Shown piece by piece: positions 1 to 64,000 of a stretch of 64,000 nucleotides of DNA. The translations under genes and the position numbers were made by a program. Origin of the DNA: an uncultured Saprospiraceae bacterium (GTDB lineage Bacteria; Bacteroidota; Bacteroidia; Chitinophagales; Saprospiraceae). The DNA lies in assembly GCA_937921825.1 (NCBI GenBank), contig CAKZVK010000034.1:1-64000 (forward strand). Direction: 5' to 3'. The notes under the pieces were generated by a model that saw only the letters and a list, made by a program, of their open reading frames with translations, ran no database searches and was not told the origin of the DNA. The stretch's first letter is position 1. Each line of letters begins with the position of its first letter.

Positions 1-1680
1 AGATACATAATTGATTATTCCTTGAGTGCTTACTCTTAATAGAGCAAAGGGAGAATGTTCTATAAGAGTCCTAAACTGATACTCTCTGAGTTCTAAATTC
101 TCCTTTGCTTTTTTGACTTCGGTAATTTCTCTACTGACCTCCAATATAGCTGTTACTTCATTATTATGACCGAATACAGGGGTATAGATATTATTGAAGA
201 ATCTAGTATTTTCTTCTCTTGAGACTTCAGTCAATATCGTTTCTCCGCCAAAAACTTTGCAGTAGATCTCATCATTCCACTTCGAAAACAGGGCTTCATC
301 TACTTGACTTTTTAGCGACTTGCCAATGGTAATGTCTATGTCTAGAAATTCCTTGAATTCTTCAATAGCTTTTTCATTATAGGCTATAAAATTGAAATTA
401 GTATCTATGGCAGATACACCATCGGAGGTACTTTCTAGGATTGCATACAGTGTATTGTTCGTCTTCTCTAGCTCTCGATTATCCTCTATACGAGAAGTAA
501 AGTCCTTAGAAGTTCCTACAAGGCCAATCACCTTACCGTTTTTATCAAATATGCACTTCAGTGTGCAGTGATAGAAATTCTTTTTACCATCTATATTTAA
601 TTTTAAATCTTGAGAGATGGGTTGACAATCTTCCAGTGCTTTCTCATGGAGTTCTCTGAAATTCTTAAACATCGGAACCTCAGGATACATGGCTTCAAAA
701 CTCATCCCAGGTACTAAATCTATATCGGCAACTCGTCTGTGCAATAATCTAGCGACTTCATTGAAGTACAGTAACTCAAGGTTTTGGTCATATACATATA
801 TAGCGTCATCTAGAGCAGTCAGTACATGATCAATGATAGACTTTGAGTTGTTTAGGGCTTTGGTTGATTCTTGTAGCTCCTCGAAACCACTAGCTTGTTG
901 TTTTCTAGACTCAATAAGTTCTGAGACATCTAAGCCAAACTCAAGAGTACCGATCTGATTACCAGCATCATCTAGCACAGCTTTGTATGAAATATCAACA
1001 TATCTTTTCTTGTTGGCTTGAGTGAAGTTTATCTTTCTTTTGACTTCTATTCCAGACTTAGCTTGATCATAATAAACTTGTCTTTGCTCAAAGCCTTCTT
1101 TCCCATAGTAATCACTTAATAGTATACCCTTTTGAAGGTCTTTACCTACAACTACTTTATGTATTTGGCTAGCAGACTCATTATAATAGCAGATTCTATA
1201 ATCATTATCTGTGTAGACAAAGTAGCTATTGGAAAGATCCAATACAGACTCTAGCATAGATTGACTCTGTGCCAATTTCGCTGTAGGCTGACTACCCTCT
1301 GCAGTAGTAGCCCCGTCAGACTTAAAAAGCTTATCGTTGGTATTCCTAGTGAAGGTCCATATTGAGCTTTCTTCGTCTTTTGTACTTTTGGTGTTTACAT
1401 TGACAGTATAGGCATGCACGCCTTCTGTCGTCTGTAATTCTAGCTCCAATGACTTTTTATCAGAAAGCTTAAGAAGTGACTGGATATTAGCTCCAATTAT
1501 AAATTGGTCTAATGGCTTCCCTGCCAATCCGATTTTATCTACTCCGACGAGATCAGAGAAAAATAAATTTGCAGATATAATTTTATCACCCTTTACTAAT
1601 ATGCAGCCTATAGGCAAGGCATCAAAAGGACTGAACTGATCTATCTCACCAGCATCTAGTAGGAACCATGAAGTCTTCAT
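1..1680 (-). CDS. Multi-PAS-domain signalling protein (probable sensor kinase), truncated at the left window edge
   Basis: Not in the ORF track. Reverse-complement reading from ATG at 1680 is open to position 1 (MKTSWFLLDAGEIDQFSPFDALPIGCILVKG...). It contains several PAS/PAC-like segments (e.g. 'NSYFVYTDNDYRICYYNESASQIHKVVVGKDL', 'LEFGLDVSELIESRKQQ', 'AILESTSDGVSAIDTNFNFIAYNEKAIEEF'). Confidence 0.85.
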   Translation of the reverse strand, partial: MKTSWFLLDAGEIDQFSPFDALPIGCILVKGDKIISANLFFSDLVGVDKIGLAGKPLDQFIIGANIQSLLKLSDKKSLELELQTTEGVHAYTVNVNTKSTKDEESSIWTFTRNTNDKLFKSDGATTAEGSQPTAKLAQSQSMLESVLDLSNSYFVYTDNDYRICYYNESASQIHKVVVGKDLQKGILLSDYYGKEGFEQRQVYYDQAKSGIEVKRKINFTQANKKRYVDISYKAVLDDAGNQIGTLEFGLDVSELIESRKQQASGFEELQESTKALNNSKSIIDHVLTALDDAIYVYDQNLELLYFNEVARLLHRRVADIDLVPGMSFEAMYPEVPMFKNFRELHEKALEDCQPISQDLKLNIDGKKNFYHCTLKCIFDKNGKVIGLVGTSKDFTSRIEDNRELEKTNNTLYAILESTSDGVSAIDTNFNFIAYNEKAIEEFKEFLDIDITIGKSLKSQVDEALFSKWNDEIYCKVFGGETILTEVSREENTRFFNNIYTPVFGHNNEVTAILEVSREITEVKKAKENLELREYQFRTLIEHSPFALLRVSTQGIINYVS

Positions 1681-1750
1681 ATTATAAATTTAAATAATAT
1701 GAAGACTAACATCAAACAAATACCGTCTTTTCCTCCTTGATTAACCTTTG

Positions 1751-2086
1751 TTACTTCTCCGCTTCCCCTACTGGCTCGTCAGAAGTAGTGATATAACTCA
1801 GCCCCTGGGTAAAATCATAAAAGAAATATAGAGGCTTCTCGTTTCTAAGAAGATCTATATAATTTGGGTATTCTGAGTTCTTAATGTAGACCTCAAATTG
1901 ATATTTCTTCCCCGTTTGGGTCATCTTATTTTTCTTTAATCGACCTTCCTTAAATCGTAGTACGGCTTTTCCAGAGGGTAAGATTAGATGCACAACAGCA
2001 TTACTTAGACTAGCGGGACCGCTTGCGTAGAGGAATACTTTATATTTTTTGAATTGCTCAATTAGAAATTTTTGCTTATCTGCCAT
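1751..2086 (-). CDS. Hypothetical protein, 111 aa
   Basis: Intact ORF between the PAS gene and cmk; no recognised motif. Confidence 0.6.
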   Translation of the reverse strand: MADKQKFLIEQFKKYKVFLYASGPASLSNAVVHLILPSGKAVLRFKEGRLKKNKMTQTGKKYQFEVYIKNSEYPNYIDLLRNEKPLYFFYDFTQGLSYITTSDEPVGEAEK

Positions 2087-2206
2087 TTATCTTCTGAATT
2101 AATCGTTACCAAAAGCCGACAAGATAAAAGATATATCTCTCTTACGAACACCAATTGAAAATTTTGTAGCCAAAGATATTTATCTAGTTTAGCGTACTAA
2201 TTTCTT

Positions 2207-2884
2207 ATGAGTCGTAGAAAAATAAATGTCGCCATCGATGGTCATTCCTCTTGTGGAAAGTCTACCCTAGCCAAGGAGCTTGCTGCTGCGAATGGATATC
2301 TATATATAGACTCAGGAGCCATGTATAGAGCTGTAGCCCTATATCTCCTGACGCATGAGATTGCTATAACTGCCCAAGATGTTACGCCAGCTATTCTGGA
2401 TCAGATAGACATCAAGATGACCTCCATAGAAAACAAATTCCAAATCTATCTCAATGGTAAGGAAATCACCCAGCGTATCATAAGAATAGATGTCTCCAGT
2501 ATTGTCTCAGAGGTAGCTGCCCTCAGTGCAGTAAGAAAGAAACTGGTAGAAATACAGCAGAACTTAGGAATACAAAACGCTGTAGTCATGGATGGCCGTG
2601 ATATAGGTACTGTCGTCTATCCAGAGGCAGAGCTTAAACTCTTTGTGACCGCAGACATAGAAGTAAGGAGCCAAAGACGCTATCTAGAGCTCCAGCAAAA
2701 AGGCATGGAAACCGCCTATGATGAAGTCAGACAAAATCTCTTACACAGAGACCATATAGACTCATCTAGATCTGACAGTCCTCTAAGAAAAGCAGATGAT
2801 GCTATACTCATAGATAATAGCTACATGGATAGGAAAGAACAATTATTCCTAGTCCAGAAACTCTTCGATGAACTAACGTCATAA
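2207..2884 (+). CDS. cmk: Cytidylate kinase
   Basis: N-terminal 'INVAIDGHSSCGKSTLAKELA' P-loop, 'YIDSGAMYRAVAL', 'VVMDGRDIGTVVYPEAELKLFVTA', typical of Cmk. Confidence 0.95.
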   Translation: MSRRKINVAIDGHSSCGKSTLAKELAAANGYLYIDSGAMYRAVALYLLTHEIAITAQDVTPAILDQIDIKMTSIENKFQIYLNGKEITQRIIRIDVSSIVSEVAALSAVRKKLVEIQQNLGIQNAVVMDGRDIGTVVYPEAELKLFVTADIEVRSQRRYLELQQKGMETAYDEVRQNLLHRDHIDSSRSDSPLRKADDAILIDNSYMDRKEQLFLVQKLFDELTS

Positions 2885-2945
2885 GTTGCCCACAGCTTGT
2901 CAGCCAGAATAAACATCCTCTAACTTTCCATAAAAAATAAAAAAA

Positions 2946-2972
2946 GGGGCCGACTCAAAATGAATCGACCCC
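2946..2972 (-). terminator. Intrinsic terminator of the 2781-aa surface protein gene
   Basis: Minus strand GGGGTCGATTCATTTTGAGTCGGCCCC followed by TTTTTTTATTTTTTA, 22 nt downstream of the stop codon. Confidence 0.8.
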
Positions 2973-2993
2973 ATATTTCCAAAGTAATCTTTA

Positions 2994-5900
2994 TTATCTA
3001 ATTACAGTGATATCACCTGCTTCTATCTCAGAGCGCTCTTCATCACTACCTTCATCTACTACTAGCTCTATCACGTAGACATAGACACCAATCTCTACAT
3101 CCTTAGTTCTATCTGTACCCCAGATTCCTTCCCATCCGAGATTCCATCTCTGACCGGAGGCATCTACACCATCTACATCAGTTCTATCTACTAGAGGATC
3201 TAGAGTCTTGACATAAACTAGTTCTCCCCATCTGTCATAGATGCTTACGTTCTTTACTGAGACGCCACCCTTGGTGAACATGTCCCATGTTCTGTTATCC
3301 TCATCTTCAGCACCTTGTGAGATGACATTAGGGATGTACCACTTTTCTATATCTATAATCTCTACTCTGGTCATTCCTTCTACGAAGCAATCATCAGAGA
3401 AGTATACTTCTACTCGGATATCGAAGACTCTATTGTACTCCTCCAGATTTGCTATGATCTCCAAGATTCCTTCTCCATCTGGTGGAAGGTCTACTGGCAC
3501 ATCATCTATATACCATACGACAGAGTTCACTGGAACAGTAATGCCATCTAATACATACTCAAAGGTCTCCGTCTCTCCTATGAAGATAGTAGAAGGCCCT
3601 GCTATCATCACTGTAGGATCAGGTGCACCAATGACATCAATAGAAGCCGTACCTGTACATCCATTAGCATCTGTGACTACGAAGTCATAGATACCAGGTG
3701 CCGGAATCTCGTACACCGGATTATCCTGTGAAGGAGGATTATTAGCCCATTCATAAGTATAAGGTGCGGTACCTCCTGTCGCCTGCATGGTTACTGAAGC
3801 CGTCTCATCTAAGATACAGTCTACTGGATTAGCCATTACTGTCACTGTAGGTTCATCATATACTGTAATAGTAAAGGCCGTCTGATACTGACAGTCATCT
3901 ACACCATCACTGTATACCACTGTATATACGATGTCTATAACTTCTACGCCAGATCCTCCAAAGACGACCTGAGAAGGATCAAAAGCTCCTGTTGCCTCAT
4001 CTATAGATGGACTGGAACTTACCCAAGTTTCTGATACGATAGGCGTACCTGGCGTATCCGAATGTATATCTGCTGCTCCTGGTAGGGTTAGTCCTTGTGC
4101 CGAACTAATACAACCTTCTTCATAGTCATAAACTGCATTAGGATCCCATAGCCCTGGTGGACAATCTTGTGTCGGACAGGTAGCCATACCTGTAGCATCA
4201 CAAGCTGATGGTGGGTTAAAGATTGCAGTAACTACAATTGAGGCAGAACCTGTTGTTATACCAGTCACTTCATAGACTGGATTAACAGCAATATCACTAG
4301 ATGCACTGCCATCTACATTTACTGTGTATCCATTAGCCCCTGTCACTGGAGCCCACTGGAATACAACCGAAGAATTAGTTGCTGCTGCGCAAGTGATAAT
4401 AATCTCTTGTACAGCGTCAACGACTACCTCCTGAGTCACTGTATTTTCGCACTCATCAGGTGCTCCTGCGCTGGCTGCTGTAAGACTCACTGTATAGGTG
4501 CCATCTGTGTCATACTGAACTTCATAAGGTCCATATCCTGATCCAGACAATACTGTACCGCCTCCAAAATCCCAATCAGATTCCGTTACACTGACAGCGT
4601 CATCATTAGATTCAGTAGCTGTTATTATGGCTATAGAACCTTCACATATGGCGTCTACTGGATTAATTGATACTCTAGGTAAGATATTTACTTGAACAGT
4701 GATTTCACCATCAAAGATACATACTGTCGGTTCATCTCTATCTGCCCATATGAAGTCAATCGTATACTCTGCACTATTAACAGCATCAGGAGTAAACTCT
4801 CCTGAGACTGGATCTACATCATTATCATCCCAAGTCACATCTCCGATAAGAGGCATTCCATTACCATCTACGACATCTCCAATGGATAATTGTATAGGTC
4901 CATCTGCTGCATTCCAACAAACAACTAATTCTGGATCTGTAAACTGAGGTACGTTACAGCTAGACGCTACACAGGACCCTCTTTCAGGATCACTGTTATC
5001 ACAGTCTGTGTTCGGATTTAAGGCCACTACAAATATCTCAACTTCGTCATCTTGATTCAGCATAGATAAGAAAGCCAGCGAAGAAGTATTAGTATCTGTG
5101 ATCGTATCTATAGTAGAAGGTCTACCATTGACACTGATGGTGACTTCATATTCTGTTACTCCATTTACTGCGCCCCAACTAAATGAAACGAAATCTATAC
5201 CAGAATCATCACATAGTATCTGTCCCATCACAGGCTCATCTGGACAAGGTGCAGTACAGGTGAATTCCGCTATAATAGGCGGACATCCTGAGGTAGGATG
5301 TATACCATGTACCTCGATAGTCACAGACTCATTAGGTCCTAAGTTATTGACTGTCCATTCTAACTCTGTCTGCATACTCAGCAACATGCCGTCTGAGTCG
5401 TATACATAGAATGAATCAATATTTGTGATCGGATTCCATGCAAAGGTGACCATCCCTGGCACTTCATCACAAGGGATGAAAGACAGTGGTGGGAATTGCT
5501 CACAAGCGGTTGCTGGACATTCGAAGGTCGCTGTGGATTCACATCCTGCTATATCAGAAAGTGCTGTCACCGTTATCTCTACCAAGTCATTTTCATTAAG
5601 TCCAGTGACTGGATAATCTGAGTTAGGATGATTCATAACTTGATTCGTGCCATTCACTGGGTCTGTGATGACCAAATCATAGCCAGTAGCTCCGTCCACA
5701 TCATTCCAATCAAAATTCACAAAATCAAGACCTGCCTCACAAGGCTCGAACACAATATCTTCTAGAGCTGGTTCTACGACTATCTCTCTAGTAGTAGAAT
5801 CAAGACAACCCGCAAGGTTTGCCACCGCTTGGACAGTATAGGTTCCTGCCGCTGGCCATGTAATCAGGCCATTGGCATCTGGAGTTCCGCCATCATAATC

Positions 5901-8900
5901 CCAAGTCACCCCTGGTGGAGTACCTGTAATTGCCGCACCATTATTGACACAGATAGGAGATTCTATCTCGAAGCTCGGATCTGGCACTTCTGTAACTGTG
6001 TACTGAAGATTAAATATTCTCGGTGGACATTGATCATCAAAAGTATAAGTCACTTCAATGTCATAAAGTCCTGAAGTTAAACCGCTTGTATTAAATGAGC
6101 CAGCATCATCCACTACATTATTAGTAGATACATAAGCTAAAGCTCCATTCGCATCAGTGAATGGGAAGGCTGAAGAAATATCTATTACCCCTGGTGTATC
6201 ATTCTCACAGAAGGTAAATGGTTCTATCAGAGAGTTATCTTGAGAGACGCCTGCTGGAGGACAATCTGTCGTCGTACATGGTGTCTCTGTAGATACGGCA
6301 CTATTAAAACATGGATCACCACCTAGAGACATGACAGAGAAGTTAACTGTCTGTCCTAGCTGTAGTCCTGTCTCCGTATAACTAAGGTCGCCTGGACCTA
6401 GGTCTGGTGTCTGCGCTACCCCATCTACAAAGACTGTATAACCAGTAGCTCCTGGCACTGCTTCCCAAGTAATTTCTAATTCATTCTGCCCTTGATTTCC
6501 ACAGGATACTAACGGTGGATCTATTGGATCATTCACTTGGAATTCTACAGGCAGTGAAGCTACAGAACTACAATTAGAGACTGTATCTGTCACCATTACC
6601 GTTACTGATTGCGTCCCAGAACTTGGGAACATAAACGAAGTATTGGCTGTGAAGGTAGAGGTGGTGCTCGTACCGTTCATCCAAGTATATACGTAGTTAG
6701 GACTGGCAGGACTAGCTTGTGCCGATACTAGTGCTGTAATATTGGCATTTCCATCTGGTGCACTAGTAATACAGACATCTGCAATAGGATCTAGGCTTAC
6801 TGTAGGTGGATCTAAAAGCATGAAGCATACATCCGTAGGTTCACTTTCTCCACAAGGTCCTTGAGCGATGACATTAGTACAGCCATCAGGATCAAAGCCA
6901 GCAGGTAGATCTATACTCACAACAGAACCATCTCCATTAGTGGATATATCAGTTACTACCACACCTGGCACTACTGGATTCTGATTCCATACATAAGTGA
7001 GGGCAGGATTAGGACTATCTATCGTAAAGATATGATCTGTAAGCGCTGTCGCACAGAACGTATCATCTCCTTCATAAGTAGGAGGATTAGGGGGTTCTTG
7101 ACCCCATTCGAAAGGACCATAGATGGTCTCACAAGTTTCGATAATCGGCCCAAATGGATGTGTATTATCACCATCATCAGACCAGGCACCATCTTGGAAC
7201 TCGTAGGTTACTTTGATACATACATCTGTAGGGCTGTCCAAGAATAGACATTCATTGGTCGTAATTACATTACCATTATCACAGTCTAAGAACTCTACAA
7301 TTGTACTTGGAATAAATGGCTGAGGCCAATCTTCAAAGTCATCATCAAAATCATCATAAGTCTGGTTCATATCCACACAGTAAGCTCCACAACCTAATGA
7401 GTCTATGACTATAGCTGGTTGTGCAATCTCTACAGTAACTATAGGAATAGTGTCACAAAACTCAGAACCTCCTGTTCTCCAGTCATCTTCTAGGGTATGG
7501 TAACCATCTATTCTAAAGCACTCATCGATGGTCTGACCCGGATTCATTGAATTAGATCCATATAAGTCTACGATTTCCTCAGGTCCATTCCAGTCCCATA
7601 CCCACTCGTAAGGTACGGCCTCACAATCTGTAGGCCTATTAGGTCTACATTCTGTCACCTGGCATTCCCATAAGTATAAGGTAATCGGGTTCTTGTCAGC
7701 AAATGCTTGACCGACAGGATCTATACATAGTTCCTGAGGAACATCACAGTTACAGTCTGGATCTTTGAATACATAATCCATACAGAAGTAACCGTCAGAA
7801 TTTTCTGGCCACTGTTGGATCTCGTCCAAGGTGACATTAAAGTCTCCTAGCCATGCAATCCCATCACCATTCGGATCATCATTACTACCCGCTGGATCCC
7901 AACCCATAGGGTTAAGAGGTGCTTCTAGATCTTCAGCACATACTTTATGTTCGTAGGTCTCTTTAACAAGATTTACGACATTTATCTCTAGACATGTTGG
8001 ACCAATTACTGGATAACATTCATAATCAATAAAATCTAAGCAGATACTATATACCCCCTCTGCAGCAGGCATCTCTATCGCTGGGACAAAGAACCCTGTA
8101 TTTTCTTCAAAAGGATTAAAATCATAGTTGTCACCCCAACTGGTAGACCATTGGAAGACTGCTGGTAAAAGTGGGTACTCATCACAGGGTCTATCATTAT
8201 CAGGAAAGTTTCCAATATTCCCCTGATGTCTGACACCAAACTGTATAATCTCACCTGGACATACTGTAATCATATCTGCTGCATCACAATCACCAGAGAT
8301 ACTAGCATTATCTGCACCAGTACTAAAATCATCTGTCAGCTCAGCATTTTTACAGTCGCTGAATGCTGTGAGATGATCCATGTCATCAGGTACCAATTCA
8401 TTCAGTCCATCTACCGTGACCTCATATTCACATTCTGATCCATTACAACCATCCACGAACATATAATAGGTCTGACCGACATTGAAGTTGGCATCGTATT
8501 CTATAGTTCCCCCAGAACTACAATTCACATTAAAACCTACACAGGGTTCATCAAACTCGCAATTAGTGTAGATTCCAGATTGAACTCCAGCTCCCACACA
8601 GTTAAAAATAAAAACCTCGACAGTCGATTCCTCACTACTGGCTACAAAGGCAAACCATGACATATTATGAGGGACAAAGCCTGGAGAATCACAAAGTACA
8701 CCTGGTTGTGGAGGACCTAGGATGGGACAGGATGGATCATCACACGGTGGTGTACAAGATTCATAGCCTTCCGCTAATTGCATAGGATCACAAAGTTTAC
8801 AACCTCCATCAGCTAGGGGCGGTTGAGATTCTTCACAGGTCGCACAATAGATGTTGCCTGTCTCCCCGCAACTACCACATTGGATAGTCACCTTAAAACA

Positions 8901-11237
8901 ATACTGTAACTGAGTCGCATCACATTGGTCCACAATAGTAATGCATACTTCTGTTTCTAATGCTGAGTTAGTCATAGAAGGGACTAGCTCACCGGGTGGC
9001 ATCTGGTTTTCTATTAAATCTAGGGCATCACTACATGGAACATGGCTATAGGTAACTTCTACATCACATCCGCCTTCCCATACTACATCTTCTACAGCTT
9101 CCCAGTTCCACATCTCTATTTCTGTCATACCATCTCGGATTCCTTCCCATAGACACATGCCCGAAGCAGGCATCATATCGAACTCACTGGTACAATTAGG
9201 ATCAGTGTACTGAATTGTAAAATCCTCTGGAGGAAAAAAGTCTTCTGGATCACCAATCCACTGTAGTGCATCTAGTGCGCCATTAGCATTGACTTCCCAC
9301 TCTACTCTATAGACGCTTCCGTCACCTGATGTACAAGGACTATTGACCCCTAAATTTCCACATCTATCAGCAATCTGCCACTCATAGAAACCCATTTCGC
9401 CACAATCTTCTGGGAAGAAACTATTGAATTCAGTGACATCATAATTATCTACATCATCTACACAAGCTTCATCTATATCATTAAGAAAAGAACGTGTACC
9501 ACCGAAGAGAAGATCTAAGATATCTTGCTCAGTTTCTACTTCACCAGGACAGTACTCGTTTACACTTGGACAATCTAGATTGCCTAAGTCTGGAGGTGTA
9601 TTATCATCCACCATGAAGGTAAACGTCGCTATATTAGAAAGATTCCCACATGGGTCTTCGTATTCTGCATCTATCATTATCTCAAAGCAGCCTGATGGAG
9701 AATTGGTAACGAAGTTAAGATCGTCAAGACTTAATCCGTTTAGATCAGGCGTAATATTGAAATCATCAATATCTAGATTAGAAATATCTGCACAGTCTTC
9801 CATGAGTACTCCTGATAGAAGGGCATTCTCTACAGCGGTCTGGATCGTACTGAGGTCATTACATTCTGGAAATGGTGTCGCTTGCGTCCATCCTGTAATA
9901 TCTAAAGCTGGGTCCACATTATCTATCAGCGTCCATACATGCACCGCTGTACCGGTATTACCACAAAGGTCAGTTACAGTAAACTCGACTTCTTCTTCGT
10001 GTATAATTGGGGTATTCTGACAATCTTCAAAATCTATAGTTATGGATGTCGTGTTAGCCGTGATTACTAAGTCTGCGACAGGCGTACAAGCATCAATGGC
10101 ATCGCCATTTGATTGCATATCAGAGATGGTATTGGTTACCCAGTTTTCAAAATCTACATTATGATCTGCACCTACATTTTGCTCACATGGATCTACTGTA
10201 ACGTCATAGAAGTTATCTCCATTCATAAACTCAGGATCCGCTGTATCCTCTATTTCGAACGAGTAAGTTTCTGACAAAAAGTTACCACATAAATCTTCAA
10301 CAGTGACATCCACAAGCCAAGACATAGGGCACATAGGCTGTGTAAAATCTAAGACTACTGGATCTATTTGGGTAAGGTTGTTATTTGTGACATTTATGAT
10401 AAGAGAGGCAGGGTCCGTACAGCCATCGCTAAAGTAATTAAAGCCTGAGTTAGCGCCATTTACTCTTAGGTCATCTATCCAGTCTTGGATCTCTTGTTCA
10501 TTAAGCGTCATATCACATGGAATCCCTGCTATATTAGGATCGTCTAGTGAACTATCGGACTGGAAATCTAAAGGATCTTCATTATCTTCTATAATGAAGT
10601 CGGCTTCGAAAACTGAAGTATTTCCACAGCCATCTGCCATCTCGAATTCTACGACTATAACTTGAACTTCCGGAGCATTACAAGCTGTAAGATCCACTGT
10701 GTAAGGGCCATTGATTACTGCGACTGTTGCATTTTGATCCGCGCATTCATCTAACCACACCTGATCAGAGACAGCATTATTCTCGATATTGGCGATCCAA
10801 TCATCGAGCTCAGTCTGAGGATCTGTTCCTGAATCCCCACATTCATAGACGAAGTCGTAGAAATCTGGGTCTGTATCTATCGGATCAGTAGTATCATCTA
10901 TTTCGATGTCTACAGTGATGGCTATAAGCGTTCCATCGCAGTCTATATCAAGATCTACAGAGAGTAGATCTCCACAAGTCAGCGCTGGAGGGAAGGAGCC
11001 ATAATCAAAACTTGCTGGATCATAATCCACGTTTCCATTACATCCTCCATCAGAGTTTGTCCACGAATAATTATCTAGTAAGTCTTCTAGGTCTGAGTCA
11101 AAGGTACCTTGGTCTACTTCATTACATTCTAGTGTAACACCAGAAAGCTGGTTGCCATCTTCATCGATGGTTTGAGCTGAAAGAAAATTTGAAAAGAGAA
11201 TAAAAGCGCTAGTAAAGAGTAGTAGCTTTTTGATCAT
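2994..11237 (-). CDS. Giant modular secreted protein (about 2747 aa) with HYR-like, Fn3-like and PKD-like modules and a T9SS type-B (gliding-motility) C-terminal sorting domain
   Basis: The track ORF runs to 11339. The signal peptide MIKKLLLFTSAFILFSNFLSAQ places the likely start at 11237. C-terminus 'WYIPNVISQ...NVSIYDRWGELVY...WEGIWG...IGVYVYVIELV...AGDITVIR' matches the type-B sorting domain pattern. Repeated 'DLCGN...EDTADP' and 'W.....GATGYTV.VDG' modules. Confidence 0.9.
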   Translation of the reverse strand: MIKKLLLFTSAFILFSNFLSAQTIDEDGNQLSGVTLECNEVDQGTFDSDLEDLLDNYSWTNSDGGCNGNVDYDPASFDYGSFPPALTCGDLLSVDLDIDCDGTLIAITVDIEIDDTTDPIDTDPDFYDFVYECGDSGTDPQTELDDWIANIENNAVSDQVWLDECADQNATVAVINGPYTVDLTACNAPEVQVIVVEFEMADGCGNTSVFEADFIIEDNEDPLDFQSDSSLDDPNIAGIPCDMTLNEQEIQDWIDDLRVNGANSGFNYFSDGCTDPASLIINVTNNNLTQIDPVVLDFTQPMCPMSWLVDVTVEDLCGNFLSETYSFEIEDTADPEFMNGDNFYDVTVDPCEQNVGADHNVDFENWVTNTISDMQSNGDAIDACTPVADLVITANTTSITIDFEDCQNTPIIHEEEVEFTVTDLCGNTGTAVHVWTLIDNVDPALDITGWTQATPFPECNDLSTIQTAVENALLSGVLMEDCADISNLDIDDFNITPDLNGLSLDDLNFVTNSPSGCFEIMIDAEYEDPCGNLSNIATFTFMVDDNTPPDLGNLDCPSVNEYCPGEVETEQDILDLLFGGTRSFLNDIDEACVDDVDNYDVTEFNSFFPEDCGEMGFYEWQIADRCGNLGVNSPCTSGDGSVYRVEWEVNANGALDALQWIGDPEDFFPPEDFTIQYTDPNCTSEFDMMPASGMCLWEGIRDGMTEIEMWNWEAVEDVVWEGGCDVEVTYSHVPCSDALDLIENQMPPGELVPSMTNSALETEVCITIVDQCDATQLQYCFKVTIQCGSCGETGNIYCATCEESQPPLADGGCKLCDPMQLAEGYESCTPPCDDPSCPILGPPQPGVLCDSPGFVPHNMSWFAFVASSEESTVEVFIFNCVGAGVQSGIYTNCEFDEPCVGFNVNCSSGGTIEYDANFNVGQTYYMFVDGCNGSECEYEVTVDGLNELVPDDMDHLTAFSDCKNAELTDDFSTGADNASISGDCDAADMITVCPGEIIQFGVRHQGNIGNFPDNDRPCDEYPLLPAVFQWSTSWGDNYDFNPFEENTGFFVPAIEMPAAEGVYSICLDFIDYECYPVIGPTCLEINVVNLVKETYEHKVCAEDLEAPLNPMGWDPAGSNDDPNGDGIAWLGDFNVTLDEIQQWPENSDGYFCMDYVFKDPDCNCDVPQELCIDPVGQAFADKNPITLYLWECQVTECRPNRPTDCEAVPYEWVWDWNGPEEIVDLYGSNSMNPGQTIDECFRIDGYHTLEDDWRTGGSEFCDTIPIVTVEIAQPAIVIDSLGCGAYCVDMNQTYDDFDDDFEDWPQPFIPSTIVEFLDCDNGNVITTNECLFLDSPTDVCIKVTYEFQDGAWSDDGDNTHPFGPIIETCETIYGPFEWGQEPPNPPTYEGDDTFCATALTDHIFTIDSPNPALTYVWNQNPVVPGVVVTDISTNGDGSVVSIDLPAGFDPDGCTNVIAQGPCGESEPTDVCFMLLDPPTVSLDPIADVCITSAPDGNANITALVSAQASPASPNYVYTWMNGTSTTSTFTANTSFMFPSSGTQSVTVMVTDTVSNCSSVASLPVEFQVNDPIDPPLVSCGNQGQNELEITWEAVPGATGYTVFVDGVAQTPDLGPGDLSYTETGLQLGQTVNFSVMSLGGDPCFNSAVSTETPCTTTDCPPAGVSQDNSLIEPFTFCENDTPGVIDISSAFPFTDANGALAYVSTNNVVDDAGSFNTSGLTSGLYDIEVTYTFDDQCPPRIFNLQYTVTEVPDPSFEIESPICVNNGAAITGTPPGVTWDYDGGTPDANGLITWPAAGTYTVQAVANLAGCLDSTTREIVVEPALEDIVFEPCEAGLDFVNFDWNDVDGATGYDLVITDPVNGTNQVMNHPNSDYPVTGLNENDLVEITVTALSDIAGCESTATFECPATACEQFPPLSFIPCDEVPGMVTFAWNPITNIDSFYVYDSDGMLLSMQTELEWTVNNLGPNESVTIEVHGIHPTSGCPPIIAEFTCTAPCPDEPVMGQILCDDSGIDFVSFSWGAVNGVTEYEVTISVNGRPSTIDTITDTNTSSLAFLSMLNQDDEVEIFVVALNPNTDCDNSDPERGSCVASSCNVPQFTDPELVVCWNAADGPIQLSIGDVVDGNGMPLIGDVTWDDNDVDPVSGEFTPDAVNSAEYTIDFIWADRDEPTVCIFDGEITVQVNILPRVSINPVDAICEGSIAIITATESNDDAVSVTESDWDFGGGTVLSGSGYGPYEVQYDTDGTYTVSLTAASAGAPDECENTVTQEVVVDAVQEIIITCAAATNSSVVFQWAPVTGANGYTVNVDGSASSDIAVNPVYEVTGITTGSASIVVTAIFNPPSACDATGMATCPTQDCPPGLWDPNAVYDYEEGCISSAQGLTLPGAADIHSDTPGTPIVSETWVSSSPSIDEATGAFDPSQVVFGGSGVEVIDIVYTVVYSDGVDDCQYQTAFTITVYDEPTVTVMANPVDCILDETASVTMQATGGTAPYTYEWANNPPSQDNPVYEIPAPGIYDFVVTDANGCTGTASIDVIGAPDPTVMIAGPSTIFIGETETFEYVLDGITVPVNSVVWYIDDVPVDLPPDGEGILEIIANLEEYNRVFDIRVEVYFSDDCFVEGMTRVEIIDIEKWYIPNVISQGAEDEDNRTWDMFTKGGVSVKNVSIYDRWGELVYVKTLDPLVDRTDVDGVDASGQRWNLGWEGIWGTDRTKDVEIGVYVYVIELVVDEGSDEERSEIEAGDITVIR
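9580..10920 (-). repeat. Tandem HYR-like modules, about 105-112 aa each, in the N-terminal third of the 2994-11237 protein
   Basis: Module junctions 'IEIDDTTDPIDTD', 'IIEDNEDPLDF', 'EIEDTADPEFM', 'TLIDNVDPALD', 'MVDDNTPPDLG' recur about every 315-335 nt, each preceded by a '[DG].CGN' motif. Confidence 0.7.
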
Positions 11238-11394
11238 AACTGATTTTTGTCTCGTAAAACAATGGTTAAAAAGTCGATTTCTGGCAAAACAATCTATCGA
11301 GAGATAGCTCATTTCATCAAAAACGATCTTAATAACCACTTTCTTAGAAGACTTATGCAGTCAGCAAAAAAGGGTGGTTTGTAAGTTTTTTCGG

Positions 11395-11421
11395 TTGCAG
11401 TCCTACGTTTGAGGACTGCAA
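11395..11421. other. Perfect inverted repeat (10-bp stem, 7-nt loop) between two giant surface-protein genes
   Basis: TTGCAGTCCT-ACGTTTG-AGGACTGCAA. On the coding (minus) strand it is followed by an A-run, not a U-run, so it is not a canonical intrinsic terminator. Confidence 0.7.
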
Positions 11422-11448
11422 TCGGCTAGGTTCTTGAATAAATCACAA

Positions 11449-14400
11449 CTATCTAAGGACAGTAACATTACCATATCTGATCTCTGGCTTCCCTTCGATC
11501 AAGAGTTCTATTACATAGGTATAGACACCTTGTTCGGCCGGTTCGCTGCCAAAGATTCCATCCCAAATTAAGAATTCCTTAAAATAATCCATTGATTTAT
11601 TCTCATAATCTTCTACCATATTCCCCCATCTGTCAAATACTCTCACTGAAGTAAGGAAAGATTCACTCCCCTTGAAGTATGCTCTCCACTCATTATCAGG
11701 TGCGGGAGTTGCTCCAGAGAAGTCTACTATATTAGGAATATATACATCATTTATTTCATTGATATCCAGTTCTTTAGAAGCAAATATGAGGCAATCTACA
11801 CCATAATCAATTTCTACTTCTAGCAGGCCTGCTTCGGTCATATTGACTAGAGTCCATGAGGTACAATTAAGACCTTGACAGACTTCCATGCCATTAAAGA
11901 ACCATGTGATATTTACCACTCTATCTAGTTCTAATTCTGTCAAGATTAGATCGAAAGTGGCATCATTTCCTTCTACTACTAGGTCCAATCCATCGATCTC
12001 TGCAGTAGGATCTTCGAGATCTACCACCTCGTCTATCGCTGAAACGACGCAACCATTAGCATCTATGACCTCTATTTCAAAATTTCCAATAGAGACCATA
12101 TCAAAGACATTCTCCAGTTGCGGTGCGCCTCCATTGAGTGCATAACTGAAGTCTGGTGCGCCTCCTTCTACATTTACAATGACCATGCCCGTTTCGTCGT
12201 CAATACACTGTGGTGAGACAGGTTCTAGCTCCACTGTAGGTGGTGCATGGAAAGTCACTAGCAAATCACTAGATGTCGGACAGCCCGCTTCTACGTAAGT
12301 ATAAGTCATTGTATAAGTACCTGGCTCATCTGCCAGGGAGATATCTACTTCTTGGTTATTATTAATAAGATCTCCACCCCACATACCTTCACCTCCTGTG
12401 ATTAATCCTGAAGTCATGACCTCTATACTCAGACTGAAAGGTTGTAGACTAGGGTTATAGCAAGTATCTATATCAGTAGAAAAGAGATCTACTGGTGGAC
12501 AAGGCAAGGTGGTCTCACTGCCTATAGAGACTCTTGTATCACAGAGACAGTTAGAAATAGGCTCTACGATGTAATCATATGACGTCTCACCCTCTAGGCC
12601 CATAGCCGTATAGGTTAGGCCTGTAACATTTGCCACAAATTCGCCATTGATATAAATCTTATAAGTAGAGACACAGTCTAGAGGCTCCCATGATAAAACT
12701 ATTGCGCCATAGTCTCCTTCAGTCGTAACTGGTGTCTCAGGTATCCCCGGCTCTACGACTACTGTCAGTGTTTCCACACCACTGGCACAACCACTATTTT
12801 CTATCATCATTCCCAAATCAAAGGTTCCATCCATATCAAAACTAATCTCATAAGGACCCGCACCATTACCACTGACTATATTCGCGCCATCTGGCAGAAC
12901 TGGTTGGAATGTGACCTGTGACATATTAGGTGCTGTGTACTCACTCATAAAGGTGATCGTACTTCCATCCATACAGATAGTATCATTACTCATTAAGGTC
13001 AGCAAAGGCTGCGGCGTCTCGATGTAAGTAAATGGAAATTCTATATTCTCTCTGCACCCATTCGCATCCACATAAGTCCCTTGGATATTGTAGTCCTCTA
13101 CTCCAGCATCTGGGGAAAACTCTCCATCTTCATTGACCTGAGGAGAATCCCATACTATACTTCCTATGATAGCAGGGTCTGCTGGTGTCACTGTCACTAA
13201 GAACTCATAGAGTCCTGTAGAACTATCATGACATACTTCTGGAGGTATCTGACTGAGGTCTATGTCAGAAGGATCACAACTGAAAGTCGTACAGATCACT
13301 GTATCAGATACTAACCCACAGTCTGCTGTCATCGCTTCTATCACAAACTGATAGTTATCATTCATAGCAAGATTCTCTACTCGGTATTCAGTACCTGTCA
13401 CATCTGCTATCTCTGCCCCATCTTGATATAAAGTGTAAGGTATACCTAGGTCGAAGAATTCAAGATTGACAGCTTCATTTTCTGAACCTGCACAATCTAA
13501 ACCTAAGTCAGGCATAGCTGTAATGACAACATCTACAAAGGAAGCTGGTCCCTCGCAACCATAATAGGTCGCTGCCACTCCTAGAGAATACTCTCCAGCT
13601 CTTGCAAAACTCAAAACGTATTCTCCACCACTAGGATTATCCTCTACTGTTACGCCTGCTGGAAAATCTGTCATATATTCTATCGCTGAGGCATCAAGGC
13701 CATCAAATTCTCCTTGGATAGTAATGGTTCCATTACCCAAGCAGATAGTATCTGCAGTCACCACTTGTAGCTCTACCACTGGCGGCTGGACAAAGAAAAA
13801 ATCTACCGTTTCTACAAATGGACAACCGTCATTATCTGTGTATATCGCATCAAGGCTATATTGTACTATAGCAGGATTATCCGGTGTGAATTCATTACTG
13901 TCATTTACTAGAGGTGTATCCCAGATAAAAGATCCTGGCGCCCCTCCTGCTCCTTCGATAATATTGAATTCAAGAGCATAAGGTCCATCAGCAAGATTCC
14001 AACAGATCGTATCTGGTATATTATTCTCTACTATTGGTTCTATACAATCTACTGTCAGACAGGTCACTGTATCGGAAATAAATCCACAATTTTCAGAAAT
14101 TGCTTCTATAATATAGGTGTAGGAAATACCCATATCTAAACCGTCTATACGATGTTCTGTCCCAGATATTTCTTCTATATAATCATCATCCAAAAATAGT
14201 TGATACGGTATTCCGAGATCATTGTATTCTAAATTGACAGCATCACTTTCTAGAGCCCCACATCTTAAGTTGATATCGGGTACGTCATTGACGTGAATAT
14301 CTACATACTTGAATTCACCCATACACTTGTAGTAAGATACAGCCATTCCTAAGCTATAATCTCCTGGCGCATCAAAGATTAATTCAAATGTGCCATTCTG

Positions 14401-17283
14401 TGGGTTACCCACGACATTCACTCCAGCAGGAAAATCTGTCGCATACTCTACAGCATCTAAGTCTTGTCCAGTAAATTCTCCTACGATAGAAATCGGTGCA
14501 GAGTTAATACAGATAGTATCTTCTGCTATAGCTAAGCCTAATTGTATTTCTGGAGACTGCACAAAGATAAATTCGACCGTCTCTGTGTAAGGACAGCCAT
14601 CCTCATCCATGTAGTTAGCATTTAAGCTGTAATTTACAGTTACTGAATTATCAGGTGTAAAGGTATTGTTATCATTATCTACTAGAGGAGAGTCCCATTC
14701 GAAGTCACCATTAGCCGCTCCCATAGCGGGTACTATATCAAAGTCTAATGGAAAAGGGCCATCTGTAGGATTCCAACAGATAGTGTCTGGTATATTATTT
14801 ATCACCACTGGAGCATCACAGGCAAAGGTGACACATTGTACTGTATCTGTAATCATTCCACAGAATGGATCTATCGCAGATAATACAAATTCAAAACTTG
14901 AGTTCGGTGCCAAACCAGGCACAACATAACTAGCCCCTGTTTCTGTTGCAATCGGTGTATTATCTTGTAAGATTTCATAGGTCAATCCTAGATCATTCCA
15001 CTCTAGATTTACTGAGTCTTCAGCTTGCATTCCACAGGCAAGGCCTAAGTCCGGGGCACTCTGCACCACTACTTTGACTACTTCTGTTGCTCCTGGGCAC
15101 TTACCAAAAAGATTAAGGGTCATGCCGAATTCATATTCTCCTGGGGCATCAAAACTAAATTCGTAAGGACCTGCTTCTGAGCCACTAATCAAGTTAGCAC
15201 CCGCAGGTATATCTAAGTCATACATAACGCCATTATTGAATAGGGTGATGTACTTACTTTCTATGTTGACGACATCTGTCACGCAGACGGTATCTTTATC
15301 AGCTTCTAAAAATGGTGTAGGCTCACAGAGGAAGACAAAGGGAACTTCAATTACCTCTCTACATCCATTAGAGTCTTCCCAGTCTGCAATTAGGTTATAA
15401 TCTTGTACCTGCTTGTCTGGTGTAAATTGATTTAGATTATCTACCAGACTAGGGTCTCTCCACATAAAATCGCCATTCGATCCTTGTGGTGCTTCTATCC
15501 TAATATCTAGAGGATATGTACCATCTAATGGGTTCCAGCAGATTGTATCTGGCAATCTGGATAAATCCACTATTGGCGAAATGCAATTTACTGTACTACA
15601 TTCTACTGTATCTCTTACCGTACCACAAGTCAATGTTTCTGTAGCTATAACTATATCATAAAATCTATTGGCTTCTAGGCCATCGATTCTAAATGTATTA
15701 TCATTTGTTGTTCCTCTTGAGTTTCCGTTGAGGAATACCTCTGTAGACCCTCCTGGAGAATCCCAGTTCACGACTATATGATCAGACTGTTCTACACCAC
15801 ATGCTAGCATAAGGTCTGGCCTAGCATTCACCTTGACACTTACAGTTTCTTGTACTGGCAGACAGTCAGGTATTAGGTATTCTATAACAATCTCATGAGT
15901 CAAATCTTGATTAGGAAATGAAATTTTTCTAGTGTTTTCACCAGTAGATTCTACATCCACACCTCCAATACCACTTGTTACAAAAATGTTAGGTGCCGGA
16001 ATATCTTCATACCTATCAAATGTCAGCGTTACAAAAGTATCAGAGCATATCTCTCCTTCGTCTATCCTTGCATTAGGCTGAGGTCTGTCATAGACTACAA
16101 AGGTAGTAGATGTTTCTTCTATACAGTTATCTGCTGGATTAGTGAAGATATAATCAGCAGGATATATACCTGGAGCAAGTCCATTCGCACTGAATGTAGC
16201 TGTGTTACCATTAAAGGTATAGCCTTCTTGAGGAGCTGGAACACTTTGATATTGCCAAAAGCCATCTGCTGGATTTATAGTACCATTGACATTGGCAACT
16301 AGATCTACAACAGGAAAAGGATCGTCGCCAATACAAAAATTTGTTTCTGCAGGCATATGGTCGAATACTACAGTAGGCTTAGGACTAGGTCTGCATGGTA
16401 GAGACTCAGTTTTTATATCACAAGGCGCCGGATTGGTTCCCGTTACCGTAATTCCTAGGATGGCAAACTGACAAGGATTAGTAAACCCAACAACTTCAAG
16501 TTGCGTAGGACTAGTCTGTGTCCAGCTCAAGGTTGAGGGAATGTTATCAGTATTTAATACGTAAGTAAAATCGTCATCATTGACCCAATCAAAAATCACC
16601 ATACCTGGGATACCATCTGTACATTGTATCGCAGGACTAGGCGGTGCCGTATACACTTGCACCTGAAAAGTCTTAGAATGTGTACAGCCATCTGTATCCG
16701 TAATTACAACAGAAAAGTCTTGCAGTCCCTCATCTGGAAACTCGACCGTAAATGGCTCTCCTGTAGTCGTATCTCCCGTAGCCTTTCCTGTCCCAAAATC
16801 CCAATCATAGCTGACTATTCTCGGTGTAGAAAAAGGTGAAATCATATATGGGTCTCCAGCACAAACAGTTTCTAGAGGAATATCAGGAATGTTTAGTGCC
16901 GTAACTTTTTCTATTCTTAGAGCTACTGGTGTTATGCCACATGAGTTCTTGGCAATAATGGATATTGGAAATATCTCATTATAATCTGTCATATCAGTAA
17001 TCGTCACTTTATCACCATCTTCAATAACAAAACTGTTGTATTGCGAAGGTATATTCCAACAATAATCTACTCCTGGTTCCTTATCTATTAGTTCTAAACA
17101 GACATTGGTCCACTCATCTGGACAAGCTACTCTTGGGTAGTTAACCCTTGGCTCTCTGGGTGGATCAGTCACAACACCTTCAGAGATAGATATGGCGTCT
17201 AGCTCCGCAAGAGCAGCAACGTTAGTCGCCTTCACAACTGAAGTACTTAAAGTGAATACAAATAGAATAAATAGAGTTCTCAT
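11449..17283 (-). CDS. Giant modular secreted protein (1944 aa) with tandem Fn3/PKD-like compound repeats and a T9SS type-B sorting domain
   Basis: Signal peptide MRTLFILFVFTLSTSVVKA; C-terminus 'DVYIPNIVDF...SVRVFDRWGNMVE...WDGIFGSEPAEQGVYTYVIELLIEG...YGNVTVLR'. Confidence 0.9.
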   Translation of the reverse strand: MRTLFILFVFTLSTSVVKATNVAALAELDAISISEGVVTDPPREPRVNYPRVACPDEWTNVCLELIDKEPGVDYCWNIPSQYNSFVIEDGDKVTITDMTDYNEIFPISIIAKNSCGITPVALRIEKVTALNIPDIPLETVCAGDPYMISPFSTPRIVSYDWDFGTGKATGDTTTGEPFTVEFPDEGLQDFSVVITDTDGCTHSKTFQVQVYTAPPSPAIQCTDGIPGMVIFDWVNDDDFTYVLNTDNIPSTLSWTQTSPTQLEVVGFTNPCQFAILGITVTGTNPAPCDIKTESLPCRPSPKPTVVFDHMPAETNFCIGDDPFPVVDLVANVNGTINPADGFWQYQSVPAPQEGYTFNGNTATFSANGLAPGIYPADYIFTNPADNCIEETSTTFVVYDRPQPNARIDEGEICSDTFVTLTFDRYEDIPAPNIFVTSGIGGVDVESTGENTRKISFPNQDLTHEIVIEYLIPDCLPVQETVSVKVNARPDLMLACGVEQSDHIVVNWDSPGGSTEVFLNGNSRGTTNDNTFRIDGLEANRFYDIVIATETLTCGTVRDTVECSTVNCISPIVDLSRLPDTICWNPLDGTYPLDIRIEAPQGSNGDFMWRDPSLVDNLNQFTPDKQVQDYNLIADWEDSNGCREVIEVPFVFLCEPTPFLEADKDTVCVTDVVNIESKYITLFNNGVMYDLDIPAGANLISGSEAGPYEFSFDAPGEYEFGMTLNLFGKCPGATEVVKVVVQSAPDLGLACGMQAEDSVNLEWNDLGLTYEILQDNTPIATETGASYVVPGLAPNSSFEFVLSAIDPFCGMITDTVQCVTFACDAPVVINNIPDTICWNPTDGPFPLDFDIVPAMGAANGDFEWDSPLVDNDNNTFTPDNSVTVNYSLNANYMDEDGCPYTETVEFIFVQSPEIQLGLAIAEDTICINSAPISIVGEFTGQDLDAVEYATDFPAGVNVVGNPQNGTFELIFDAPGDYSLGMAVSYYKCMGEFKYVDIHVNDVPDINLRCGALESDAVNLEYNDLGIPYQLFLDDDYIEEISGTEHRIDGLDMGISYTYIIEAISENCGFISDTVTCLTVDCIEPIVENNIPDTICWNLADGPYALEFNIIEGAGGAPGSFIWDTPLVNDSNEFTPDNPAIVQYSLDAIYTDNDGCPFVETVDFFFVQPPVVELQVVTADTICLGNGTITIQGEFDGLDASAIEYMTDFPAGVTVEDNPSGGEYVLSFARAGEYSLGVAATYYGCEGPASFVDVVITAMPDLGLDCAGSENEAVNLEFFDLGIPYTLYQDGAEIADVTGTEYRVENLAMNDNYQFVIEAMTADCGLVSDTVICTTFSCDPSDIDLSQIPPEVCHDSSTGLYEFLVTVTPADPAIIGSIVWDSPQVNEDGEFSPDAGVEDYNIQGTYVDANGCRENIEFPFTYIETPQPLLTLMSNDTICMDGSTITFMSEYTAPNMSQVTFQPVLPDGANIVSGNGAGPYEISFDMDGTFDLGMMIENSGCASGVETLTVVVEPGIPETPVTTEGDYGAIVLSWEPLDCVSTYKIYINGEFVANVTGLTYTAMGLEGETSYDYIVEPISNCLCDTRVSIGSETTLPCPPVDLFSTDIDTCYNPSLQPFSLSIEVMTSGLITGGEGMWGGDLINNNQEVDISLADEPGTYTMTYTYVEAGCPTSSDLLVTFHAPPTVELEPVSPQCIDDETGMVIVNVEGGAPDFSYALNGGAPQLENVFDMVSIGNFEIEVIDANGCVVSAIDEVVDLEDPTAEIDGLDLVVEGNDATFDLILTELELDRVVNITWFFNGMEVCQGLNCTSWTLVNMTEAGLLEVEIDYGVDCLIFASKELDINEINDVYIPNIVDFSGATPAPDNEWRAYFKGSESFLTSVRVFDRWGNMVEDYENKSMDYFKEFLIWDGIFGSEPAEQGVYTYVIELLIEGKPEIRYGNVTVLR
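12745..15815 (-). repeat. Four tandem compound modules of about 256 aa (about 765 bp), with a degenerate fifth downstream
   Basis: Unit starts 'PDLMLACGVEQSDHIVVNWD', 'PDLGLACGMQAEDSVNLEWNDLG', 'PDINLRCGALESDAVNLEYNDLG', 'PDLGLDCAGSENEAVNLEFFDLG' are evenly spaced. Each continues with '(I)PDTICWN..DG.(Y/F)PL', '(F)TPD', 'DTIC', 'AG.YSLG'. Confidence 0.8.
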
Positions 17284-17467
17284 ATTTTAATATATATACG
17301 TACTGAACATAATTAGTTGCCTAATCTTTCGTCAATTTACTGACACAAGATGCAGCTAGATCAGATCCTAACCTTAGGAACTTCTCAGATGTTTTTGGAT
17401 TAATAGCATGCTACCCAGATTGGGTAGAGATAGATATGATAACTAGACGACAAAAATACAATCAATT

Positions 17468-20400
17468 TTACTTCCGAAGTAGGCATATTTGACCTAAAAC
17501 ATTTTGACGCTTACTTGACATATACAAAAATGTTGCCATATATGTATATGAACCGCTGTTAACTGATTTTCCATTAAATCTGCCATCCCAAACGACAATT
17601 TCTGCCTGATCTGGGTCAGCTATGACTGACTCAACCATTAAATTGCCCCAGCGGTCATAGAGATAAAACTCCATTTCTTTGATAGAAGTTGTATCTAAGC
17701 CTATAATTAGCTGGTCATCCCCAAGATCCGAACCTGGCGAAAATATAGTGGGTATATAAAAGCCCCCCTGATTCGGAGTCTCACTAATTACAGTAATTAT
17801 AACAGTATCAGAAGTACCACAGCCCTCAGCATCAGTGACAGAAAGAACCAGAGCCATAGATTCCTGAGGCGTCACTGTAGGATCAAGACAGGCCGTACAG
17901 GATAAAATCGAAGGCTCAGACCATTCATACTCCCAATCAGCAGGTGGATCAGTAGGAAGACCCTGTAATTCATAACTCTCCCCAAGATTGATAGTGACGT
18001 CGGGACCCAAATCAATCTGCGGGGCATTTGCTCCACTCTCTAGGGTCAAAACTTCTTCTCTGGTGCAGCCATTTGTGTCGGTGATGATAAACTGGTATTC
18101 TCCTGAGAGCAATTCAAGTGGACTAGAAATATCTTGATTAACATTATTTACCAAGAGCGAACTAATAGAGCCCAAAGGGCCTTCTGTCGAAACCTGGAAT
18201 AAAGACTCGCAGTCTTCATTCTCTATCACTAACTCGATTTCGTCTAGACCTAAATCTTCTGACCTGTCTTCTATTTCTATTTGTTTCTGAGCAATACAGC
18301 CATCGGCATTGGAGGACGAAAGTATATAACTGCCTGGCTGTGAGAAATAAATCTCAGACCCGGTTGCTAAGATAGTTCCTGAGGTCTCTGTCCATATCGA
18401 CTCCAGAGACGTAAAGCTATCAAAGCTATCACTCAGCAAAATACTGTCACCGCCACATTCTATGACTACATTAATGAACTCTACAATTACGGGAGTACGA
18501 TCTATAGTATAGCTTAAGGTATCTATAGTTCTGCAACCATTAGAGCCGAATGCAGTGACTATATATTCTCCGGTATCAGAGACCATGGCACCTTGATCGT
18601 AGTACTTCTCCCCCATTGGTCCGAGCCATACCAGGGAATCCAAGGCTGCACTGACCGTCGCCACCAGAGGAATATCCATCTGCTCATCACAGTCCTGTTC
18701 TACTGATTCTACCTCTAACTGTGGAAAGTCCCCATTAGAAAAGACTTCTACTTGAGCTGAAGTCAGACAATTATTTTCATCAGTCACAGAGACTGAATAA
18801 ATTCCTGCAGTAGTGATGGTTGGATTTATAACGCCATCTGGGATATCTTCCGGACCATCAAAACTATAACTCGGATTAATGACATTAGAATTTATCAGTA
18901 GCTCAATGTCAGTGTTAGTACAAGTGATCGTATCACTCGCTTCCAGCTCTAGTTCAATATCAAACAAGCTGTCTGATAGCAAGATCGTGTCTTCCGAAAA
19001 GCAAGAGCCATAGGTCGTTCTAAGAAAGTACTCTCCAGGATCTGCTATCACCAGAGTATCTCTATTCAGAGGTGGATGATCTACAGGTCCTAGAGCATTA
19101 GTCAGACTTTCTAAGATGAAGTCAAAACCTGAAGGCAAAATACCGTTGACCGCCAGCACCACTAGAAAGGAATCTGAAGCACATCGACGAGGCAGCACCT
19201 CCCTGGTGATCTCTAAATCAGAAGTACCCTGAATGACTACACTATCTAATGCTATACAACCATCAGATTCTAGTTCTAGATAGTAAGTGCCCGCAGAGGA
19301 CACCTGTGCTATGGGACCAACACCAGAGACCACAGTGCCGTCAAAAGTAGACCAATTAAAGTCCAGTGCTCCGCCAGTGCTGCTACTTCCCAGTGCATCT
19401 AGAAGTATCGTCTGGCCACAGAGTAAATCTGAGGCAGGCGCTTTCAGATCACTTTCAATTTGTGTCTCAGTAATTACTAGATGTGTCGCTCTCTCACAGG
19501 GCGCTAAACCTAGGTCATCTGAGTAGATAATGGTATCTAGAGCGGCTCTAAATGTGCTACCCAAAGTAATAACACTATCCCCTTCGCAAATGATATGAGC
19601 TTCTTCCCTTAGGTCCTGAATAGGTAGGATTTCTATAGTGATACAATTCTCCGTGAGCTCAATGCAAGCATGCTGCCTATCAAAATCCCTAAGCTCTGCT
19701 AGTGTATTCGTAAATTGAGCTTCTATACTTAAATTAACATCTCCGACTATCGCGCATAAGGTATACTCACCGGCATCGAACTGAGATAGGGGCGGCTGAT
19801 TAAAAGAAAATAAATTTGGTCCTTGATCCTGAGTAAGGACATAACTAAACCAATCATCTCCAGCGACTACAGGTTCCATTTCGAAACCAGGAATCCTATT
19901 ATCAAAAAAAGGATCTGCCTCACAGGCTATCATAAAGTCCTCTTCAAAGGACCCTGCTACAGGATTACAAGTTTCGCATTGAATTCCATCAGGTTCGCAA
20001 AATTCGATTTCAAAATAGATGAGCTTTCCTGTATTGGTTCCTTGATTAATTATTTCTAGGGTCCATTCGCCATTGGCACTGCCTGTATTGAACTCTTCTA
20101 AGCAGCCTTCATTGGGGTGATAAGAACCTGTGAGCCTATCGAAAGCAGACCAGGTCTGTCCGCTATCCCAAATGTCCGCATAGCCAGCATCAGGAGCGAC
20201 TGGAAAAGCACAGGGCAAGAAGCTGACATTCCAATTTATATTAGGTGTGAATGCCCCGTTTTGAGTTCCTGGTCCTATCAATCTTAGGGTCTGGCCTGAT
20301 GGAGATATTAGATTGAATCTTAAATTTTCGAGTCTTCCATGTTCGAATTCTAGATAGACTCTACAGATACTCTGGTCAGCTCCTAAGCCACTAGCAGTTA

Positions 20401-20530
20401 GGTTTTCTACAGTCAAGCTGACAGAGGTGGTGGTTTCTGGCAGGATATCTTCAGGCCTCAGTATAGAGCACTGCGCTAGAGCATTAAATGAAAAAGCTAG
20501 AATGAAAATTATATGTAATAGATTATTCAA
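17468..20530 (-). CDS. Secreted protein (1020 aa) with N-terminal proprotein-convertase P-like domain and T9SS type-B sorting domain
   Basis: Signal peptide MNNLLHIIFILAFSFNALAQ; P-domain-like 'LENLRFNLISPSGQTLRL...GEWTLEIINQGTNTGKLIYFEIEF'; C-terminus 'FYIPTIFSPGSD...EFYLYDRWGNLMVES...WDGRFNGKSVNSGSYTYMATF...LGQICLLRK'. Confidence 0.88.
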   Translation of the reverse strand: MNNLLHIIFILAFSFNALAQCSILRPEDILPETTTSVSLTVENLTASGLGADQSICRVYLEFEHGRLENLRFNLISPSGQTLRLIGPGTQNGAFTPNINWNVSFLPCAFPVAPDAGYADIWDSGQTWSAFDRLTGSYHPNEGCLEEFNTGSANGEWTLEIINQGTNTGKLIYFEIEFCEPDGIQCETCNPVAGSFEEDFMIACEADPFFDNRIPGFEMEPVVAGDDWFSYVLTQDQGPNLFSFNQPPLSQFDAGEYTLCAIVGDVNLSIEAQFTNTLAELRDFDRQHACIELTENCITIEILPIQDLREEAHIICEGDSVITLGSTFRAALDTIIYSDDLGLAPCERATHLVITETQIESDLKAPASDLLCGQTILLDALGSSSTGGALDFNWSTFDGTVVSGVGPIAQVSSAGTYYLELESDGCIALDSVVIQGTSDLEITREVLPRRCASDSFLVVLAVNGILPSGFDFILESLTNALGPVDHPPLNRDTLVIADPGEYFLRTTYGSCFSEDTILLSDSLFDIELELEASDTITCTNTDIELLINSNVINPSYSFDGPEDIPDGVINPTITTAGIYSVSVTDENNCLTSAQVEVFSNGDFPQLEVESVEQDCDEQMDIPLVATVSAALDSLVWLGPMGEKYYDQGAMVSDTGEYIVTAFGSNGCRTIDTLSYTIDRTPVIVEFINVVIECGGDSILLSDSFDSFTSLESIWTETSGTILATGSEIYFSQPGSYILSSSNADGCIAQKQIEIEDRSEDLGLDEIELVIENEDCESLFQVSTEGPLGSISSLLVNNVNQDISSPLELLSGEYQFIITDTNGCTREEVLTLESGANAPQIDLGPDVTINLGESYELQGLPTDPPADWEYEWSEPSILSCTACLDPTVTPQESMALVLSVTDAEGCGTSDTVIITVISETPNQGGFYIPTIFSPGSDLGDDQLIIGLDTTSIKEMEFYLYDRWGNLMVESVIADPDQAEIVVWDGRFNGKSVNSGSYTYMATFLYMSSKRQNVLGQICLLRK

Positions 20531-20737
20531 TCGCCTATTCTTGGTTTTTGCTATTATAACGAAAAGGGAGGAAACATCGTGTATCTACAATAAACGAACA
20601 ACAACTGAGTACTGCATCCTTGCATACCTACTGCAAGATTCTGTAAAAATATTAAAAGTTACTTTTCTGTTGTAAATAACTCCATACTCTGCGTCCACAT
20701 TATCAGTTGGCTTTTCAAAAAAAAAGGTAACAAAAAA

Positions 20738-20760
20738 GGGGTACTCAAAACGAATACCCC
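20738..20760 (-). terminator. Intrinsic terminator of the 2577-aa surface protein gene
   Basis: Minus strand GGGGTATTCGTTTTGAGTACCCC followed by TTTTTTG, just downstream of the stop at 20783. Confidence 0.8.
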
Positions 20761-20782
20761 TTTCCAAATTTATTATTTGCTC

Positions 20783-23700
20783 TTATCGAATAATGGTGAT
20801 ATCTCCTGCATATATTTCAGTTTCGGCACCATTACCATTGTCCACATACTGAACTTCTATGAAATAAACATAGACGCCTTGCTCCACATTATTGCCATCA
20901 TTATTCCATTTTCCATTCCATCCAAAAGCTGGATCGTTAGGTGGATGATTAGCAGGTGCAGAATAGACTAGTTCACCCCATCTATCATAGATGTCTAGGA
21001 AGTTGACAGATTCTACAAACCTATCTGCATGTACATGGAAAGTCTGATTAGTTGGATCATTTTCATTCGGATCGAACACGTTAGGAATATATACATCTCT
21101 CACCAGTTTCTCTCTTAAAATGACACTGCTCTCACTAGTACAGCCATTTACATCTGTAACTACTACACAGTACTCATTGAAGATTTCTGGATTCACCATT
21201 ATAGTGCCACAAAGGTCATAATTTCCTTCACACAGGGGTTCTCCTGTCTCGCAATCAGTCCATAGAACATTTACAATACTATCTGAATCAATACTTACTG
21301 CAGCCTCTAAAGTATACTGCTCATCTCCAATCTCTACTTGTCTATCTTCTCCAGCATCTACTTCTAGAACAGCTGGTTCATTAACTACAAATTCTTGTAT
21401 TGATCTACAGCCACTTTCGTCCTCTACGACCAAGGTATAACTACCTGGTTCTAGTGAGTTAAAGATGTCATCCCCTTGGAAAGTAGCACCACCATCTACA
21501 GAATACTGAACATTTCCATTCCCTCCAGTTGCTGTTACTATCAGTATACCTGGCTCACCAAAGCAAGGTGGATTCATTACTTCAGATTCTACTGATAAGC
21601 CTCCTACTCCAGTGATAACTACTTCATCAGTGGCCGTACATCCTGCAGCATCTGTGACCATTAAGGTATAAGTACCTGCAAGATTGACATCTATAGTCGC
21701 TTCAGTAGGAAGATCTTCTCCTGTTGTAGACGTCCAAGAATAAGTAACCCCAGCACCAGTAGTCGTATTAGGACCTCCTAATTCTGCGGTATCTTCACAA
21801 GCCACTTCAGCATCAGTACCTGCATCTGCGACTGGACCTCCAGATATTTCTATCTGAATAGTGACATCATCACCCGTACATTCTGGAGTGGCTGCAATGG
21901 TGTACATAAATTCGTAGGTGCCATCTGCAGCGCCTGCCGAATTGAAAGTCCCTGCGATATCATCGAAGGTTCCTCCTGTCGGATTTGTAGACGCAGCTGA
22001 CCAGCCGCCACCTGGGTTGCTATCCATCAGTCTAGTAGATAAGTCTACAGTTTCATCATTTCCACCACAGATTTCATAGGGAGGTAGAGCAGAACCTGCT
22101 GATAATCTTTCTACGACACTTACAGTGACTTCAGAAAATGGCTCACATGGTGGTGCACCTGGATCATCCGCAGTATATCTTAGGACATAAACGCCAGGCT
22201 CACTAGGCACAAAATTATCTCCAGCAATAATTCCATCAGGATTATCAACTGTCCATCCGCCATCTGCAATAAGTGCAGGATTGGCTTCAAGGTCTGACAA
22301 GGTTATCAGAGATCCTTCGCAAATATCGTCTGGCTGAAGAATAGCTATGTTAGGACAGCTACAATCTAGCACAAGTACTCGCATTTGGAAATCCTGAGGA
22401 CCACAAGCACTATTGTTATTTGGAACATTAAACTCAAAAGTAAACTCTGTTCCAGGATCGATCCCATCAAAACAAATGTTTGTTATATCTGTCGCATTAT
22501 TGGTGTAGGTAGGGTCTATAGTCCAGACACCAGCAGCACCACTGGCATTAGCATTTAAACTGATACAGTTATCGCCCATTGTACTTTCAGCATTGCAGAC
22601 TGTCAGATTATCAGTAACCATTACATCAGGAGGTGTCTCCACTGAAAAGAAGAATGGCAAAGGATCACAACCGGCTGGTAAATTGTCTACTATATATCCA
22701 AATTGATATCTTCCATCCATCGAGCTTAAATCAATCAGGGATCCCATAGATATAGCCACTTGCGAATCTCCTGAGAGCTGAACCCAAGAACCTGGATCTA
22801 CCGATGTCGGATCTACCCAAATATCATTAAGATCATACTCTCCATCCGCACTACATAAGTCAGGATAATCCGCATCAAAGTTTGGACAGTTACAAGAGAC
22901 AACTTCCACTTCCAGTGGGTAAGAAGTCTCATCACAGGCTCCGTTAGCTGGAACAGTATAGGTGAACGTATAGGTATCTGGATCAACTTCAATAAAATCG
23001 ACTTGATTTATATCATCTATGATACCACCATTGAAATTACTAGATACTGTCCAAGTGCCCCCCATATCTCCAGTCACTAGAGATTCGAGATCTAACTCTG
23101 TAGGTCGTGGATCCATATCTATCACACCATTACAGGCTTCTATAGACATAGGGACCATCGCCTCTAGTGGCTCAGAAACAACCATCTCTTGACTTACGAA
23201 TTCATCACAATTCGGGGTTGGATTCTGTAAGGTGAAAGTAAAGGTGTATGTATCTGCAGGCACTCCATCAACTGTAAACTGATCACCTAGCAAGGCCCCT
23301 GGCACATCTGGTGTCATCGACCATACACCAACTAGGGCATCTGGATTATTTAGGATACTAGAATCATTGAGATTTATCACACCGCCAGAGCTACACATAG
23401 GATCTAAAGCGTTCATAACCAAGGGCGGACAACTGCAATCTCTGACATTCACTGTCGCTGTAAGCAATTGTGGGCCACAAGGTGACCCTAACTCCTCAAG
23501 TCTATAAGTAAAGTCATACGGGCCTGTCGGAAGATTAACAAAGTCTACTATATCATTAGTTATTGTAACAGCAGAATTTGTTGTTTCCCATGTTCCAGAG
23601 TTATCTCCTGATAAGATCAAACTACTCAAGTCCACAAAAGTGGGTTCCATTGTAGAACTGCTATTACAAGGTATCGCCGTCTGATCCAACTCTGCCGTAA

Positions 23701-26700
23701 GCGGTTGGTATACTGTAAAGGTCGTCTCATACGGTGCAGTACAGTTATCTGGCAAGGTTACATCATGGGTAAACTCGACAGTATACGTACCCGTAGGTGT
23801 CGTTTCGTCTAAGATCAATAGTCCATTATTGATGACTAGGTCTGTAGAAGTGGACGACCACGAACCAGTCGAACTAGTCAGACTATTCAAATTAATTTCC
23901 ATACTTCCTGCCCCACATTGATCTGGTAATTGAGATACAGGTGGTGGACAATCACATTCGTTGACCAATATGTCTAGAGAGATAGTATCATTGACACAAG
24001 GTGCAGTCGCATTAGTAGTTATATAAGAATACGTTACTGTCCCTGCAGGGTCTCCTAAGAAAGACACATCACTAGAATTAGAAATTGGTAGATCATTTTC
24101 ATCTCTCCAGAATCCTTGAACCTGCGGAGGGATAAGCATATCAAGATTCAATGTAACATCAAAGGCACCGCCTGAGGCATTACAAACGGGATCTATTGTT
24201 AAGCCCTGAAGATCTGGCAGATCTTCTACAGCCATTACTTCTATAGTAGGAGATGTTCCTGGGCAGTTACCTAACGAGACCTCCACATAATAACTTCCAG
24301 AGGCAATATTATCTAGAGTTGGTCCTGTTCCAACTGATGTGCCACTTGCATCAAACCACTCATAAGAATCAAAGGCTCCTACTGTCAGTTGCGTCTGATC
24401 TCCTGCACAGAACGGTAGGTATGAAATATTAACATCTAACTCTGTATCGACTGTTACTTCTACGCTATCCTCAGAGCTACACTGAGTCGCATCTGTGATA
24501 GTCACGGAATAGGTGCCCGCTGTTGTTACATTTAAGGTTTGTGCTGTCGAGTTATCACTCCATATATAAGTGAATGGCCCTGTACCTCCTGTTGTCGTTG
24601 CCGTAAGATCGGATGACTGTCCAGCACAAAATGTGGCTGAACCTGAGATCTCTGCTCCAGGCAATTCATTGACGATTATGTTGAATTGCTCATTGACTTC
24701 GCAGCCTAATGGATTAGTAGCTGTAAAGGTATAAGTAGTATTTGTCGTCGGTGATTCTGTAATGCTCGCTATCATCCAGACGTTGGTCCCATCTGTCCAC
24801 TGGGCATTAGTAAAGGTGCCAGGATTAGATAAACTTAGAGTAACTGATTCTCCTTCGCATATTGGCGCAGTAGGTGCAGTAAACATTGGAGTCTCTACTG
24901 GAGGAATTGTATAGCTAACTGGTGCTGGCATACAACCTCCTGATGATGCTCCTATAAGTTGCACTGGCAAGGAAAGGTTAGATGTCGTTACACATAAAGT
25001 ATCTGTGAGTAATGGTATACCTGTCCCTAATGTATCTCCTGGCAGCAATGTGCCTCCAGGGCCCGAAGGCTGTACGATGTGTAAGAACGATGGTACATTT
25101 GCATGGTTCGTATTGATTCCTAATAGTTTCAAATCAGAACCATTACAGCCGCCAGGTTCTAAGACCAAGCTCGGCCCATTACTAAGCGTAAAAATAACTG
25201 TCGTATCGTGTACGCAGTCAAAGTCATCAAAAATCTCCAAAGTCATATTATATGTACCTGGAGGAGTGACAGACTCATCTATAGTTACACATTTTTCGTC
25301 ATCATCGGTAGATAAGACTACTCCGGCACCGAAAGTCCATTGGTAGTCATAATTAGAACTCGTAGAAATAGTATCATGATCGGCACAATACTCTGTTCCC
25401 ATCATATTTCCAGAAATACAAATATCTAATGGTCCATCAATAGAATGATTGATCCCTGGTGTCAACTCATAATCAACAGATATATCCTGCGTACAATCCT
25501 CACTATCCGTCACTAAGAAAGTAACAAAATGCTCCCCAGGATCCAAGTTGTTCTCATGAGGCAGAACAAAATTTGGATCTTCACTAAGCTCATCACCACT
25601 AGGACTAATCCATAGATAACTAAAAGGCGGAGTCCCGCCAGTTACAGTTGGTGTTATTGGGTAGGTATCTCCTGGACAAATTATAATCGGCTCATCGTAG
25701 AATATTTCTATCGCTGGTAAGACCGTTACGGTAAACTCTATGGGAGGACCATCACAGAGTTCTCCTCTGGCAAAGGCCATATACGTCACGACTTGGATGG
25801 AACCGGAAGTATTCTCAATCTCATCAATCAATACTGCCGAATTAGTTCCAAAGGCCAAAGGTTCATGATCCATCGCCTCAGAGGTTTGATTTTCTTCGAC
25901 AACGAAAACATAAATGTCTGCATCATCCCCATTTGCTGTATCAATGAAGACATCAGCTGGATCACCGGAACAGACTATGACATCATCAGCTTCTAGTTCC
26001 ACAAGGCCATCACATTCTACTTCTCCATCAGTCCAATCAGCAGGCATGTCTTGGGCACAGGCAGTATTATCCCAGCACCCAGTCATTCCATCTGCCATGG
26101 CAAATAGTTTTATCGATAGATCAGCTTCTTCGCATTCTTGCTCATCTTCAAACTGCTTAACAGTCAATTCAAAACATATAGGAAAAGTTGCAGAAGCGTT
26201 ACAACCGCCTGGATTAACTCCCCATGCTCCATTAGGATCTGACCCCCCATCACAATTTCCTCCACCTGTAGTAGTCACACCATACCACCCTCCTGGCAAT
26301 AGATCTCCCGAAGACAATCCTCCTGTAGGATATGTCAAGGCTATACCGTTAGAATTATGTGGACTAGGCTCCAAACCCAGGACTGGATTCGTAGTAGGAT
26401 TATGTGGAAAATAAAGAACATCATCATGCCAGTCTGGAAGGTCAGAGTTGACGACTTGTCCATCTAAAGGTGTCGCATCAAGGTCCCAACCATCACCCAT
26501 CACTGGTATTACTCCTTGTAACCACTGGCAGTTGTTTCCATTTGGAGGCGCTGCTCCTGCAGTAGTGAAAGTAAGATCAAAACAAAACTCTACAGTCTCA
26601 CCTGGACAAAAAGGTCCTTCTTGATCAGCACCAGGAAACTCTGGTCTAGTTATAGTCGGAGAATCCCATTCTGCACAAGAAGATGGTACATCCTCGTAAA

Positions 26701-28516
26701 GGAAGCAAACATCAAAATCTCCTGCTACGCCAGCACTCGCAATTTCTATAAAGTAGGTATTACCTCCTGCTACCCCAATTTGTACTTCGTCAGAACCTTC
26801 ACAGGATACTTCCGCAGTACTACAATCATTTTCATATATGGATATAACAGGATCAAAATTTCCTGCAATATTATCCACTGATACCGTCAGTACTGATCCA
26901 GCTTCTGCAAAATCAACTGCAAACCATAGTCCATTGCTTTGGCAAGTTCCAGAGCATGAATTTTGCGCACAAGCAGGAATACATACTGGATTATTAAGGT
27001 TCAAAGTAGTTACTGGGACACTTGCGCTGCAAGCATCTTCAATAGGCACACCACATTGGGTATAAGCATAATTTATTTCAAAAGAGCCACAATCAGCAGC
27101 TGCAGAAGTAACCCTTAAAAAATAAGATTCTCCACAATTTGGAAATTCTTCTGTAAAATCTCCAGTATCATCATATACTAATGGACCTCCGCAGCCTTCA
27201 TATAATTCTATAGCAAGGCTACCTCCAACATCTAAATTGGTAAAGGCTATTTCTACTCCATCTTGTACAGGATCTATTTTGTACCATATTTCACCACTTG
27301 CAAGACAACAGTTATTAACCGGCCCTGTCCCAACAATGTCAATATCCTCTGCATCTGAACAAGAAATATTCATAGGAGCCATAGGTGTATCTAAGTCAAA
27401 TTCTCCATTACCATCTATAAGTACAAAATACGTCGTGGAAGGATCTGCAGAGATGGCAGTGCCTTCTATAGAACAGTCTCCAAGAGAATTCAATGAGCCA
27501 CAAGATCCTTCGAAGAGCTCAAAATTATCATTACTCGTAATTGTAAATTCTGGCAAGCTGGCATCAGCAGTGAATGTATACCAAGTACCTATCACACCAT
27601 CCATACAATCTCCTGACGTAGCTTCAGAATCTGGACAAGTAGTATTATCACCCGTTCCAGTTAAGAAATCGCCACAAACCACAGGATTATTATTTAAGGC
27701 AACAGCACCAGAACATAGGTCTTCTGCTGGTCCAGTTACTGGAGTTTCTTCTATTGAAAATTCTCCTGCATCAGCTGCAGCAGAAGATACCTCTACAAAG
27801 TATGTACCTGCTAGTAAGCATTCCGCCTCTACAACATCAGTACAGGCTCCATTAGTGGAAACTGCAGCACCGCCACAACTGTCATATATATCTACTTCTG
27901 GATTGGCTATGGGATTAGCACCATCTGGTGTGACCTCTACCGTCAGGGTCGTTCCATCATTTGCTACATCAACCTCAAACCACACTGAGTTATCTCCACT
28001 ACAGCCCCCTGAAGGCGCATTGGCACAAACATTATTTTGTGCTGATAGAGTGCCATTTAGAGGTTCAGCTGAGGAACAGTCTTCATTGCTTGGTGCAGCA
28101 GGAAAGATAAACTCAAAATCTGCTCCGTCCACTGCCGCAACGAAGAAAAGATCGCCCGCATTTGTATACGTATTGAATCCACCTTGACACTGTAGTTCAG
28201 TCAGACTAGAACAGTCAGCACCTTCGAATAGGACAACATCATCACCAAAATCATCAAAATCAAAAGTGATAATAGCTGGATCTATGGAAAATGCATACCA
28301 TTCCACATCTGCTGGATCCAAACAAGTACCGGCAAGTTCGGGATCATCAGTCCCATCTCCTGGGCCTGCTGTAAAAGAGGAATTTCCTGTTGTACAATCT
28401 ACAGTTATAGAGTTGGACTCTGCATCGGCACAGGTAGGTTCCTGCGAGAAGACTTGTAGACTTGTAAAGAAGAAAAAACAGAAAAACAAAGAATTGAGAA
28501 TAGATAACTTATTCAT
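20783..28516 (-). CDS. Giant modular secreted protein (2577 aa) with PPC-like N-terminal modules, PKD-like modules and T9SS type-B sorting domain
   Basis: Signal peptide MNKLSILNSLFFCFFFFTSLQVFSQ; 'CSSAEPLNG...NSVWFEVDVANDGTTLTVEV...GTYFVEVSS' repeats; C-terminus 'DVYIPNVFDPNEND...LDIYDRWGELVY...WNGKWNNDGNNVEQGVYVYFIEVQY...AGDITIIR'. Confidence 0.9.
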   Translation of the reverse strand: MNKLSILNSLFFCFFFFTSLQVFSQEPTCADAESNSITVDCTTGNSSFTAGPGDGTDDPELAGTCLDPADVEWYAFSIDPAIITFDFDDFGDDVVLFEGADCSSLTELQCQGGFNTYTNAGDLFFVAAVDGADFEFIFPAAPSNEDCSSAEPLNGTLSAQNNVCANAPSGGCSGDNSVWFEVDVANDGTTLTVEVTPDGANPIANPEVDIYDSCGGAAVSTNGACTDVVEAECLLAGTYFVEVSSAAADAGEFSIEETPVTGPAEDLCSGAVALNNNPVVCGDFLTGTGDNTTCPDSEATSGDCMDGVIGTWYTFTADASLPEFTITSNDNFELFEGSCGSLNSLGDCSIEGTAISADPSTTYFVLIDGNGEFDLDTPMAPMNISCSDAEDIDIVGTGPVNNCCLASGEIWYKIDPVQDGVEIAFTNLDVGGSLAIELYEGCGGPLVYDDTGDFTEEFPNCGESYFLRVTSAAADCGSFEINYAYTQCGVPIEDACSASVPVTTLNLNNPVCIPACAQNSCSGTCQSNGLWFAVDFAEAGSVLTVSVDNIAGNFDPVISIYENDCSTAEVSCEGSDEVQIGVAGGNTYFIEIASAGVAGDFDVCFLYEDVPSSCAEWDSPTITRPEFPGADQEGPFCPGETVEFCFDLTFTTAGAAPPNGNNCQWLQGVIPVMGDGWDLDATPLDGQVVNSDLPDWHDDVLYFPHNPTTNPVLGLEPSPHNSNGIALTYPTGGLSSGDLLPGGWYGVTTTGGGNCDGGSDPNGAWGVNPGGCNASATFPICFELTVKQFEDEQECEEADLSIKLFAMADGMTGCWDNTACAQDMPADWTDGEVECDGLVELEADDVIVCSGDPADVFIDTANGDDADIYVFVVEENQTSEAMDHEPLAFGTNSAVLIDEIENTSGSIQVVTYMAFARGELCDGPPIEFTVTVLPAIEIFYDEPIIICPGDTYPITPTVTGGTPPFSYLWISPSGDELSEDPNFVLPHENNLDPGEHFVTFLVTDSEDCTQDISVDYELTPGINHSIDGPLDICISGNMMGTEYCADHDTISTSSNYDYQWTFGAGVVLSTDDDEKCVTIDESVTPPGTYNMTLEIFDDFDCVHDTTVIFTLSNGPSLVLEPGGCNGSDLKLLGINTNHANVPSFLHIVQPSGPGGTLLPGDTLGTGIPLLTDTLCVTTSNLSLPVQLIGASSGGCMPAPVSYTIPPVETPMFTAPTAPICEGESVTLSLSNPGTFTNAQWTDGTNVWMIASITESPTTNTTYTFTATNPLGCEVNEQFNIIVNELPGAEISGSATFCAGQSSDLTATTTGGTGPFTYIWSDNSTAQTLNVTTAGTYSVTITDATQCSSEDSVEVTVDTELDVNISYLPFCAGDQTQLTVGAFDSYEWFDASGTSVGTGPTLDNIASGSYYVEVSLGNCPGTSPTIEVMAVEDLPDLQGLTIDPVCNASGGAFDVTLNLDMLIPPQVQGFWRDENDLPISNSSDVSFLGDPAGTVTYSYITTNATAPCVNDTISLDILVNECDCPPPVSQLPDQCGAGSMEINLNSLTSSTGSWSSTSTDLVINNGLLILDETTPTGTYTVEFTHDVTLPDNCTAPYETTFTVYQPLTAELDQTAIPCNSSSTMEPTFVDLSSLILSGDNSGTWETTNSAVTITNDIVDFVNLPTGPYDFTYRLEELGSPCGPQLLTATVNVRDCSCPPLVMNALDPMCSSGGVINLNDSSILNNPDALVGVWSMTPDVPGALLGDQFTVDGVPADTYTFTFTLQNPTPNCDEFVSQEMVVSEPLEAMVPMSIEACNGVIDMDPRPTELDLESLVTGDMGGTWTVSSNFNGGIIDDINQVDFIEVDPDTYTFTYTVPANGACDETSYPLEVEVVSCNCPNFDADYPDLCSADGEYDLNDIWVDPTSVDPGSWVQLSGDSQVAISMGSLIDLSSMDGRYQFGYIVDNLPAGCDPLPFFFSVETPPDVMVTDNLTVCNAESTMGDNCISLNANASGAAGVWTIDPTYTNNATDITNICFDGIDPGTEFTFEFNVPNNNSACGPQDFQMRVLVLDCSCPNIAILQPDDICEGSLITLSDLEANPALIADGGWTVDNPDGIIAGDNFVPSEPGVYVLRYTADDPGAPPCEPFSEVTVSVVERLSAGSALPPYEICGGNDETVDLSTRLMDSNPGGGWSAASTNPTGGTFDDIAGTFNSAGAADGTYEFMYTIAATPECTGDDVTIQIEISGGPVADAGTDAEVACEDTAELGGPNTTTGAGVTYSWTSTTGEDLPTEATIDVNLAGTYTLMVTDAAGCTATDEVVITGVGGLSVESEVMNPPCFGEPGILIVTATGGNGNVQYSVDGGATFQGDDIFNSLEPGSYTLVVEDESGCRSIQEFVVNEPAVLEVDAGEDRQVEIGDEQYTLEAAVSIDSDSIVNVLWTDCETGEPLCEGNYDLCGTIMVNPEIFNEYCVVVTDVNGCTSESSVILREKLVRDVYIPNVFDPNENDPTNQTFHVHADRFVESVNFLDIYDRWGELVYSAPANHPPNDPAFGWNGKWNNDGNNVEQGVYVYFIEVQYVDNGNGAETEIYAGDITIIR
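22340..23970 (-). repeat. Tandem Cys-bounded modules, about 175-180 aa each, in the 2577-aa protein
   Basis: 'NECDCPPPVSQLPDQC', 'RDCSCPPLVMNALDPMC', 'VSCNCPNFDADYPDLC', 'LDCSCPNIAILQPDDIC' recur about every 520-540 nt, each followed by 'G.W' and 'Y.F.Y' core segments. Confidence 0.75.
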
Positions 28517-28979
28517 TATTGTGTTGTTTGAATCAAGTCAGAGTGACCATCATATTCAAACTTTTCCATCACTTGGAAATTTTAAATGAGGCTCTAATCT
28601 CTTGATTAGTACTGACTTGAAGCTTAAGCTCAAAAAATCGATTCAACCAAAAGTAAAGATTTATGAGTCACTTTTAGTGATAATATGATACTAAAAGTCC
28701 CATGAAATGCTGCCTACAGCAGTCCTAGTTTAATTTTATTGATTACCAACATTTAATACATATAAATAAATCTTAATATCTCAGTCCAACAAAAGCTATA
28801 TTGTGTTAAAATGTCTGTAAATGAGTGGTATATAGAAACAAATATTGGTTTTGATAAGTAATATTAATCAGAATCAATTGAGTAGTATTTGATTATTCCT
28901 ATTACATTATTAGCAATATCTTGTGCTCCGATTATATATAACTAGCGAACCAATTAATTAATCAGAAAAGACTAGATCC

Positions 28980-29561
28980 ATGATAAAAAGCAAAAATTTA
29001 GCAATTGTACTTTCCGTGTTCTTCCTTCTATCTTTTGTATCGGAGAGTTTTGCTCAAAGAACATCTTCTAGGTCATCAAGATCTACAAGAAATCAAGACA
29101 GAACAGCTGAGAAACTTGGTTTCAAGGACAAACTTGCATATGACCTCCACTTAGGAAGTATAAACTTTTCTAACTCCGGTTTTTTCCTTTCTGGAAAAAT
29201 AGGTGCTGGGTACAAAGTTATCGATAGACTGAGCTTTGGTCCTGGTCTGAAGTTTTTTTACCAGTATATAAATTTTGACCAAAGAATCAATCCAGGTCTA
29301 GAAGATATCTCTGAGTTCACTTTCGGACCTTATGGATTTGCGAGATTCAGGATAGCTGATCAATTCTATGCTAAAGCTGAGTACACCAGCTTCCGAATAA
29401 AGAATGCTGATAATCTAAACTTTCCAAGTGTAGGTATTGGCTATTGCTCTGGTTTTGGAAAATGGAAATACGGTATAGAAGTACTGATACCTACTACTAA
29501 TCAAGCAAGAGATTCTTATACCATACTAGAATATACTTTCAGTTTTCTCTACAACCTCTAA
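28980..29561 (+). CDS. Outer-membrane beta-barrel protein (193 aa)
   Basis: Signal peptide MIKSKNLAIVLSVFFLLSFVSESFAQ; alternating beta-barrel-like sequence 'KIGAGYKVIDRLSFGPGLKFFYQYINF...GPYGFARFRIADQFYAKAEY' and terminal 'YTILEYTFSFLYNL'. Confidence 0.7.
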   Translation: MIKSKNLAIVLSVFFLLSFVSESFAQRTSSRSSRSTRNQDRTAEKLGFKDKLAYDLHLGSINFSNSGFFLSGKIGAGYKVIDRLSFGPGLKFFYQYINFDQRINPGLEDISEFTFGPYGFARFRIADQFYAKAEYTSFRIKNADNLNFPSVGIGYCSGFGKWKYGIEVLIPTTNQARDSYTILEYTFSFLYNL

Positions 29562-29571
29562 GCGTCCGGAT

Positions 29572-32043
29572 TTAAAATTTTACACTAGCACCTAAAAGGA
29601 AATTCAAGCCCGCCTGCGGGTAGAGGTAGTTTTCGGTAATAGTTGTTCGTGTGCCTTCCATCGCATCACCTACTATATAACTGTAGGTGTACCCGTTAGA
29701 GCTATACTTAGTATTCAGTAGATTATTTACAACTAACTTGAACTGGATATCTTCTATCAGATCGATATCCATATCATAGGTCGCTACGAGATCATTAATG
29801 AGATATGCTGAGAGCGCTCGGTTATCATTAGAAGTATTATCAAGGAATTGCTTGCCGACATACTTTGAAAGAAGCGTAAGATTAAAGCCCTCTAGTATAT
29901 TATAGCTCAAATTACTACCCGCAATAACTGATGGAGACAATGCTAGATCAGAATTTTCTAAGACATTGATTTCATTCATACCTGGCCCGTAGTCCGCAAT
30001 AAACTCTTCAAATCTATCTATCTTATTTCTACTCAAAGTAAGATTAGGGCTCCAAGACAAATATTCATTGATTTTGTATACGGCAGAAAGCTCCAGACCT
30101 ATTCTACTAGAGGCATCGACATTCGTTCTGACGGGTCCTCCTACATCATTAAGAGCTCCCGTCACCACCAATTGATTCTGGTATGACATGTAGTATAAGT
30201 TAGCTTCCAGACCCAATTTATCTTTTTGTGTTCTATATCCTAATTCAAAATCGAAGAGGCGTTCTGGTTGGGGGACCTCTATGCCGACAGCATCTAGAAA
30301 ATCAGAACGGACCGGCTCTCGATTGGCTACAGCAAAAGAGGCATAAGCCATATCTTGATCACTAAGACTGTAGGATAATCCAAGCTTAGGATTTATAAAG
30401 AGATATGAAGTATCTACGAGAAAACTAGACTGATCATTATCCGTACCTTCTGTATCGTAGTCAATGCTCTTGACTTGCATGTCTCCAAACAGCTTCAGCT
30501 TTCTGTTGACCTTATAATGTGCCTGCAGGTATGAATTTAGTTCGAGCTTGGTTGCATCGCTTCTGTAATACTCATTGTCTAGCAACTGTACAATCTCTGC
30601 TCTTATTAGGCTGTCTTCAGAATCTACAATCTCTCCATAGTGATCGCCTAGATAGATATTTCCACTTCCTCCTAAGGTCAAAGTCAACTGACCTGAGATC
30701 TGCTGTTCTACATTGGCTATAGCCCCTATAAAATGATTATCCAACCATCTTCTCCTTGCGAGGTTAGAAATACTGGTAGAATCACAGTCTACATAGTCAC
30801 ATAAATCCTCCTGGAACAAAAACTGCTCAAAAAAGCCTAATCCTCTAGTGTAGTGGCCTGTAAGATTAACCTTTGTCTTTGCAGTAGGCTGCAAGGCATA
30901 TAGAAGTTGGAAATGATCCTGCTTATAGTCATCCACTTGGTTTTCATAGGTGTAGGCATTGTATGTACGACCTGAATCAAAGAGATTCAGACTGTCTTCT
31001 ACCGTGTTATAATCTCCATTAGAATTATTAAAATAATGCTCTAGCAGCTCCTCTGTTGTCCCCTCTAACTTCACTTGTGGCACTCCATTCCAAGCTTGAT
31101 AGGTTCTTTCCTTCCCGGAGAAGGCATTAAACTTTAGAGAATGCCTCTCCCCTATCTTACCCACGGAAAAATACCAAGAGCTGAGATCTGAAGATGCTCT
31201 ATCTATATAGCCATCAGAGTCAATCAAGGAATACCTTCCTTCTATGACATAAGCATTATTCATAAGTCCAGTGCTGAGACTCAAGCCTATTTTTCTTGTA
31301 TTAAATGATCCATAACTCAAGTCTGCTTTCAGAAAAGGATTTTGATGAATGTAGTTCGTATTCAGTCCTACAGAACCCCCAAAAGCTCCTGAGCCGTTAG
31401 TGGATGGCCCTACCCCTCTCTGTATCTGTAGACTATTTACTGAGCTCGAAAAATCTGGAAGATCTACCCAAAAGACACCATGACTTTCAGAATCATTTAA
31501 GGGAACACCATTGATGGTCACATTTATTCTAGTGGCATCAGATCCTCTTATACGCATGCCTGTATAACCTATACCTGCTCCAGCATCGGAAGTCACAACC
31601 ATAGAAGGTGTATGCTCGACTAGAAAAGGTATGTCTTGACCTAGATTCTTTAGAGCTAGGTCTTCTTCATCCATCTGTATATAACTGAATGCAGACTCTT
31701 CTTCCAATCGATTAGCCACGACATCTATTCTATCTAATTGGTAATTAGAATCAGAAAGGCGAATATCAATAAGTTCGTCTGCAGGTACTGAAATCTCCTT
31801 TGTGTAATCCTCATATCCAACATAGGTTATCTTCAGTGTATGAGAACCTGTAGGAATATTCTCTAAGTAATAAATTCCCTCATGATCACTGATCGTAGCT
31901 AAGCTATTAGAACCTACAATAAATACTGAGGCACCTTCTAGCTCCTCTCCGCCAGCATTGTATATCTTACCAGTAAGTGTATTCTGCGAGCACAAAGGAC
32001 TGACAGACCATAAAAGAATAGATAGGGTTATAAATTTCAACAT
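29572..32043 (-). CDS. TonB-dependent outer-membrane receptor, predicted thiamine/thiamine-precursor uptake
   Basis: Signal peptide MLKFITLSILLWSVSPLCSQ (start 32043, inside the track ORF ending at 32082); CarboxypepD_reg-like 'LTGKIYNAGGEELEGASVFIVGSNSLATISDHEGIYYLENIPTGSHTLKITYVGYE', plug 'MRIRGSDATRINVTINGVPLNDSESHGVFWVDLPDF', C-terminal 'YPQAGLNFLLGASVKF'. Substrate inferred from the upstream TPP riboswitch. Confidence 0.9.
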   Translation of the reverse strand: MLKFITLSILLWSVSPLCSQNTLTGKIYNAGGEELEGASVFIVGSNSLATISDHEGIYYLENIPTGSHTLKITYVGYEDYTKEISVPADELIDIRLSDSNYQLDRIDVVANRLEEESAFSYIQMDEEDLALKNLGQDIPFLVEHTPSMVVTSDAGAGIGYTGMRIRGSDATRINVTINGVPLNDSESHGVFWVDLPDFSSSVNSLQIQRGVGPSTNGSGAFGGSVGLNTNYIHQNPFLKADLSYGSFNTRKIGLSLSTGLMNNAYVIEGRYSLIDSDGYIDRASSDLSSWYFSVGKIGERHSLKFNAFSGKERTYQAWNGVPQVKLEGTTEELLEHYFNNSNGDYNTVEDSLNLFDSGRTYNAYTYENQVDDYKQDHFQLLYALQPTAKTKVNLTGHYTRGLGFFEQFLFQEDLCDYVDCDSTSISNLARRRWLDNHFIGAIANVEQQISGQLTLTLGGSGNIYLGDHYGEIVDSEDSLIRAEIVQLLDNEYYRSDATKLELNSYLQAHYKVNRKLKLFGDMQVKSIDYDTEGTDNDQSSFLVDTSYLFINPKLGLSYSLSDQDMAYASFAVANREPVRSDFLDAVGIEVPQPERLFDFELGYRTQKDKLGLEANLYYMSYQNQLVVTGALNDVGGPVRTNVDASSRIGLELSAVYKINEYLSWSPNLTLSRNKIDRFEEFIADYGPGMNEINVLENSDLALSPSVIAGSNLSYNILEGFNLTLLSKYVGKQFLDNTSNDNRALSAYLINDLVATYDMDIDLIEDIQFKLVVNNLLNTKYSSNGYTYSYIVGDAMEGTRTTITENYLYPQAGLNFLLGASVKF

Positions 32044-32110
32044 AACTGCTTGTATAAAAACTATGAATAAATATTCCATCAAGGATGAGGTCTAGAATCA
32101 ACTAGATCAG

Positions 32111-32180
32111 TTATTCCCTTCCAAGAATTACCTTGGCAGGTTCATTGGGTATAATCTCAGCCTATTTCTAAGCACCCCTG
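32111..32180 (-). promoter_or_regulatory. TPP (THI-element) riboswitch aptamer
   Basis: Minus strand CAGGGGTGCTTAGAAATAGGCTGAGATTATACCCAATGAACCTGCCAAGGTAATTCTTGGAAGGGAATAA contains the hallmark GGGGTGC...CTGAGA...ACCC..GAACCTG(stem)GTAAT(stem)AAGGGAA consensus. Confidence 0.93.
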
Positions 32181-32191
32181 TTGGAACGACG

Positions 32192-32199
32192 CAAAAATA
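32192..32199 (-). promoter_or_regulatory. Bacteroidota-type -7 promoter element for the riboswitch leader
   Basis: TATTTTTG on the minus strand matches TAnnTTTG exactly. A start about 7 nt downstream would fall just before the aptamer. No convincing -33 TTTG was seen at canonical spacing. Confidence 0.5.
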
Positions 32200-32221
32200 C
32201 ACAAACAGTGTATTAGTAGAG

Positions 32222-32719
32222 CTATCCTTGGACAATTTCTAATGCCTTCTCTAACCTATTTTGGTCCACGCCATTCACCACTTGATACTCCCAACCAAGT
32301 TTTTCTAATTCACGGCGATATTGGGAGAAGATTTCCTTTGTTTCATTAGGACTTTCTCTTAGTCCATCTTGGACCCAAGGTAGATCTGGTTCCATCAGTA
32401 AGACGAAGTCATAAGGTCTGATCTGTGCAAGCTGCTCGTCTATCCATGGTATAACAATTCCAAACTTTATCTCAGACCAAAGCTTGAGATTGAGCAGGAA
32501 GGTGTCCAATATAAGAGCTTGCTCTGGGGGAAACACCTGGACAAATTGATGATGCTGCTCAGCTATTGTGAGGATATCTTCGTTAGTATAGTGAGGACCA
32601 TAAGACTCTAGATAGGTTCGGGCAAATTCTGGAAACCATGGCAACTCGAGTTTACTACTCAACTGACTGGCAAGAGTAGACTTGCCTGTACATTCTGGGC
32701 CAGTAATAAGGATGCGCAT
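32222..32719 (-). CDS. NadR-kinase-like P-loop ATPase (AAA_28 type; ribosylnicotinamide-kinase-like or thiamine-kinase-like)
   Basis: 'MRILITGPECTGKSTLASQLSSKLELPWFPEFARTYLE' and 'ALILDTFLLNLKLWSEIKFG' resemble the NadR C-terminal kinase. The track start at 32875 would overlap pnuC by over 150 nt; ATG at 32719 starts at the P-loop. Confidence 0.8.
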   Translation of the reverse strand: MRILITGPECTGKSTLASQLSSKLELPWFPEFARTYLESYGPHYTNEDILTIAEQHHQFVQVFPPEQALILDTFLLNLKLWSEIKFGIVIPWIDEQLAQIRPYDFVLLMEPDLPWVQDGLRESPNETKEIFSQYRRELEKLGWEYQVVNGVDQNRLEKALEIVQG

Positions 32720-32721
32720 GG

Positions 32722-33327
32722 CTATAATATTTCGACTTCGGGGTGAACCACTGATTTTTTCCAATGCCTGTATCCCACCACAGAGAGCAAAAAATAGATA
32801 ACCATAAGTCCAGAATATAATTTCAATCCCCGATCTAAATACAGCCAGACACTGAACAAGTTTATAGCCATCCAAAAAAACCAGGAAGAGAGAATTTTGT
32901 GGGCCTCCATATAGCTGGCTATCAAACTAAAGATAGTTGAGGCAGTATCTGGAAAAGGTCTCTCAGCATCGGTATAATTACTGAATAATAATCCTACACA
33001 AGCTGTAATAAAAACACCAACTCCAACGATGATAAGGTGATAAAGATGACTACGCCTCTCTACTTTGAGGTTGGAACTCTTTTCCTTATTCCATACATAC
33101 CAACCATAGACACCTATAAGTACATAATAGAAGTACAAAAAGGATTCAGCATATAACTTTGATTCAAAAAACAAAAAAATGCTCGCTAGTGAAGAAATAA
33201 TGCCAATGGGCCAGCACCATATTTTCTGGTAAATCATGAGAATTATAAAGCCCAAACTCGTGACTACTGAAAATAATTCTAAGTAAAAAAGAAAATCCAT
33301 CTTTTGTCGACTGCTTATCTTAAACAA
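32722..33327 (-). CDS. PnuC-family vitamin transporter (PnuC nicotinamide riboside or PnuT thiamine type)
   Basis: Multi-TM protein with 'IWCWPIGIISSLASIFLFFESKLYAESFLYFYYVLIGVYGWYVW', characteristic of the PnuC family. Confidence 0.88.
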   Translation of the reverse strand: MFKISSRQKMDFLFYLELFSVVTSLGFIILMIYQKIWCWPIGIISSLASIFLFFESKLYAESFLYFYYVLIGVYGWYVWNKEKSSNLKVERRSHLYHLIIVGVGVFITACVGLLFSNYTDAERPFPDTASTIFSLIASYMEAHKILSSWFFWMAINLFSVWLYLDRGLKLYSGLMVIYFLLSVVGYRHWKKSVVHPEVEIL

Positions 33328-33448
33328 GAATAATCAATTATTAACTGAAAGTGAGTTCTATTGGTCTCAAAAGCAAAGATCTTTTAAATACCAAATTCCA
33401 AATTTTCTCCAATGGACTGCTGCTTTTATATCTATCTTTGGTGCATAG

Positions 33449-34033
33449 ATGCATGACATAGAACCATATCACAAATGGAGGCAATACTACATCGCCGCTG
33501 AGGACAAGAAATCAATATTTCATGGCACCAAGTATAGTGAATTCACTTTCACTAAGAAGATCTATAATTACTTTATTCATCCTCAGTGGGATTCTATAGG
33601 TAGCCCAACTTTGTATGCTAAAACCCTGTACGCAGATTATGATCACGGCTATGCCCTTATAGAGCTGCTAGGAGAATGGAATGATTGCCTCAATAATGAC
33701 ATTATGTTCCTTAAGCGTAAACTGGTGGACAACCTTATCCATCATGGTATCTATAAGTTTATGATTCTATGTGACAATGTTCTGGAGTATCATGGTTCTG
33801 ATGACAGTTATTATGAAGAGTGGTGGGATGATATAAAAGACGATCAAGGCTGGGTCGTCTTCTTAAATACAAGAGAACATATGCTCGAAGAAATGGAAAA
33901 GCTAAAAATCCAATACTATATTAATATCGGTCAATCTTACTTGGATATAAACTGGCGCAAAGCGCATCCCAAGCAGTCCTTTGTAGAAGTCACACGACTT
34001 ATAGAAATGGGCTCTAAACAACTCAGTCACTAG
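33449..34033 (+). CDS. Conserved-looking hypothetical protein (194 aa) directly upstream of era
   Basis: Intact ORF ending 5 nt before era; no motif recognised. Confidence 0.7.
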   Translation: MHDIEPYHKWRQYYIAAEDKKSIFHGTKYSEFTFTKKIYNYFIHPQWDSIGSPTLYAKTLYADYDHGYALIELLGEWNDCLNNDIMFLKRKLVDNLIHHGIYKFMILCDNVLEYHGSDDSYYEEWWDDIKDDQGWVVFLNTREHMLEEMEKLKIQYYINIGQSYLDINWRKAHPKQSFVEVTRLIEMGSKQLSH

Positions 34034-34038
34034 TTACT

Positions 34039-34947
34039 ATGAAGAATGAAGACAAGCACTACTCTGGTTTTGTAAATATTATTGGAAAACCAAATGTAGG
34101 TAAGTCCACTTTGCTGAATGCCTTTATGGGAGAAAAGATGGCCATCATCTCTTCTAAGCCACAGACCACCAGACATAGATTCAAAGGACTAGTCAGTGGT
34201 CCTAATTTTCAGATAGTCTTTTCAGATACACCTGGACTAATAGACGATCCTATCTATAAAATGCAGGAGGCCATGAATGATTTTGCCATGTCCATCTTCC
34301 AAGATTCTGACGTCGTACTATTCATGATAGATCCTTACTCAGATTACTCAGGAGATGAAAAGGTGCTCAAAAAGCTAACTCATACGACTGTACCGAAATT
34401 TCTACTGATCAATAAAGTAGACACCTCTGATCCTGATACTTTGAAAAATCTGGAGAAAGAATGGTTAGAGAAGATCGCTTTTGATGAAGTCCATCATATT
34501 AGCGCCAAAGAAAAACTTGGTATCGATAATCTACTAGAGAGTATAAAAGTCCACCTTCAAGAAGGCCCCGCTTACTATCCTAAAGATCAAATCTCAGATA
34601 AGTCTGTACGTTTTTTCATATCAGAAATCATTAGAGAAAAAATCTTATTGCTCTATAAGCAGGAGATTCCTTACGCTTCTGAGGTCTTTGTAGAAGAATA
34701 CAAGGAGAGCGAAAAACATGGGCATCCATTTGTACATATCAAGGCGGTCATTTTTGTCATGCGAGATACTCAGAAGGGCATCCTCATAGGACACAAAGGT
34801 GCCCGCATCAAGAAGCTCGGCATAGAGTCTCGTAAGGACATTGAAGACTTTATAGACAGCAGATGTCACCTAGAACTCTTCATCAAGGTCAAAGATAAAT
34901 GGAGAGATGACGATAGGTTACTTAAGAGTTTCGGATATTTGCAGTAG
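34039..34947 (+). CDS. era: GTPase Era
   Basis: 'SGFVNIIGKPNVGKSTLLNAFMGEKMAIISSKPQTTRHR', 'DTPGLIDDP', C-terminal KH domain 'GILIGHKGARIKKLGIESRKDIEDFI'. Confidence 0.96.
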   Translation: MKNEDKHYSGFVNIIGKPNVGKSTLLNAFMGEKMAIISSKPQTTRHRFKGLVSGPNFQIVFSDTPGLIDDPIYKMQEAMNDFAMSIFQDSDVVLFMIDPYSDYSGDEKVLKKLTHTTVPKFLLINKVDTSDPDTLKNLEKEWLEKIAFDEVHHISAKEKLGIDNLLESIKVHLQEGPAYYPKDQISDKSVRFFISEIIREKILLLYKQEIPYASEVFVEEYKESEKHGHPFVHIKAVIFVMRDTQKGILIGHKGARIKKLGIESRKDIEDFIDSRCHLELFIKVKDKWRDDDRLLKSFGYLQ

Positions 34948-35004
34948 AAAATGCCAATGAGCATTACAGGTATATCAAATTACAATCACAAAATTAGTTC
35001 TTAA

Positions 35005-36312
35005 GTGGCGCAAGTATTGGCAATAGTAGGGAGACCCAACGTAGGTAAGTCCACTCTGTTTAATAGACTCATCGGTCAAAAAAAAGCAATCACAGATAAC
35101 ATCAGTGGTGTTACTAGAGATCGGATCTATGGGACCTCAGAATGGAATGGCAAGCAATTCACAGTTATAGACACTGGTGGTTTTGTCAAAAACAGTGATG
35201 ATGTCTTCGAGGCAGCTATCAGAGAGCAAGTACACATAGCCATAGATGAGGCGGATGTCATCGTCTTCATGGTGGATGTCACAACGGGTATCACAGACCT
35301 AGATGAGCAGATGGCTAATATCCTAAGACGTCAGTCCAAGAAAGTCTTCGTTGCTGTTAATAAGGTAGACAACTACTCCAGAGAGTTAATGGCTAATGAA
35401 TTCTGGAGTCTAGGATTCGAGAATACCTTTTTCCTTTCTTCTATTAATGGGTCTGGTACTGGAGAGATTCTAGATGGGATTACAGAAATCCTAGATGACA
35501 ATAATGATGAAGAGGAAGGACGCATACCTAGAATAGCGATCGTCGGTCAGCCAAATGTCGGGAAGTCTTCATTGACTAATGCGCTGCTAGGTGAAGAAAG
35601 AAATATAGTCACTGACATCGCAGGGACGACCAGGGATAGTGTCAACAGCTACTACAATAAATTCGATAAAGAATTTTATCTCGTAGATACGGCAGGTATA
35701 CGTAAGAAAAGTAAGGTTCATGAGAACCTAGAATTCTACTCAGTCTTGAGAGCCATCAAGGCCATGGAAGACAGTGATGTCGTCTTACTCATGATAGATG
35801 CTAAAGACGGTATCGAAAGTCAAGACCTTGCCATCTTCGGCCTTGCTATCAAAAGACACAAAGGTGTCGTTATACTGGTCAACAAGTGGGATCTCATCGA
35901 GGACAAGGAGACCAATACCGCTAGAGATTTTGAAAAGAGATTAAAAGAAAAATTAGCTCCCTTCAATGATGTGCCTATTCTCTTTGTCAGTGTTCTCAAT
36001 AAACAAAGGATACATAAAGCCGTAGATCTAGCTCTTGAAGTCTATGAAAACCGTGCAAGAAAAATAAAAACGAGTGAGCTCAATGAGGTCATGCAGCAAG
36101 AAATAGAACGTAAGCCGCCACCCGCTCATAGAGGGAAATTTGTGACTATCAAATACATCTCTCAACTTCCCCTTTACTATCCGGCATTTGCATTTTTCTG
36201 TAATCATCCAGACCATGTAAAACAGAATTACAAAGGATTCTTAGAGAACAAATTAAGGTCACATTTTAATTTTAAAGGGGTACCGATTTCAATTTTCTTC
36301 AGAGCAAAGTAA
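35005..36312 (+). CDS. der: Ribosome biogenesis GTPase Der (GTG start)
   Basis: Two GTPase domains: 'AIVGRPNVGKSTLFNRLIGQKKAI' and 'AIVGQPNVGKSSLTNALLGEERNIVTDIAGTTRDSV'; C-terminal KH-like domain. Confidence 0.96.
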   Translation: MAQVLAIVGRPNVGKSTLFNRLIGQKKAITDNISGVTRDRIYGTSEWNGKQFTVIDTGGFVKNSDDVFEAAIREQVHIAIDEADVIVFMVDVTTGITDLDEQMANILRRQSKKVFVAVNKVDNYSRELMANEFWSLGFENTFFLSSINGSGTGEILDGITEILDDNNDEEEGRIPRIAIVGQPNVGKSSLTNALLGEERNIVTDIAGTTRDSVNSYYNKFDKEFYLVDTAGIRKKSKVHENLEFYSVLRAIKAMEDSDVVLLMIDAKDGIESQDLAIFGLAIKRHKGVVILVNKWDLIEDKETNTARDFEKRLKEKLAPFNDVPILFVSVLNKQRIHKAVDLALEVYENRARKIKTSELNEVMQQEIERKPPPAHRGKFVTIKYISQLPLYYPAFAFFCNHPDHVKQNYKGFLENKLRSHFNFKGVPISIFFRAK

Positions 36313-36320
36313 GTCTTGTA

Positions 36321-36875
36321 ATGAGTATCACTAAGACAGAATTCAAAGGCCTTTATATCTTCGAGCCCAAAGTATATAAAGACGAACGAGGTTATTTTTT
36401 CGAAAGCTATAACCAGCAGCTGTGGAAAGAAGCTGGTATCAAATGCACCTTCGTTCAAGACAATGAATCTAAATCGCAGTACGGAACTCTACGGGGCTTA
36501 CATTACCAGTTACCTCCTCATGACCAGGCAAAACTTGTTAGAGTTACACAAGGCAAAGTATTGGATATCGTCGTAGATATAAGGCCAGAACAGCCTACCT
36601 ATGGTCAGAGCTATAGCATAGAACTCAGCAGTAGAAACAAAAAGCAAATGCTTATCCCTAAGGGGTTTGCACATGGTTTTGTGACACTTAGTAAGACAGC
36701 AGTGTTTAACTACAAATGCTCTAATCTATACAATAAAGAAAGTGAAGGTCAAATCAATCCACTGGATAAATCTCTAAAGCTCGACTGGGGCATACTGAAA
36801 AAGGATATGATCTTATCTAAAAAAGATAAAGCCGGTCCAGCATTCGGCAAGCATAAGAAATGGCCTAAAAAGTAG
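36321..36875 (+). CDS. rfbC: dTDP-4-dehydrorhamnose 3,5-epimerase
   Basis: 'GLYIFEPKVYKDERGYFFESYNQQLW', 'FVQDNESKSQYGTLRGLHYQLPPHDQAKLVRVTQGKVLDIVVDIR', 'LIPKGFAHGFVTLS'. Confidence 0.95.
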   Translation: MSITKTEFKGLYIFEPKVYKDERGYFFESYNQQLWKEAGIKCTFVQDNESKSQYGTLRGLHYQLPPHDQAKLVRVTQGKVLDIVVDIRPEQPTYGQSYSIELSSRNKKQMLIPKGFAHGFVTLSKTAVFNYKCSNLYNKESEGQINPLDKSLKLDWGILKKDMILSKKDKAGPAFGKHKKWPKK

Positions 36876-36897
36876 TCTCTGTAATGAAGAAATCTGG

Positions 36898-37566
36898 CTA
36901 TGAATACTTCTTCATTAGCTGCTCTGCAATAATCCAATCATGCGGTTCATCTAACTCAAGGCTAGTATACTCTGGCATCTCATAGAGAGCAATCTTCCCT
37001 GAAAGGCGATTACTATTTTGAATTATATCTCCCACTCTACTGATATAGAAGGCGCCATTCTCCATCAGCAGACCATCATATTCTTGCCTTCTAGGACGAG
37101 CTTTAAAATCATAATTGAGAGCTGTCCCGTTATCGTTCCAGAAGAATCTTTTACTTCTTGTAGCACTCAACAGACTATCCGCCTTAGATTCATTAAAGAG
37201 TGAAAGCGCTTCAGTCAGATTACGGGCCTTAGTAAATGGAGAAGTAGCCTGCATTAGAATAAATATATCCTCTTGAGCCAATGCAGCACTTTCCAGATAC
37301 TCTAGCATCACAGATTCTGTGGACGAATGATCTTGAGCATTTTCCTCAGAGCGATGATGGATACTACAGTTCGGAATTTCCAAGCTTGAGACTAGCTCTT
37401 TGATTTTTTCGTCATCTGTAGAGATGATTATCTCATCTACTTCTGTACATTCTTTAGCTGCGGTGAGACACCAAGATACCAATGGCTTACCAGCCAACAG
37501 TTTGATGTTCTTGGAAGGTATTGATTTAGACCCTCCTCTTACTGGTATGAAAGCTATAGTTTTAAT
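36898..37566 (-). CDS. neuA: CMP-nonulosonate (acylneuraminate) cytidylyltransferase, probably initiated at ATT
   Basis: The track ORF (36898..37497, TTG start) lacks the nucleotide-binding N-terminus. The same frame continues upstream as (I)KTIAFIPVRGGSKSIPSKNIKLL-AGKPLVSWCL, starting with ATT at 37566. No ATG/GTG/TTG lies between 37497 and the in-frame TAA upstream. Confidence 0.85.
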   Translation of the reverse strand: MKTIAFIPVRGGSKSIPSKNIKLLAGKPLVSWCLTAAKECTEVDEIIISTDDEKIKELVSSLEIPNCSIHHRSEENAQDHSSTESVMLEYLESAALAQEDIFILMQATSPFTKARNLTEALSLFNESKADSLLSATRSKRFFWNDNGTALNYDFKARPRRQEYDGLLMENGAFYISRVGDIIQNSNRLSGKIALYEMPEYTSLELDEPHDWIIAEQLMKKYS

Positions 37567-37570
37567 GAAT

Positions 37571-38434
37571 CTATTTGTTGAATTTTAGCTTAGTTCGCTG
37601 AGGTGCTTCTATGTCTAGAATATCTTGCTCTTTGTAGGTCAGACTTTGTCTAGTGGCATCTAAGTTTCTGACTAGCTTAGCTAAGCCCCCTGGCTCTAGA
37701 GAAGCCGCATGATCTGTCCCCTTCCAAGTTCTGTCCTTGGTGAAATGTCTCTCTATCCATTGCGCTCCTAAGGTATAAGCTGCTATATCTATAGCGATAC
37801 CAAGATGATGCCCAGAGAAACCAACAGCGGCTACCTTAGCTCCATATTCATTTCTTAGTCTCTGTATCTCTAGCAGTGCCACTTGATTAAAGGGGACAGG
37901 GTAACCCGAAGTACAACTGTAGAGCACTAGTCGATCAGGATGATCCCTGAACTTTTCAATTAACTGGATCTCTTCCTCCTTCTTCGTCATACCCAATGAA
38001 ATATGAAGTGGCCCACTATACTCACTAAGCAATAGATCAATGAGATCGCCATTAGTATTGCAAGCTGAGGGTATTTTTATAAAATCAGGAGCTAGAGAAA
38101 TTACCTCTCTAGCAGAACTAAGATCCCATACTGAGGTTGCATAGCCAATCCCGATTTTCTCGCAGTGATATTTCAACTGAGCATGCTGATCAATATCTAA
38201 TTCTAGATATTCACGATGAGCACCATAAGTAGTGCCATAAGCGTTATAACTGACGGGGTGAGGTGTATTATAAGCCTCTTTAGATAATAGCTCCTTATTC
38301 GTTCTTTTCTGAAACTTAGCATAATCAGCGCCACTCTGATGTGCAAGGTCTATCAACTCAATAGCGATATCGAACTCCCCTTTGTGGTTGCACCCAATCT
38401 CTGCTATAACCTTCGGTTTTCGGTAAGAAATCAT
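37571..38434 (-). CDS. neuB: N-acetylneuraminate/nonulosonate synthase (NeuB-type), lacking a C-terminal SAF domain
   Basis: 'KPKVIAEIGCNHKGEFDIAIELIDLAHQSGADYAKFQKRT', 'FIKIPSACNTNGDLIDLL', 'VGFSGHHLGIAIDIAAYTLGAQWIERHFTKDRTWKGTDHAASLEP'. Only 287 aa, ending at the catalytic barrel. Confidence 0.9.
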   Translation of the reverse strand: MISYRKPKVIAEIGCNHKGEFDIAIELIDLAHQSGADYAKFQKRTNKELLSKEAYNTPHPVSYNAYGTTYGAHREYLELDIDQHAQLKYHCEKIGIGYATSVWDLSSAREVISLAPDFIKIPSACNTNGDLIDLLLSEYSGPLHISLGMTKKEEEIQLIEKFRDHPDRLVLYSCTSGYPVPFNQVALLEIQRLRNEYGAKVAAVGFSGHHLGIAIDIAAYTLGAQWIERHFTKDRTWKGTDHAASLEPGGLAKLVRNLDATRQSLTYKEQDILDIEAPQRTKLKFNK

Positions 38435-38525
38435 TTATTGATCTATTATATCAATTCATTACAATATTGAGGATTATATTTGAGAAACTTATTGGATTGT
38501 ATAATTATTGCATCTAAAATATTTT

Positions 38526-39140
38526 ATGATATCTGAACAGTTTATCAGCCTTCTCAAAACAAGGAGTCTCGATATAAATAGTGAAAGAAAAGAGTTGTTG
38601 GACAAATTGGTAGATATCATTCATTCCTCTCTGAAGGAGACAAATCAAGCCGTAGTTAAATTTATCTGTACCCATAATAGTAGAAGGTCACAGGCTGCAG
38701 AATTCCTACTAGATGTACTAGCAAGAGAAAACAAGTTAAATATACTTGCTCTTAGTGCTGGCACAGAATATACGGCCTTCAATATAAATATGGTGGAAGC
38801 CCTTAGAGAATTTGGCTTTGAATTAATAGAGTTCGGAGATAAAAAGAATCCTCTCTACATCTACAGTATAGGAGTAGATGATCTGTATTACTATTCTAAG
38901 ACCTATGATGACAAACTGAATCAAGTCGAAAGTCCTATAATCGTAACAGTATGTGGGGATGCAAATGAAAACTGCCCAGTCATCCCAGGGACCTATGAAA
39001 GAATACACGTCGGATACAAAGACCCTAAGAGTTCCGACGGCACTGCCCACCAGGAAGAAACCTACAAAAACAAAGTCCTCGAAATTGGTAGTGAAATGTA
39101 CTACCTCATAGATCGCTTAAAGCGCTTAGTTACTGTCTAA
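38526..39140 (+). CDS. Arsenate reductase (thioredoxin-coupled ArsC) / LMW protein-tyrosine-phosphatase family
   Basis: CX5R loop 'VKFICTHNSRRSQAAEFL' plus 'VTVCGDANENCPVIPG', resembling the C82/C89 redox pair of staphylococcal ArsC. ATG at 38526 is preferred over the upstream TTG at 38508. Confidence 0.8.
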   Translation: MISEQFISLLKTRSLDINSERKELLDKLVDIIHSSLKETNQAVVKFICTHNSRRSQAAEFLLDVLARENKLNILALSAGTEYTAFNINMVEALREFGFELIEFGDKKNPLYIYSIGVDDLYYYSKTYDDKLNQVESPIIVTVCGDANENCPVIPGTYERIHVGYKDPKSSDGTAHQEETYKNKVLEIGSEMYYLIDRLKRLVTV

Positions 39141-40423
39141 TGGTAGAGAGTGGATATAAGATAGGGGTATTAGGACTTGGTTATGTTGGACTACCTATAG
39201 CATTGGTCATGAATAAAAAATATCCTGTCAGAGGATATGACACCAATAGTGATAAAGTGAGCTCACTGAACAATGGGATAGATCCTTCTAATGAAATTGA
39301 AGATGCCATTCTTAGTGCTAGTACCATAGAATTCTATGATGAAATAAAAGAACTCAAAGATTGTAACATCTACATAGTTGCCGTTCCTACTCCAGTAGAT
39401 AGATACAAAACCCCTAATCTTGATTATCTGACTTTAGCATGTGAATTACTCACTGAAGTAATCTCTAAAAATGACTTGATCATTTTTGAATCTACAGTAT
39501 ATCCTGGATGTACTGAAGAGGTATGTGTTCCTATAATCGAGAGTAAGACAGGTCTAAAGTTAAACGATGGATTTAGAGTAGGATATTCTCCTGAGAGAAT
39601 AGTCCCAGGCGTAGATAGTCGTCAGATAGAAAACGTTATAAAAGTAGTCTCCGGGTCTGATGATATTTCCCTAAAGTTAGTCTCTTCACTGTATGCGTCA
39701 GTCATTCCGGCAGGAGTCTATGAAGCAGAAAGTATCAAGATAGCAGAGGCTGCAAAAATTGTAGAAAATACTCAAAGAAATGTCAACATTGCATTGATGA
39801 ATGAGCTATCAATGATCTTTGACAAATTAAATATTGATACTTCCAAGGTCCTACAAACTGCAGGCACTAAATGGAATTTCCATTCCTACCATCCTGGTCT
39901 AGTAGGGGGACATTGTATAGATGTAGATCCCTATTATCTCACTTACAAAGCAGAGTCTGTAGGATACTATCCCGAAATTATTCTTGCAAGCAAAAAAATT
40001 AATAGCAAAATCCCAGTCTTTATAGCCAAGAAAATTATTGAGAGCCTGCTAGAAAAAGGAAAGACCTTAGCACAATGCAAAGTGCTCATCAAAGGGATTA
40101 CTTTCAAAGAAAATGTTGCTGATCATAGAAACTCAAAAGTGGTAGATCTATACATGGAGCTGCAGACCTATAATCTTAAAGTAGATATTACCGATCCGTT
40201 AGCCAATGCTTCTGAGATAAAAGGAACTTACGATATCGATCTTATGAAGCATCCTCTAGAGAAATATGATGCAATGATATTAGCTGTTCCTCATAAGGTG
40301 TACCTAGAGGAGGGATGGACCCAATGGCAAGAAATACTAAAAGATGATGCTATAATCTTTGATGTAAAATCTCAATTCGCAGAGGTGGAGCTTCCAGCAG
40401 GTATCAAAAGACTATCACTCTAA
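39140..40423 (+). CDS. Nucleotide-sugar dehydrogenase (UDP-N-acetylhexosamine 6-dehydrogenase, WbpA/TviB-like)
   Basis: 'YKIGVLGLGYVGLPIALVMNKKYPVRGYDTN', 'VPTPVDRYKTPNL', 'VGYSPERIVPG', 'GGHCIDVDPYYLTYKAESVGYYPEII'. The start overlaps the preceding stop (TAATG). Confidence 0.93.
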   Translation: MVESGYKIGVLGLGYVGLPIALVMNKKYPVRGYDTNSDKVSSLNNGIDPSNEIEDAILSASTIEFYDEIKELKDCNIYIVAVPTPVDRYKTPNLDYLTLACELLTEVISKNDLIIFESTVYPGCTEEVCVPIIESKTGLKLNDGFRVGYSPERIVPGVDSRQIENVIKVVSGSDDISLKLVSSLYASVIPAGVYEAESIKIAEAAKIVENTQRNVNIALMNELSMIFDKLNIDTSKVLQTAGTKWNFHSYHPGLVGGHCIDVDPYYLTYKAESVGYYPEIILASKKINSKIPVFIAKKIIESLLEKGKTLAQCKVLIKGITFKENVADHRNSKVVDLYMELQTYNLKVDITDPLANASEIKGTYDIDLMKHPLEKYDAMILAVPHKVYLEEGWTQWQEILKDDAIIFDVKSQFAEVELPAGIKRLSL

Positions 40424-40431
40424 GAAGAACT

Positions 40432-41610
40432 CTACCTTAATACAGTTATAGTTCCGAAATATCTTTTTTCTTCTTGGTTTCGAAGTAGAACTATAGAATA
40501 TGTATAAACACCTTGCACAACTGGTTGTCCATTATATAGACCATTCCATGCTGGTCCATTTTCATTAGTTAATCCTGTATCACCTCTAAAAATAAGACTA
40601 CCCCATCTATCATAAATTTCAAATTCTTGGACTTGATTATTGATCTCTTCGCAGTTGAAGATTGTGAAGACTTTATTAGCTGGATCACTAAGTGAAATAA
40701 TATTGGGGACATAGACAGGGCAATCAATACAAGACTGATTGTAAAGCTCATCCTCGATCAGCAAACATAGACCACACGTGTCCAAAACTGCTAGTCCATT
40801 TGGGACTCCATTGCAATCAACACAGGATTGATTAAAAATAGGATCATTAGGTTCTAAGCATTCACCGCATTCGTCGATAACTGCAGTTCCATTTATTGTG
40901 CCGTTACAGTCAATAGCTACAAAAGACAAAGCACAAACCGCATCAATATCTGCGCCAGGGGAATTACCATTACAGGGTCTATCATCTATATCCTCCAATC
41001 TAATGGCATCAAAAAATAAGGTATTGGTATTCTGCCCAGGAATTATTAGGTCTACATCAATTGATGAAGTTGCTCCTTCCACCCTCGTCAAGAAATAGAA
41101 ACCATCTTCGACATCATCAGTCAGTCCGACCGCCACCAAAACACTAGCGGTATTAACATCTGCAGGACGCAGATAAACATGCATTGCTTCTACTAAGGGT
41201 CCTACTTCAAAAACATGTAAATCATCGGAGCTATCCCCTGAGTTAGTGATTAGATTATTTGTGAATTTTAGGCTAAGATGGCCGCCCTCTCCTAAAAAAA
41301 CATATTCTGGCACCAAGCCATTAACACCTAGATAATCGCCCGTACCTAGTGCTCCTTCCGGAAAATCATCAAAATTAGAGCAACCAGATTCATATGAAAT
41401 TACTTCATCTGCGAAGCTGATACCACTAGCACAGATATCACAACTCAACATTGCAAAGACAAGACATTCCTCATCTTCACAGTCTATATTACCATCTCCA
41501 TCATTGTCTATACCATCAGCACAGACAACGGAATTATTCTCTTGCGAAATTGTCAAGAGTGAGGTAAATAAAAAAAGTATCGTCATTGCTGTCTGTGGAA
41601 GATTGAACAT
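40432..41610 (-). CDS. Secreted protein (392 aa) with T9SS type-B sorting domain
   Basis: Signal peptide MFNLPQTAMTILFLFTSLLTISQ; 'CADGIDNDGDGNIDCEDEEC'; C-terminus 'VYVPNIISLSDP...FEIYDRWGSLIFRG...WNGLYNGQPVVQGVYTYSIVLL...YFGTITVLR'. Confidence 0.85.
   Translation of the reverse strand: MFNLPQTAMTILFLFTSLLTISQENNSVVCADGIDNDGDGNIDCEDEECLVFAMLSCDICASGISFADEVISYESGCSNFDDFPEGALGTGDYLGVNGLVPEYVFLGEGGHLSLKFTNNLITNSGDSSDDLHVFEVGPLVEAMHVYLRPADVNTASVLVAVGLTDDVEDGFYFLTRVEGATSSIDVDLIIPGQNTNTLFFDAIRLEDIDDRPCNGNSPGADIDAVCALSFVAIDCNGTINGTAVIDECGECLEPNDPIFNQSCVDCNGVPNGLAVLDTCGLCLLIEDELYNQSCIDCPVYVPNIISLSDPANKVFTIFNCEEINNQVQEFEIYDRWGSLIFRGDTGLTNENGPAWNGLYNGQPVVQGVYTYSIVLLRNQEEKRYFGTITVLR
40725..40915 (-). 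repeat. Two short tandem Cys-rich repeats (about 30 aa each) in the 392-aa T9SS protein
   Basis: 'DCNGTINGTAVIDECGECLEPNDPIFNQSCV' followed by 'DCNGVPNGLAVLDTCGLCLLIEDELYNQSCI'. Confidence 0.75.
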
Positions 41611-41648
41611 AAGCGGTTATAGATTTCCCCGATGGAATATTAAAGAAA

Positions 41649-42167
41649 TCACCTCTCAGCATATACCCCATAATAACGAGGGGTCCTATTCCTGAGAAAA
41701 GGTCTTATACCAATCTTATCGGATTTACTCACCCATTTCACTCTATCCTTGATAGTCCAGCCTGACTTCTCTAACAACCAATCAAATTGCCAATCTTCGA
41801 ATTCATGATAATGTCTGTCCCAGGGATCGGTTTTAGACTTATATGCAGGAGCAAACCAAAGTCTTAGAGGTATAGTGAAAATAACTTTCGGCGCTTTTAT
41901 GTTCTTTAATACTGTAAATGGATTCAGCATGTGCTCTAAAATTTCAAAGCCGCTGACAACATCGAAGTCTCCATAATGGGATAAATCATACTCCAAATCT
42001 AAATCCTCCCCTTTAGTATTTGCTACAGAATAGCCATTCTCTTTCATTATCTCTCCAAATGGATTAGCGACTCCGAGATCTAGAATGGTCTCAGAATTTT
42101 GAACATTCTTTTTTAGAAACTTCAAGGTATGATTGTACCTATCGGTAGGCATATTGTTTTCATACAT
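41649..42167 (-). CDS. Class I SAM-dependent methyltransferase-like protein
   Basis: 'SETILDLGVANPFGEIMKENGYSVANTKGEDLDLEYDLSHYGDFDVVSGFEILEHMLNPFTVLKNI' matches methyltransferase motifs I-III. Confidence 0.8.
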   Translation of the reverse strand: MYENNMPTDRYNHTLKFLKKNVQNSETILDLGVANPFGEIMKENGYSVANTKGEDLDLEYDLSHYGDFDVVSGFEILEHMLNPFTVLKNIKAPKVIFTIPLRLWFAPAYKSKTDPWDRHYHEFEDWQFDWLLEKSGWTIKDRVKWVSKSDKIGIRPFLRNRTPRYYGVYAER

Positions 42168-42177
42168 AGCTATAGTG

Positions 42178-43368
42178 TTACAAGTTTGAATAAAGATTGA
42201 TTAGTGCTTTGGAGGTTTCCTCCCAATTATACTTATCACTAATGGCCTTTGCTCCATTAGATGAAAAATTCTCGGCCCCTATTTTATCATTATAAATATC
42301 AAGGATAGCCTGAGCCATTTGTTTTGAATTATTTGACTGGTAGACAATACCCGACGACACCTCATTTACTATTCTGGCTATCGGGTTACAATTAGTGACC
42401 ACTACAGGCTTATTCATATACATGTAATGGAAGAGTTTATGAGGGATAGTGTTATCCGTATGTACAGTCTTCAGGTGAGGAATCAAACAGACATCCGCTT
42501 CAGCCATATAAGATGGTAGCTCCTTAGCTAATTGCCAACCTTCAAAAACAACTTTTTCTTCTAAACCCAGCTTGACAACTTGCGACTTTAATTCATCCAT
42601 ATTTTTGCCTGCACCTACTAGAACCAATTTCATATTAGGTAGGTCTTGGGCTATAATTGGTACCGCAGAAATAACATGGTCTATACCTCTATGGTAATCA
42701 AATCCTCCTGTATAAAGCAAAATGAAAGCTTCAGGATGCTTATTTCTCATTTTTGAGGTTAGCTCGGTGGAGAACGTAGCTCTATTGATATAGTTAGCTA
42801 CTACCCATAATTTTGATTCAGGCACTCCTAAGTTTTTATACCGTTGAGCAGCTTCTTCTATGACAGTTATAACAGCATCACATTCAGTAAGCCACTTCTT
42901 CTCAGCCCTCTCCCATTTCGGAATGGATATAATTAGATTACCAGGAAAGGTATTAGCAAACTTATAATACTTCAGTGCCTCAGGATAATTTTCGTGGAGG
43001 TCGGCAACGAGCTTTATCTTTTTTTGAGATTTTTTCTTTGCAATGATTCCCGCTTTTACCAGGTATAAATCATGTGCATGAATTACATCGAGGTGTAATT
43101 TATCTATTGCTTTAAGTGCAATGCTCGCCCAATAACTTGAGTAGAGATCTAGAAAGGTATTAGTTAAGCCTTTCATTTTATTCTTCTTCCAGAGGCTTAT
43201 CTGATGTCTTATAATCTTAGCACCATGAAAGTCTTCCTCAGAGGGTTTATCACCATAGCTAAAACAAAGAACATACACCTCATGACCAGCATTGACCAAT
43301 GAGATAACTTCATTTTCCACTCGCATATCACCCGAAAACTCATTATCGAGAAGCATTCCTATTCTCAT
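42178..43368 (-). CDS. Glycosyltransferase family 4 protein
   Basis: 'VIHAHDLYLVKAGIIAKKK', 'ILLYTGGFDYHRGIDHVISAVPII', 'MNKPVVVTNCNPIARIVNEVSSGIVY' resemble GT4 features. Confidence 0.88.
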   Translation of the reverse strand: MRIGMLLDNEFSGDMRVENEVISLVNAGHEVYVLCFSYGDKPSEEDFHGAKIIRHQISLWKKNKMKGLTNTFLDLYSSYWASIALKAIDKLHLDVIHAHDLYLVKAGIIAKKKSQKKIKLVADLHENYPEALKYYKFANTFPGNLIISIPKWERAEKKWLTECDAVITVIEEAAQRYKNLGVPESKLWVVANYINRATFSTELTSKMRNKHPEAFILLYTGGFDYHRGIDHVISAVPIIAQDLPNMKLVLVGAGKNMDELKSQVVKLGLEEKVVFEGWQLAKELPSYMAEADVCLIPHLKTVHTDNTIPHKLFHYMYMNKPVVVTNCNPIARIVNEVSSGIVYQSNNSKQMAQAILDIYNDKIGAENFSSNGAKAISDKYNWEETSKALINLYSNL

Positions 43369-43471
43369 CCTTGAAAATTTAGATGGATATCGCTCATTCT
43401 ACCTAAAGAGATAATTTAAAAAATAACCAAATATAGAACGATATACCCAACATATGATCTAAATTTGCCAT

Positions 43472-44602
43472 ATGTTGAGTAAGAGAAGAGCATTAATTGT
43501 CTTTGGTACAAGGCCAGAAGCTATTAAAATGGCACCCGTCGTACATGCCTTGCAAAATGATCAAAGGTTAGAAACCAAAGTATGTGTCACAGCTCAGCAT
43601 AGAGAAATGCTAGATCAGGTTCTAGATCTATTCGAGATAGTGCCAGATTATGATCTTAATCTCATGAAACCAGGTCAAAATCTATATGATCTTACCGCTA
43701 TCATCATCAGCTCACTCAGGCCTGTACTAGAGGAATTCAAACCTGATTATGTCCTAGTACATGGAGATACCACGACGACAATGGCGACAAGTATCGCTGG
43801 ATTCTACTCAGGTGCCACTGTATGTCATGTGGAGGCAGGCCTCAGAACATTCAATAAAAAAGCACCTTTTCCAGAAGAAGTGAACAGACAGGTCACAGGC
43901 CGTATTGCCGATATCCATTTTGCCCCTACTGAAAAGTCAAAACAAAACCTACTGAGAGAAGATATCTCAGAGCAGAACATTTTAGTTACAGGTAATACGG
44001 TAATAGATGCACTCAAAGATTGTGTCCAAAGACTAGATGACTTAGCAAGTAGTAAAATCGATGAGCTGAAAGCTAGTTTTGACCACTCAAAGAAAGTTAT
44101 CTTGGTCACAGGTCATAGAAGAGAAAATCATGGGGAAGGGATGATCTCTATCTGTAATGCACTCCTAAGAATAGCTAATAATACTGAGGCTGAAATATTC
44201 TATCCAGTACACCTAAACCCCAAGGTAAAAGGACCTGTACACGAACTATTAGGCGATCATCCTCAGATCAAATTAATAGAGCCTTTGCCTTACGAAGCAT
44301 TTATCTGGCTCATGAATAGATCATATATCATCATTACAGATTCTGGTGGAGTCCAAGAAGAAGCACCCTCTCTAGGGAAGCCCGTATTGGTCATGAGAAA
44401 AACAACTGAAAGGCCAGAAGCAGTGGAAGCAGGGACAGTTATTCTTGTAGGGACTGATGAGGAAAAAATTGTGTCTGAGACAATGACTTTGCTAGAAGAT
44501 GAAAAAACGTATAAGAGAATGAGTGCCTTACATAATCCATATGGAGATGGCAGGGCTGCAGAACGTATTCTAGAATTTTTACTAAAACAAGAGCATGTCT
44601 AA
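43472..44602 (+). CDS. wecB: UDP-N-acetylglucosamine 2-epimerase (non-hydrolysing)
   Basis: '[22 protein letters not shown]', '[16 protein letters not shown]', '[12 protein letters not shown]', '[20 protein letters not shown]', '[30 protein letters not shown]'. Confidence 0.95.
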
Positions 44603-45815
44603 GCACAAAGTAAGTGTCATAGGATTAGGATATATAGGATTACCGACTTCTATACTAATGGCCACTAATGGACTAGAGGTCTATGGAATGGACATCAATA
44701 AATCTGTTGTAGAACTGACAAATAAAGCGCAACTGACGATAACAGAGCCGGGACTACAAGAACTACTTACACAGGCCGTAGAAAGCGAGCTACTGTCCGC
44801 TCATATAGAAGTGCAAGCTGCGGACAGCTACCTCATAGTCGTCCCTACGCCTTTCAAGAATAATAATGAACCTGATATTTCTTATGTAGAAAGTGCCGCA
44901 AAATCGATTACACCTTTGCTGAAGGCAGGCGATCTTGTAATCATAGAATCTACCTGCCCCAAAGGCACTACTGAAAAAATAGCGGCACATTTCTATCAAG
45001 ATAGGCCAGAGCTAGAGGGTGATATATATATTGCCTACTGTCCAGAAAGAGTACTCCCTGGCAACATAATACATGAGCTGGTTCATAACGATAGAGTCAT
45101 AGGAGGTATAGACGAGCAATCAACAGAGAGGGCTATAAAATTCTATCAGCAGTTTGTAAAAGGTGCTCTCTACCCTACTAATGCTCGGACGGCTGAGATG
45201 ACCAAGCTTGTAGAAAATGCCTACAGAGATGTGCAGATTGCCTTTGCCAATGAACTCTCTATCATATGTGACAAAGCAGACATCAATGTATGGGAGCTCA
45301 TCACACTAGCGAGCAAACATCCTCGAGTAAATATTCTGAATCCAGGCTGTGGTGTCGGCGGTCACTGTATCGCTGTAGATCCTTACTTTATCGTAGCAGA
45401 ATATCCTCTAGAATCAAAAATCATAGGCAAGGCTAGGGAAATAAACAACTACAAGGCCATATGGTGTACAAAGAAGATAATAGAAACAATTACTTCTTTT
45501 GAGACAAAGAATAGTAGAAAACCAATAGTGGCTATGATGGGTCTGGCCTACAAGCCCAATATAGATGATCTTAGGGAAAGTCCTGCACTATATATAAGCA
45601 AAGAGATACTTGCTAAGTATGGTGCGGAGCAAATTAAAATTGTAGAACCCAATCTATCAGGATCTGCAGAGTTTCAACTGAGTAATTATAAAGATGTAGC
45701 TAAGGAAGCAGACCTTGTTGTATACCTAGTTTCTCATGATGAATTCAAGAATCTCTCTCTGCCCGATTCTACGCTAGTTCTAGATTACTGTGGGATTACA
45801 CAGACTGCTAGCTGA
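44595..45815 (+). CDS. wecC: UDP-N-acetyl-D-mannosamine dehydrogenase
   Basis: '[31 protein letters not shown]', '[15 protein letters not shown]', '[24 protein letters not shown]', '[15 protein letters not shown]'. Overlaps wecB by 8 nt. Confidence 0.94.
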
Positions 45816-47067
45816 TTAGCTTTACCAGTTCTTGGGTGAGGTTGCGACGTGAATATTTTTCTGTATTCAGAGCTGTAGTTTCTTCGTATTTCAAGCTTTC
45901 GAAAAATTCCTCTAAGAGCTTAACATTCTGCTCTACAGTATTGGTGTAAGCTATTATCAGGTTGTTGCCTTCTAGCAGCGCATCTGCAACCTCAGCCCCT
46001 TCTGGTGCTATGCAGATTATAGGCTTACCCGTAGCTAGATACTCAAAGGTCTTTCCTGGTATACAGGCTCTGGCATTATCTGAGTTATTGACTAACAGCA
46101 ATAAAATATTGGCCTTACCATAATCTACAATGACCTCGCTGTGAGGCTTAAACTGTTCGAAAGTAAATCGCTGAGACAAGTGCCCGTGAGCTTTTATTTC
46201 CTTAGTCACATTCCCAGAATCTACTCCTACTAGCTGCAAGTTCAGCCTTGGGTAGGAATCACACAGTACATCTAATGCCTTCCAAAAAGAAGGGGCAGCT
46301 CTCTCTTCATATAACATCCCTGCATGGTAAATCATTAGCTGCTTATGATCAGTAATATCTGTATAGGAACTAAAATCACTCTTGTCATAGCCATTGGTTA
46401 TAACTCGCATTTTTTTATGATCGAAAGGCATCAGCCTTTCATGCATGTGCTTACTTGTCATCAAGACCAGATCACAAGTTTGTAAGACAGACTGCTCTAG
46501 TTGCTCGTACTTCTTTCTGTTGCGAGTGCTGACGTAATACTTATCCAAAAGATCGCCAAACTGAGACCATGGATCTCTGAAGTCAGCTATCCATTGTACC
46601 TTATGATTCTGCTTCAGCTCTAGCCCTATCAGGTGCATACTATGTGGAGGACCTGTGGTAATTATGCTGCTTATTTCTTCATCGCGCAGCAGCTTATCTA
46701 GATACTGCACTGATGGCTTAACCCAGGATACTTTCGGATCTGGAATAAATAGGTTTCCTCTTATCCATGACTTGAGTTTAGAGATCAAGCCTCCATTTTG
46801 AGCGGTCTGTACTTGGGTCTTATTCTTATTGGCCCTTAGGGACAACAAACCATAGGCTTCTTTGATCGGTCTCTTTATGACTCTGGTGTCAGAAGGTATG
46901 TCTTTCTCTAAGGCTTTGTCTCGAAGGGGATATTCAGGATTTTCGGGAGTGAAGATAATAGGTTGGATTCCAAATTCTGGTAAGTACTTAGCAAATTTGA
47001 GCCATCGTTGAACTCCAGATCCAGAAGTTGGTGGCCAATAATAAGTTATGATGAGTACTTTCTTCAA
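45808..47067 (-). CDS. Glycosyltransferase family 4-like protein
   Basis: 'KVLIITYYWPPTSGSGVQRWLKFAKYLPEFGIQPIIFTPENP', 'WIADFRDPWSQF', 'GKTFEYLATGKPIICIAPEGAEVADAL'. Confidence 0.88.
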   Translation of the reverse strand: MKKVLIITYYWPPTSGSGVQRWLKFAKYLPEFGIQPIIFTPENPEYPLRDKALEKDIPSDTRVIKRPIKEAYGLLSLRANKNKTQVQTAQNGGLISKLKSWIRGNLFIPDPKVSWVKPSVQYLDKLLRDEEISSIITTGPPHSMHLIGLELKQNHKVQWIADFRDPWSQFGDLLDKYYVSTRNRKKYEQLEQSVLQTCDLVLMTSKHMHERLMPFDHKKMRVITNGYDKSDFSSYTDITDHKQLMIYHAGMLYEERAAPSFWKALDVLCDSYPRLNLQLVGVDSGNVTKEIKAHGHLSQRFTFEQFKPHSEVIVDYGKANILLLLVNNSDNARACIPGKTFEYLATGKPIICIAPEGAEVADALLEGNNLIIAYTNTVEQNVKLLEEFFESLKYEETTALNTEKYSRRNLTQELVKLIS

Positions 47068-47106
47068 GAGTGCAATTCCTGCAAATGTTGGCTAAAAAAG
47101 AGAAGT

Positions 47107-47179
47107 GACCGCGGAGGGATTCGAACCCCCAACCCTCAGAGCCGAAATCTGATATTCTATCCAGTTGAACTACGCAGCC
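47107..47179 (-). tRNA. tRNA-Arg, anticodon UCG
   Basis: Reverse complement GGCTGCGTAGTTCAACTGGATAGAATATCAGATTTCGGCTCTGAGGGTTGGGGGTTCGAATCCCTCCGCGGTC folds as a cloverleaf. Anticodon arm TCAGA-TTTCGGC-TCTGA gives UCG; T-arm GGTTCGAATCC. Confidence 0.92.
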
Positions 47180-47264
47180 AGTGACGCAAAGTTAATCCAG
47201 TTAATCTACTATAAGAAATTTAGCTAAGTTATCTTACATTCATACTTCACTATAGGCTCATTTA

Positions 47265-50198
47265 TTGGTTCTTAGGCTCATAATCATATTACTCTTTCTC
47301 ATCCACCTTGCAGAGCAGGGACAAGCTCAAGACCCCTTTCATATAAGATATGGGCTGGAAGATGGCCTGCCCTCTGAGGAAGTCTATGATATAGAACAAG
47401 ATAATAAAGGGAGAATCTGGATCAGTACAGACAGAGGGATAGCTAGGTATGATGGTTATGACTTCACAACTTTCACAGTCAAGGAAGGACTAGCTCATAA
47501 TACCATATTCGAAATTTTCAAAGATAAGGATGAAAGGCTATGGTTCTCTGGCTATAATGGTTCTCTGACCTATTTTGAAGATGAACAATTTTACATTCCT
47601 CATGAAATCAACAAAAAACTAAGGGAACAAGTCCGTGCTCAATGGGTAAAGGATTTATATCAGTTGGATGATTCACTTTTTATTATCACACCGTCCATCG
47701 ATAAGAAAAAAGATATAAAGGCCAATTTCGTAATCAATATAAACAGTTCTACACTAGAGCAGATTACTTTACCTGAAAAAGAAGAAACAGATCTACCTGT
47801 TCATTGTTATCCAGAATTTAATCTAGTCAAATTCAAAGATGACGAGAGTAGAATTCACCAACTGGTGATAAAGGATAAGAATAATTTTCTTTACTGTATA
47901 GATAGGGCTACTAACAACCTGAAAGAGAACCCTGAATTTAAGTTATCCAAATTCTATGAGGCTCCTTCAATAGTCAGAAAAGTCATGAATGGGAGTACTG
48001 TATTAGACTATAACATAAACTCTCAAGTTGAGTCTATAACAGAATATGGAGAGAAAATAATTGTATGCTCCTGGGATGGCTTGATTATTTTGGAATTAGA
48101 CAATAATAAGATCAAAGAAACTAAAATACTAGATGATAACTTGGTGACTGATTCGAAAATAGATAGAGAAGACAACCTATGGGTAAGTACACAAAATAAT
48201 GGGGTTTTCTTTTTTCCTAACTCTCTGAGGGTAAATACACTTAAGGAGCCAATCGAAAATGGGAGCCCTACTGAATTGACTGTATTCAAAGACCATCTCT
48301 TTGTAGGCTACAAGAACGGAGAGTATATGCATGCTCTGGATAAAGAGATGAATACTGTATTCAAGATAACCGACAGAAATAACATTTACTATCCCTATCT
48401 CACCGTTTCTGGGGATACCGCTTTCACCTCAAATCTCACGAGGATCATATATAGAGATGATAAATTTAAAATTGATATTCCCATTGATGGAAAATATTTT
48501 TCTCACTGTAGGTCGTCCACCTTGCTCCATGACCAGTCTATCCTAATTGGCAATACCGCAATCAGTACTATTTCAGGAGGTCGATTACAAAAATTGTATG
48601 GCCAATTACCACAGCGCTATTGTGGCTACCAATGTCTCAATGAAAAAATAATAGCAGGTACTATTACAGGTGGATTTATAATAAATTTGATATCCAATAG
48701 TGATTCTACCCTAACTATCAACAAGGAACTTGAAATCACCGAAAGGGTAAATAAAATAATAGGATACAATGACTCTATTGCCATCATAGCAACACTAGGT
48801 CAAGGTCTACTATTTTATAATTGTAATTCAGAGAGTATAAGTAAAACAATAGATAGTCAGCTTCTCAGCAGTCAGGTGAACACCTGTTATGTAGATGCTG
48901 ATAATAATATTTGGGTGGGCACAAATTTTGGTCTAAATCAACTCTATACAAGTACTGCAAACGGAGATATACAAATAGACTCAATAAAAAAATACACCAT
49001 TGATGAAGGCCTATACTCTAACTTTATCAGAAGTATCACTGAATGGAATGGTAAAATGTGGATAGCTTGTGATGGTGGCGTAAACTGCTTCTCACCTGAC
49101 GACTTTACTACTACAAGCAAGAGACCTTTTATACAACTAGATAGTATAAAGACTACAGATAGAAAAGTGGAACAATTACCTTATACTTTTCCTCATGATC
49201 AAAACGATCTAACGATATTCTACCGTGCCGTTAGTTTCAAAAAGCCCAAAGACATGAAAATCTACCGTTACAGGCTATCCAAAGATGGAACACGGGGAGA
49301 ATACAAATTTACTAATAACACAAACTTACAATTCACCAATCTTGAACCGGGAAAATATTCATTTGAAATAAATGCTCGAAACAATCTAGATAGATGGAGT
49401 CATGAACCTATAGTTTTTCACTTTAAAATTACGCCACATTTTAGTCAGACGTTGGTATTCAAACTTTTCCTATTTCTACTCACTTGTCTATTTCTCTACC
49501 TACTCTATAAGTATAGAGAAAAACAGATAATAAAAGCAGCGAAACAGCAACAAGATCTCCAAGAAGCAGAATTACGTACTAAAATCGCTGAGCTAGAAGC
49601 ACTCAGAGGACAGATGAATCCACATTTCGTCTACAATGCTCTTAACTCCATTCAGAACTTCATATTTAAAAATGACCCTGAGAAAGCAAATTATCTACTC
49701 TCAAGGTTCAGCAAATTAATGAGAAGCAGTTTAAATCATTCTAAGCTGGAATATATAACTATAGAAAGAGAGTTGGAGTTTCTTAACAACTATATAGAAT
49801 TAGAATCAATGAGATTCGAGGAGAGATTTGAGCATAGCTTTACTATCGATAAGTCTATAAGTAAAAGTGACAAAATACCACCGTTACTAATACAGCCATT
49901 AATAGAAAACGCTGTGAAGCATGGCATATCAAGTATAAAAAATAAAGGGAAAATTGAAATAAATTTTAAAAAGGAAAATAAGTATCTAATAATATCAGTT
50001 ATTGATAACGGTATTGCTTATAACCCCACTTCTACTATTCCAAACAGAAGTGGACCAAGTGCGATAGAAATAATCAAAGAAAGAATATCAATTATTAATT
50101 TAGTAGAAAACAGTGATGCATGGTTTAAGCTCAATGTCAAGACAGACAAAGAAGCTGTAGTCGGCACAATCGCTCAAATTAAAATTCCTTTTGCTTAG
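47265..50198 (+). CDS. Two-component-regulator-propeller sensor histidine kinase (LytS/His_kinase family)
   Basis: Propeller motifs 'GLPSEEVYDIEQDNKGRIWISTDRGIARYDGYDFTTFT', Y_Y_Y-like 'YRYRLSKDGTRGEYKFTNNTNLQFTNLEPGKYSFEINARN', TM helix, and 'LRGQMNPHFVYNALNSIQNFI...PPLLIQPLIENAVKHGIS'. Start read as TTG. Confidence 0.92.
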   Translation: MVLRLIIILLFLIHLAEQGQAQDPFHIRYGLEDGLPSEEVYDIEQDNKGRIWISTDRGIARYDGYDFTTFTVKEGLAHNTIFEIFKDKDERLWFSGYNGSLTYFEDEQFYIPHEINKKLREQVRAQWVKDLYQLDDSLFIITPSIDKKKDIKANFVININSSTLEQITLPEKEETDLPVHCYPEFNLVKFKDDESRIHQLVIKDKNNFLYCIDRATNNLKENPEFKLSKFYEAPSIVRKVMNGSTVLDYNINSQVESITEYGEKIIVCSWDGLIILELDNNKIKETKILDDNLVTDSKIDREDNLWVSTQNNGVFFFPNSLRVNTLKEPIENGSPTELTVFKDHLFVGYKNGEYMHALDKEMNTVFKITDRNNIYYPYLTVSGDTAFTSNLTRIIYRDDKFKIDIPIDGKYFSHCRSSTLLHDQSILIGNTAISTISGGRLQKLYGQLPQRYCGYQCLNEKIIAGTITGGFIINLISNSDSTLTINKELEITERVNKIIGYNDSIAIIATLGQGLLFYNCNSESISKTIDSQLLSSQVNTCYVDADNNIWVGTNFGLNQLYTSTANGDIQIDSIKKYTIDEGLYSNFIRSITEWNGKMWIACDGGVNCFSPDDFTTTSKRPFIQLDSIKTTDRKVEQLPYTFPHDQNDLTIFYRAVSFKKPKDMKIYRYRLSKDGTRGEYKFTNNTNLQFTNLEPGKYSFEINARNNLDRWSHEPIVFHFKITPHFSQTLVFKLFLFLLTCLFLYLLYKYREKQIIKAAKQQQDLQEAELRTKIAELEALRGQMNPHFVYNALNSIQNFIFKNDPEKANYLLSRFSKLMRSSLNHSKLEYITIERELEFLNNYIELESMRFEERFEHSFTIDKSISKSDKIPPLLIQPLIENAVKHGISSIKNKGKIEINFKKENKYLIISVIDNGIAYNPTSTIPNRSGPSAIEIIKERISIINLVENSDAWFKLNVKTDKEAVVGTIAQIKIPFA

Positions 50199-50203
50199 AT
50201 TCC

Positions 50204-50911
50204 ATGAGAGCTATAGTCATAGATGATGAGAAGAATAGTAGACAATTAATGTCTACCCTACTGAATGAATACTGTTCTCAGATCCAAGAGGTACATCTTG
50301 CTGATTCTGTCGAAAATGCCATTCAGTTAATTAACACAGTGAATCCTCACCTTATATTTTTGGACATAGAGCTACAGAATGAAAATGGTTTTGATCTTCT
50401 AGACAGATTGCATGGGTCGAGTTTTCTGACTTGCTTTGCTACTGGCTACGAAAAATATGCTCTAAAGGCTATCAAGTATGGTGCCTTCGCCTATTTACTA
50501 AAGCCCATAGATCTGGAGGAACTAAAGAATACTGTAGATAAAGTAGAGCGACATTTCAAGAATACTCAACTCCCTGATAGGATAAATTCAATATGGGTCA
50601 ATGATTCTAGTAATCTCTGGAAAATAAATGTCAACGAAATAATAGCAGTCAGCTCAAGTGGAAACTACTCAGAAATTGCCACCTTAAACAACACCATTCT
50701 AACTATAGAAAAGCTGAAATACTTTGAAGATTTACTGCCTAAAAATGCTTTTTTTAGAACACATCGCTCACACATTGTTAATATTGAGCATATTGTTAAA
50801 ATTCAAGAAGGTAGAACAGGAAAAGTACTGCTCGAAAGGCAGATAGAACTACCAGTTGCCAACAGAAGATTGAAGGACTTTTTAGAGGTTATTAGCAATT
50901 TTAACAGTTGA
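50204..50911 (+). CDS. LytTR-family response regulator
   Basis: REC domain 'MRAIVIDDEKNSRQLMSTLL...PHLIFLDIELQNENGFDLL...LKPIDLEEL' and LytTR 'IIAVSSSGNYSEIATLNNTILTIEKLKYFEDLLPKNAFFRTHRSHIVNIEHI'. Confidence 0.94.
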   Translation: MRAIVIDDEKNSRQLMSTLLNEYCSQIQEVHLADSVENAIQLINTVNPHLIFLDIELQNENGFDLLDRLHGSSFLTCFATGYEKYALKAIKYGAFAYLLKPIDLEELKNTVDKVERHFKNTQLPDRINSIWVNDSSNLWKINVNEIIAVSSSGNYSEIATLNNTILTIEKLKYFEDLLPKNAFFRTHRSHIVNIEHIVKIQEGRTGKVLLERQIELPVANRRLKDFLEVISNFNS

Positions 50912-50915
50912 GCTT

Positions 50916-50952
50916 ACACGTTCACCTATTAATTCGACACGTTCACGTATTA
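50916..50952 (+). promoter_or_regulatory. Candidate LytTR-regulator operator: two direct repeats at 21-bp spacing
   Basis: ACACGTTCACCTATTA (50916-50931) and ACACGTTCACGTATTA (50937-50952), 15/16 identical with start-to-start spacing 21 bp; core ACGTTCA resembles the LytTR [TA][AC][CA]GTTN[AG][TG] half-site. Confidence 0.55.
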
Positions 50953-51086
50953 GAACCTACTTTTTGTTCATTAAGGACAGAACTGCTATAACTTGAGCTC
51001 TCTAGCCAATCATAATCTTCTTCTCTAGACCAACAACAGCAACCATTACTTTTATTTACTGCTTTTTAGTAATTTGGACTTTACCA

Positions 51087-52280
51087 ATGTCCAATTTACG
51101 CCTACATATAAGATTTTCATTCTTGGTCTTAAGTGCTATCCTATACTCTTCAGCATATAGTTATAGCCAGGAAATACCTAAAGTATTTACACATACATCT
51201 CTGAGTAAGGCCATGAGAGACTCCAAATATGGAGGAAAACCTGTCTTCGCTTTTGTATTTGCAGAATGGTCTATTCCTTGCCAAAGGATGATGGACAGTA
51301 CGTTTATGGACAAGAAGGTAATACACGAATTACAGTCCGATTATGAATGTGTGGCCTTAGAGGCCAGAAGGAGAAAGAGATTTACAGAAGAATATGACAT
51401 TCACATCTTCCCCACTATGCTCGTAATGGATTGGACAGGTGAGGTTATTATCAGATTTAAAGGTTATAAAAGTCCTGAGGAATTCATAAAAACTATAGAT
51501 AAGACCAGATCTAGCAGCCGCTACCTAAAGCAGAGTATTGATAGTCTCATACAGGGTGCTAATGCTGATAATATTCTCACCATCGTAGATTCTGTAAAGT
51601 ACTTTAAAGATGACTACGCCGCTAAAAATCTGGTAAAGAAATACCTGGATCATAAAAGCACTGATTGGAGACATCCCAATAACATGTTTCTCATCAAAGA
51701 ATATTTTGCGATGGACAAAAAGTACCTGAAGTTCCTATCCAAGTACCATTTCAAGTTCTATGAACGGTTTGACAGCTTAGCCATCAAAGAAAATATCGCT
51801 TTTCATGTATTCATTAATAGCCTGAAAACAGACAGTCGGGGCAGAGCAAAATTTGAATATAAGCCAGTCAAGAAATGGTTCAGGAAACATAAAATGCATA
51901 ATGCAGATAAGCTAGAGAACTTCGTCAAAATCAAATATCTCTTATGGGGTCGTGGACCCTCGATAAGGTATTCTGTGAATTTGCTCAAAGACTACCCCGA
52001 AACGAATGATGAAAATGTATTGTATGCTTCTACTATCAGACTCCTTATCTCTAATAGCCGTAGAAGAATAGACTATGATGAACTGATCAGTTCCGTAAAA
52101 CAAAGCATCAAAGAGGATGGCACCTTCTGGAGATATGACTTACTCTCATTGCTCTATTACAAAATAGGCAATAAGTCCAAGTCTGATCAAGCCATCTCTA
52201 CTGCCAAAAACATTGCAGCAGTCACAAACAAGATGTACGACCCTACCCTGCCTTACATTATAGACGCCATAGAAAATTAA
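51087..52280 (+). CDS. Secreted thioredoxin-fold protein (397 aa)
   Basis: Signal peptide MSNLRLHIRFSFLVLSAILYSSAYSYSQ; 'GKPVFAFVFAEWSIPCQRMMDSTFMDKKVIHELQSDYECVALEARRRKRFTEEYDIHIFPTMLVMDWTGEVIIRFKGYKSPEEF' has a thioredoxin-like layout. Confidence 0.75.
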   Translation: MSNLRLHIRFSFLVLSAILYSSAYSYSQEIPKVFTHTSLSKAMRDSKYGGKPVFAFVFAEWSIPCQRMMDSTFMDKKVIHELQSDYECVALEARRRKRFTEEYDIHIFPTMLVMDWTGEVIIRFKGYKSPEEFIKTIDKTRSSSRYLKQSIDSLIQGANADNILTIVDSVKYFKDDYAAKNLVKKYLDHKSTDWRHPNNMFLIKEYFAMDKKYLKFLSKYHFKFYERFDSLAIKENIAFHVFINSLKTDSRGRAKFEYKPVKKWFRKHKMHNADKLENFVKIKYLLWGRGPSIRYSVNLLKDYPETNDENVLYASTIRLLISNSRRRIDYDELISSVKQSIKEDGTFWRYDLLSLLYYKIGNKSKSDQAISTAKNIAAVTNKMYDPTLPYIIDAIEN

Positions 52281-52335
52281 AGCTCATAAGGCTGTCTACC
52301 ATCACATTCAATATCTCACAAGAAGGCAAAAAAAA

Positions 52336-52360
52336 ATGTCTTGCCTGAGAGGCAAGACAT
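52336..52360 (-). terminator. Intrinsic terminator of ncRNA candidate A
   Basis: ATGTCTTGCC-TCTCA-GGCAAGACAT followed by TTTTTTTT on the minus strand; perfect 10-bp stem. Confidence 0.85.
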
Positions 52361-52363
52361 TAA

Positions 52364-52587
52364 ACTCAATCAATAAACCAATCTATAATATCCGGGGACG
52401 AGCCGGACAAGAAAAGTATTTTAAAAGCCTGATTCTACACGTTAGTAGAATAGAGGACTTTTATATAAAAAAGACGAAATCCATAATCATGTAGCCATTA
52501 CCGATATTCAATAAATAGCTATGGTTCCACTATCATAGATTCCCTACCGCAACAAAATCTGCATCCACACGTCAGGTCGGATTGAGT
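52364..52587 (-). ncRNA. Candidate structured noncoding RNA, copy A of a tandem paralogous pair
   Basis: 5' ACTCAATC (52587-52580) pairs with 3' GATTGAGT (52371-52364). Internal hairpins ATTCTAC-TAACGT-GTAGAAT and TCCGG-CTCGTCC-CCGGA. Followed by a terminator. Shares segments with copy B. No credible ORF. Confidence 0.7.
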
Positions 52588-52624
52588 ATTTCTTTTTAGG
52601 CTTTTGGGAATTAAAAGTATAAAA

Positions 52625-52647
52625 TGTCCCGCCGGAGAGGCGGGACA
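52625..52647 (-). terminator. Intrinsic terminator of ncRNA candidate B
   Basis: TGTCCCGCC-TCTCC-GGCGGGACA followed by TTTTATACTTTTA on the minus strand; the stem differs from copy A by two compensatory base pairs. Confidence 0.75.
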
Positions 52648-52648
52648 A

Positions 52649-52848
52649 ACTCAATCAATAAACCAATCTCTATAAACCCTAAAAGGGTTGTTTTTAGCGA
52701 TTTTTTTTATCCCAATTCTCACTTTTGAAAATGGAGGACATTTATAAAAAAAAAGACGAAATCCAAATCTAGTAACTTACTCTCTGAGCAAGCGGCTCTA
52801 CTATCATTGTATCACATCATCACGCATTCATGTCAAGGTCGATTAAGT
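52649..52848 (-). ncRNA. Candidate structured noncoding RNA, copy B of a tandem paralogous pair
   Basis: 5' ACTTAATC pairs with 3' GATTGAGT (one C-to-U change giving a G-U pair). Hairpin CTAAAA-ACAACCC-TTTTAG at the position of TCCGG/CCGGA in copy A. Shared 'GGATTTCGTCTTTTTT', 'GATTGGTTTATTGATTGAGTTT' and 'ATGATAGTRGARCC'. Confidence 0.7.
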
Positions 52849-52893
52849 ATATATTTCTGTTCAGATCTTTATCTGAAGCTCTTTAGTCAGTTA

Positions 52894-54309
52894 TTAATCC
52901 ACGTTACCGTGAAAAAAAGAATTATTCTTTTCGATGATCGGATTCTCTAGATCATCAAGATTGATGCTCAGCTTAGAATGTGCTTTGCTTTCCGCTTCTC
53001 TTCTATCATCTAAGGTTATCCTTTTCCTCTTGTATGCAGGCACTTCTTCCATCTCTCCTACATGTCTTGGGTCATCTATAGGTCTAGTTGGCTTTTGATA
53101 TTCTTTGGCAGCAGTTCTTACTGTTCTTCTTGTTTCAGACCTACTTTCTTGAGGATCAGTAGTTACTTTGACTGATCTTCTAATAAAAGGGTCAGAGGTA
53201 TTAGGAGCAGAACTAACAGATACGTTATCAAATTCTATTACGTTCTCATTAGAAGGCTCTTTTATATCATAGACCTCTTTGACACCTTGCGTTATATCTT
53301 TGATATCTACATCATTAATCCCTATCCTGGTTGGAGGTACTACTTCTTCTTTACGCTTATCAAAGCCTGTAGCAATTAGAGTTACACTTATTTTATCTCC
53401 TAGAGAGTCATCGCTGCAATTACCCCAGATCATATCTGTACCCATACCCGCTTCCTCTTGGATATACTCGGTAATGTCAGTAATCTCATCCATAGTGACC
53501 TCTTGATTCCCTGATGTAATATTCAGTAAAATATGCTGAGCACCTCTGATATCATTATCCTCTAACAATGGAGAATTGATGGCAGCCTCTATCGCTGCTA
53601 TAGCTCTATTCTCACCTTCAGCTTCAGCGTATCCCATGATAGATACTCCACTGTTTTTCATTACAGTATTGACATCTTTGAAGTCAACATTGATATATCC
53701 TGGCACTGTTATAATCTCTGCTATACCTCTTGCAGCAGTCGCTAGTATATCATCAGCTTTACTAAAAGCTTCTGAGATTTTTAGATTACCATATAGTTCT
53801 TTGACTCTATCATTAGAAATGATCAATAGAGAATCCACATTTTTCTTTAATTCTTCTATCCCTAACATCGCCTGATTTTTTCTTCTCAGACCTTCGAACT
53901 TGAAGGGTATAGTTACAATCGCTACAGTAAGAATATCCATCTCCTTGGCTGCCTTAGCAATTATAGGTGCTGCACCTGTACCGGTTCCTCCTCCCATGCC
54001 TGCTGTAATAAAAAGCATCTTAGTGTCATTTTCTAGAAACCGTCTCACCTCATCGATGGATTCTATACAAGATTGCTTTCCTACTTCTGGAATAGATCCT
54101 GCCCCCAAGCCTTCAGTATGGCTAGGACCTAATTGTACTTTATTGTTTACAGGACTGACATCTAGAGCTTGCTTGTCTGTATTGGAAACAGCAAAGTCTA
54201 CTCCGTGAATACCTTGGCGGTACATATATGCCACTGCGTTACTTCCACCTCCTCCTACACCAATTACTTTAATCATAGAGCTATTCATTTGTTCGAATAA
54301 ATTATTCAT
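52894..54309 (-). CDS. ftsZ: Cell division protein FtsZ
   Basis: 'IKVIGVGGGGSNAVAYMYRQGIHGVDFAVSNTDKQAL', 'MLFITAGMGGGTGTGAAPIIAKAAKE', 'NVDFKDVNTVMKNSGVSIMGYAEAEG'. Confidence 0.97.
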   Translation of the reverse strand: MNNLFEQMNSSMIKVIGVGGGGSNAVAYMYRQGIHGVDFAVSNTDKQALDVSPVNNKVQLGPSHTEGLGAGSIPEVGKQSCIESIDEVRRFLENDTKMLFITAGMGGGTGTGAAPIIAKAAKEMDILTVAIVTIPFKFEGLRRKNQAMLGIEELKKNVDSLLIISNDRVKELYGNLKISEAFSKADDILATAARGIAEIITVPGYINVDFKDVNTVMKNSGVSIMGYAEAEGENRAIAAIEAAINSPLLEDNDIRGAQHILLNITSGNQEVTMDEITDITEYIQEEAGMGTDMIWGNCSDDSLGDKISVTLIATGFDKRKEEVVPPTRIGINDVDIKDITQGVKEVYDIKEPSNENVIEFDNVSVSSAPNTSDPFIRRSVKVTTDPQESRSETRRTVRTAAKEYQKPTRPIDDPRHVGEMEEVPAYKRKRITLDDRREAESKAHSKLSINLDDLENPIIEKNNSFFHGNVD

Positions 54310-54336
54310 TGCATTAAAATTGAAGCGATTATATTT

Positions 54337-55647
54337 CTAAAATTCTGAGTCTTGTGTTGTTGCAAAGAAGCCTTTGGTATAAGTAAACAACTTATCCAAG
54401 AAGCCATCACCATTTGGATCTTCATCCTCTATATCAAATACCTCACTATCAGAAGACTGCGTACTCTCCAGATTGTTGATCGCTATGCTCAGAAGACCAA
54501 CGGCTGTAGAATAAATCGGACTAGCGATCTGACTGGTATAGCCATGCGCAAGATGCTCTATCGGCTGTCCTATCCTTGTAGGCAGGCCAGTATAGTATTC
54601 TGACAAGAGATCTATATTCTTGAGTAGCGAGCCTCCACCTGTGAGCACAATACCTGCTATCAACTTATCCTCATATCCGCTTCTCTTTATCTCCCACAAC
54701 ACATAGTCAAATATCTCTTCTAATCTAGCTTCTATAATCTTAGCTAGGTTCTTTTCTGATATTTCTTTGAAGTCTCTTCCCTTGAATCCAGGTATAGTGA
54801 TAATCCTATTATCCATGACCTCCTCAGCAAGTGCTGACCCAAACTTTACTTTAAGCTTTTCTGCTTGATCTCGCATCACCATACAGCCTTCCTTGATGTC
54901 ATTAGTGACTACGTTGCCTCCAAAAGGAATAACTGAAGTATGTCTAATGATTCCATCTTTGAAAATGGTGATATCCGTTGTACCACCTCCTATATCTACT
55001 AGAGCTACACCTGCGTCTTTCTCCTCTTGGCACAGAACTGCCTTAGAGGAAGCAATGGGTTCCAGAGTAATGTCTGCCACTTCCATTCCTATTCTCTCTA
55101 CACATTTTATGATATCTCTAGAAGCTCCTATCTGACCCGTGATGATGTGAAAGTTTGCCTCAAGTCTTACACCTGACATCCCTATAGGATCTACAATTTT
55201 AGTCTCATCATCCACCGTAAATTCTTGTGGAAAGACATGAAGTATCTTATCTCCAGGAGGCAAGACTAACTTATGCATGTCACTAATGAGCTTGCTGACA
55301 TCAGCTTCATTAATTTCTACATTAGGCTCATTCCTGACCAATAGGCCATGGTGATGTATACTTTTTATATGTTGTCCAGCAATACCAACATGCACTTTAC
55401 TAAAAGTGACTTTAGCATTTTTCTGAGCTATGTCTATCGCTTCTTCTATGGCTTTGACCGTTTTATTTATATTGGAGACTACGCCTCTAGAGACACCTTC
55501 TGACTTTACAGTGCCTACTCCAAGAATTTCTATCTTGTCATACTCATTACGTCTACCTGCTATAGCACAGACTTTAGTTGTTCCTATATCTAGGGCAACT
55601 GCAATTTCATTTTGTGGTATTATTGGTTCAGTTCTCATTTTTGACAA
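54337..55647 (-). CDS. ftsA: Cell division protein FtsA
   Basis: 'AVALDIGTTKVCAIAGRRNEYDKIEILGVGTVKSEGVSRGVVSNINKTVKAIEEAI', 'VALVDIGGGTTDITIFKDG'. Confidence 0.96.
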   Translation of the reverse strand: MSKMRTEPIIPQNEIAVALDIGTTKVCAIAGRRNEYDKIEILGVGTVKSEGVSRGVVSNINKTVKAIEEAIDIAQKNAKVTFSKVHVGIAGQHIKSIHHHGLLVRNEPNVEINEADVSKLISDMHKLVLPPGDKILHVFPQEFTVDDETKIVDPIGMSGVRLEANFHIITGQIGASRDIIKCVERIGMEVADITLEPIASSKAVLCQEEKDAGVALVDIGGGTTDITIFKDGIIRHTSVIPFGGNVVTNDIKEGCMVMRDQAEKLKVKFGSALAEEVMDNRIITIPGFKGRDFKEISEKNLAKIIEARLEEIFDYVLWEIKRSGYEDKLIAGIVLTGGGSLLKNIDLLSEYYTGLPTRIGQPIEHLAHGYTSQIASPIYSTAVGLLSIAINNLESTQSSDSEVFDIEDEDPNGDGFLDKLFTYTKGFFATTQDSEF

Positions 55648-55669
55648 TTTCTAGCTTTATTAAATAGGT

Positions 55670-56452
55670 TTAGGATTCTTTCTTAACTCCAACTATTTGG
55701 CCATCATATCGTAAATTCAGTTCTTTAAATCTATCGAGCCCCATGTTCTTGACTCCTTTCTTGTAGTAAGTTTTTAGCTTATATATTTTATCATCTAGGT
55801 TTTCATATGGCCCTAAGGCTATATGCTGCCTTCCCATCGTAGGGATCAAAATGATATCATCATCCTCTGTGACATGAATCTGATCTACTAGCGCAGATAA
55901 GAAATCATCATCGTATACCTTCTGTGCTACAGAGAGTATATAATTAAGATTATTCTGCTTAGTGGATCTATAGTTACTTGTGTAAGGATCTATATGTCCT
56001 GTCACTATAGGTACTCTCACTATGTCACCATTAATAGGAATTCTATTCCCATTAGGATCCAGATAATAATCTTCACCACCAGTAATTTCTAATCGAGCTA
56101 TAGGTAGATTCTGCAAGATGCCGATAGTCATCTTTCTATTCTTATCTATGAATATTTCTGCTCTACTTATTCTATCATCCGCTTCTAGATAACTTTCTAG
56201 CTGATACAAATCGATACTCTCTAGAGAAGCTACCGATATATCATAGCCCAATTTCTCTTTTAATAAATAGCGAACATCTTTTTTAGTAACAAGCTGTTTC
56301 TTATCACTTCGAGTTTTAATCTTTATCGCTACTCCAGATAGATGACTATTCATTCTATCTACTGCTGCAAAGATTAGAAAGCATACCAATAGAACAGCCG
56401 TTACAATCTTTACAATTGACGAAATCCCGTTCTTATGTTCTACTTTCTTCAA
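55670..56452 (-). CDS. ftsQ: Cell division protein FtsQ (POTRA domain)
   Basis: N-terminal TM, POTRA-like 'VTKKDVRYLLKEKLGYDISVASLESIDLYQLESYLEADDRISRAEIFIDKNRKMTIGILQNLPIARL'; position in dcw cluster. Confidence 0.88.
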   Translation of the reverse strand: MKKVEHKNGISSIVKIVTAVLLVCFLIFAAVDRMNSHLSGVAIKIKTRSDKKQLVTKKDVRYLLKEKLGYDISVASLESIDLYQLESYLEADDRISRAEIFIDKNRKMTIGILQNLPIARLEITGGEDYYLDPNGNRIPINGDIVRVPIVTGHIDPYTSNYRSTKQNNLNYILSVAQKVYDDDFLSALVDQIHVTEDDDIILIPTMGRQHIALGPYENLDDKIYKLKTYYKKGVKNMGLDRFKELNLRYDGQIVGVKKES

Positions 56453-56456
56453 AATG

Positions 56457-57818
56457 CTATTTTATAAGTTTTATAATTCCTTTATGATATTTATCTAAAT
56501 CCGAAGCCCCTAGGGTGATAATTACATCATATTCTTTGAGCTTCTCTATATGCTTTAAGAGCTTTGACTCTTTAGCTAAATATTTATCTTCTAGTGTTAT
56601 CAAGTTGTATATCATTTCAGATTTCACACCTTTCATGGGTTGCTCTCTGGCTGGATATATGGGTAACAAAATCACTCCATCTAGTCCAGATAATTCTTTG
56701 GCAAAGCCCTTATAGAAGTCTTGTGTTCTACTATAAAGATGCGGCTGAAAAATCCCTAACACTTTTCTATCACTATAGATAGATTTTACCGTCTTGATCG
56801 TATGCTTCAGCTCTTCAGGGTGATGTGCATAATCATCAATCAATACTTTCTTCCCATCATGAACCAGCTCAAACCTTCTGCTTATGCCTTTAAACTTTTT
56901 CAATGCAGCTCTTATTTTTTTCTTTTTGACTCCTACTTTCTTAGCGACATAACATGCTGCTAGACTGTTAGAGACGTTATGCAAGCCTGGTAGATTAGAA
57001 GTAAGATTTTTTATAGTCTTATCACCTATCTGTGCATCAAAACGATATTTAGTATTAGCAATACTCACATTCTTAAAGTCAAACTCTTCAAGATGTCTAA
57101 CCACTTTTATCTTTCTCTTTTCTAACTGCAATCTCCACTCCTCATCAAAATGACGATGGACTCCTGCACCCAAGATGAGGGTACCTCCTTTTTTTATCTG
57201 CAAGGTCAGTTGTCTATATGCATCATACATCTCCTCCACACTGCCATAGATATCTAGATGATCTGCATCCATAGCAGTAATCACTAGAATCTTAGGATGC
57301 AAGTGCAAAAATGAGCGATCATACTCATCTGCTTCTATAATTACATACTTGGAGTCCCCATAAATAAAATTAGTTTTCTCCTTAGCAAGTATGCCTCCTA
57401 AGAAAGCAGTTGTTTTCATTCCACTGTCTTTCAGTATATGGGTGATGATAGAACAAGTTGTTGTCTTTCCATGGGTACCGGCAACAGCAATGGCTTTCAT
57501 CCCCTGACTAATCATCCCGAGCACTTCCGCTCGCTTAAGGATAAGAAAACCCTTCTTCTGAAACCACTGCAGTTCTTTGTGGTCACTTGGAATAGCTGGT
57601 GTTACTACCACCAGGTCTATTATCTTAGGAATCTTCTTTAGACTTTCTTTATAATGAATAGTCATCCCTTCAGCTTCCAACTTCTTGGTAAGCTTAGTTT
57701 TTGTTAAATCATAACCATGCACCTCTACACCTTCTCGATTAAAAAACCGAGCAAGGGCACTCATGCCGATACCTCCTATTCCTAGGAAATAGACCTTCTT
57801 GAGTCTCTTTGGATTCAT
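56457..57818 (-). CDS. murC: UDP-N-acetylmuramate--L-alanine ligase
   Basis: 'VYFLGIGGIGMSALARFFNREGVEVHGYDLT', 'IAVAGTHGKTTTCSIITHIL', 'LIDDYAHHPEELKHTIKTVK'. Confidence 0.96.
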   Translation of the reverse strand: MNPKRLKKVYFLGIGGIGMSALARFFNREGVEVHGYDLTKTKLTKKLEAEGMTIHYKESLKKIPKIIDLVVVTPAIPSDHKELQWFQKKGFLILKRAEVLGMISQGMKAIAVAGTHGKTTTCSIITHILKDSGMKTTAFLGGILAKEKTNFIYGDSKYVIIEADEYDRSFLHLHPKILVITAMDADHLDIYGSVEEMYDAYRQLTLQIKKGGTLILGAGVHRHFDEEWRLQLEKRKIKVVRHLEEFDFKNVSIANTKYRFDAQIGDKTIKNLTSNLPGLHNVSNSLAACYVAKKVGVKKKKIRAALKKFKGISRRFELVHDGKKVLIDDYAHHPEELKHTIKTVKSIYSDRKVLGIFQPHLYSRTQDFYKGFAKELSGLDGVILLPIYPAREQPMKGVKSEMIYNLITLEDKYLAKESKLLKHIEKLKEYDVIITLGASDLDKYHKGIIKLIK

Positions 57819-58906
57819 GATTTTACTAGTTTCATAATTTCAGTTACAATTTGCTCCGTGGCATTGGGCTTAGCCAGTGCCTTAAGATTTGCGCCCAGAC
57901 TTTTCTGAGCTTGTTGGTCATCTAAAAGTGTCAGAGCTGCATCCAACATTTTGTCATTAGCTTCACTGTCTTTTACCAATACCGCTGCATGTGCATCTAC
58001 TAAAGACATTGCATTTTTAGTCTGGTGATCTTCAGCCACATTAGGCGAAGGCACCAAGACTGCTGGTTTTGCTATAAGCATTAACTCTGACAAAGTTAGT
58101 GCTCCAGCTCTACCTATTATGACATCTGCTACAGCATAAGCCAAATCCATTCTATCAATAAATGGTAATACTCTCACATGCTTCATTTTTGCGATGGCAT
58201 GCTCTTTATATTGATCATAGTAGATCTTGCCTACCTGCCAGATGATTTGCACATTTTCCAAAGAAGCTAATTTCTTTTGCTGCGAGTCCATGGCTAGGTT
58301 GAGAGATCTAGCACCTAAACTTCCACCGCAGATGAGTATAGTTTTCTTATTGAGATCAAAATCGAAAAAGCCAATAGCCTCTTGTTTCAAATGTGTAATA
58401 TCAAGCAAGTCCTTTCTTACTGGATTTCCTGTGAGCAGCAACTTATCATCGCTAAAAAATCTTTTCATATTATTGTAAGCCACGAATATCTTATTAGCTT
58501 CTTTTGCTAATAGTTTGTTCGTGACGCCTGGGTAAGAATTCTGTTCCTGTATCACAGTCGGAATACTTTTCCATTGTGCAATTTTTAGTGTCGGGCCACT
58601 TGCGTAGCCCCCCACTCCTATCACTATATCTGGACCAAACTTTTCAATGATCTTTCGGGCTTTTAACAGACTACCAATCAAGTAAAAAGGAAACAATAAA
58701 TTCCTCCACTTACGTGTCCTGTGAAAACCCCTTATTTTCAAACCTTCGATGGGATAACCCGCTTTGGGTACTTTTTCCATCTCCAGCTTTCCTTCTGCGC
58801 CTACAAAAAGAATATCTTTTATTCCTCTTGACTTTAACTCATTAGCAATAGCAATAGCCGGATATACATGACCGCCTGTGCCTCCACCACTAATAATAAT
58901 TTTCAT
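57815..58906 (-). CDS. murG: UDP-GlcNAc--undecaprenyl-PP-MurNAc-pentapeptide GlcNAc transferase
   Basis: 'KIIISGGGTGGHVYPAIAIANELK', 'VIGVGGYASGPTLKIAQ', 'VIIGRAGALTLSELMLIAKPAVLVPSPNVAEDHQTKNA'. Confidence 0.96.
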   Translation of the reverse strand: MKIIISGGGTGGHVYPAIAIANELKSRGIKDILFVGAEGKLEMEKVPKAGYPIEGLKIRGFHRTRKWRNLLFPFYLIGSLLKARKIIEKFGPDIVIGVGGYASGPTLKIAQWKSIPTVIQEQNSYPGVTNKLLAKEANKIFVAYNNMKRFFSDDKLLLTGNPVRKDLLDITHLKQEAIGFFDFDLNKKTILICGGSLGARSLNLAMDSQQKKLASLENVQIIWQVGKIYYDQYKEHAIAKMKHVRVLPFIDRMDLAYAVADVIIGRAGALTLSELMLIAKPAVLVPSPNVAEDHQTKNAMSLVDAHAAVLVKDSEANDKMLDAALTLLDDQQAQKSLGANLKALAKPNATEQIVTEIMKLVKS

Positions 58907-60116
58907 ACTTCATCCTCTTCTCATTCACCTTTATCGTAGCCTCATCATTCACTATCTGTGCCTCTTCTTGCATAAGCTCATAAGTACTGTACTCCTCTAC
59001 ATACTTACTTACACTAAGAATAATCCCTAATGAAATACAAGTAAATACAATAGAAGTCCCTCCCATAGAAACCATCGGCAAGGTCAATCCCGTTACAGGC
59101 ACTAAGTGTACTGATACTGCCAGATTAGCAAAAGCTTGAATGACAATATTTAGACATAATCCTATCGCCAATACAGCACCGAAAGTTTTATGACATTTAG
59201 TTACCATACACGTACATCTATACAGTAATCCCAAGTACAATCCTATCAAAGCTATACCCCCTACTATTCCATACTCTTCACATATGATAGCGTAGATAAA
59301 ATCTGCTGAAGCAAACGGTAAGTAATTCCTCTGAAGACTACCTCCTGGGCCTAAACCAAATAGACCACCATTGGCAATTGCAATCTTAGACTGCTGAATC
59401 TGCCAGCCACCATCAGTATTGTACAAGAATTCATTGATTCTAGATATCCACGTCTCTAGACGTATAAAATCTGGAAACAATGTTCCTAGTAGTACCAAAA
59501 AAGACATAGCTGCCACACCTACGAGCACCATCAGGAACACATACTTTAGCGATACCCTTCCTATAATCATCATCGTCACACAAGTCGCAAAAAGCAATAA
59601 AGATGTACTCAAATCTGCTGGAGCAATCAATATGCAAACTATGACTACAGGTATGATTATAGGTAAAAATGCTGATCTAAAATCCTTTATTACATCTTGC
59701 TTGAGAGATAAAGCTCTGGCGATGTAAATAATAAGCGACAGCTTTGCTATATCAGAAGTCTGTATCGTTTTATTCAAGCCTGGTATAGTGATCCATCTTC
59801 TTGCATCATTCATCTCCGTTCCAAATCCAACAGTATAGATAAGCAAGGGCACTGTAATAACTAGAAGTATAGGGGCTATTTTAGAATAGAACATATAGTT
59901 AAACCGATAGGCGGCATACATACAGCCTAACCCCAGAGAAATAAACATAATCTGCTGAAATAGATAATATTCAGTATTACCACCTCTCTTAGCATAGGCC
60001 ATACTTACTGCTGAGCTATATACAGCGAGCACTGAGCATATCGCCAGCATAACGACAATAAACCAAATGATCTTGTCGCCCTTGAGATTATGTAATATGT
60101 TATCTACTTTATTCAA
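58890..60116 (-). CDS. ftsW: Lipid II polymerase/SEDS protein FtsW
   Basis: Multi-TM; 'ARRWITIPGLNKTIQTSDIAKLSLIIYIAR', 'ADFIYAIICEEYGIVGG', 'GLTLPMVSMGGTSIVF'. Confidence 0.94.
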   Translation of the reverse strand: MNKVDNILHNLKGDKIIWFIVVMLAICSVLAVYSSAVSMAYAKRGGNTEYYLFQQIMFISLGLGCMYAAYRFNYMFYSKIAPILLVITVPLLIYTVGFGTEMNDARRWITIPGLNKTIQTSDIAKLSLIIYIARALSLKQDVIKDFRSAFLPIIIPVVIVCILIAPADLSTSLLLFATCVTMMIIGRVSLKYVFLMVLVGVAAMSFLVLLGTLFPDFIRLETWISRINEFLYNTDGGWQIQQSKIAIANGGLFGLGPGGSLQRNYLPFASADFIYAIICEEYGIVGGIALIGLYLGLLYRCTCMVTKCHKTFGAVLAIGLCLNIVIQAFANLAVSVHLVPVTGLTLPMVSMGGTSIVFTCISLGIILSVSKYVEEYSTYELMQEEAQIVNDEATIKVNEKRMKYENYY

Positions 60117-61417
60117 ATTTCTATATTTCGTACAGCAGTTTTAAATGCTGTTCCTCTATGTTCATAATTATCAAACAAATCAAAGCTTGCACAAGCTGGG
60201 GATAATAAAACAACATCTCCTACTTCTGCTTTCTTCATCGCAAGTCTTACACAAGTCTCAGTATCTTCAGTAGTTTCGATATCTGATACATCATCTCCGA
60301 AACTGCTTCTCAACTTAGAGTCATCCGTGGTCAAACAAATAATTGCTTTCACCTTTTCTTTTACCAGTGAAGCCAGTAAGGAATAATCATTTCCTTTATC
60401 CGTTCCTCCTGCTATCCAGATGACTGGTTTTATCATCGCTGAGAGAGCCACAAAAACTGAATCAATGTTTGTTGCTTTACTATCATTGATAAATTCTACG
60501 CCACTGATCTCTGCAAAAGATTCTAACCTATGCTCAATAGCTCTAAAACTTTTCAGACCCTCTTCTATCAGATTTTCGGATAGACCAAAAAGCCGACAGG
60601 CCTTGTAAGCTACATGTGCATTAAACAAGTTATGCTTGCCTTGCAATTTTATTTTTTCAAATATCGACGCTGACCCCTTTAGACCAGCTTGTTTTATTTC
60701 TTTATCTCCTATCGTATGTTTATGACATCCTACTGGAAACGCTGCTTGCATAAGTTGTAACCACTCATCATCTCCATTCAATATTAGATGACCTTGTGGC
60801 GCTACACTTTGAGCTAAACGCCACTTAGCAGAAGCATATTTATACATTGTGTGATCATAGCGGTCCAGGTGGTCTGGCGTGATGTTAAGTAGAATAGCAA
60901 TATCGGCAGAGAAGGATTCTATATTATCCAATTGAAAACTAGACAGCTCTAAAACTACCCAGTCAAAATTTCTCTTACTACTCAACAATCTCGCAAATGA
61001 ATGACCAATGTTCCCTCCTAGTCCTACTTCCAAATTAGACGCCTTGAGAATATGATAAATCCAACTGGTGGTCGTAGTCTTACCATTACTTCCAGTTATA
61101 GCGATTATCTTACCCTCGTAGTATCTGTAGGCCAGTTCTATCTCTGAGATTATTTTCTTATGCCTTAGTCGAAGCTTAGTTAATATCTCAGAGCTATCAG
61201 GAATACCTGGACTCTTTACGATCAAATCTGCTGAAACAACTCTTTCAAGTGTATGTCCCTTTTCTTCAAAAGAGATCTTATGTTTTTCTAGTTCGTCTTT
61301 GTATGACTGTGATATTACTCCATAGTCAGAGACAAAAACTTCTATATTTTTTTCCTTCGCAAGTAGTGCTGCACCTATCCCACTTTCTCCGCCGCCTAAA
61401 ATGGCTATCGACTTCAT
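60113..61417 (-). CDS. murD: UDP-N-acetylmuramoyl-L-alanine--D-glutamate ligase
   Basis: 'KSIAILGGGESGIGAALLAKEKNIEVFVSDYG', 'IIAITGSNGKTTTTSWIYHIL', 'FINDSKATNIDSVFVALSAMIKPVIWIAGGTDKGNDY'. Start at 61417 rather than the track start 61474. Confidence 0.95.
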   Translation of the reverse strand: MKSIAILGGGESGIGAALLAKEKNIEVFVSDYGVISQSYKDELEKHKISFEEKGHTLERVVSADLIVKSPGIPDSSEILTKLRLRHKKIISEIELAYRYYEGKIIAITGSNGKTTTTSWIYHILKASNLEVGLGGNIGHSFARLLSSKRNFDWVVLELSSFQLDNIESFSADIAILLNITPDHLDRYDHTMYKYASAKWRLAQSVAPQGHLILNGDDEWLQLMQAAFPVGCHKHTIGDKEIKQAGLKGSASIFEKIKLQGKHNLFNAHVAYKACRLFGLSENLIEEGLKSFRAIEHRLESFAEISGVEFINDSKATNIDSVFVALSAMIKPVIWIAGGTDKGNDYSLLASLVKEKVKAIICLTTDDSKLRSSFGDDVSDIETTEDTETCVRLAMKKAEVGDVVLLSPACASFDLFDNYEHRGTAFKTAVRNIEI

Positions 61418-62670
61418 TACCTTAGCTTTAAGGTTATGATAGTCAGTACGGCTAGCAAGATTGCAACTATCCAAAATCTCACGACAATCTTCATTTCGTG
61501 AAGTCCTTTTTTCTGATAGTGATGATGGAGAGGGGACATTAAAAATATCCGTCTGCCTTCACCATATTTTTTCTTTGTATACTTAAAGTAACTTACTTGC
61601 ATGACAACAGATAGATTCTCCATCAGCATGATGCCACATAGGATCGGAATCAACATTTCCTTTCTGAGCAGTACTGCCATCACTGCGATGATACCTCCTA
61701 TGGCTAGACTCCCAGTATCTCCCATAAAGACACTTGCTGGATAAGAATTAAACCACAAGAATCCAATAGTGGCTCCTAAGAAACTAGCTGAGTAAATAAC
61801 TAACTCTTGAGAATTCGGTATGAAAAGTATATTGAGATAATCTGCTACTATGGCATTACTAGAGACATATGCGAGTATACCTAACGTTGCTCCTATGATG
61901 GCCGCTATTCCTGACAACAATCCATCTAAGCCATCTGTGAGATTAGCACCATTAGAAACCGCGGTGATAATAAAGATAACTATCGGTATGAATACCAACC
62001 AAACAAGATTAAGGTTATTCGCAATGAAGAAACTATAATCAAATTCATTGTCCTTTAGAAAAGGAACATTTGTGATTGGTGCTTTTGCATGAACTACCTT
62101 TTGAGTTATCGGCGCCTGATTCACTTGCGGGATGACCTTATCGAAGGTCTTTGTTATTTCCCAGCCGTTTTCTATTGCGACCTCTGCCGGAATCCTTACT
62201 ACTATATCTTGATGGAATAGCATTACCAAAGCAACAACGAGACCCATTGCTATCTGGCCAAGAATCTTATACTTACCTCTAAGGCCATCTTTGTTCTTCC
62301 TCAACAACTTAAGACGATCATCAATATAGCCTATACCTGCAAACCAAACGGTTACTACCAACATCAAAATGATATAAATATTATCGAGCTTAGCGAGAAG
62401 TAGAGTTGGGATAAGGATAGCAATGATAATCATGATACCACCCATCGTAGGAGTACCTTCTTTTTCTAGCTGACCACTGAGACCTAAATCTCTAACGGTC
62501 TCACCTACTTGCAATCTTTTCAAAGAACGTATGATACGACTACCAAAAAGCAAGGTCATTCCTAGTGAAAGAAGAATCGCCATAGCGGCCCTGAAGGAGA
62601 TGAACTGAAATAGTCCTGCTCCAGGAAACGCATAGTGACTTTCTAAATATTCAAATAAATGATATAACAA
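61417..62670 (-). CDS. mraY: Phospho-N-acetylmuramoyl-pentapeptide-transferase (apparent TTG start)
   Basis: '[38 protein letters not shown]', '[12 protein letters not shown]', '[15 protein letters not shown]', '[13 protein letters not shown]'. Confidence 0.95.
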
Positions 62671-62805
62671 TTGCTTTATGATTGAACCATTAATAAGCGT
62701 ACACCTATTTATAGTTTTCGTTCGTCTTTAAGTCTTTTTTGTAAAATCGTCGTCTGAGGGATGTGTGAGTCTTTGGGTTTATCATCTCTATGGCCTTTTT
62801 AAAGA

Positions 62806-62861
62806 AACAGTGTACAGTAGGAACTTAAATCTTTATTTAAGCTTACCCTACTGCAACTGTT
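62806..62861. other. Three-tier inverted repeat in the mraY-murE intergenic gap
   Basis: AACAG-tgta-CAGTAGG-aa-CTTAAAT-CTTT-ATTTAAG-cttac-CCTACTG-caa-CTGTT: three nested perfect stems of 5, 7 and 7 bp. Confidence 0.75.
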
Positions 62862-62907
62862 AAAACCAACCTGAGAATGATAATAGAACCTATTCTTACA
62901 GACTGTC

Positions 62908-64000
62908 TCAATTCATATAATCGAGAACAATCTTTTTATCATCAAAAGGGATTTTCTCCCCTTTTATTTCTTGGTATTTTTCGTGGCCTTTGCCAGCTAT
63001 TAGTATCAAATCTCCTACTCCTGCTAGCATACAAGCAGTCTTAATGGCTTCTTCCCTATTGGTGACTTTGAGTACCCCTTTAGAAAGATCTGAATCAAGT
63101 CCAGCATACATTTCGTCTATGATAGTATTAGGATCTTCACTTCTAGGATTATCAGAAGTCAGGATCAATATATCACTTTGCATTGCCGCCACTTTGGCCA
63201 TTTTCGGTCTTTTCTCTCTATCTCTATCTCCCCCACAACCGACTACAGTAATCAATTTGACATTATCTTTTTTAGTTTCTACTAGAGTCTTTATTACTTT
63301 ATCCAGGGCATCAGGAGTATGTGCATAATCTACGAAGGCCGTATATTCTACTTTATCCTTCTGGACCATGTCCAATCTTCCTTCGGCTGTAGTCAAAAGG
63401 CTCAGCTGAGTCAGAACTTCTTGCTCATCTAATCCTAATGCTACCCCTGTACCATATACCGAAAGTGCATTGTAAGCATTAAAGGCGCCTACCATTTTTA
63501 GATAAACTTCTTTCTGCTCGATACTCATGAACAAACCAGATAGATCATTAGAAATAATTTTTCCTTTGAACTTACATGGTTTTCTCAAGGCGTAGGAATA
63601 AACATCTGCTTTTGAATTTTGCACCATAACTAATCCGTTAGGGTCATCAATATTCACGACAGCAGACTTTCCTTTTCCAAGCCTATCAAAGAGCATCTTC
63701 TTTGCATCGATATATTCTCTAAAAGTCTTATGATAGTCCAAATGATCATGCGTAATATTCGTAAATACAGCAAGGTCATAATCAACATCAGCCACTCTTC
63801 CTTGATGAAGTGCATGAGAACTCACTTCCATAAAGACATGTGTGGTTCCTGCATCGAACATCTCCCTGAACAGTCGTTGTAGACTGATCGCATCAGGAGT
63901 TGTGAGCTTTGCAGGAATTACAGTATCACCGAATTTAACTTCAATTGTAGAGACCAATCCGCAATTAAAGCCTAGTCGAAAGAACAGATCAAATAGTAAG
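62908..64000 (-). CDS. murE: UDP-N-acetylmuramyl-tripeptide synthetase, 5' end beyond the window
   Basis: 'TTHVFMEVSSHALHQGRVADVDYDLAVFTNITHDHLDYHKTFREYIDAKKMLFD', 'VVGCGGDRDREKRPKMAKVA', 'ILTSDNPRSEDPNTI'. The frame stays open from 63957 to 64000 (LLFDLFFRLGFNCGLVSTIEVKFG), so the track start is artificial. Confidence 0.95.
   Translation of the reverse strand, partial: LLFDLFFRLGFNCGLVSTIEVKFGDTVIPAKLTTPDAISLQRLFREMFDAGTTHVFMEVSSHALHQGRVADVDYDLAVFTNITHDHLDYHKTFREYIDAKKMLFDRLGKGKSAVVNIDDPNGLVMVQNSKADVYSYALRKPCKFKGKIISNDLSGLFMSIEQKEVYLKMVGAFNAYNALSVYGTGVALGLDEQEVLTQLSLLTTAEGRLDMVQKDKVEYTAFVDYAHTPDALDKVIKTLVETKKDNVKLITVVGCGGDRDREKRPKMAKVAAMQSDILILTSDNPRSEDPNTIIDEMYAGLDSDLSKGVLKVTNREEAIKTACMLAGVGDLILIAGKGHEKYQEIKGEKIPFDDKKIVLDYMN

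Follow-up and report, generated by a model that had tools for sequence, protein, structure and literature searches.

What function could be served by two related copies of a non-coding sequence placed in tandem behind a cell-division gene? The question is raised by a 64,000-nt stretch of DNA from an uncultured Saprospiraceae bacterium (hereafter the window), in which ftsZ (52894..54309, minus strand) and a convergent thioredoxin-like gene (51087-52280, plus strand) border a gap. On the minus strand the gap holds, in order after the ftsZ stop codon, unit B and then unit A. The preliminary description had read them as a tandem pair of related minus-strand units about 285 bp apart in a gap without a credible ORF, and these points are borne out. 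When searched against its own genome, unit A recovers unit B as the only other significant match (E = 4e-8 and 1e-5), and the conserved 12-mer pairing motifs at 52668-52657 and 52383-52372 are exactly 285 bp apart. No convincing promoter was seen before either unit. The sole ORF listed in the gap, of 52 aa, is on the plus strand and extends across the terminator, and a small-ORF explanation was ruled out by the lack of any minus-strand ORF of at least 50 aa. The idea of a 5' leader or attenuator of the downstream gene was also dismissed, as the next gene differs in identity and strand among relatives and is convergent in the window.

The conserved 3' halves of the units lie at 52621..52767 (unit B) and 52333..52485 (unit A), both on the minus strand, and match the covariance model R1 with 120.9 and 120.3 bits, respectively; R1 was built from these units, and the score of unit B follows by construction. 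Each unit finishes with a GC-rich hairpin and a T-run in our reading of the sequence. The terminator hairpin, supported by sequence and covariation, is GTCCCGCC/GGCGGGAC followed by TTTT in unit B (52626..52646, minus strand) and GTCTTGCC/GGCAAGAC followed by a T-run in unit A (52338..52358, minus strand). Upstream within the conserved halves stands motif 1, GGATTTCGTC, at 52755..52764 in unit B (minus strand), where it precedes a T-run and shows no variation in 22 units, and at 52473..52482 in unit A (minus strand), where it was placed by comparison within the genus. The pairing motif GATTGGTTTATT, at 52657..52668 in unit B and 52372..52383 in unit A (both minus strand), is exactly complementary to the loop of a second RNA described below. 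It is a conserved unpaired segment beside the closing stem and constitutes the putative functional core. The 5' arms of that stem, ACTTAATC in unit B (52841..52848, minus strand) and ACTCAATC in unit A (52580..52587, minus strand), face the arm GATTGAGT at 52656-52649 and 52371-52364, respectively. The closing 8-mers, the terminator changes and the two hairpins with 7-nt loops are all as previously described. The pairing of ACTYAATC with GATTGAGT is likewise present; the compensatory evidence claimed for it did not hold up, for only the 5' arm varies and its change is wobble-compatible. The closing stem is therefore weaker evidence than had been claimed, since it belongs to the genus and its 3' arm does not vary.

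Covariation is much clearer in the other stems. In hairpin H1 and the terminator taken together, both sides change in 56 cells compared with 17 in shuffles, and the covariation score is 0.57 against 0.21 for shuffled alignments, a value reached by 0 of 500 shuffles. Genus loci usually carry two tandem units directly after ftsZ. None of the 13 genus loci read, which come from as many genomes and comprise 23 units, departs from the 20-mer GATTGGTTTATTGATTGAGT, and GGATTTCGTCTTTT is likewise unchanged; by alignment, the units are conserved far beyond chance. Homologues with covariation were found across Saprospiraceae genera, in line with the structured RNA first proposed. At E ≤ 0.1, R1 has matches in 47 of the 199 Saprospiraceae genomes, and ftsZ stands directly upstream in almost every locus read (the window FtsZ protein was used to find the gene elsewhere); weak matches in G091 and G188 are read as false. 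R2, a model built from compact forms, added members within Saprospiraceae, and a scan of 345 class-level genomes gave nothing convincing outside the family.

Most genera have the compact form, which measures about 85 nt, lies within the ftsZ 3'UTR and finishes with an intrinsic terminator placed right after the motif. In a different genus, for example, G030 has a single compact copy 9 nt past the ftsZ stop codon, in which GGATTTCGTCTTTTTATTATACGCTTATCTCATAATGAGATTGGTTTATTGATT is followed by the terminator. Motif 1 is separated from the ftsZ stop codon by 2–15 nt at roughly half of the loci and by 35–218 nt at the others. Across the family, the invariant parts are GGAUUUCGUCUUUUU and AGAUUGGUUUAUU, and the core of the element is a terminator preceded by two conserved motifs that are largely unpaired. 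The hairpins that separate these motifs are present in some versions only, covarying strongly wherever they occur, and the closing stem is absent from the compact versions. Because the core is compact and the intervening hairpins are variable, the window form of about 250 nt with its closing stem is an elaborated, duplicated version. The closed RNA of about 250 nt in the preliminary description is thus present in the window genus and is not the ancestral form. Ancestrally the element is the compact one of the ftsZ 3'UTR, to which the window genus has added the 200-nt body and the closing stem. The tandem pair holds for most genus members, not for all, and the copy number over all lineages ranges from 1 to 5, with lineages outside the genus having 1, 3 or 5 copies (three in G184 and G077; five in G106, over two contig ends).

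Pairing of the ftsZ motif in trans would call for a conserved complement elsewhere, and such a complement was searched for on that ground. The complement, AATAAACCAATC, is frequent in 14 genomes of the genus, mostly inside genes, and this excess was rejected as a signal, as it is mostly coding chance (e.g., KIGLL or DWFI codons). Outside coding sequence it recurs only beside pdxA, in the same gap in 9 of the 14 genomes. The pdxA loci of 24 further genomes were then taken by protein similarity alone, with the motif unused. Of these, 22 were found, and the motif stands beside pdxA again in most genera that keep the gap (among the genomes concerned are G030, G106, G116, G121, G145, G175, G184, and G207). 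Since the window-genus partner was found through the exact complement, only the other genera, reached through pdxA or the partner model, are an independent test of complementarity. One of the conserved unpaired segments noted at the outset therefore turns out to be exactly complementary to another conserved RNA, and the earlier suggestion of a trans-acting RNA, made from the units alone, gains support from this putative partner.

The partner RNA is about 95–140 nt long and usually antisense to the pdxA 3' end, with other locations in some genera; in the window genome it lies at G000:C121:10590-10711 (plus strand), opposite the pdxA 3' end. Its loop contains AAUAAACCAAUCU, which is perfectly complementary to the ftsZ motif. 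In the orientation antisense to pdxA, the order is a TATATTTG box, a 5' arm (e.g., GCCAAAGC), a loop with AATAAACCAATCT, the arm GCTTTGGC and a T-run. The -7 promoter element of Bacteroidota has the consensus TAnnTTTG, and we take the TATATTTG box, which precedes the partner RNA in many genomes, to be a match to it. The closing-stem arms change together across genera (GTCGAAG/CTTCGAC, GACCTGGGCTGTC/GACAGATAGCTTAGGTC, CCGGAGTCATCGG/CCGATGGCTTCGG, and CCAAGG/CCTTGG). This stem, which ends in a U-run, is paired in 95.9% of cells compared with 86% in shuffles, and its covariation score of 0.433 against 0.250 was reached by 0 of 500 shuffles. Some partner RNAs are shorter than 100 nt and have one stem and a large loop. 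With a promoter-like box, an intrinsic terminator and a conserved open pairing region, the partner has the features of a trans-encoded base-pairing sRNA. R3, the partner model, was built with the pairing motif included and has matches in 51 of 199 Saprospiraceae genomes. Near 13 of the 49 partner loci read (two of the 13 doubtful), no pdxA was detected. Its occurrence away from pdxA as well makes the partner an independent RNA gene, and the coding constraint of pdxA does not explain it. R3 also gives weak matches to a small number of ftsZ elements in reverse orientation (E ≥ 0.027), as complementarity predicts; the partner counts are not inflated by these matches, since the genomes concerned carry a separate true partner.

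Two further features of the partner were observed. Where it is antisense over the pdxA stop codon (e.g., L209 961-1082), its terminator is read from the C-terminal codons of pdxA; given this overlap, it could also affect the pdxA mRNA as a cis-antisense RNA in those genomes. In addition, most partner RNAs have another conserved stretch in the loop after the pairing motif, AUARGAAYC(U)AA (alignment A4), which may form weak pairs with GGAUUUCGUC in the ftsZ RNA.

Neither RNA corresponds to a known family, which agrees with the failure to place the units by eye. The search of the whole window against Rfam 15 at the gathering threshold returned one tRNA only, and at a relaxed threshold the lowest E-value in the gap was 0.16, with 18 bits compared with a gathering score of 42. 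Neither 6S RNA (RF00013) nor 6S-Flavo (RF01685) has a match in the window; RF00013 has none in 26 genomes, and RF01685 has none over the cut-off in the window genome and its relatives. The partner loci gave nothing relevant against Rfam, 6S included. Membership in 6S, 6S-Flavo or another Rfam family was accordingly dismissed for both RNAs. No description of either RNA was found in openly accessible papers, nor any literature on RNA control of ftsZ in Bacteroidota. With no Rfam 15 match and no paper found, both RNAs are undescribed.

Base pairing between the two RNAs is well supported on comparative grounds. The ftsZ 3'UTR-side sequence opposite the partner loop is GAUUGGUUUAUU, and its complementarity to the trans-encoded RNA is conserved: the longest uninterrupted antiparallel pairing around the motif has a median of 15 nt and reaches 20 nt (40 genomes). 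The two RNAs occur together in 36 genomes, from 45 and 51 among the 199, where about 12 are expected (Fisher p 2e-19, a statistic that ignores phylogeny). Cognate duplexes, with one genome for each of 25 genera, average -20.3 kcal/mol compared with -18.9 kcal/mol for permuted ones. The permutation p had a median of 0.0008 and a maximum of 0.0023 over 20 choices of representatives (0.00015 in the first run), with some relatedness between genera left in the result. Changes on the two sides also match. Duplex position 19 is G-C in 25 genomes and A-U in 5; ftsZ TTTATTG stands opposite partner CAATAAACC in most genera, and TTTATTA stands opposite TAATAAACC in g65 and g106. In G137, ftsZ TTTATG faces partner CATAAACC, a compensatory change from U-A to G-C. 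The partner motif is predicted to be unpaired at 0.73, compared with 0.40 for the whole RNA; the ftsZ-side motif is moderately open, at 0.56 and 0.37 in the window units and 0.43 in compact forms. A nested co-fold of a window unit with the partner gave no intermolecular pairs, by a method that cannot represent loop-loop pairing. Comparative analysis thus establishes, at the level of sequence, the two RNA elements with their terminators and covarying stems, their complementarity, their co-occurrence and their co-variation.

The complementarity is broken in some genomes, namely G007, where the partner loop is mutated, G213, with decay on both RNA sides, G088, G123, and G160. A second pairing site, between GGAUUUCGUC on the motif 1 side and partner RGAAYC, is significant in few genomes only, and AAAGACGAAATC, the complement of GGATTTCGTC, is no commoner in the genus than a reversed control, which gives no indication of motif 1 targets. 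Downstream of ftsZ in genus g66 (G079 and G179), the motif was seen as AAATTGGTTTATT in place of AGATTGGTTTATT, the AAATTGG variant; a partner with matching compensation was looked for there and none was found. G079 and G179 would be useful genomes for a direct test of compensation.

The reading that we favour, with a probability of roughly 60%, is a base-pairing RNA pair in which a trans-encoded sRNA would have the ftsZ 3'UTR as its target, with the additional copies behind ftsZ serving as decoys. Both RNAs would be transcribed, the partner, to judge from its anatomy, as a trans-encoded sRNA from its own promoter-like box to its own terminator. Its loop would bind the ftsZ mRNA 3'UTR between the stop codon and the terminator, where the single-stranded motif AGAUUGGUUUAUU(G) is predicted to pair with it over 13–20 nt, and binding would change the stability or output of the ftsZ mRNA. 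Pairing could expose the mRNA to double-strand-specific cleavage or shield its 3' end; the sequence is silent on which. Duplicated, separately terminated copies would titrate the sRNA as a sponge and so protect ftsZ expression. A circuit like that of SkatA and PrrF1 is favoured because extra terminated copies would add little to the ftsZ mRNA, yet could be effective decoys. The pair may also be dedicated, since the genus holds no other recurrent non-coding exact complement. A stronger version, which we put forward only tentatively, is that a dedicated, co-evolving RNA pair controls division: the sRNA would sense or set the growth state and act on the ftsZ 3'UTR, the tandem decoys would tune the threshold, and there would be few or no other targets, so that the pair would behave as the RNA equivalent of a dedicated regulator of FtsZ dosage together with its antagonist.

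The same pairing might operate in the reverse direction, with an ftsZ 3'UTR RNA, processed or made from the extra copies, inactivating the partner sRNA, whose real targets would be other mRNAs, so that ftsZ itself would be uncontrolled. We rank this reading second, behind the SkatA/PrrF1-like circuit, and regard it as rather unlikely. It is consistent with a copy number that varies mainly on the ftsZ side (1–5, each extra copy with its own terminator), with the lack of another recurrent non-coding complement of the partner 12-nt motif in the genus, and with the precedent of the 3'UTR-derived sponges SroC and SkatA (PMC9438474). However, many genera have a single element 2–15 nt past the ftsZ stop codon and before the terminator, which resembles an mRNA target site, and no other conserved target of the partner was identified. 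A cis-acting stability or termination element bound by a protein, with the complementary RNA either coincidental or part of the pathway of the same protein, appears improbable. Motif 1 (GGAUUUCGUCUUUU) is conserved like the pairing motif and has no convincing partner, and RRM proteins such as RbpB, which bind single-stranded RNA, occur in Bacteroidota (PMC11697453); yet coincidence is hard to reconcile with a perfect complement of 13–17 nt in the loop of a second RNA in more than 20 genera, together with covariation within genomes.

The remaining two readings, considered against the favoured sRNA–3'UTR circuit, are far less probable. That both sites are DNA sites of a DNA-binding protein, with no RNA-RNA interaction, is very improbable: GATTGGTTTATT is indeed a fixed 12-mer at two loci, but the ftsZ side always has the same orientation and precedes a terminator, the partner side sits in a loop closed by a covarying stem followed by a U-run, and the flanking covariation tracks antiparallel pairing. 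We give even less credence to a divergent 6S RNA in the place of the ftsZ units or the partner. The closing stem formed by the 5' and 3' ends of the partner recalls 6S RNA, and no Rfam 6S was detected in these genomes. Against this, neither RNA matches 6S or 6S-Flavo, the partner can be shorter than 100 nt, with just one stem closing a large loop, and most of the ftsZ element is single-stranded. The likeness to RF00013 and RF01685 is confined to the idea of both ends forming a closing stem; size and anatomy are different.

In kind, the system belongs with known pairs of an sRNA and a 3'UTR sponge; new are the link to ftsZ, the tandem arrays of putative decoys and the host group. SroC is a 3'UTR-derived sponge of GcvB, and SkatA, an RNA of the katA 3'UTR, protects katA from PrrF1 (PMC9438474). 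The ftsZ element resembles both in being an mRNA-derived sequence with an intrinsic terminator at its end and complementarity to a trans-encoded sRNA, and SkatA, as a 3'UTR RNA protecting its parent mRNA, is the closest functional model. In contrast to these two, the parent here is ftsZ, the host belongs to Bacteroidota, the repeats are tandem with a terminator for each copy, and the system is known from sequence alone. RNA control of ftsZ has precedent in enterobacteria. DicF of E. coli is an sRNA acting on ftsZ mRNA (PMC5069750), whose translation it blocks in an Hfq-dependent manner (PMC9438474), and an ftsZ-targeting sRNA is described in Klebsiella (PMC10907235). Like these, the Saprospiraceae partner is trans-encoded and has ftsZ mRNA as its proposed target; unlike with DicF, the complementary site lies in the ftsZ 3'UTR beside the terminator. 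UpsM, a dcw-cluster sRNA of Rhodobacter sphaeroides (PMC5089854), derives from the 5' leader of the cluster, whereas the Saprospiraceae element follows ftsZ. FopS of Bacteroides, which works with RbpB, comprises 14 paralogues and acts as a repressor of mRNAs for SusC-like transporters (PMC11697453). It is similarly a multicopy sRNA family in Bacteroidota, but, compared by description, differs from the tandem copies at ftsZ in another family.

Two RNA families without an Rfam match, joined by strong co-varying complementarity, provide a concrete and testable candidate RNA circuit around ftsZ. The comparison points to possible RNA-based control of cell division in Saprospiraceae, a group without a known case. 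Tandem amplification of a 3'UTR element with a terminator for each copy would offer a natural experiment on the dosage of decoys, and a complement-guided comparative search can recover an RNA together with its pairing partner even where metagenome assemblies are all that is known of the organisms.

Partner-like sequences were also noted in repeated units of some genomes. The idea that the 5' half of each ftsZ unit is a degenerate copy of the partner was considered: the resemblance is significant in both tandem copies of G184 (p 0.005 and 0.025) and marginal in G002 (p 0.035); beyond these two genomes, a partner-like 5' half was not clearly seen. In G184 (L072), each extra ftsZ-linked copy is preceded by a spacer with AACCAATCTGATAG, or a close variant of it, which matches the loop of that genome's own partner. 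Because these spacers match their own partner loop, the G184 units hold a partner-like 5' half together with the ftsZ motif. At another locus (L295, G185:C9:91800-93400), tandem repeats of about 160 bp stand between genes reading as murE and mraY, each copy bearing on the reverse strand AAACCAACCTGAGAATGATAATAGAACCTA, which resembles the partner RNA loop; in that genus, amplification may therefore have affected the partner module too, within the cluster of division genes.
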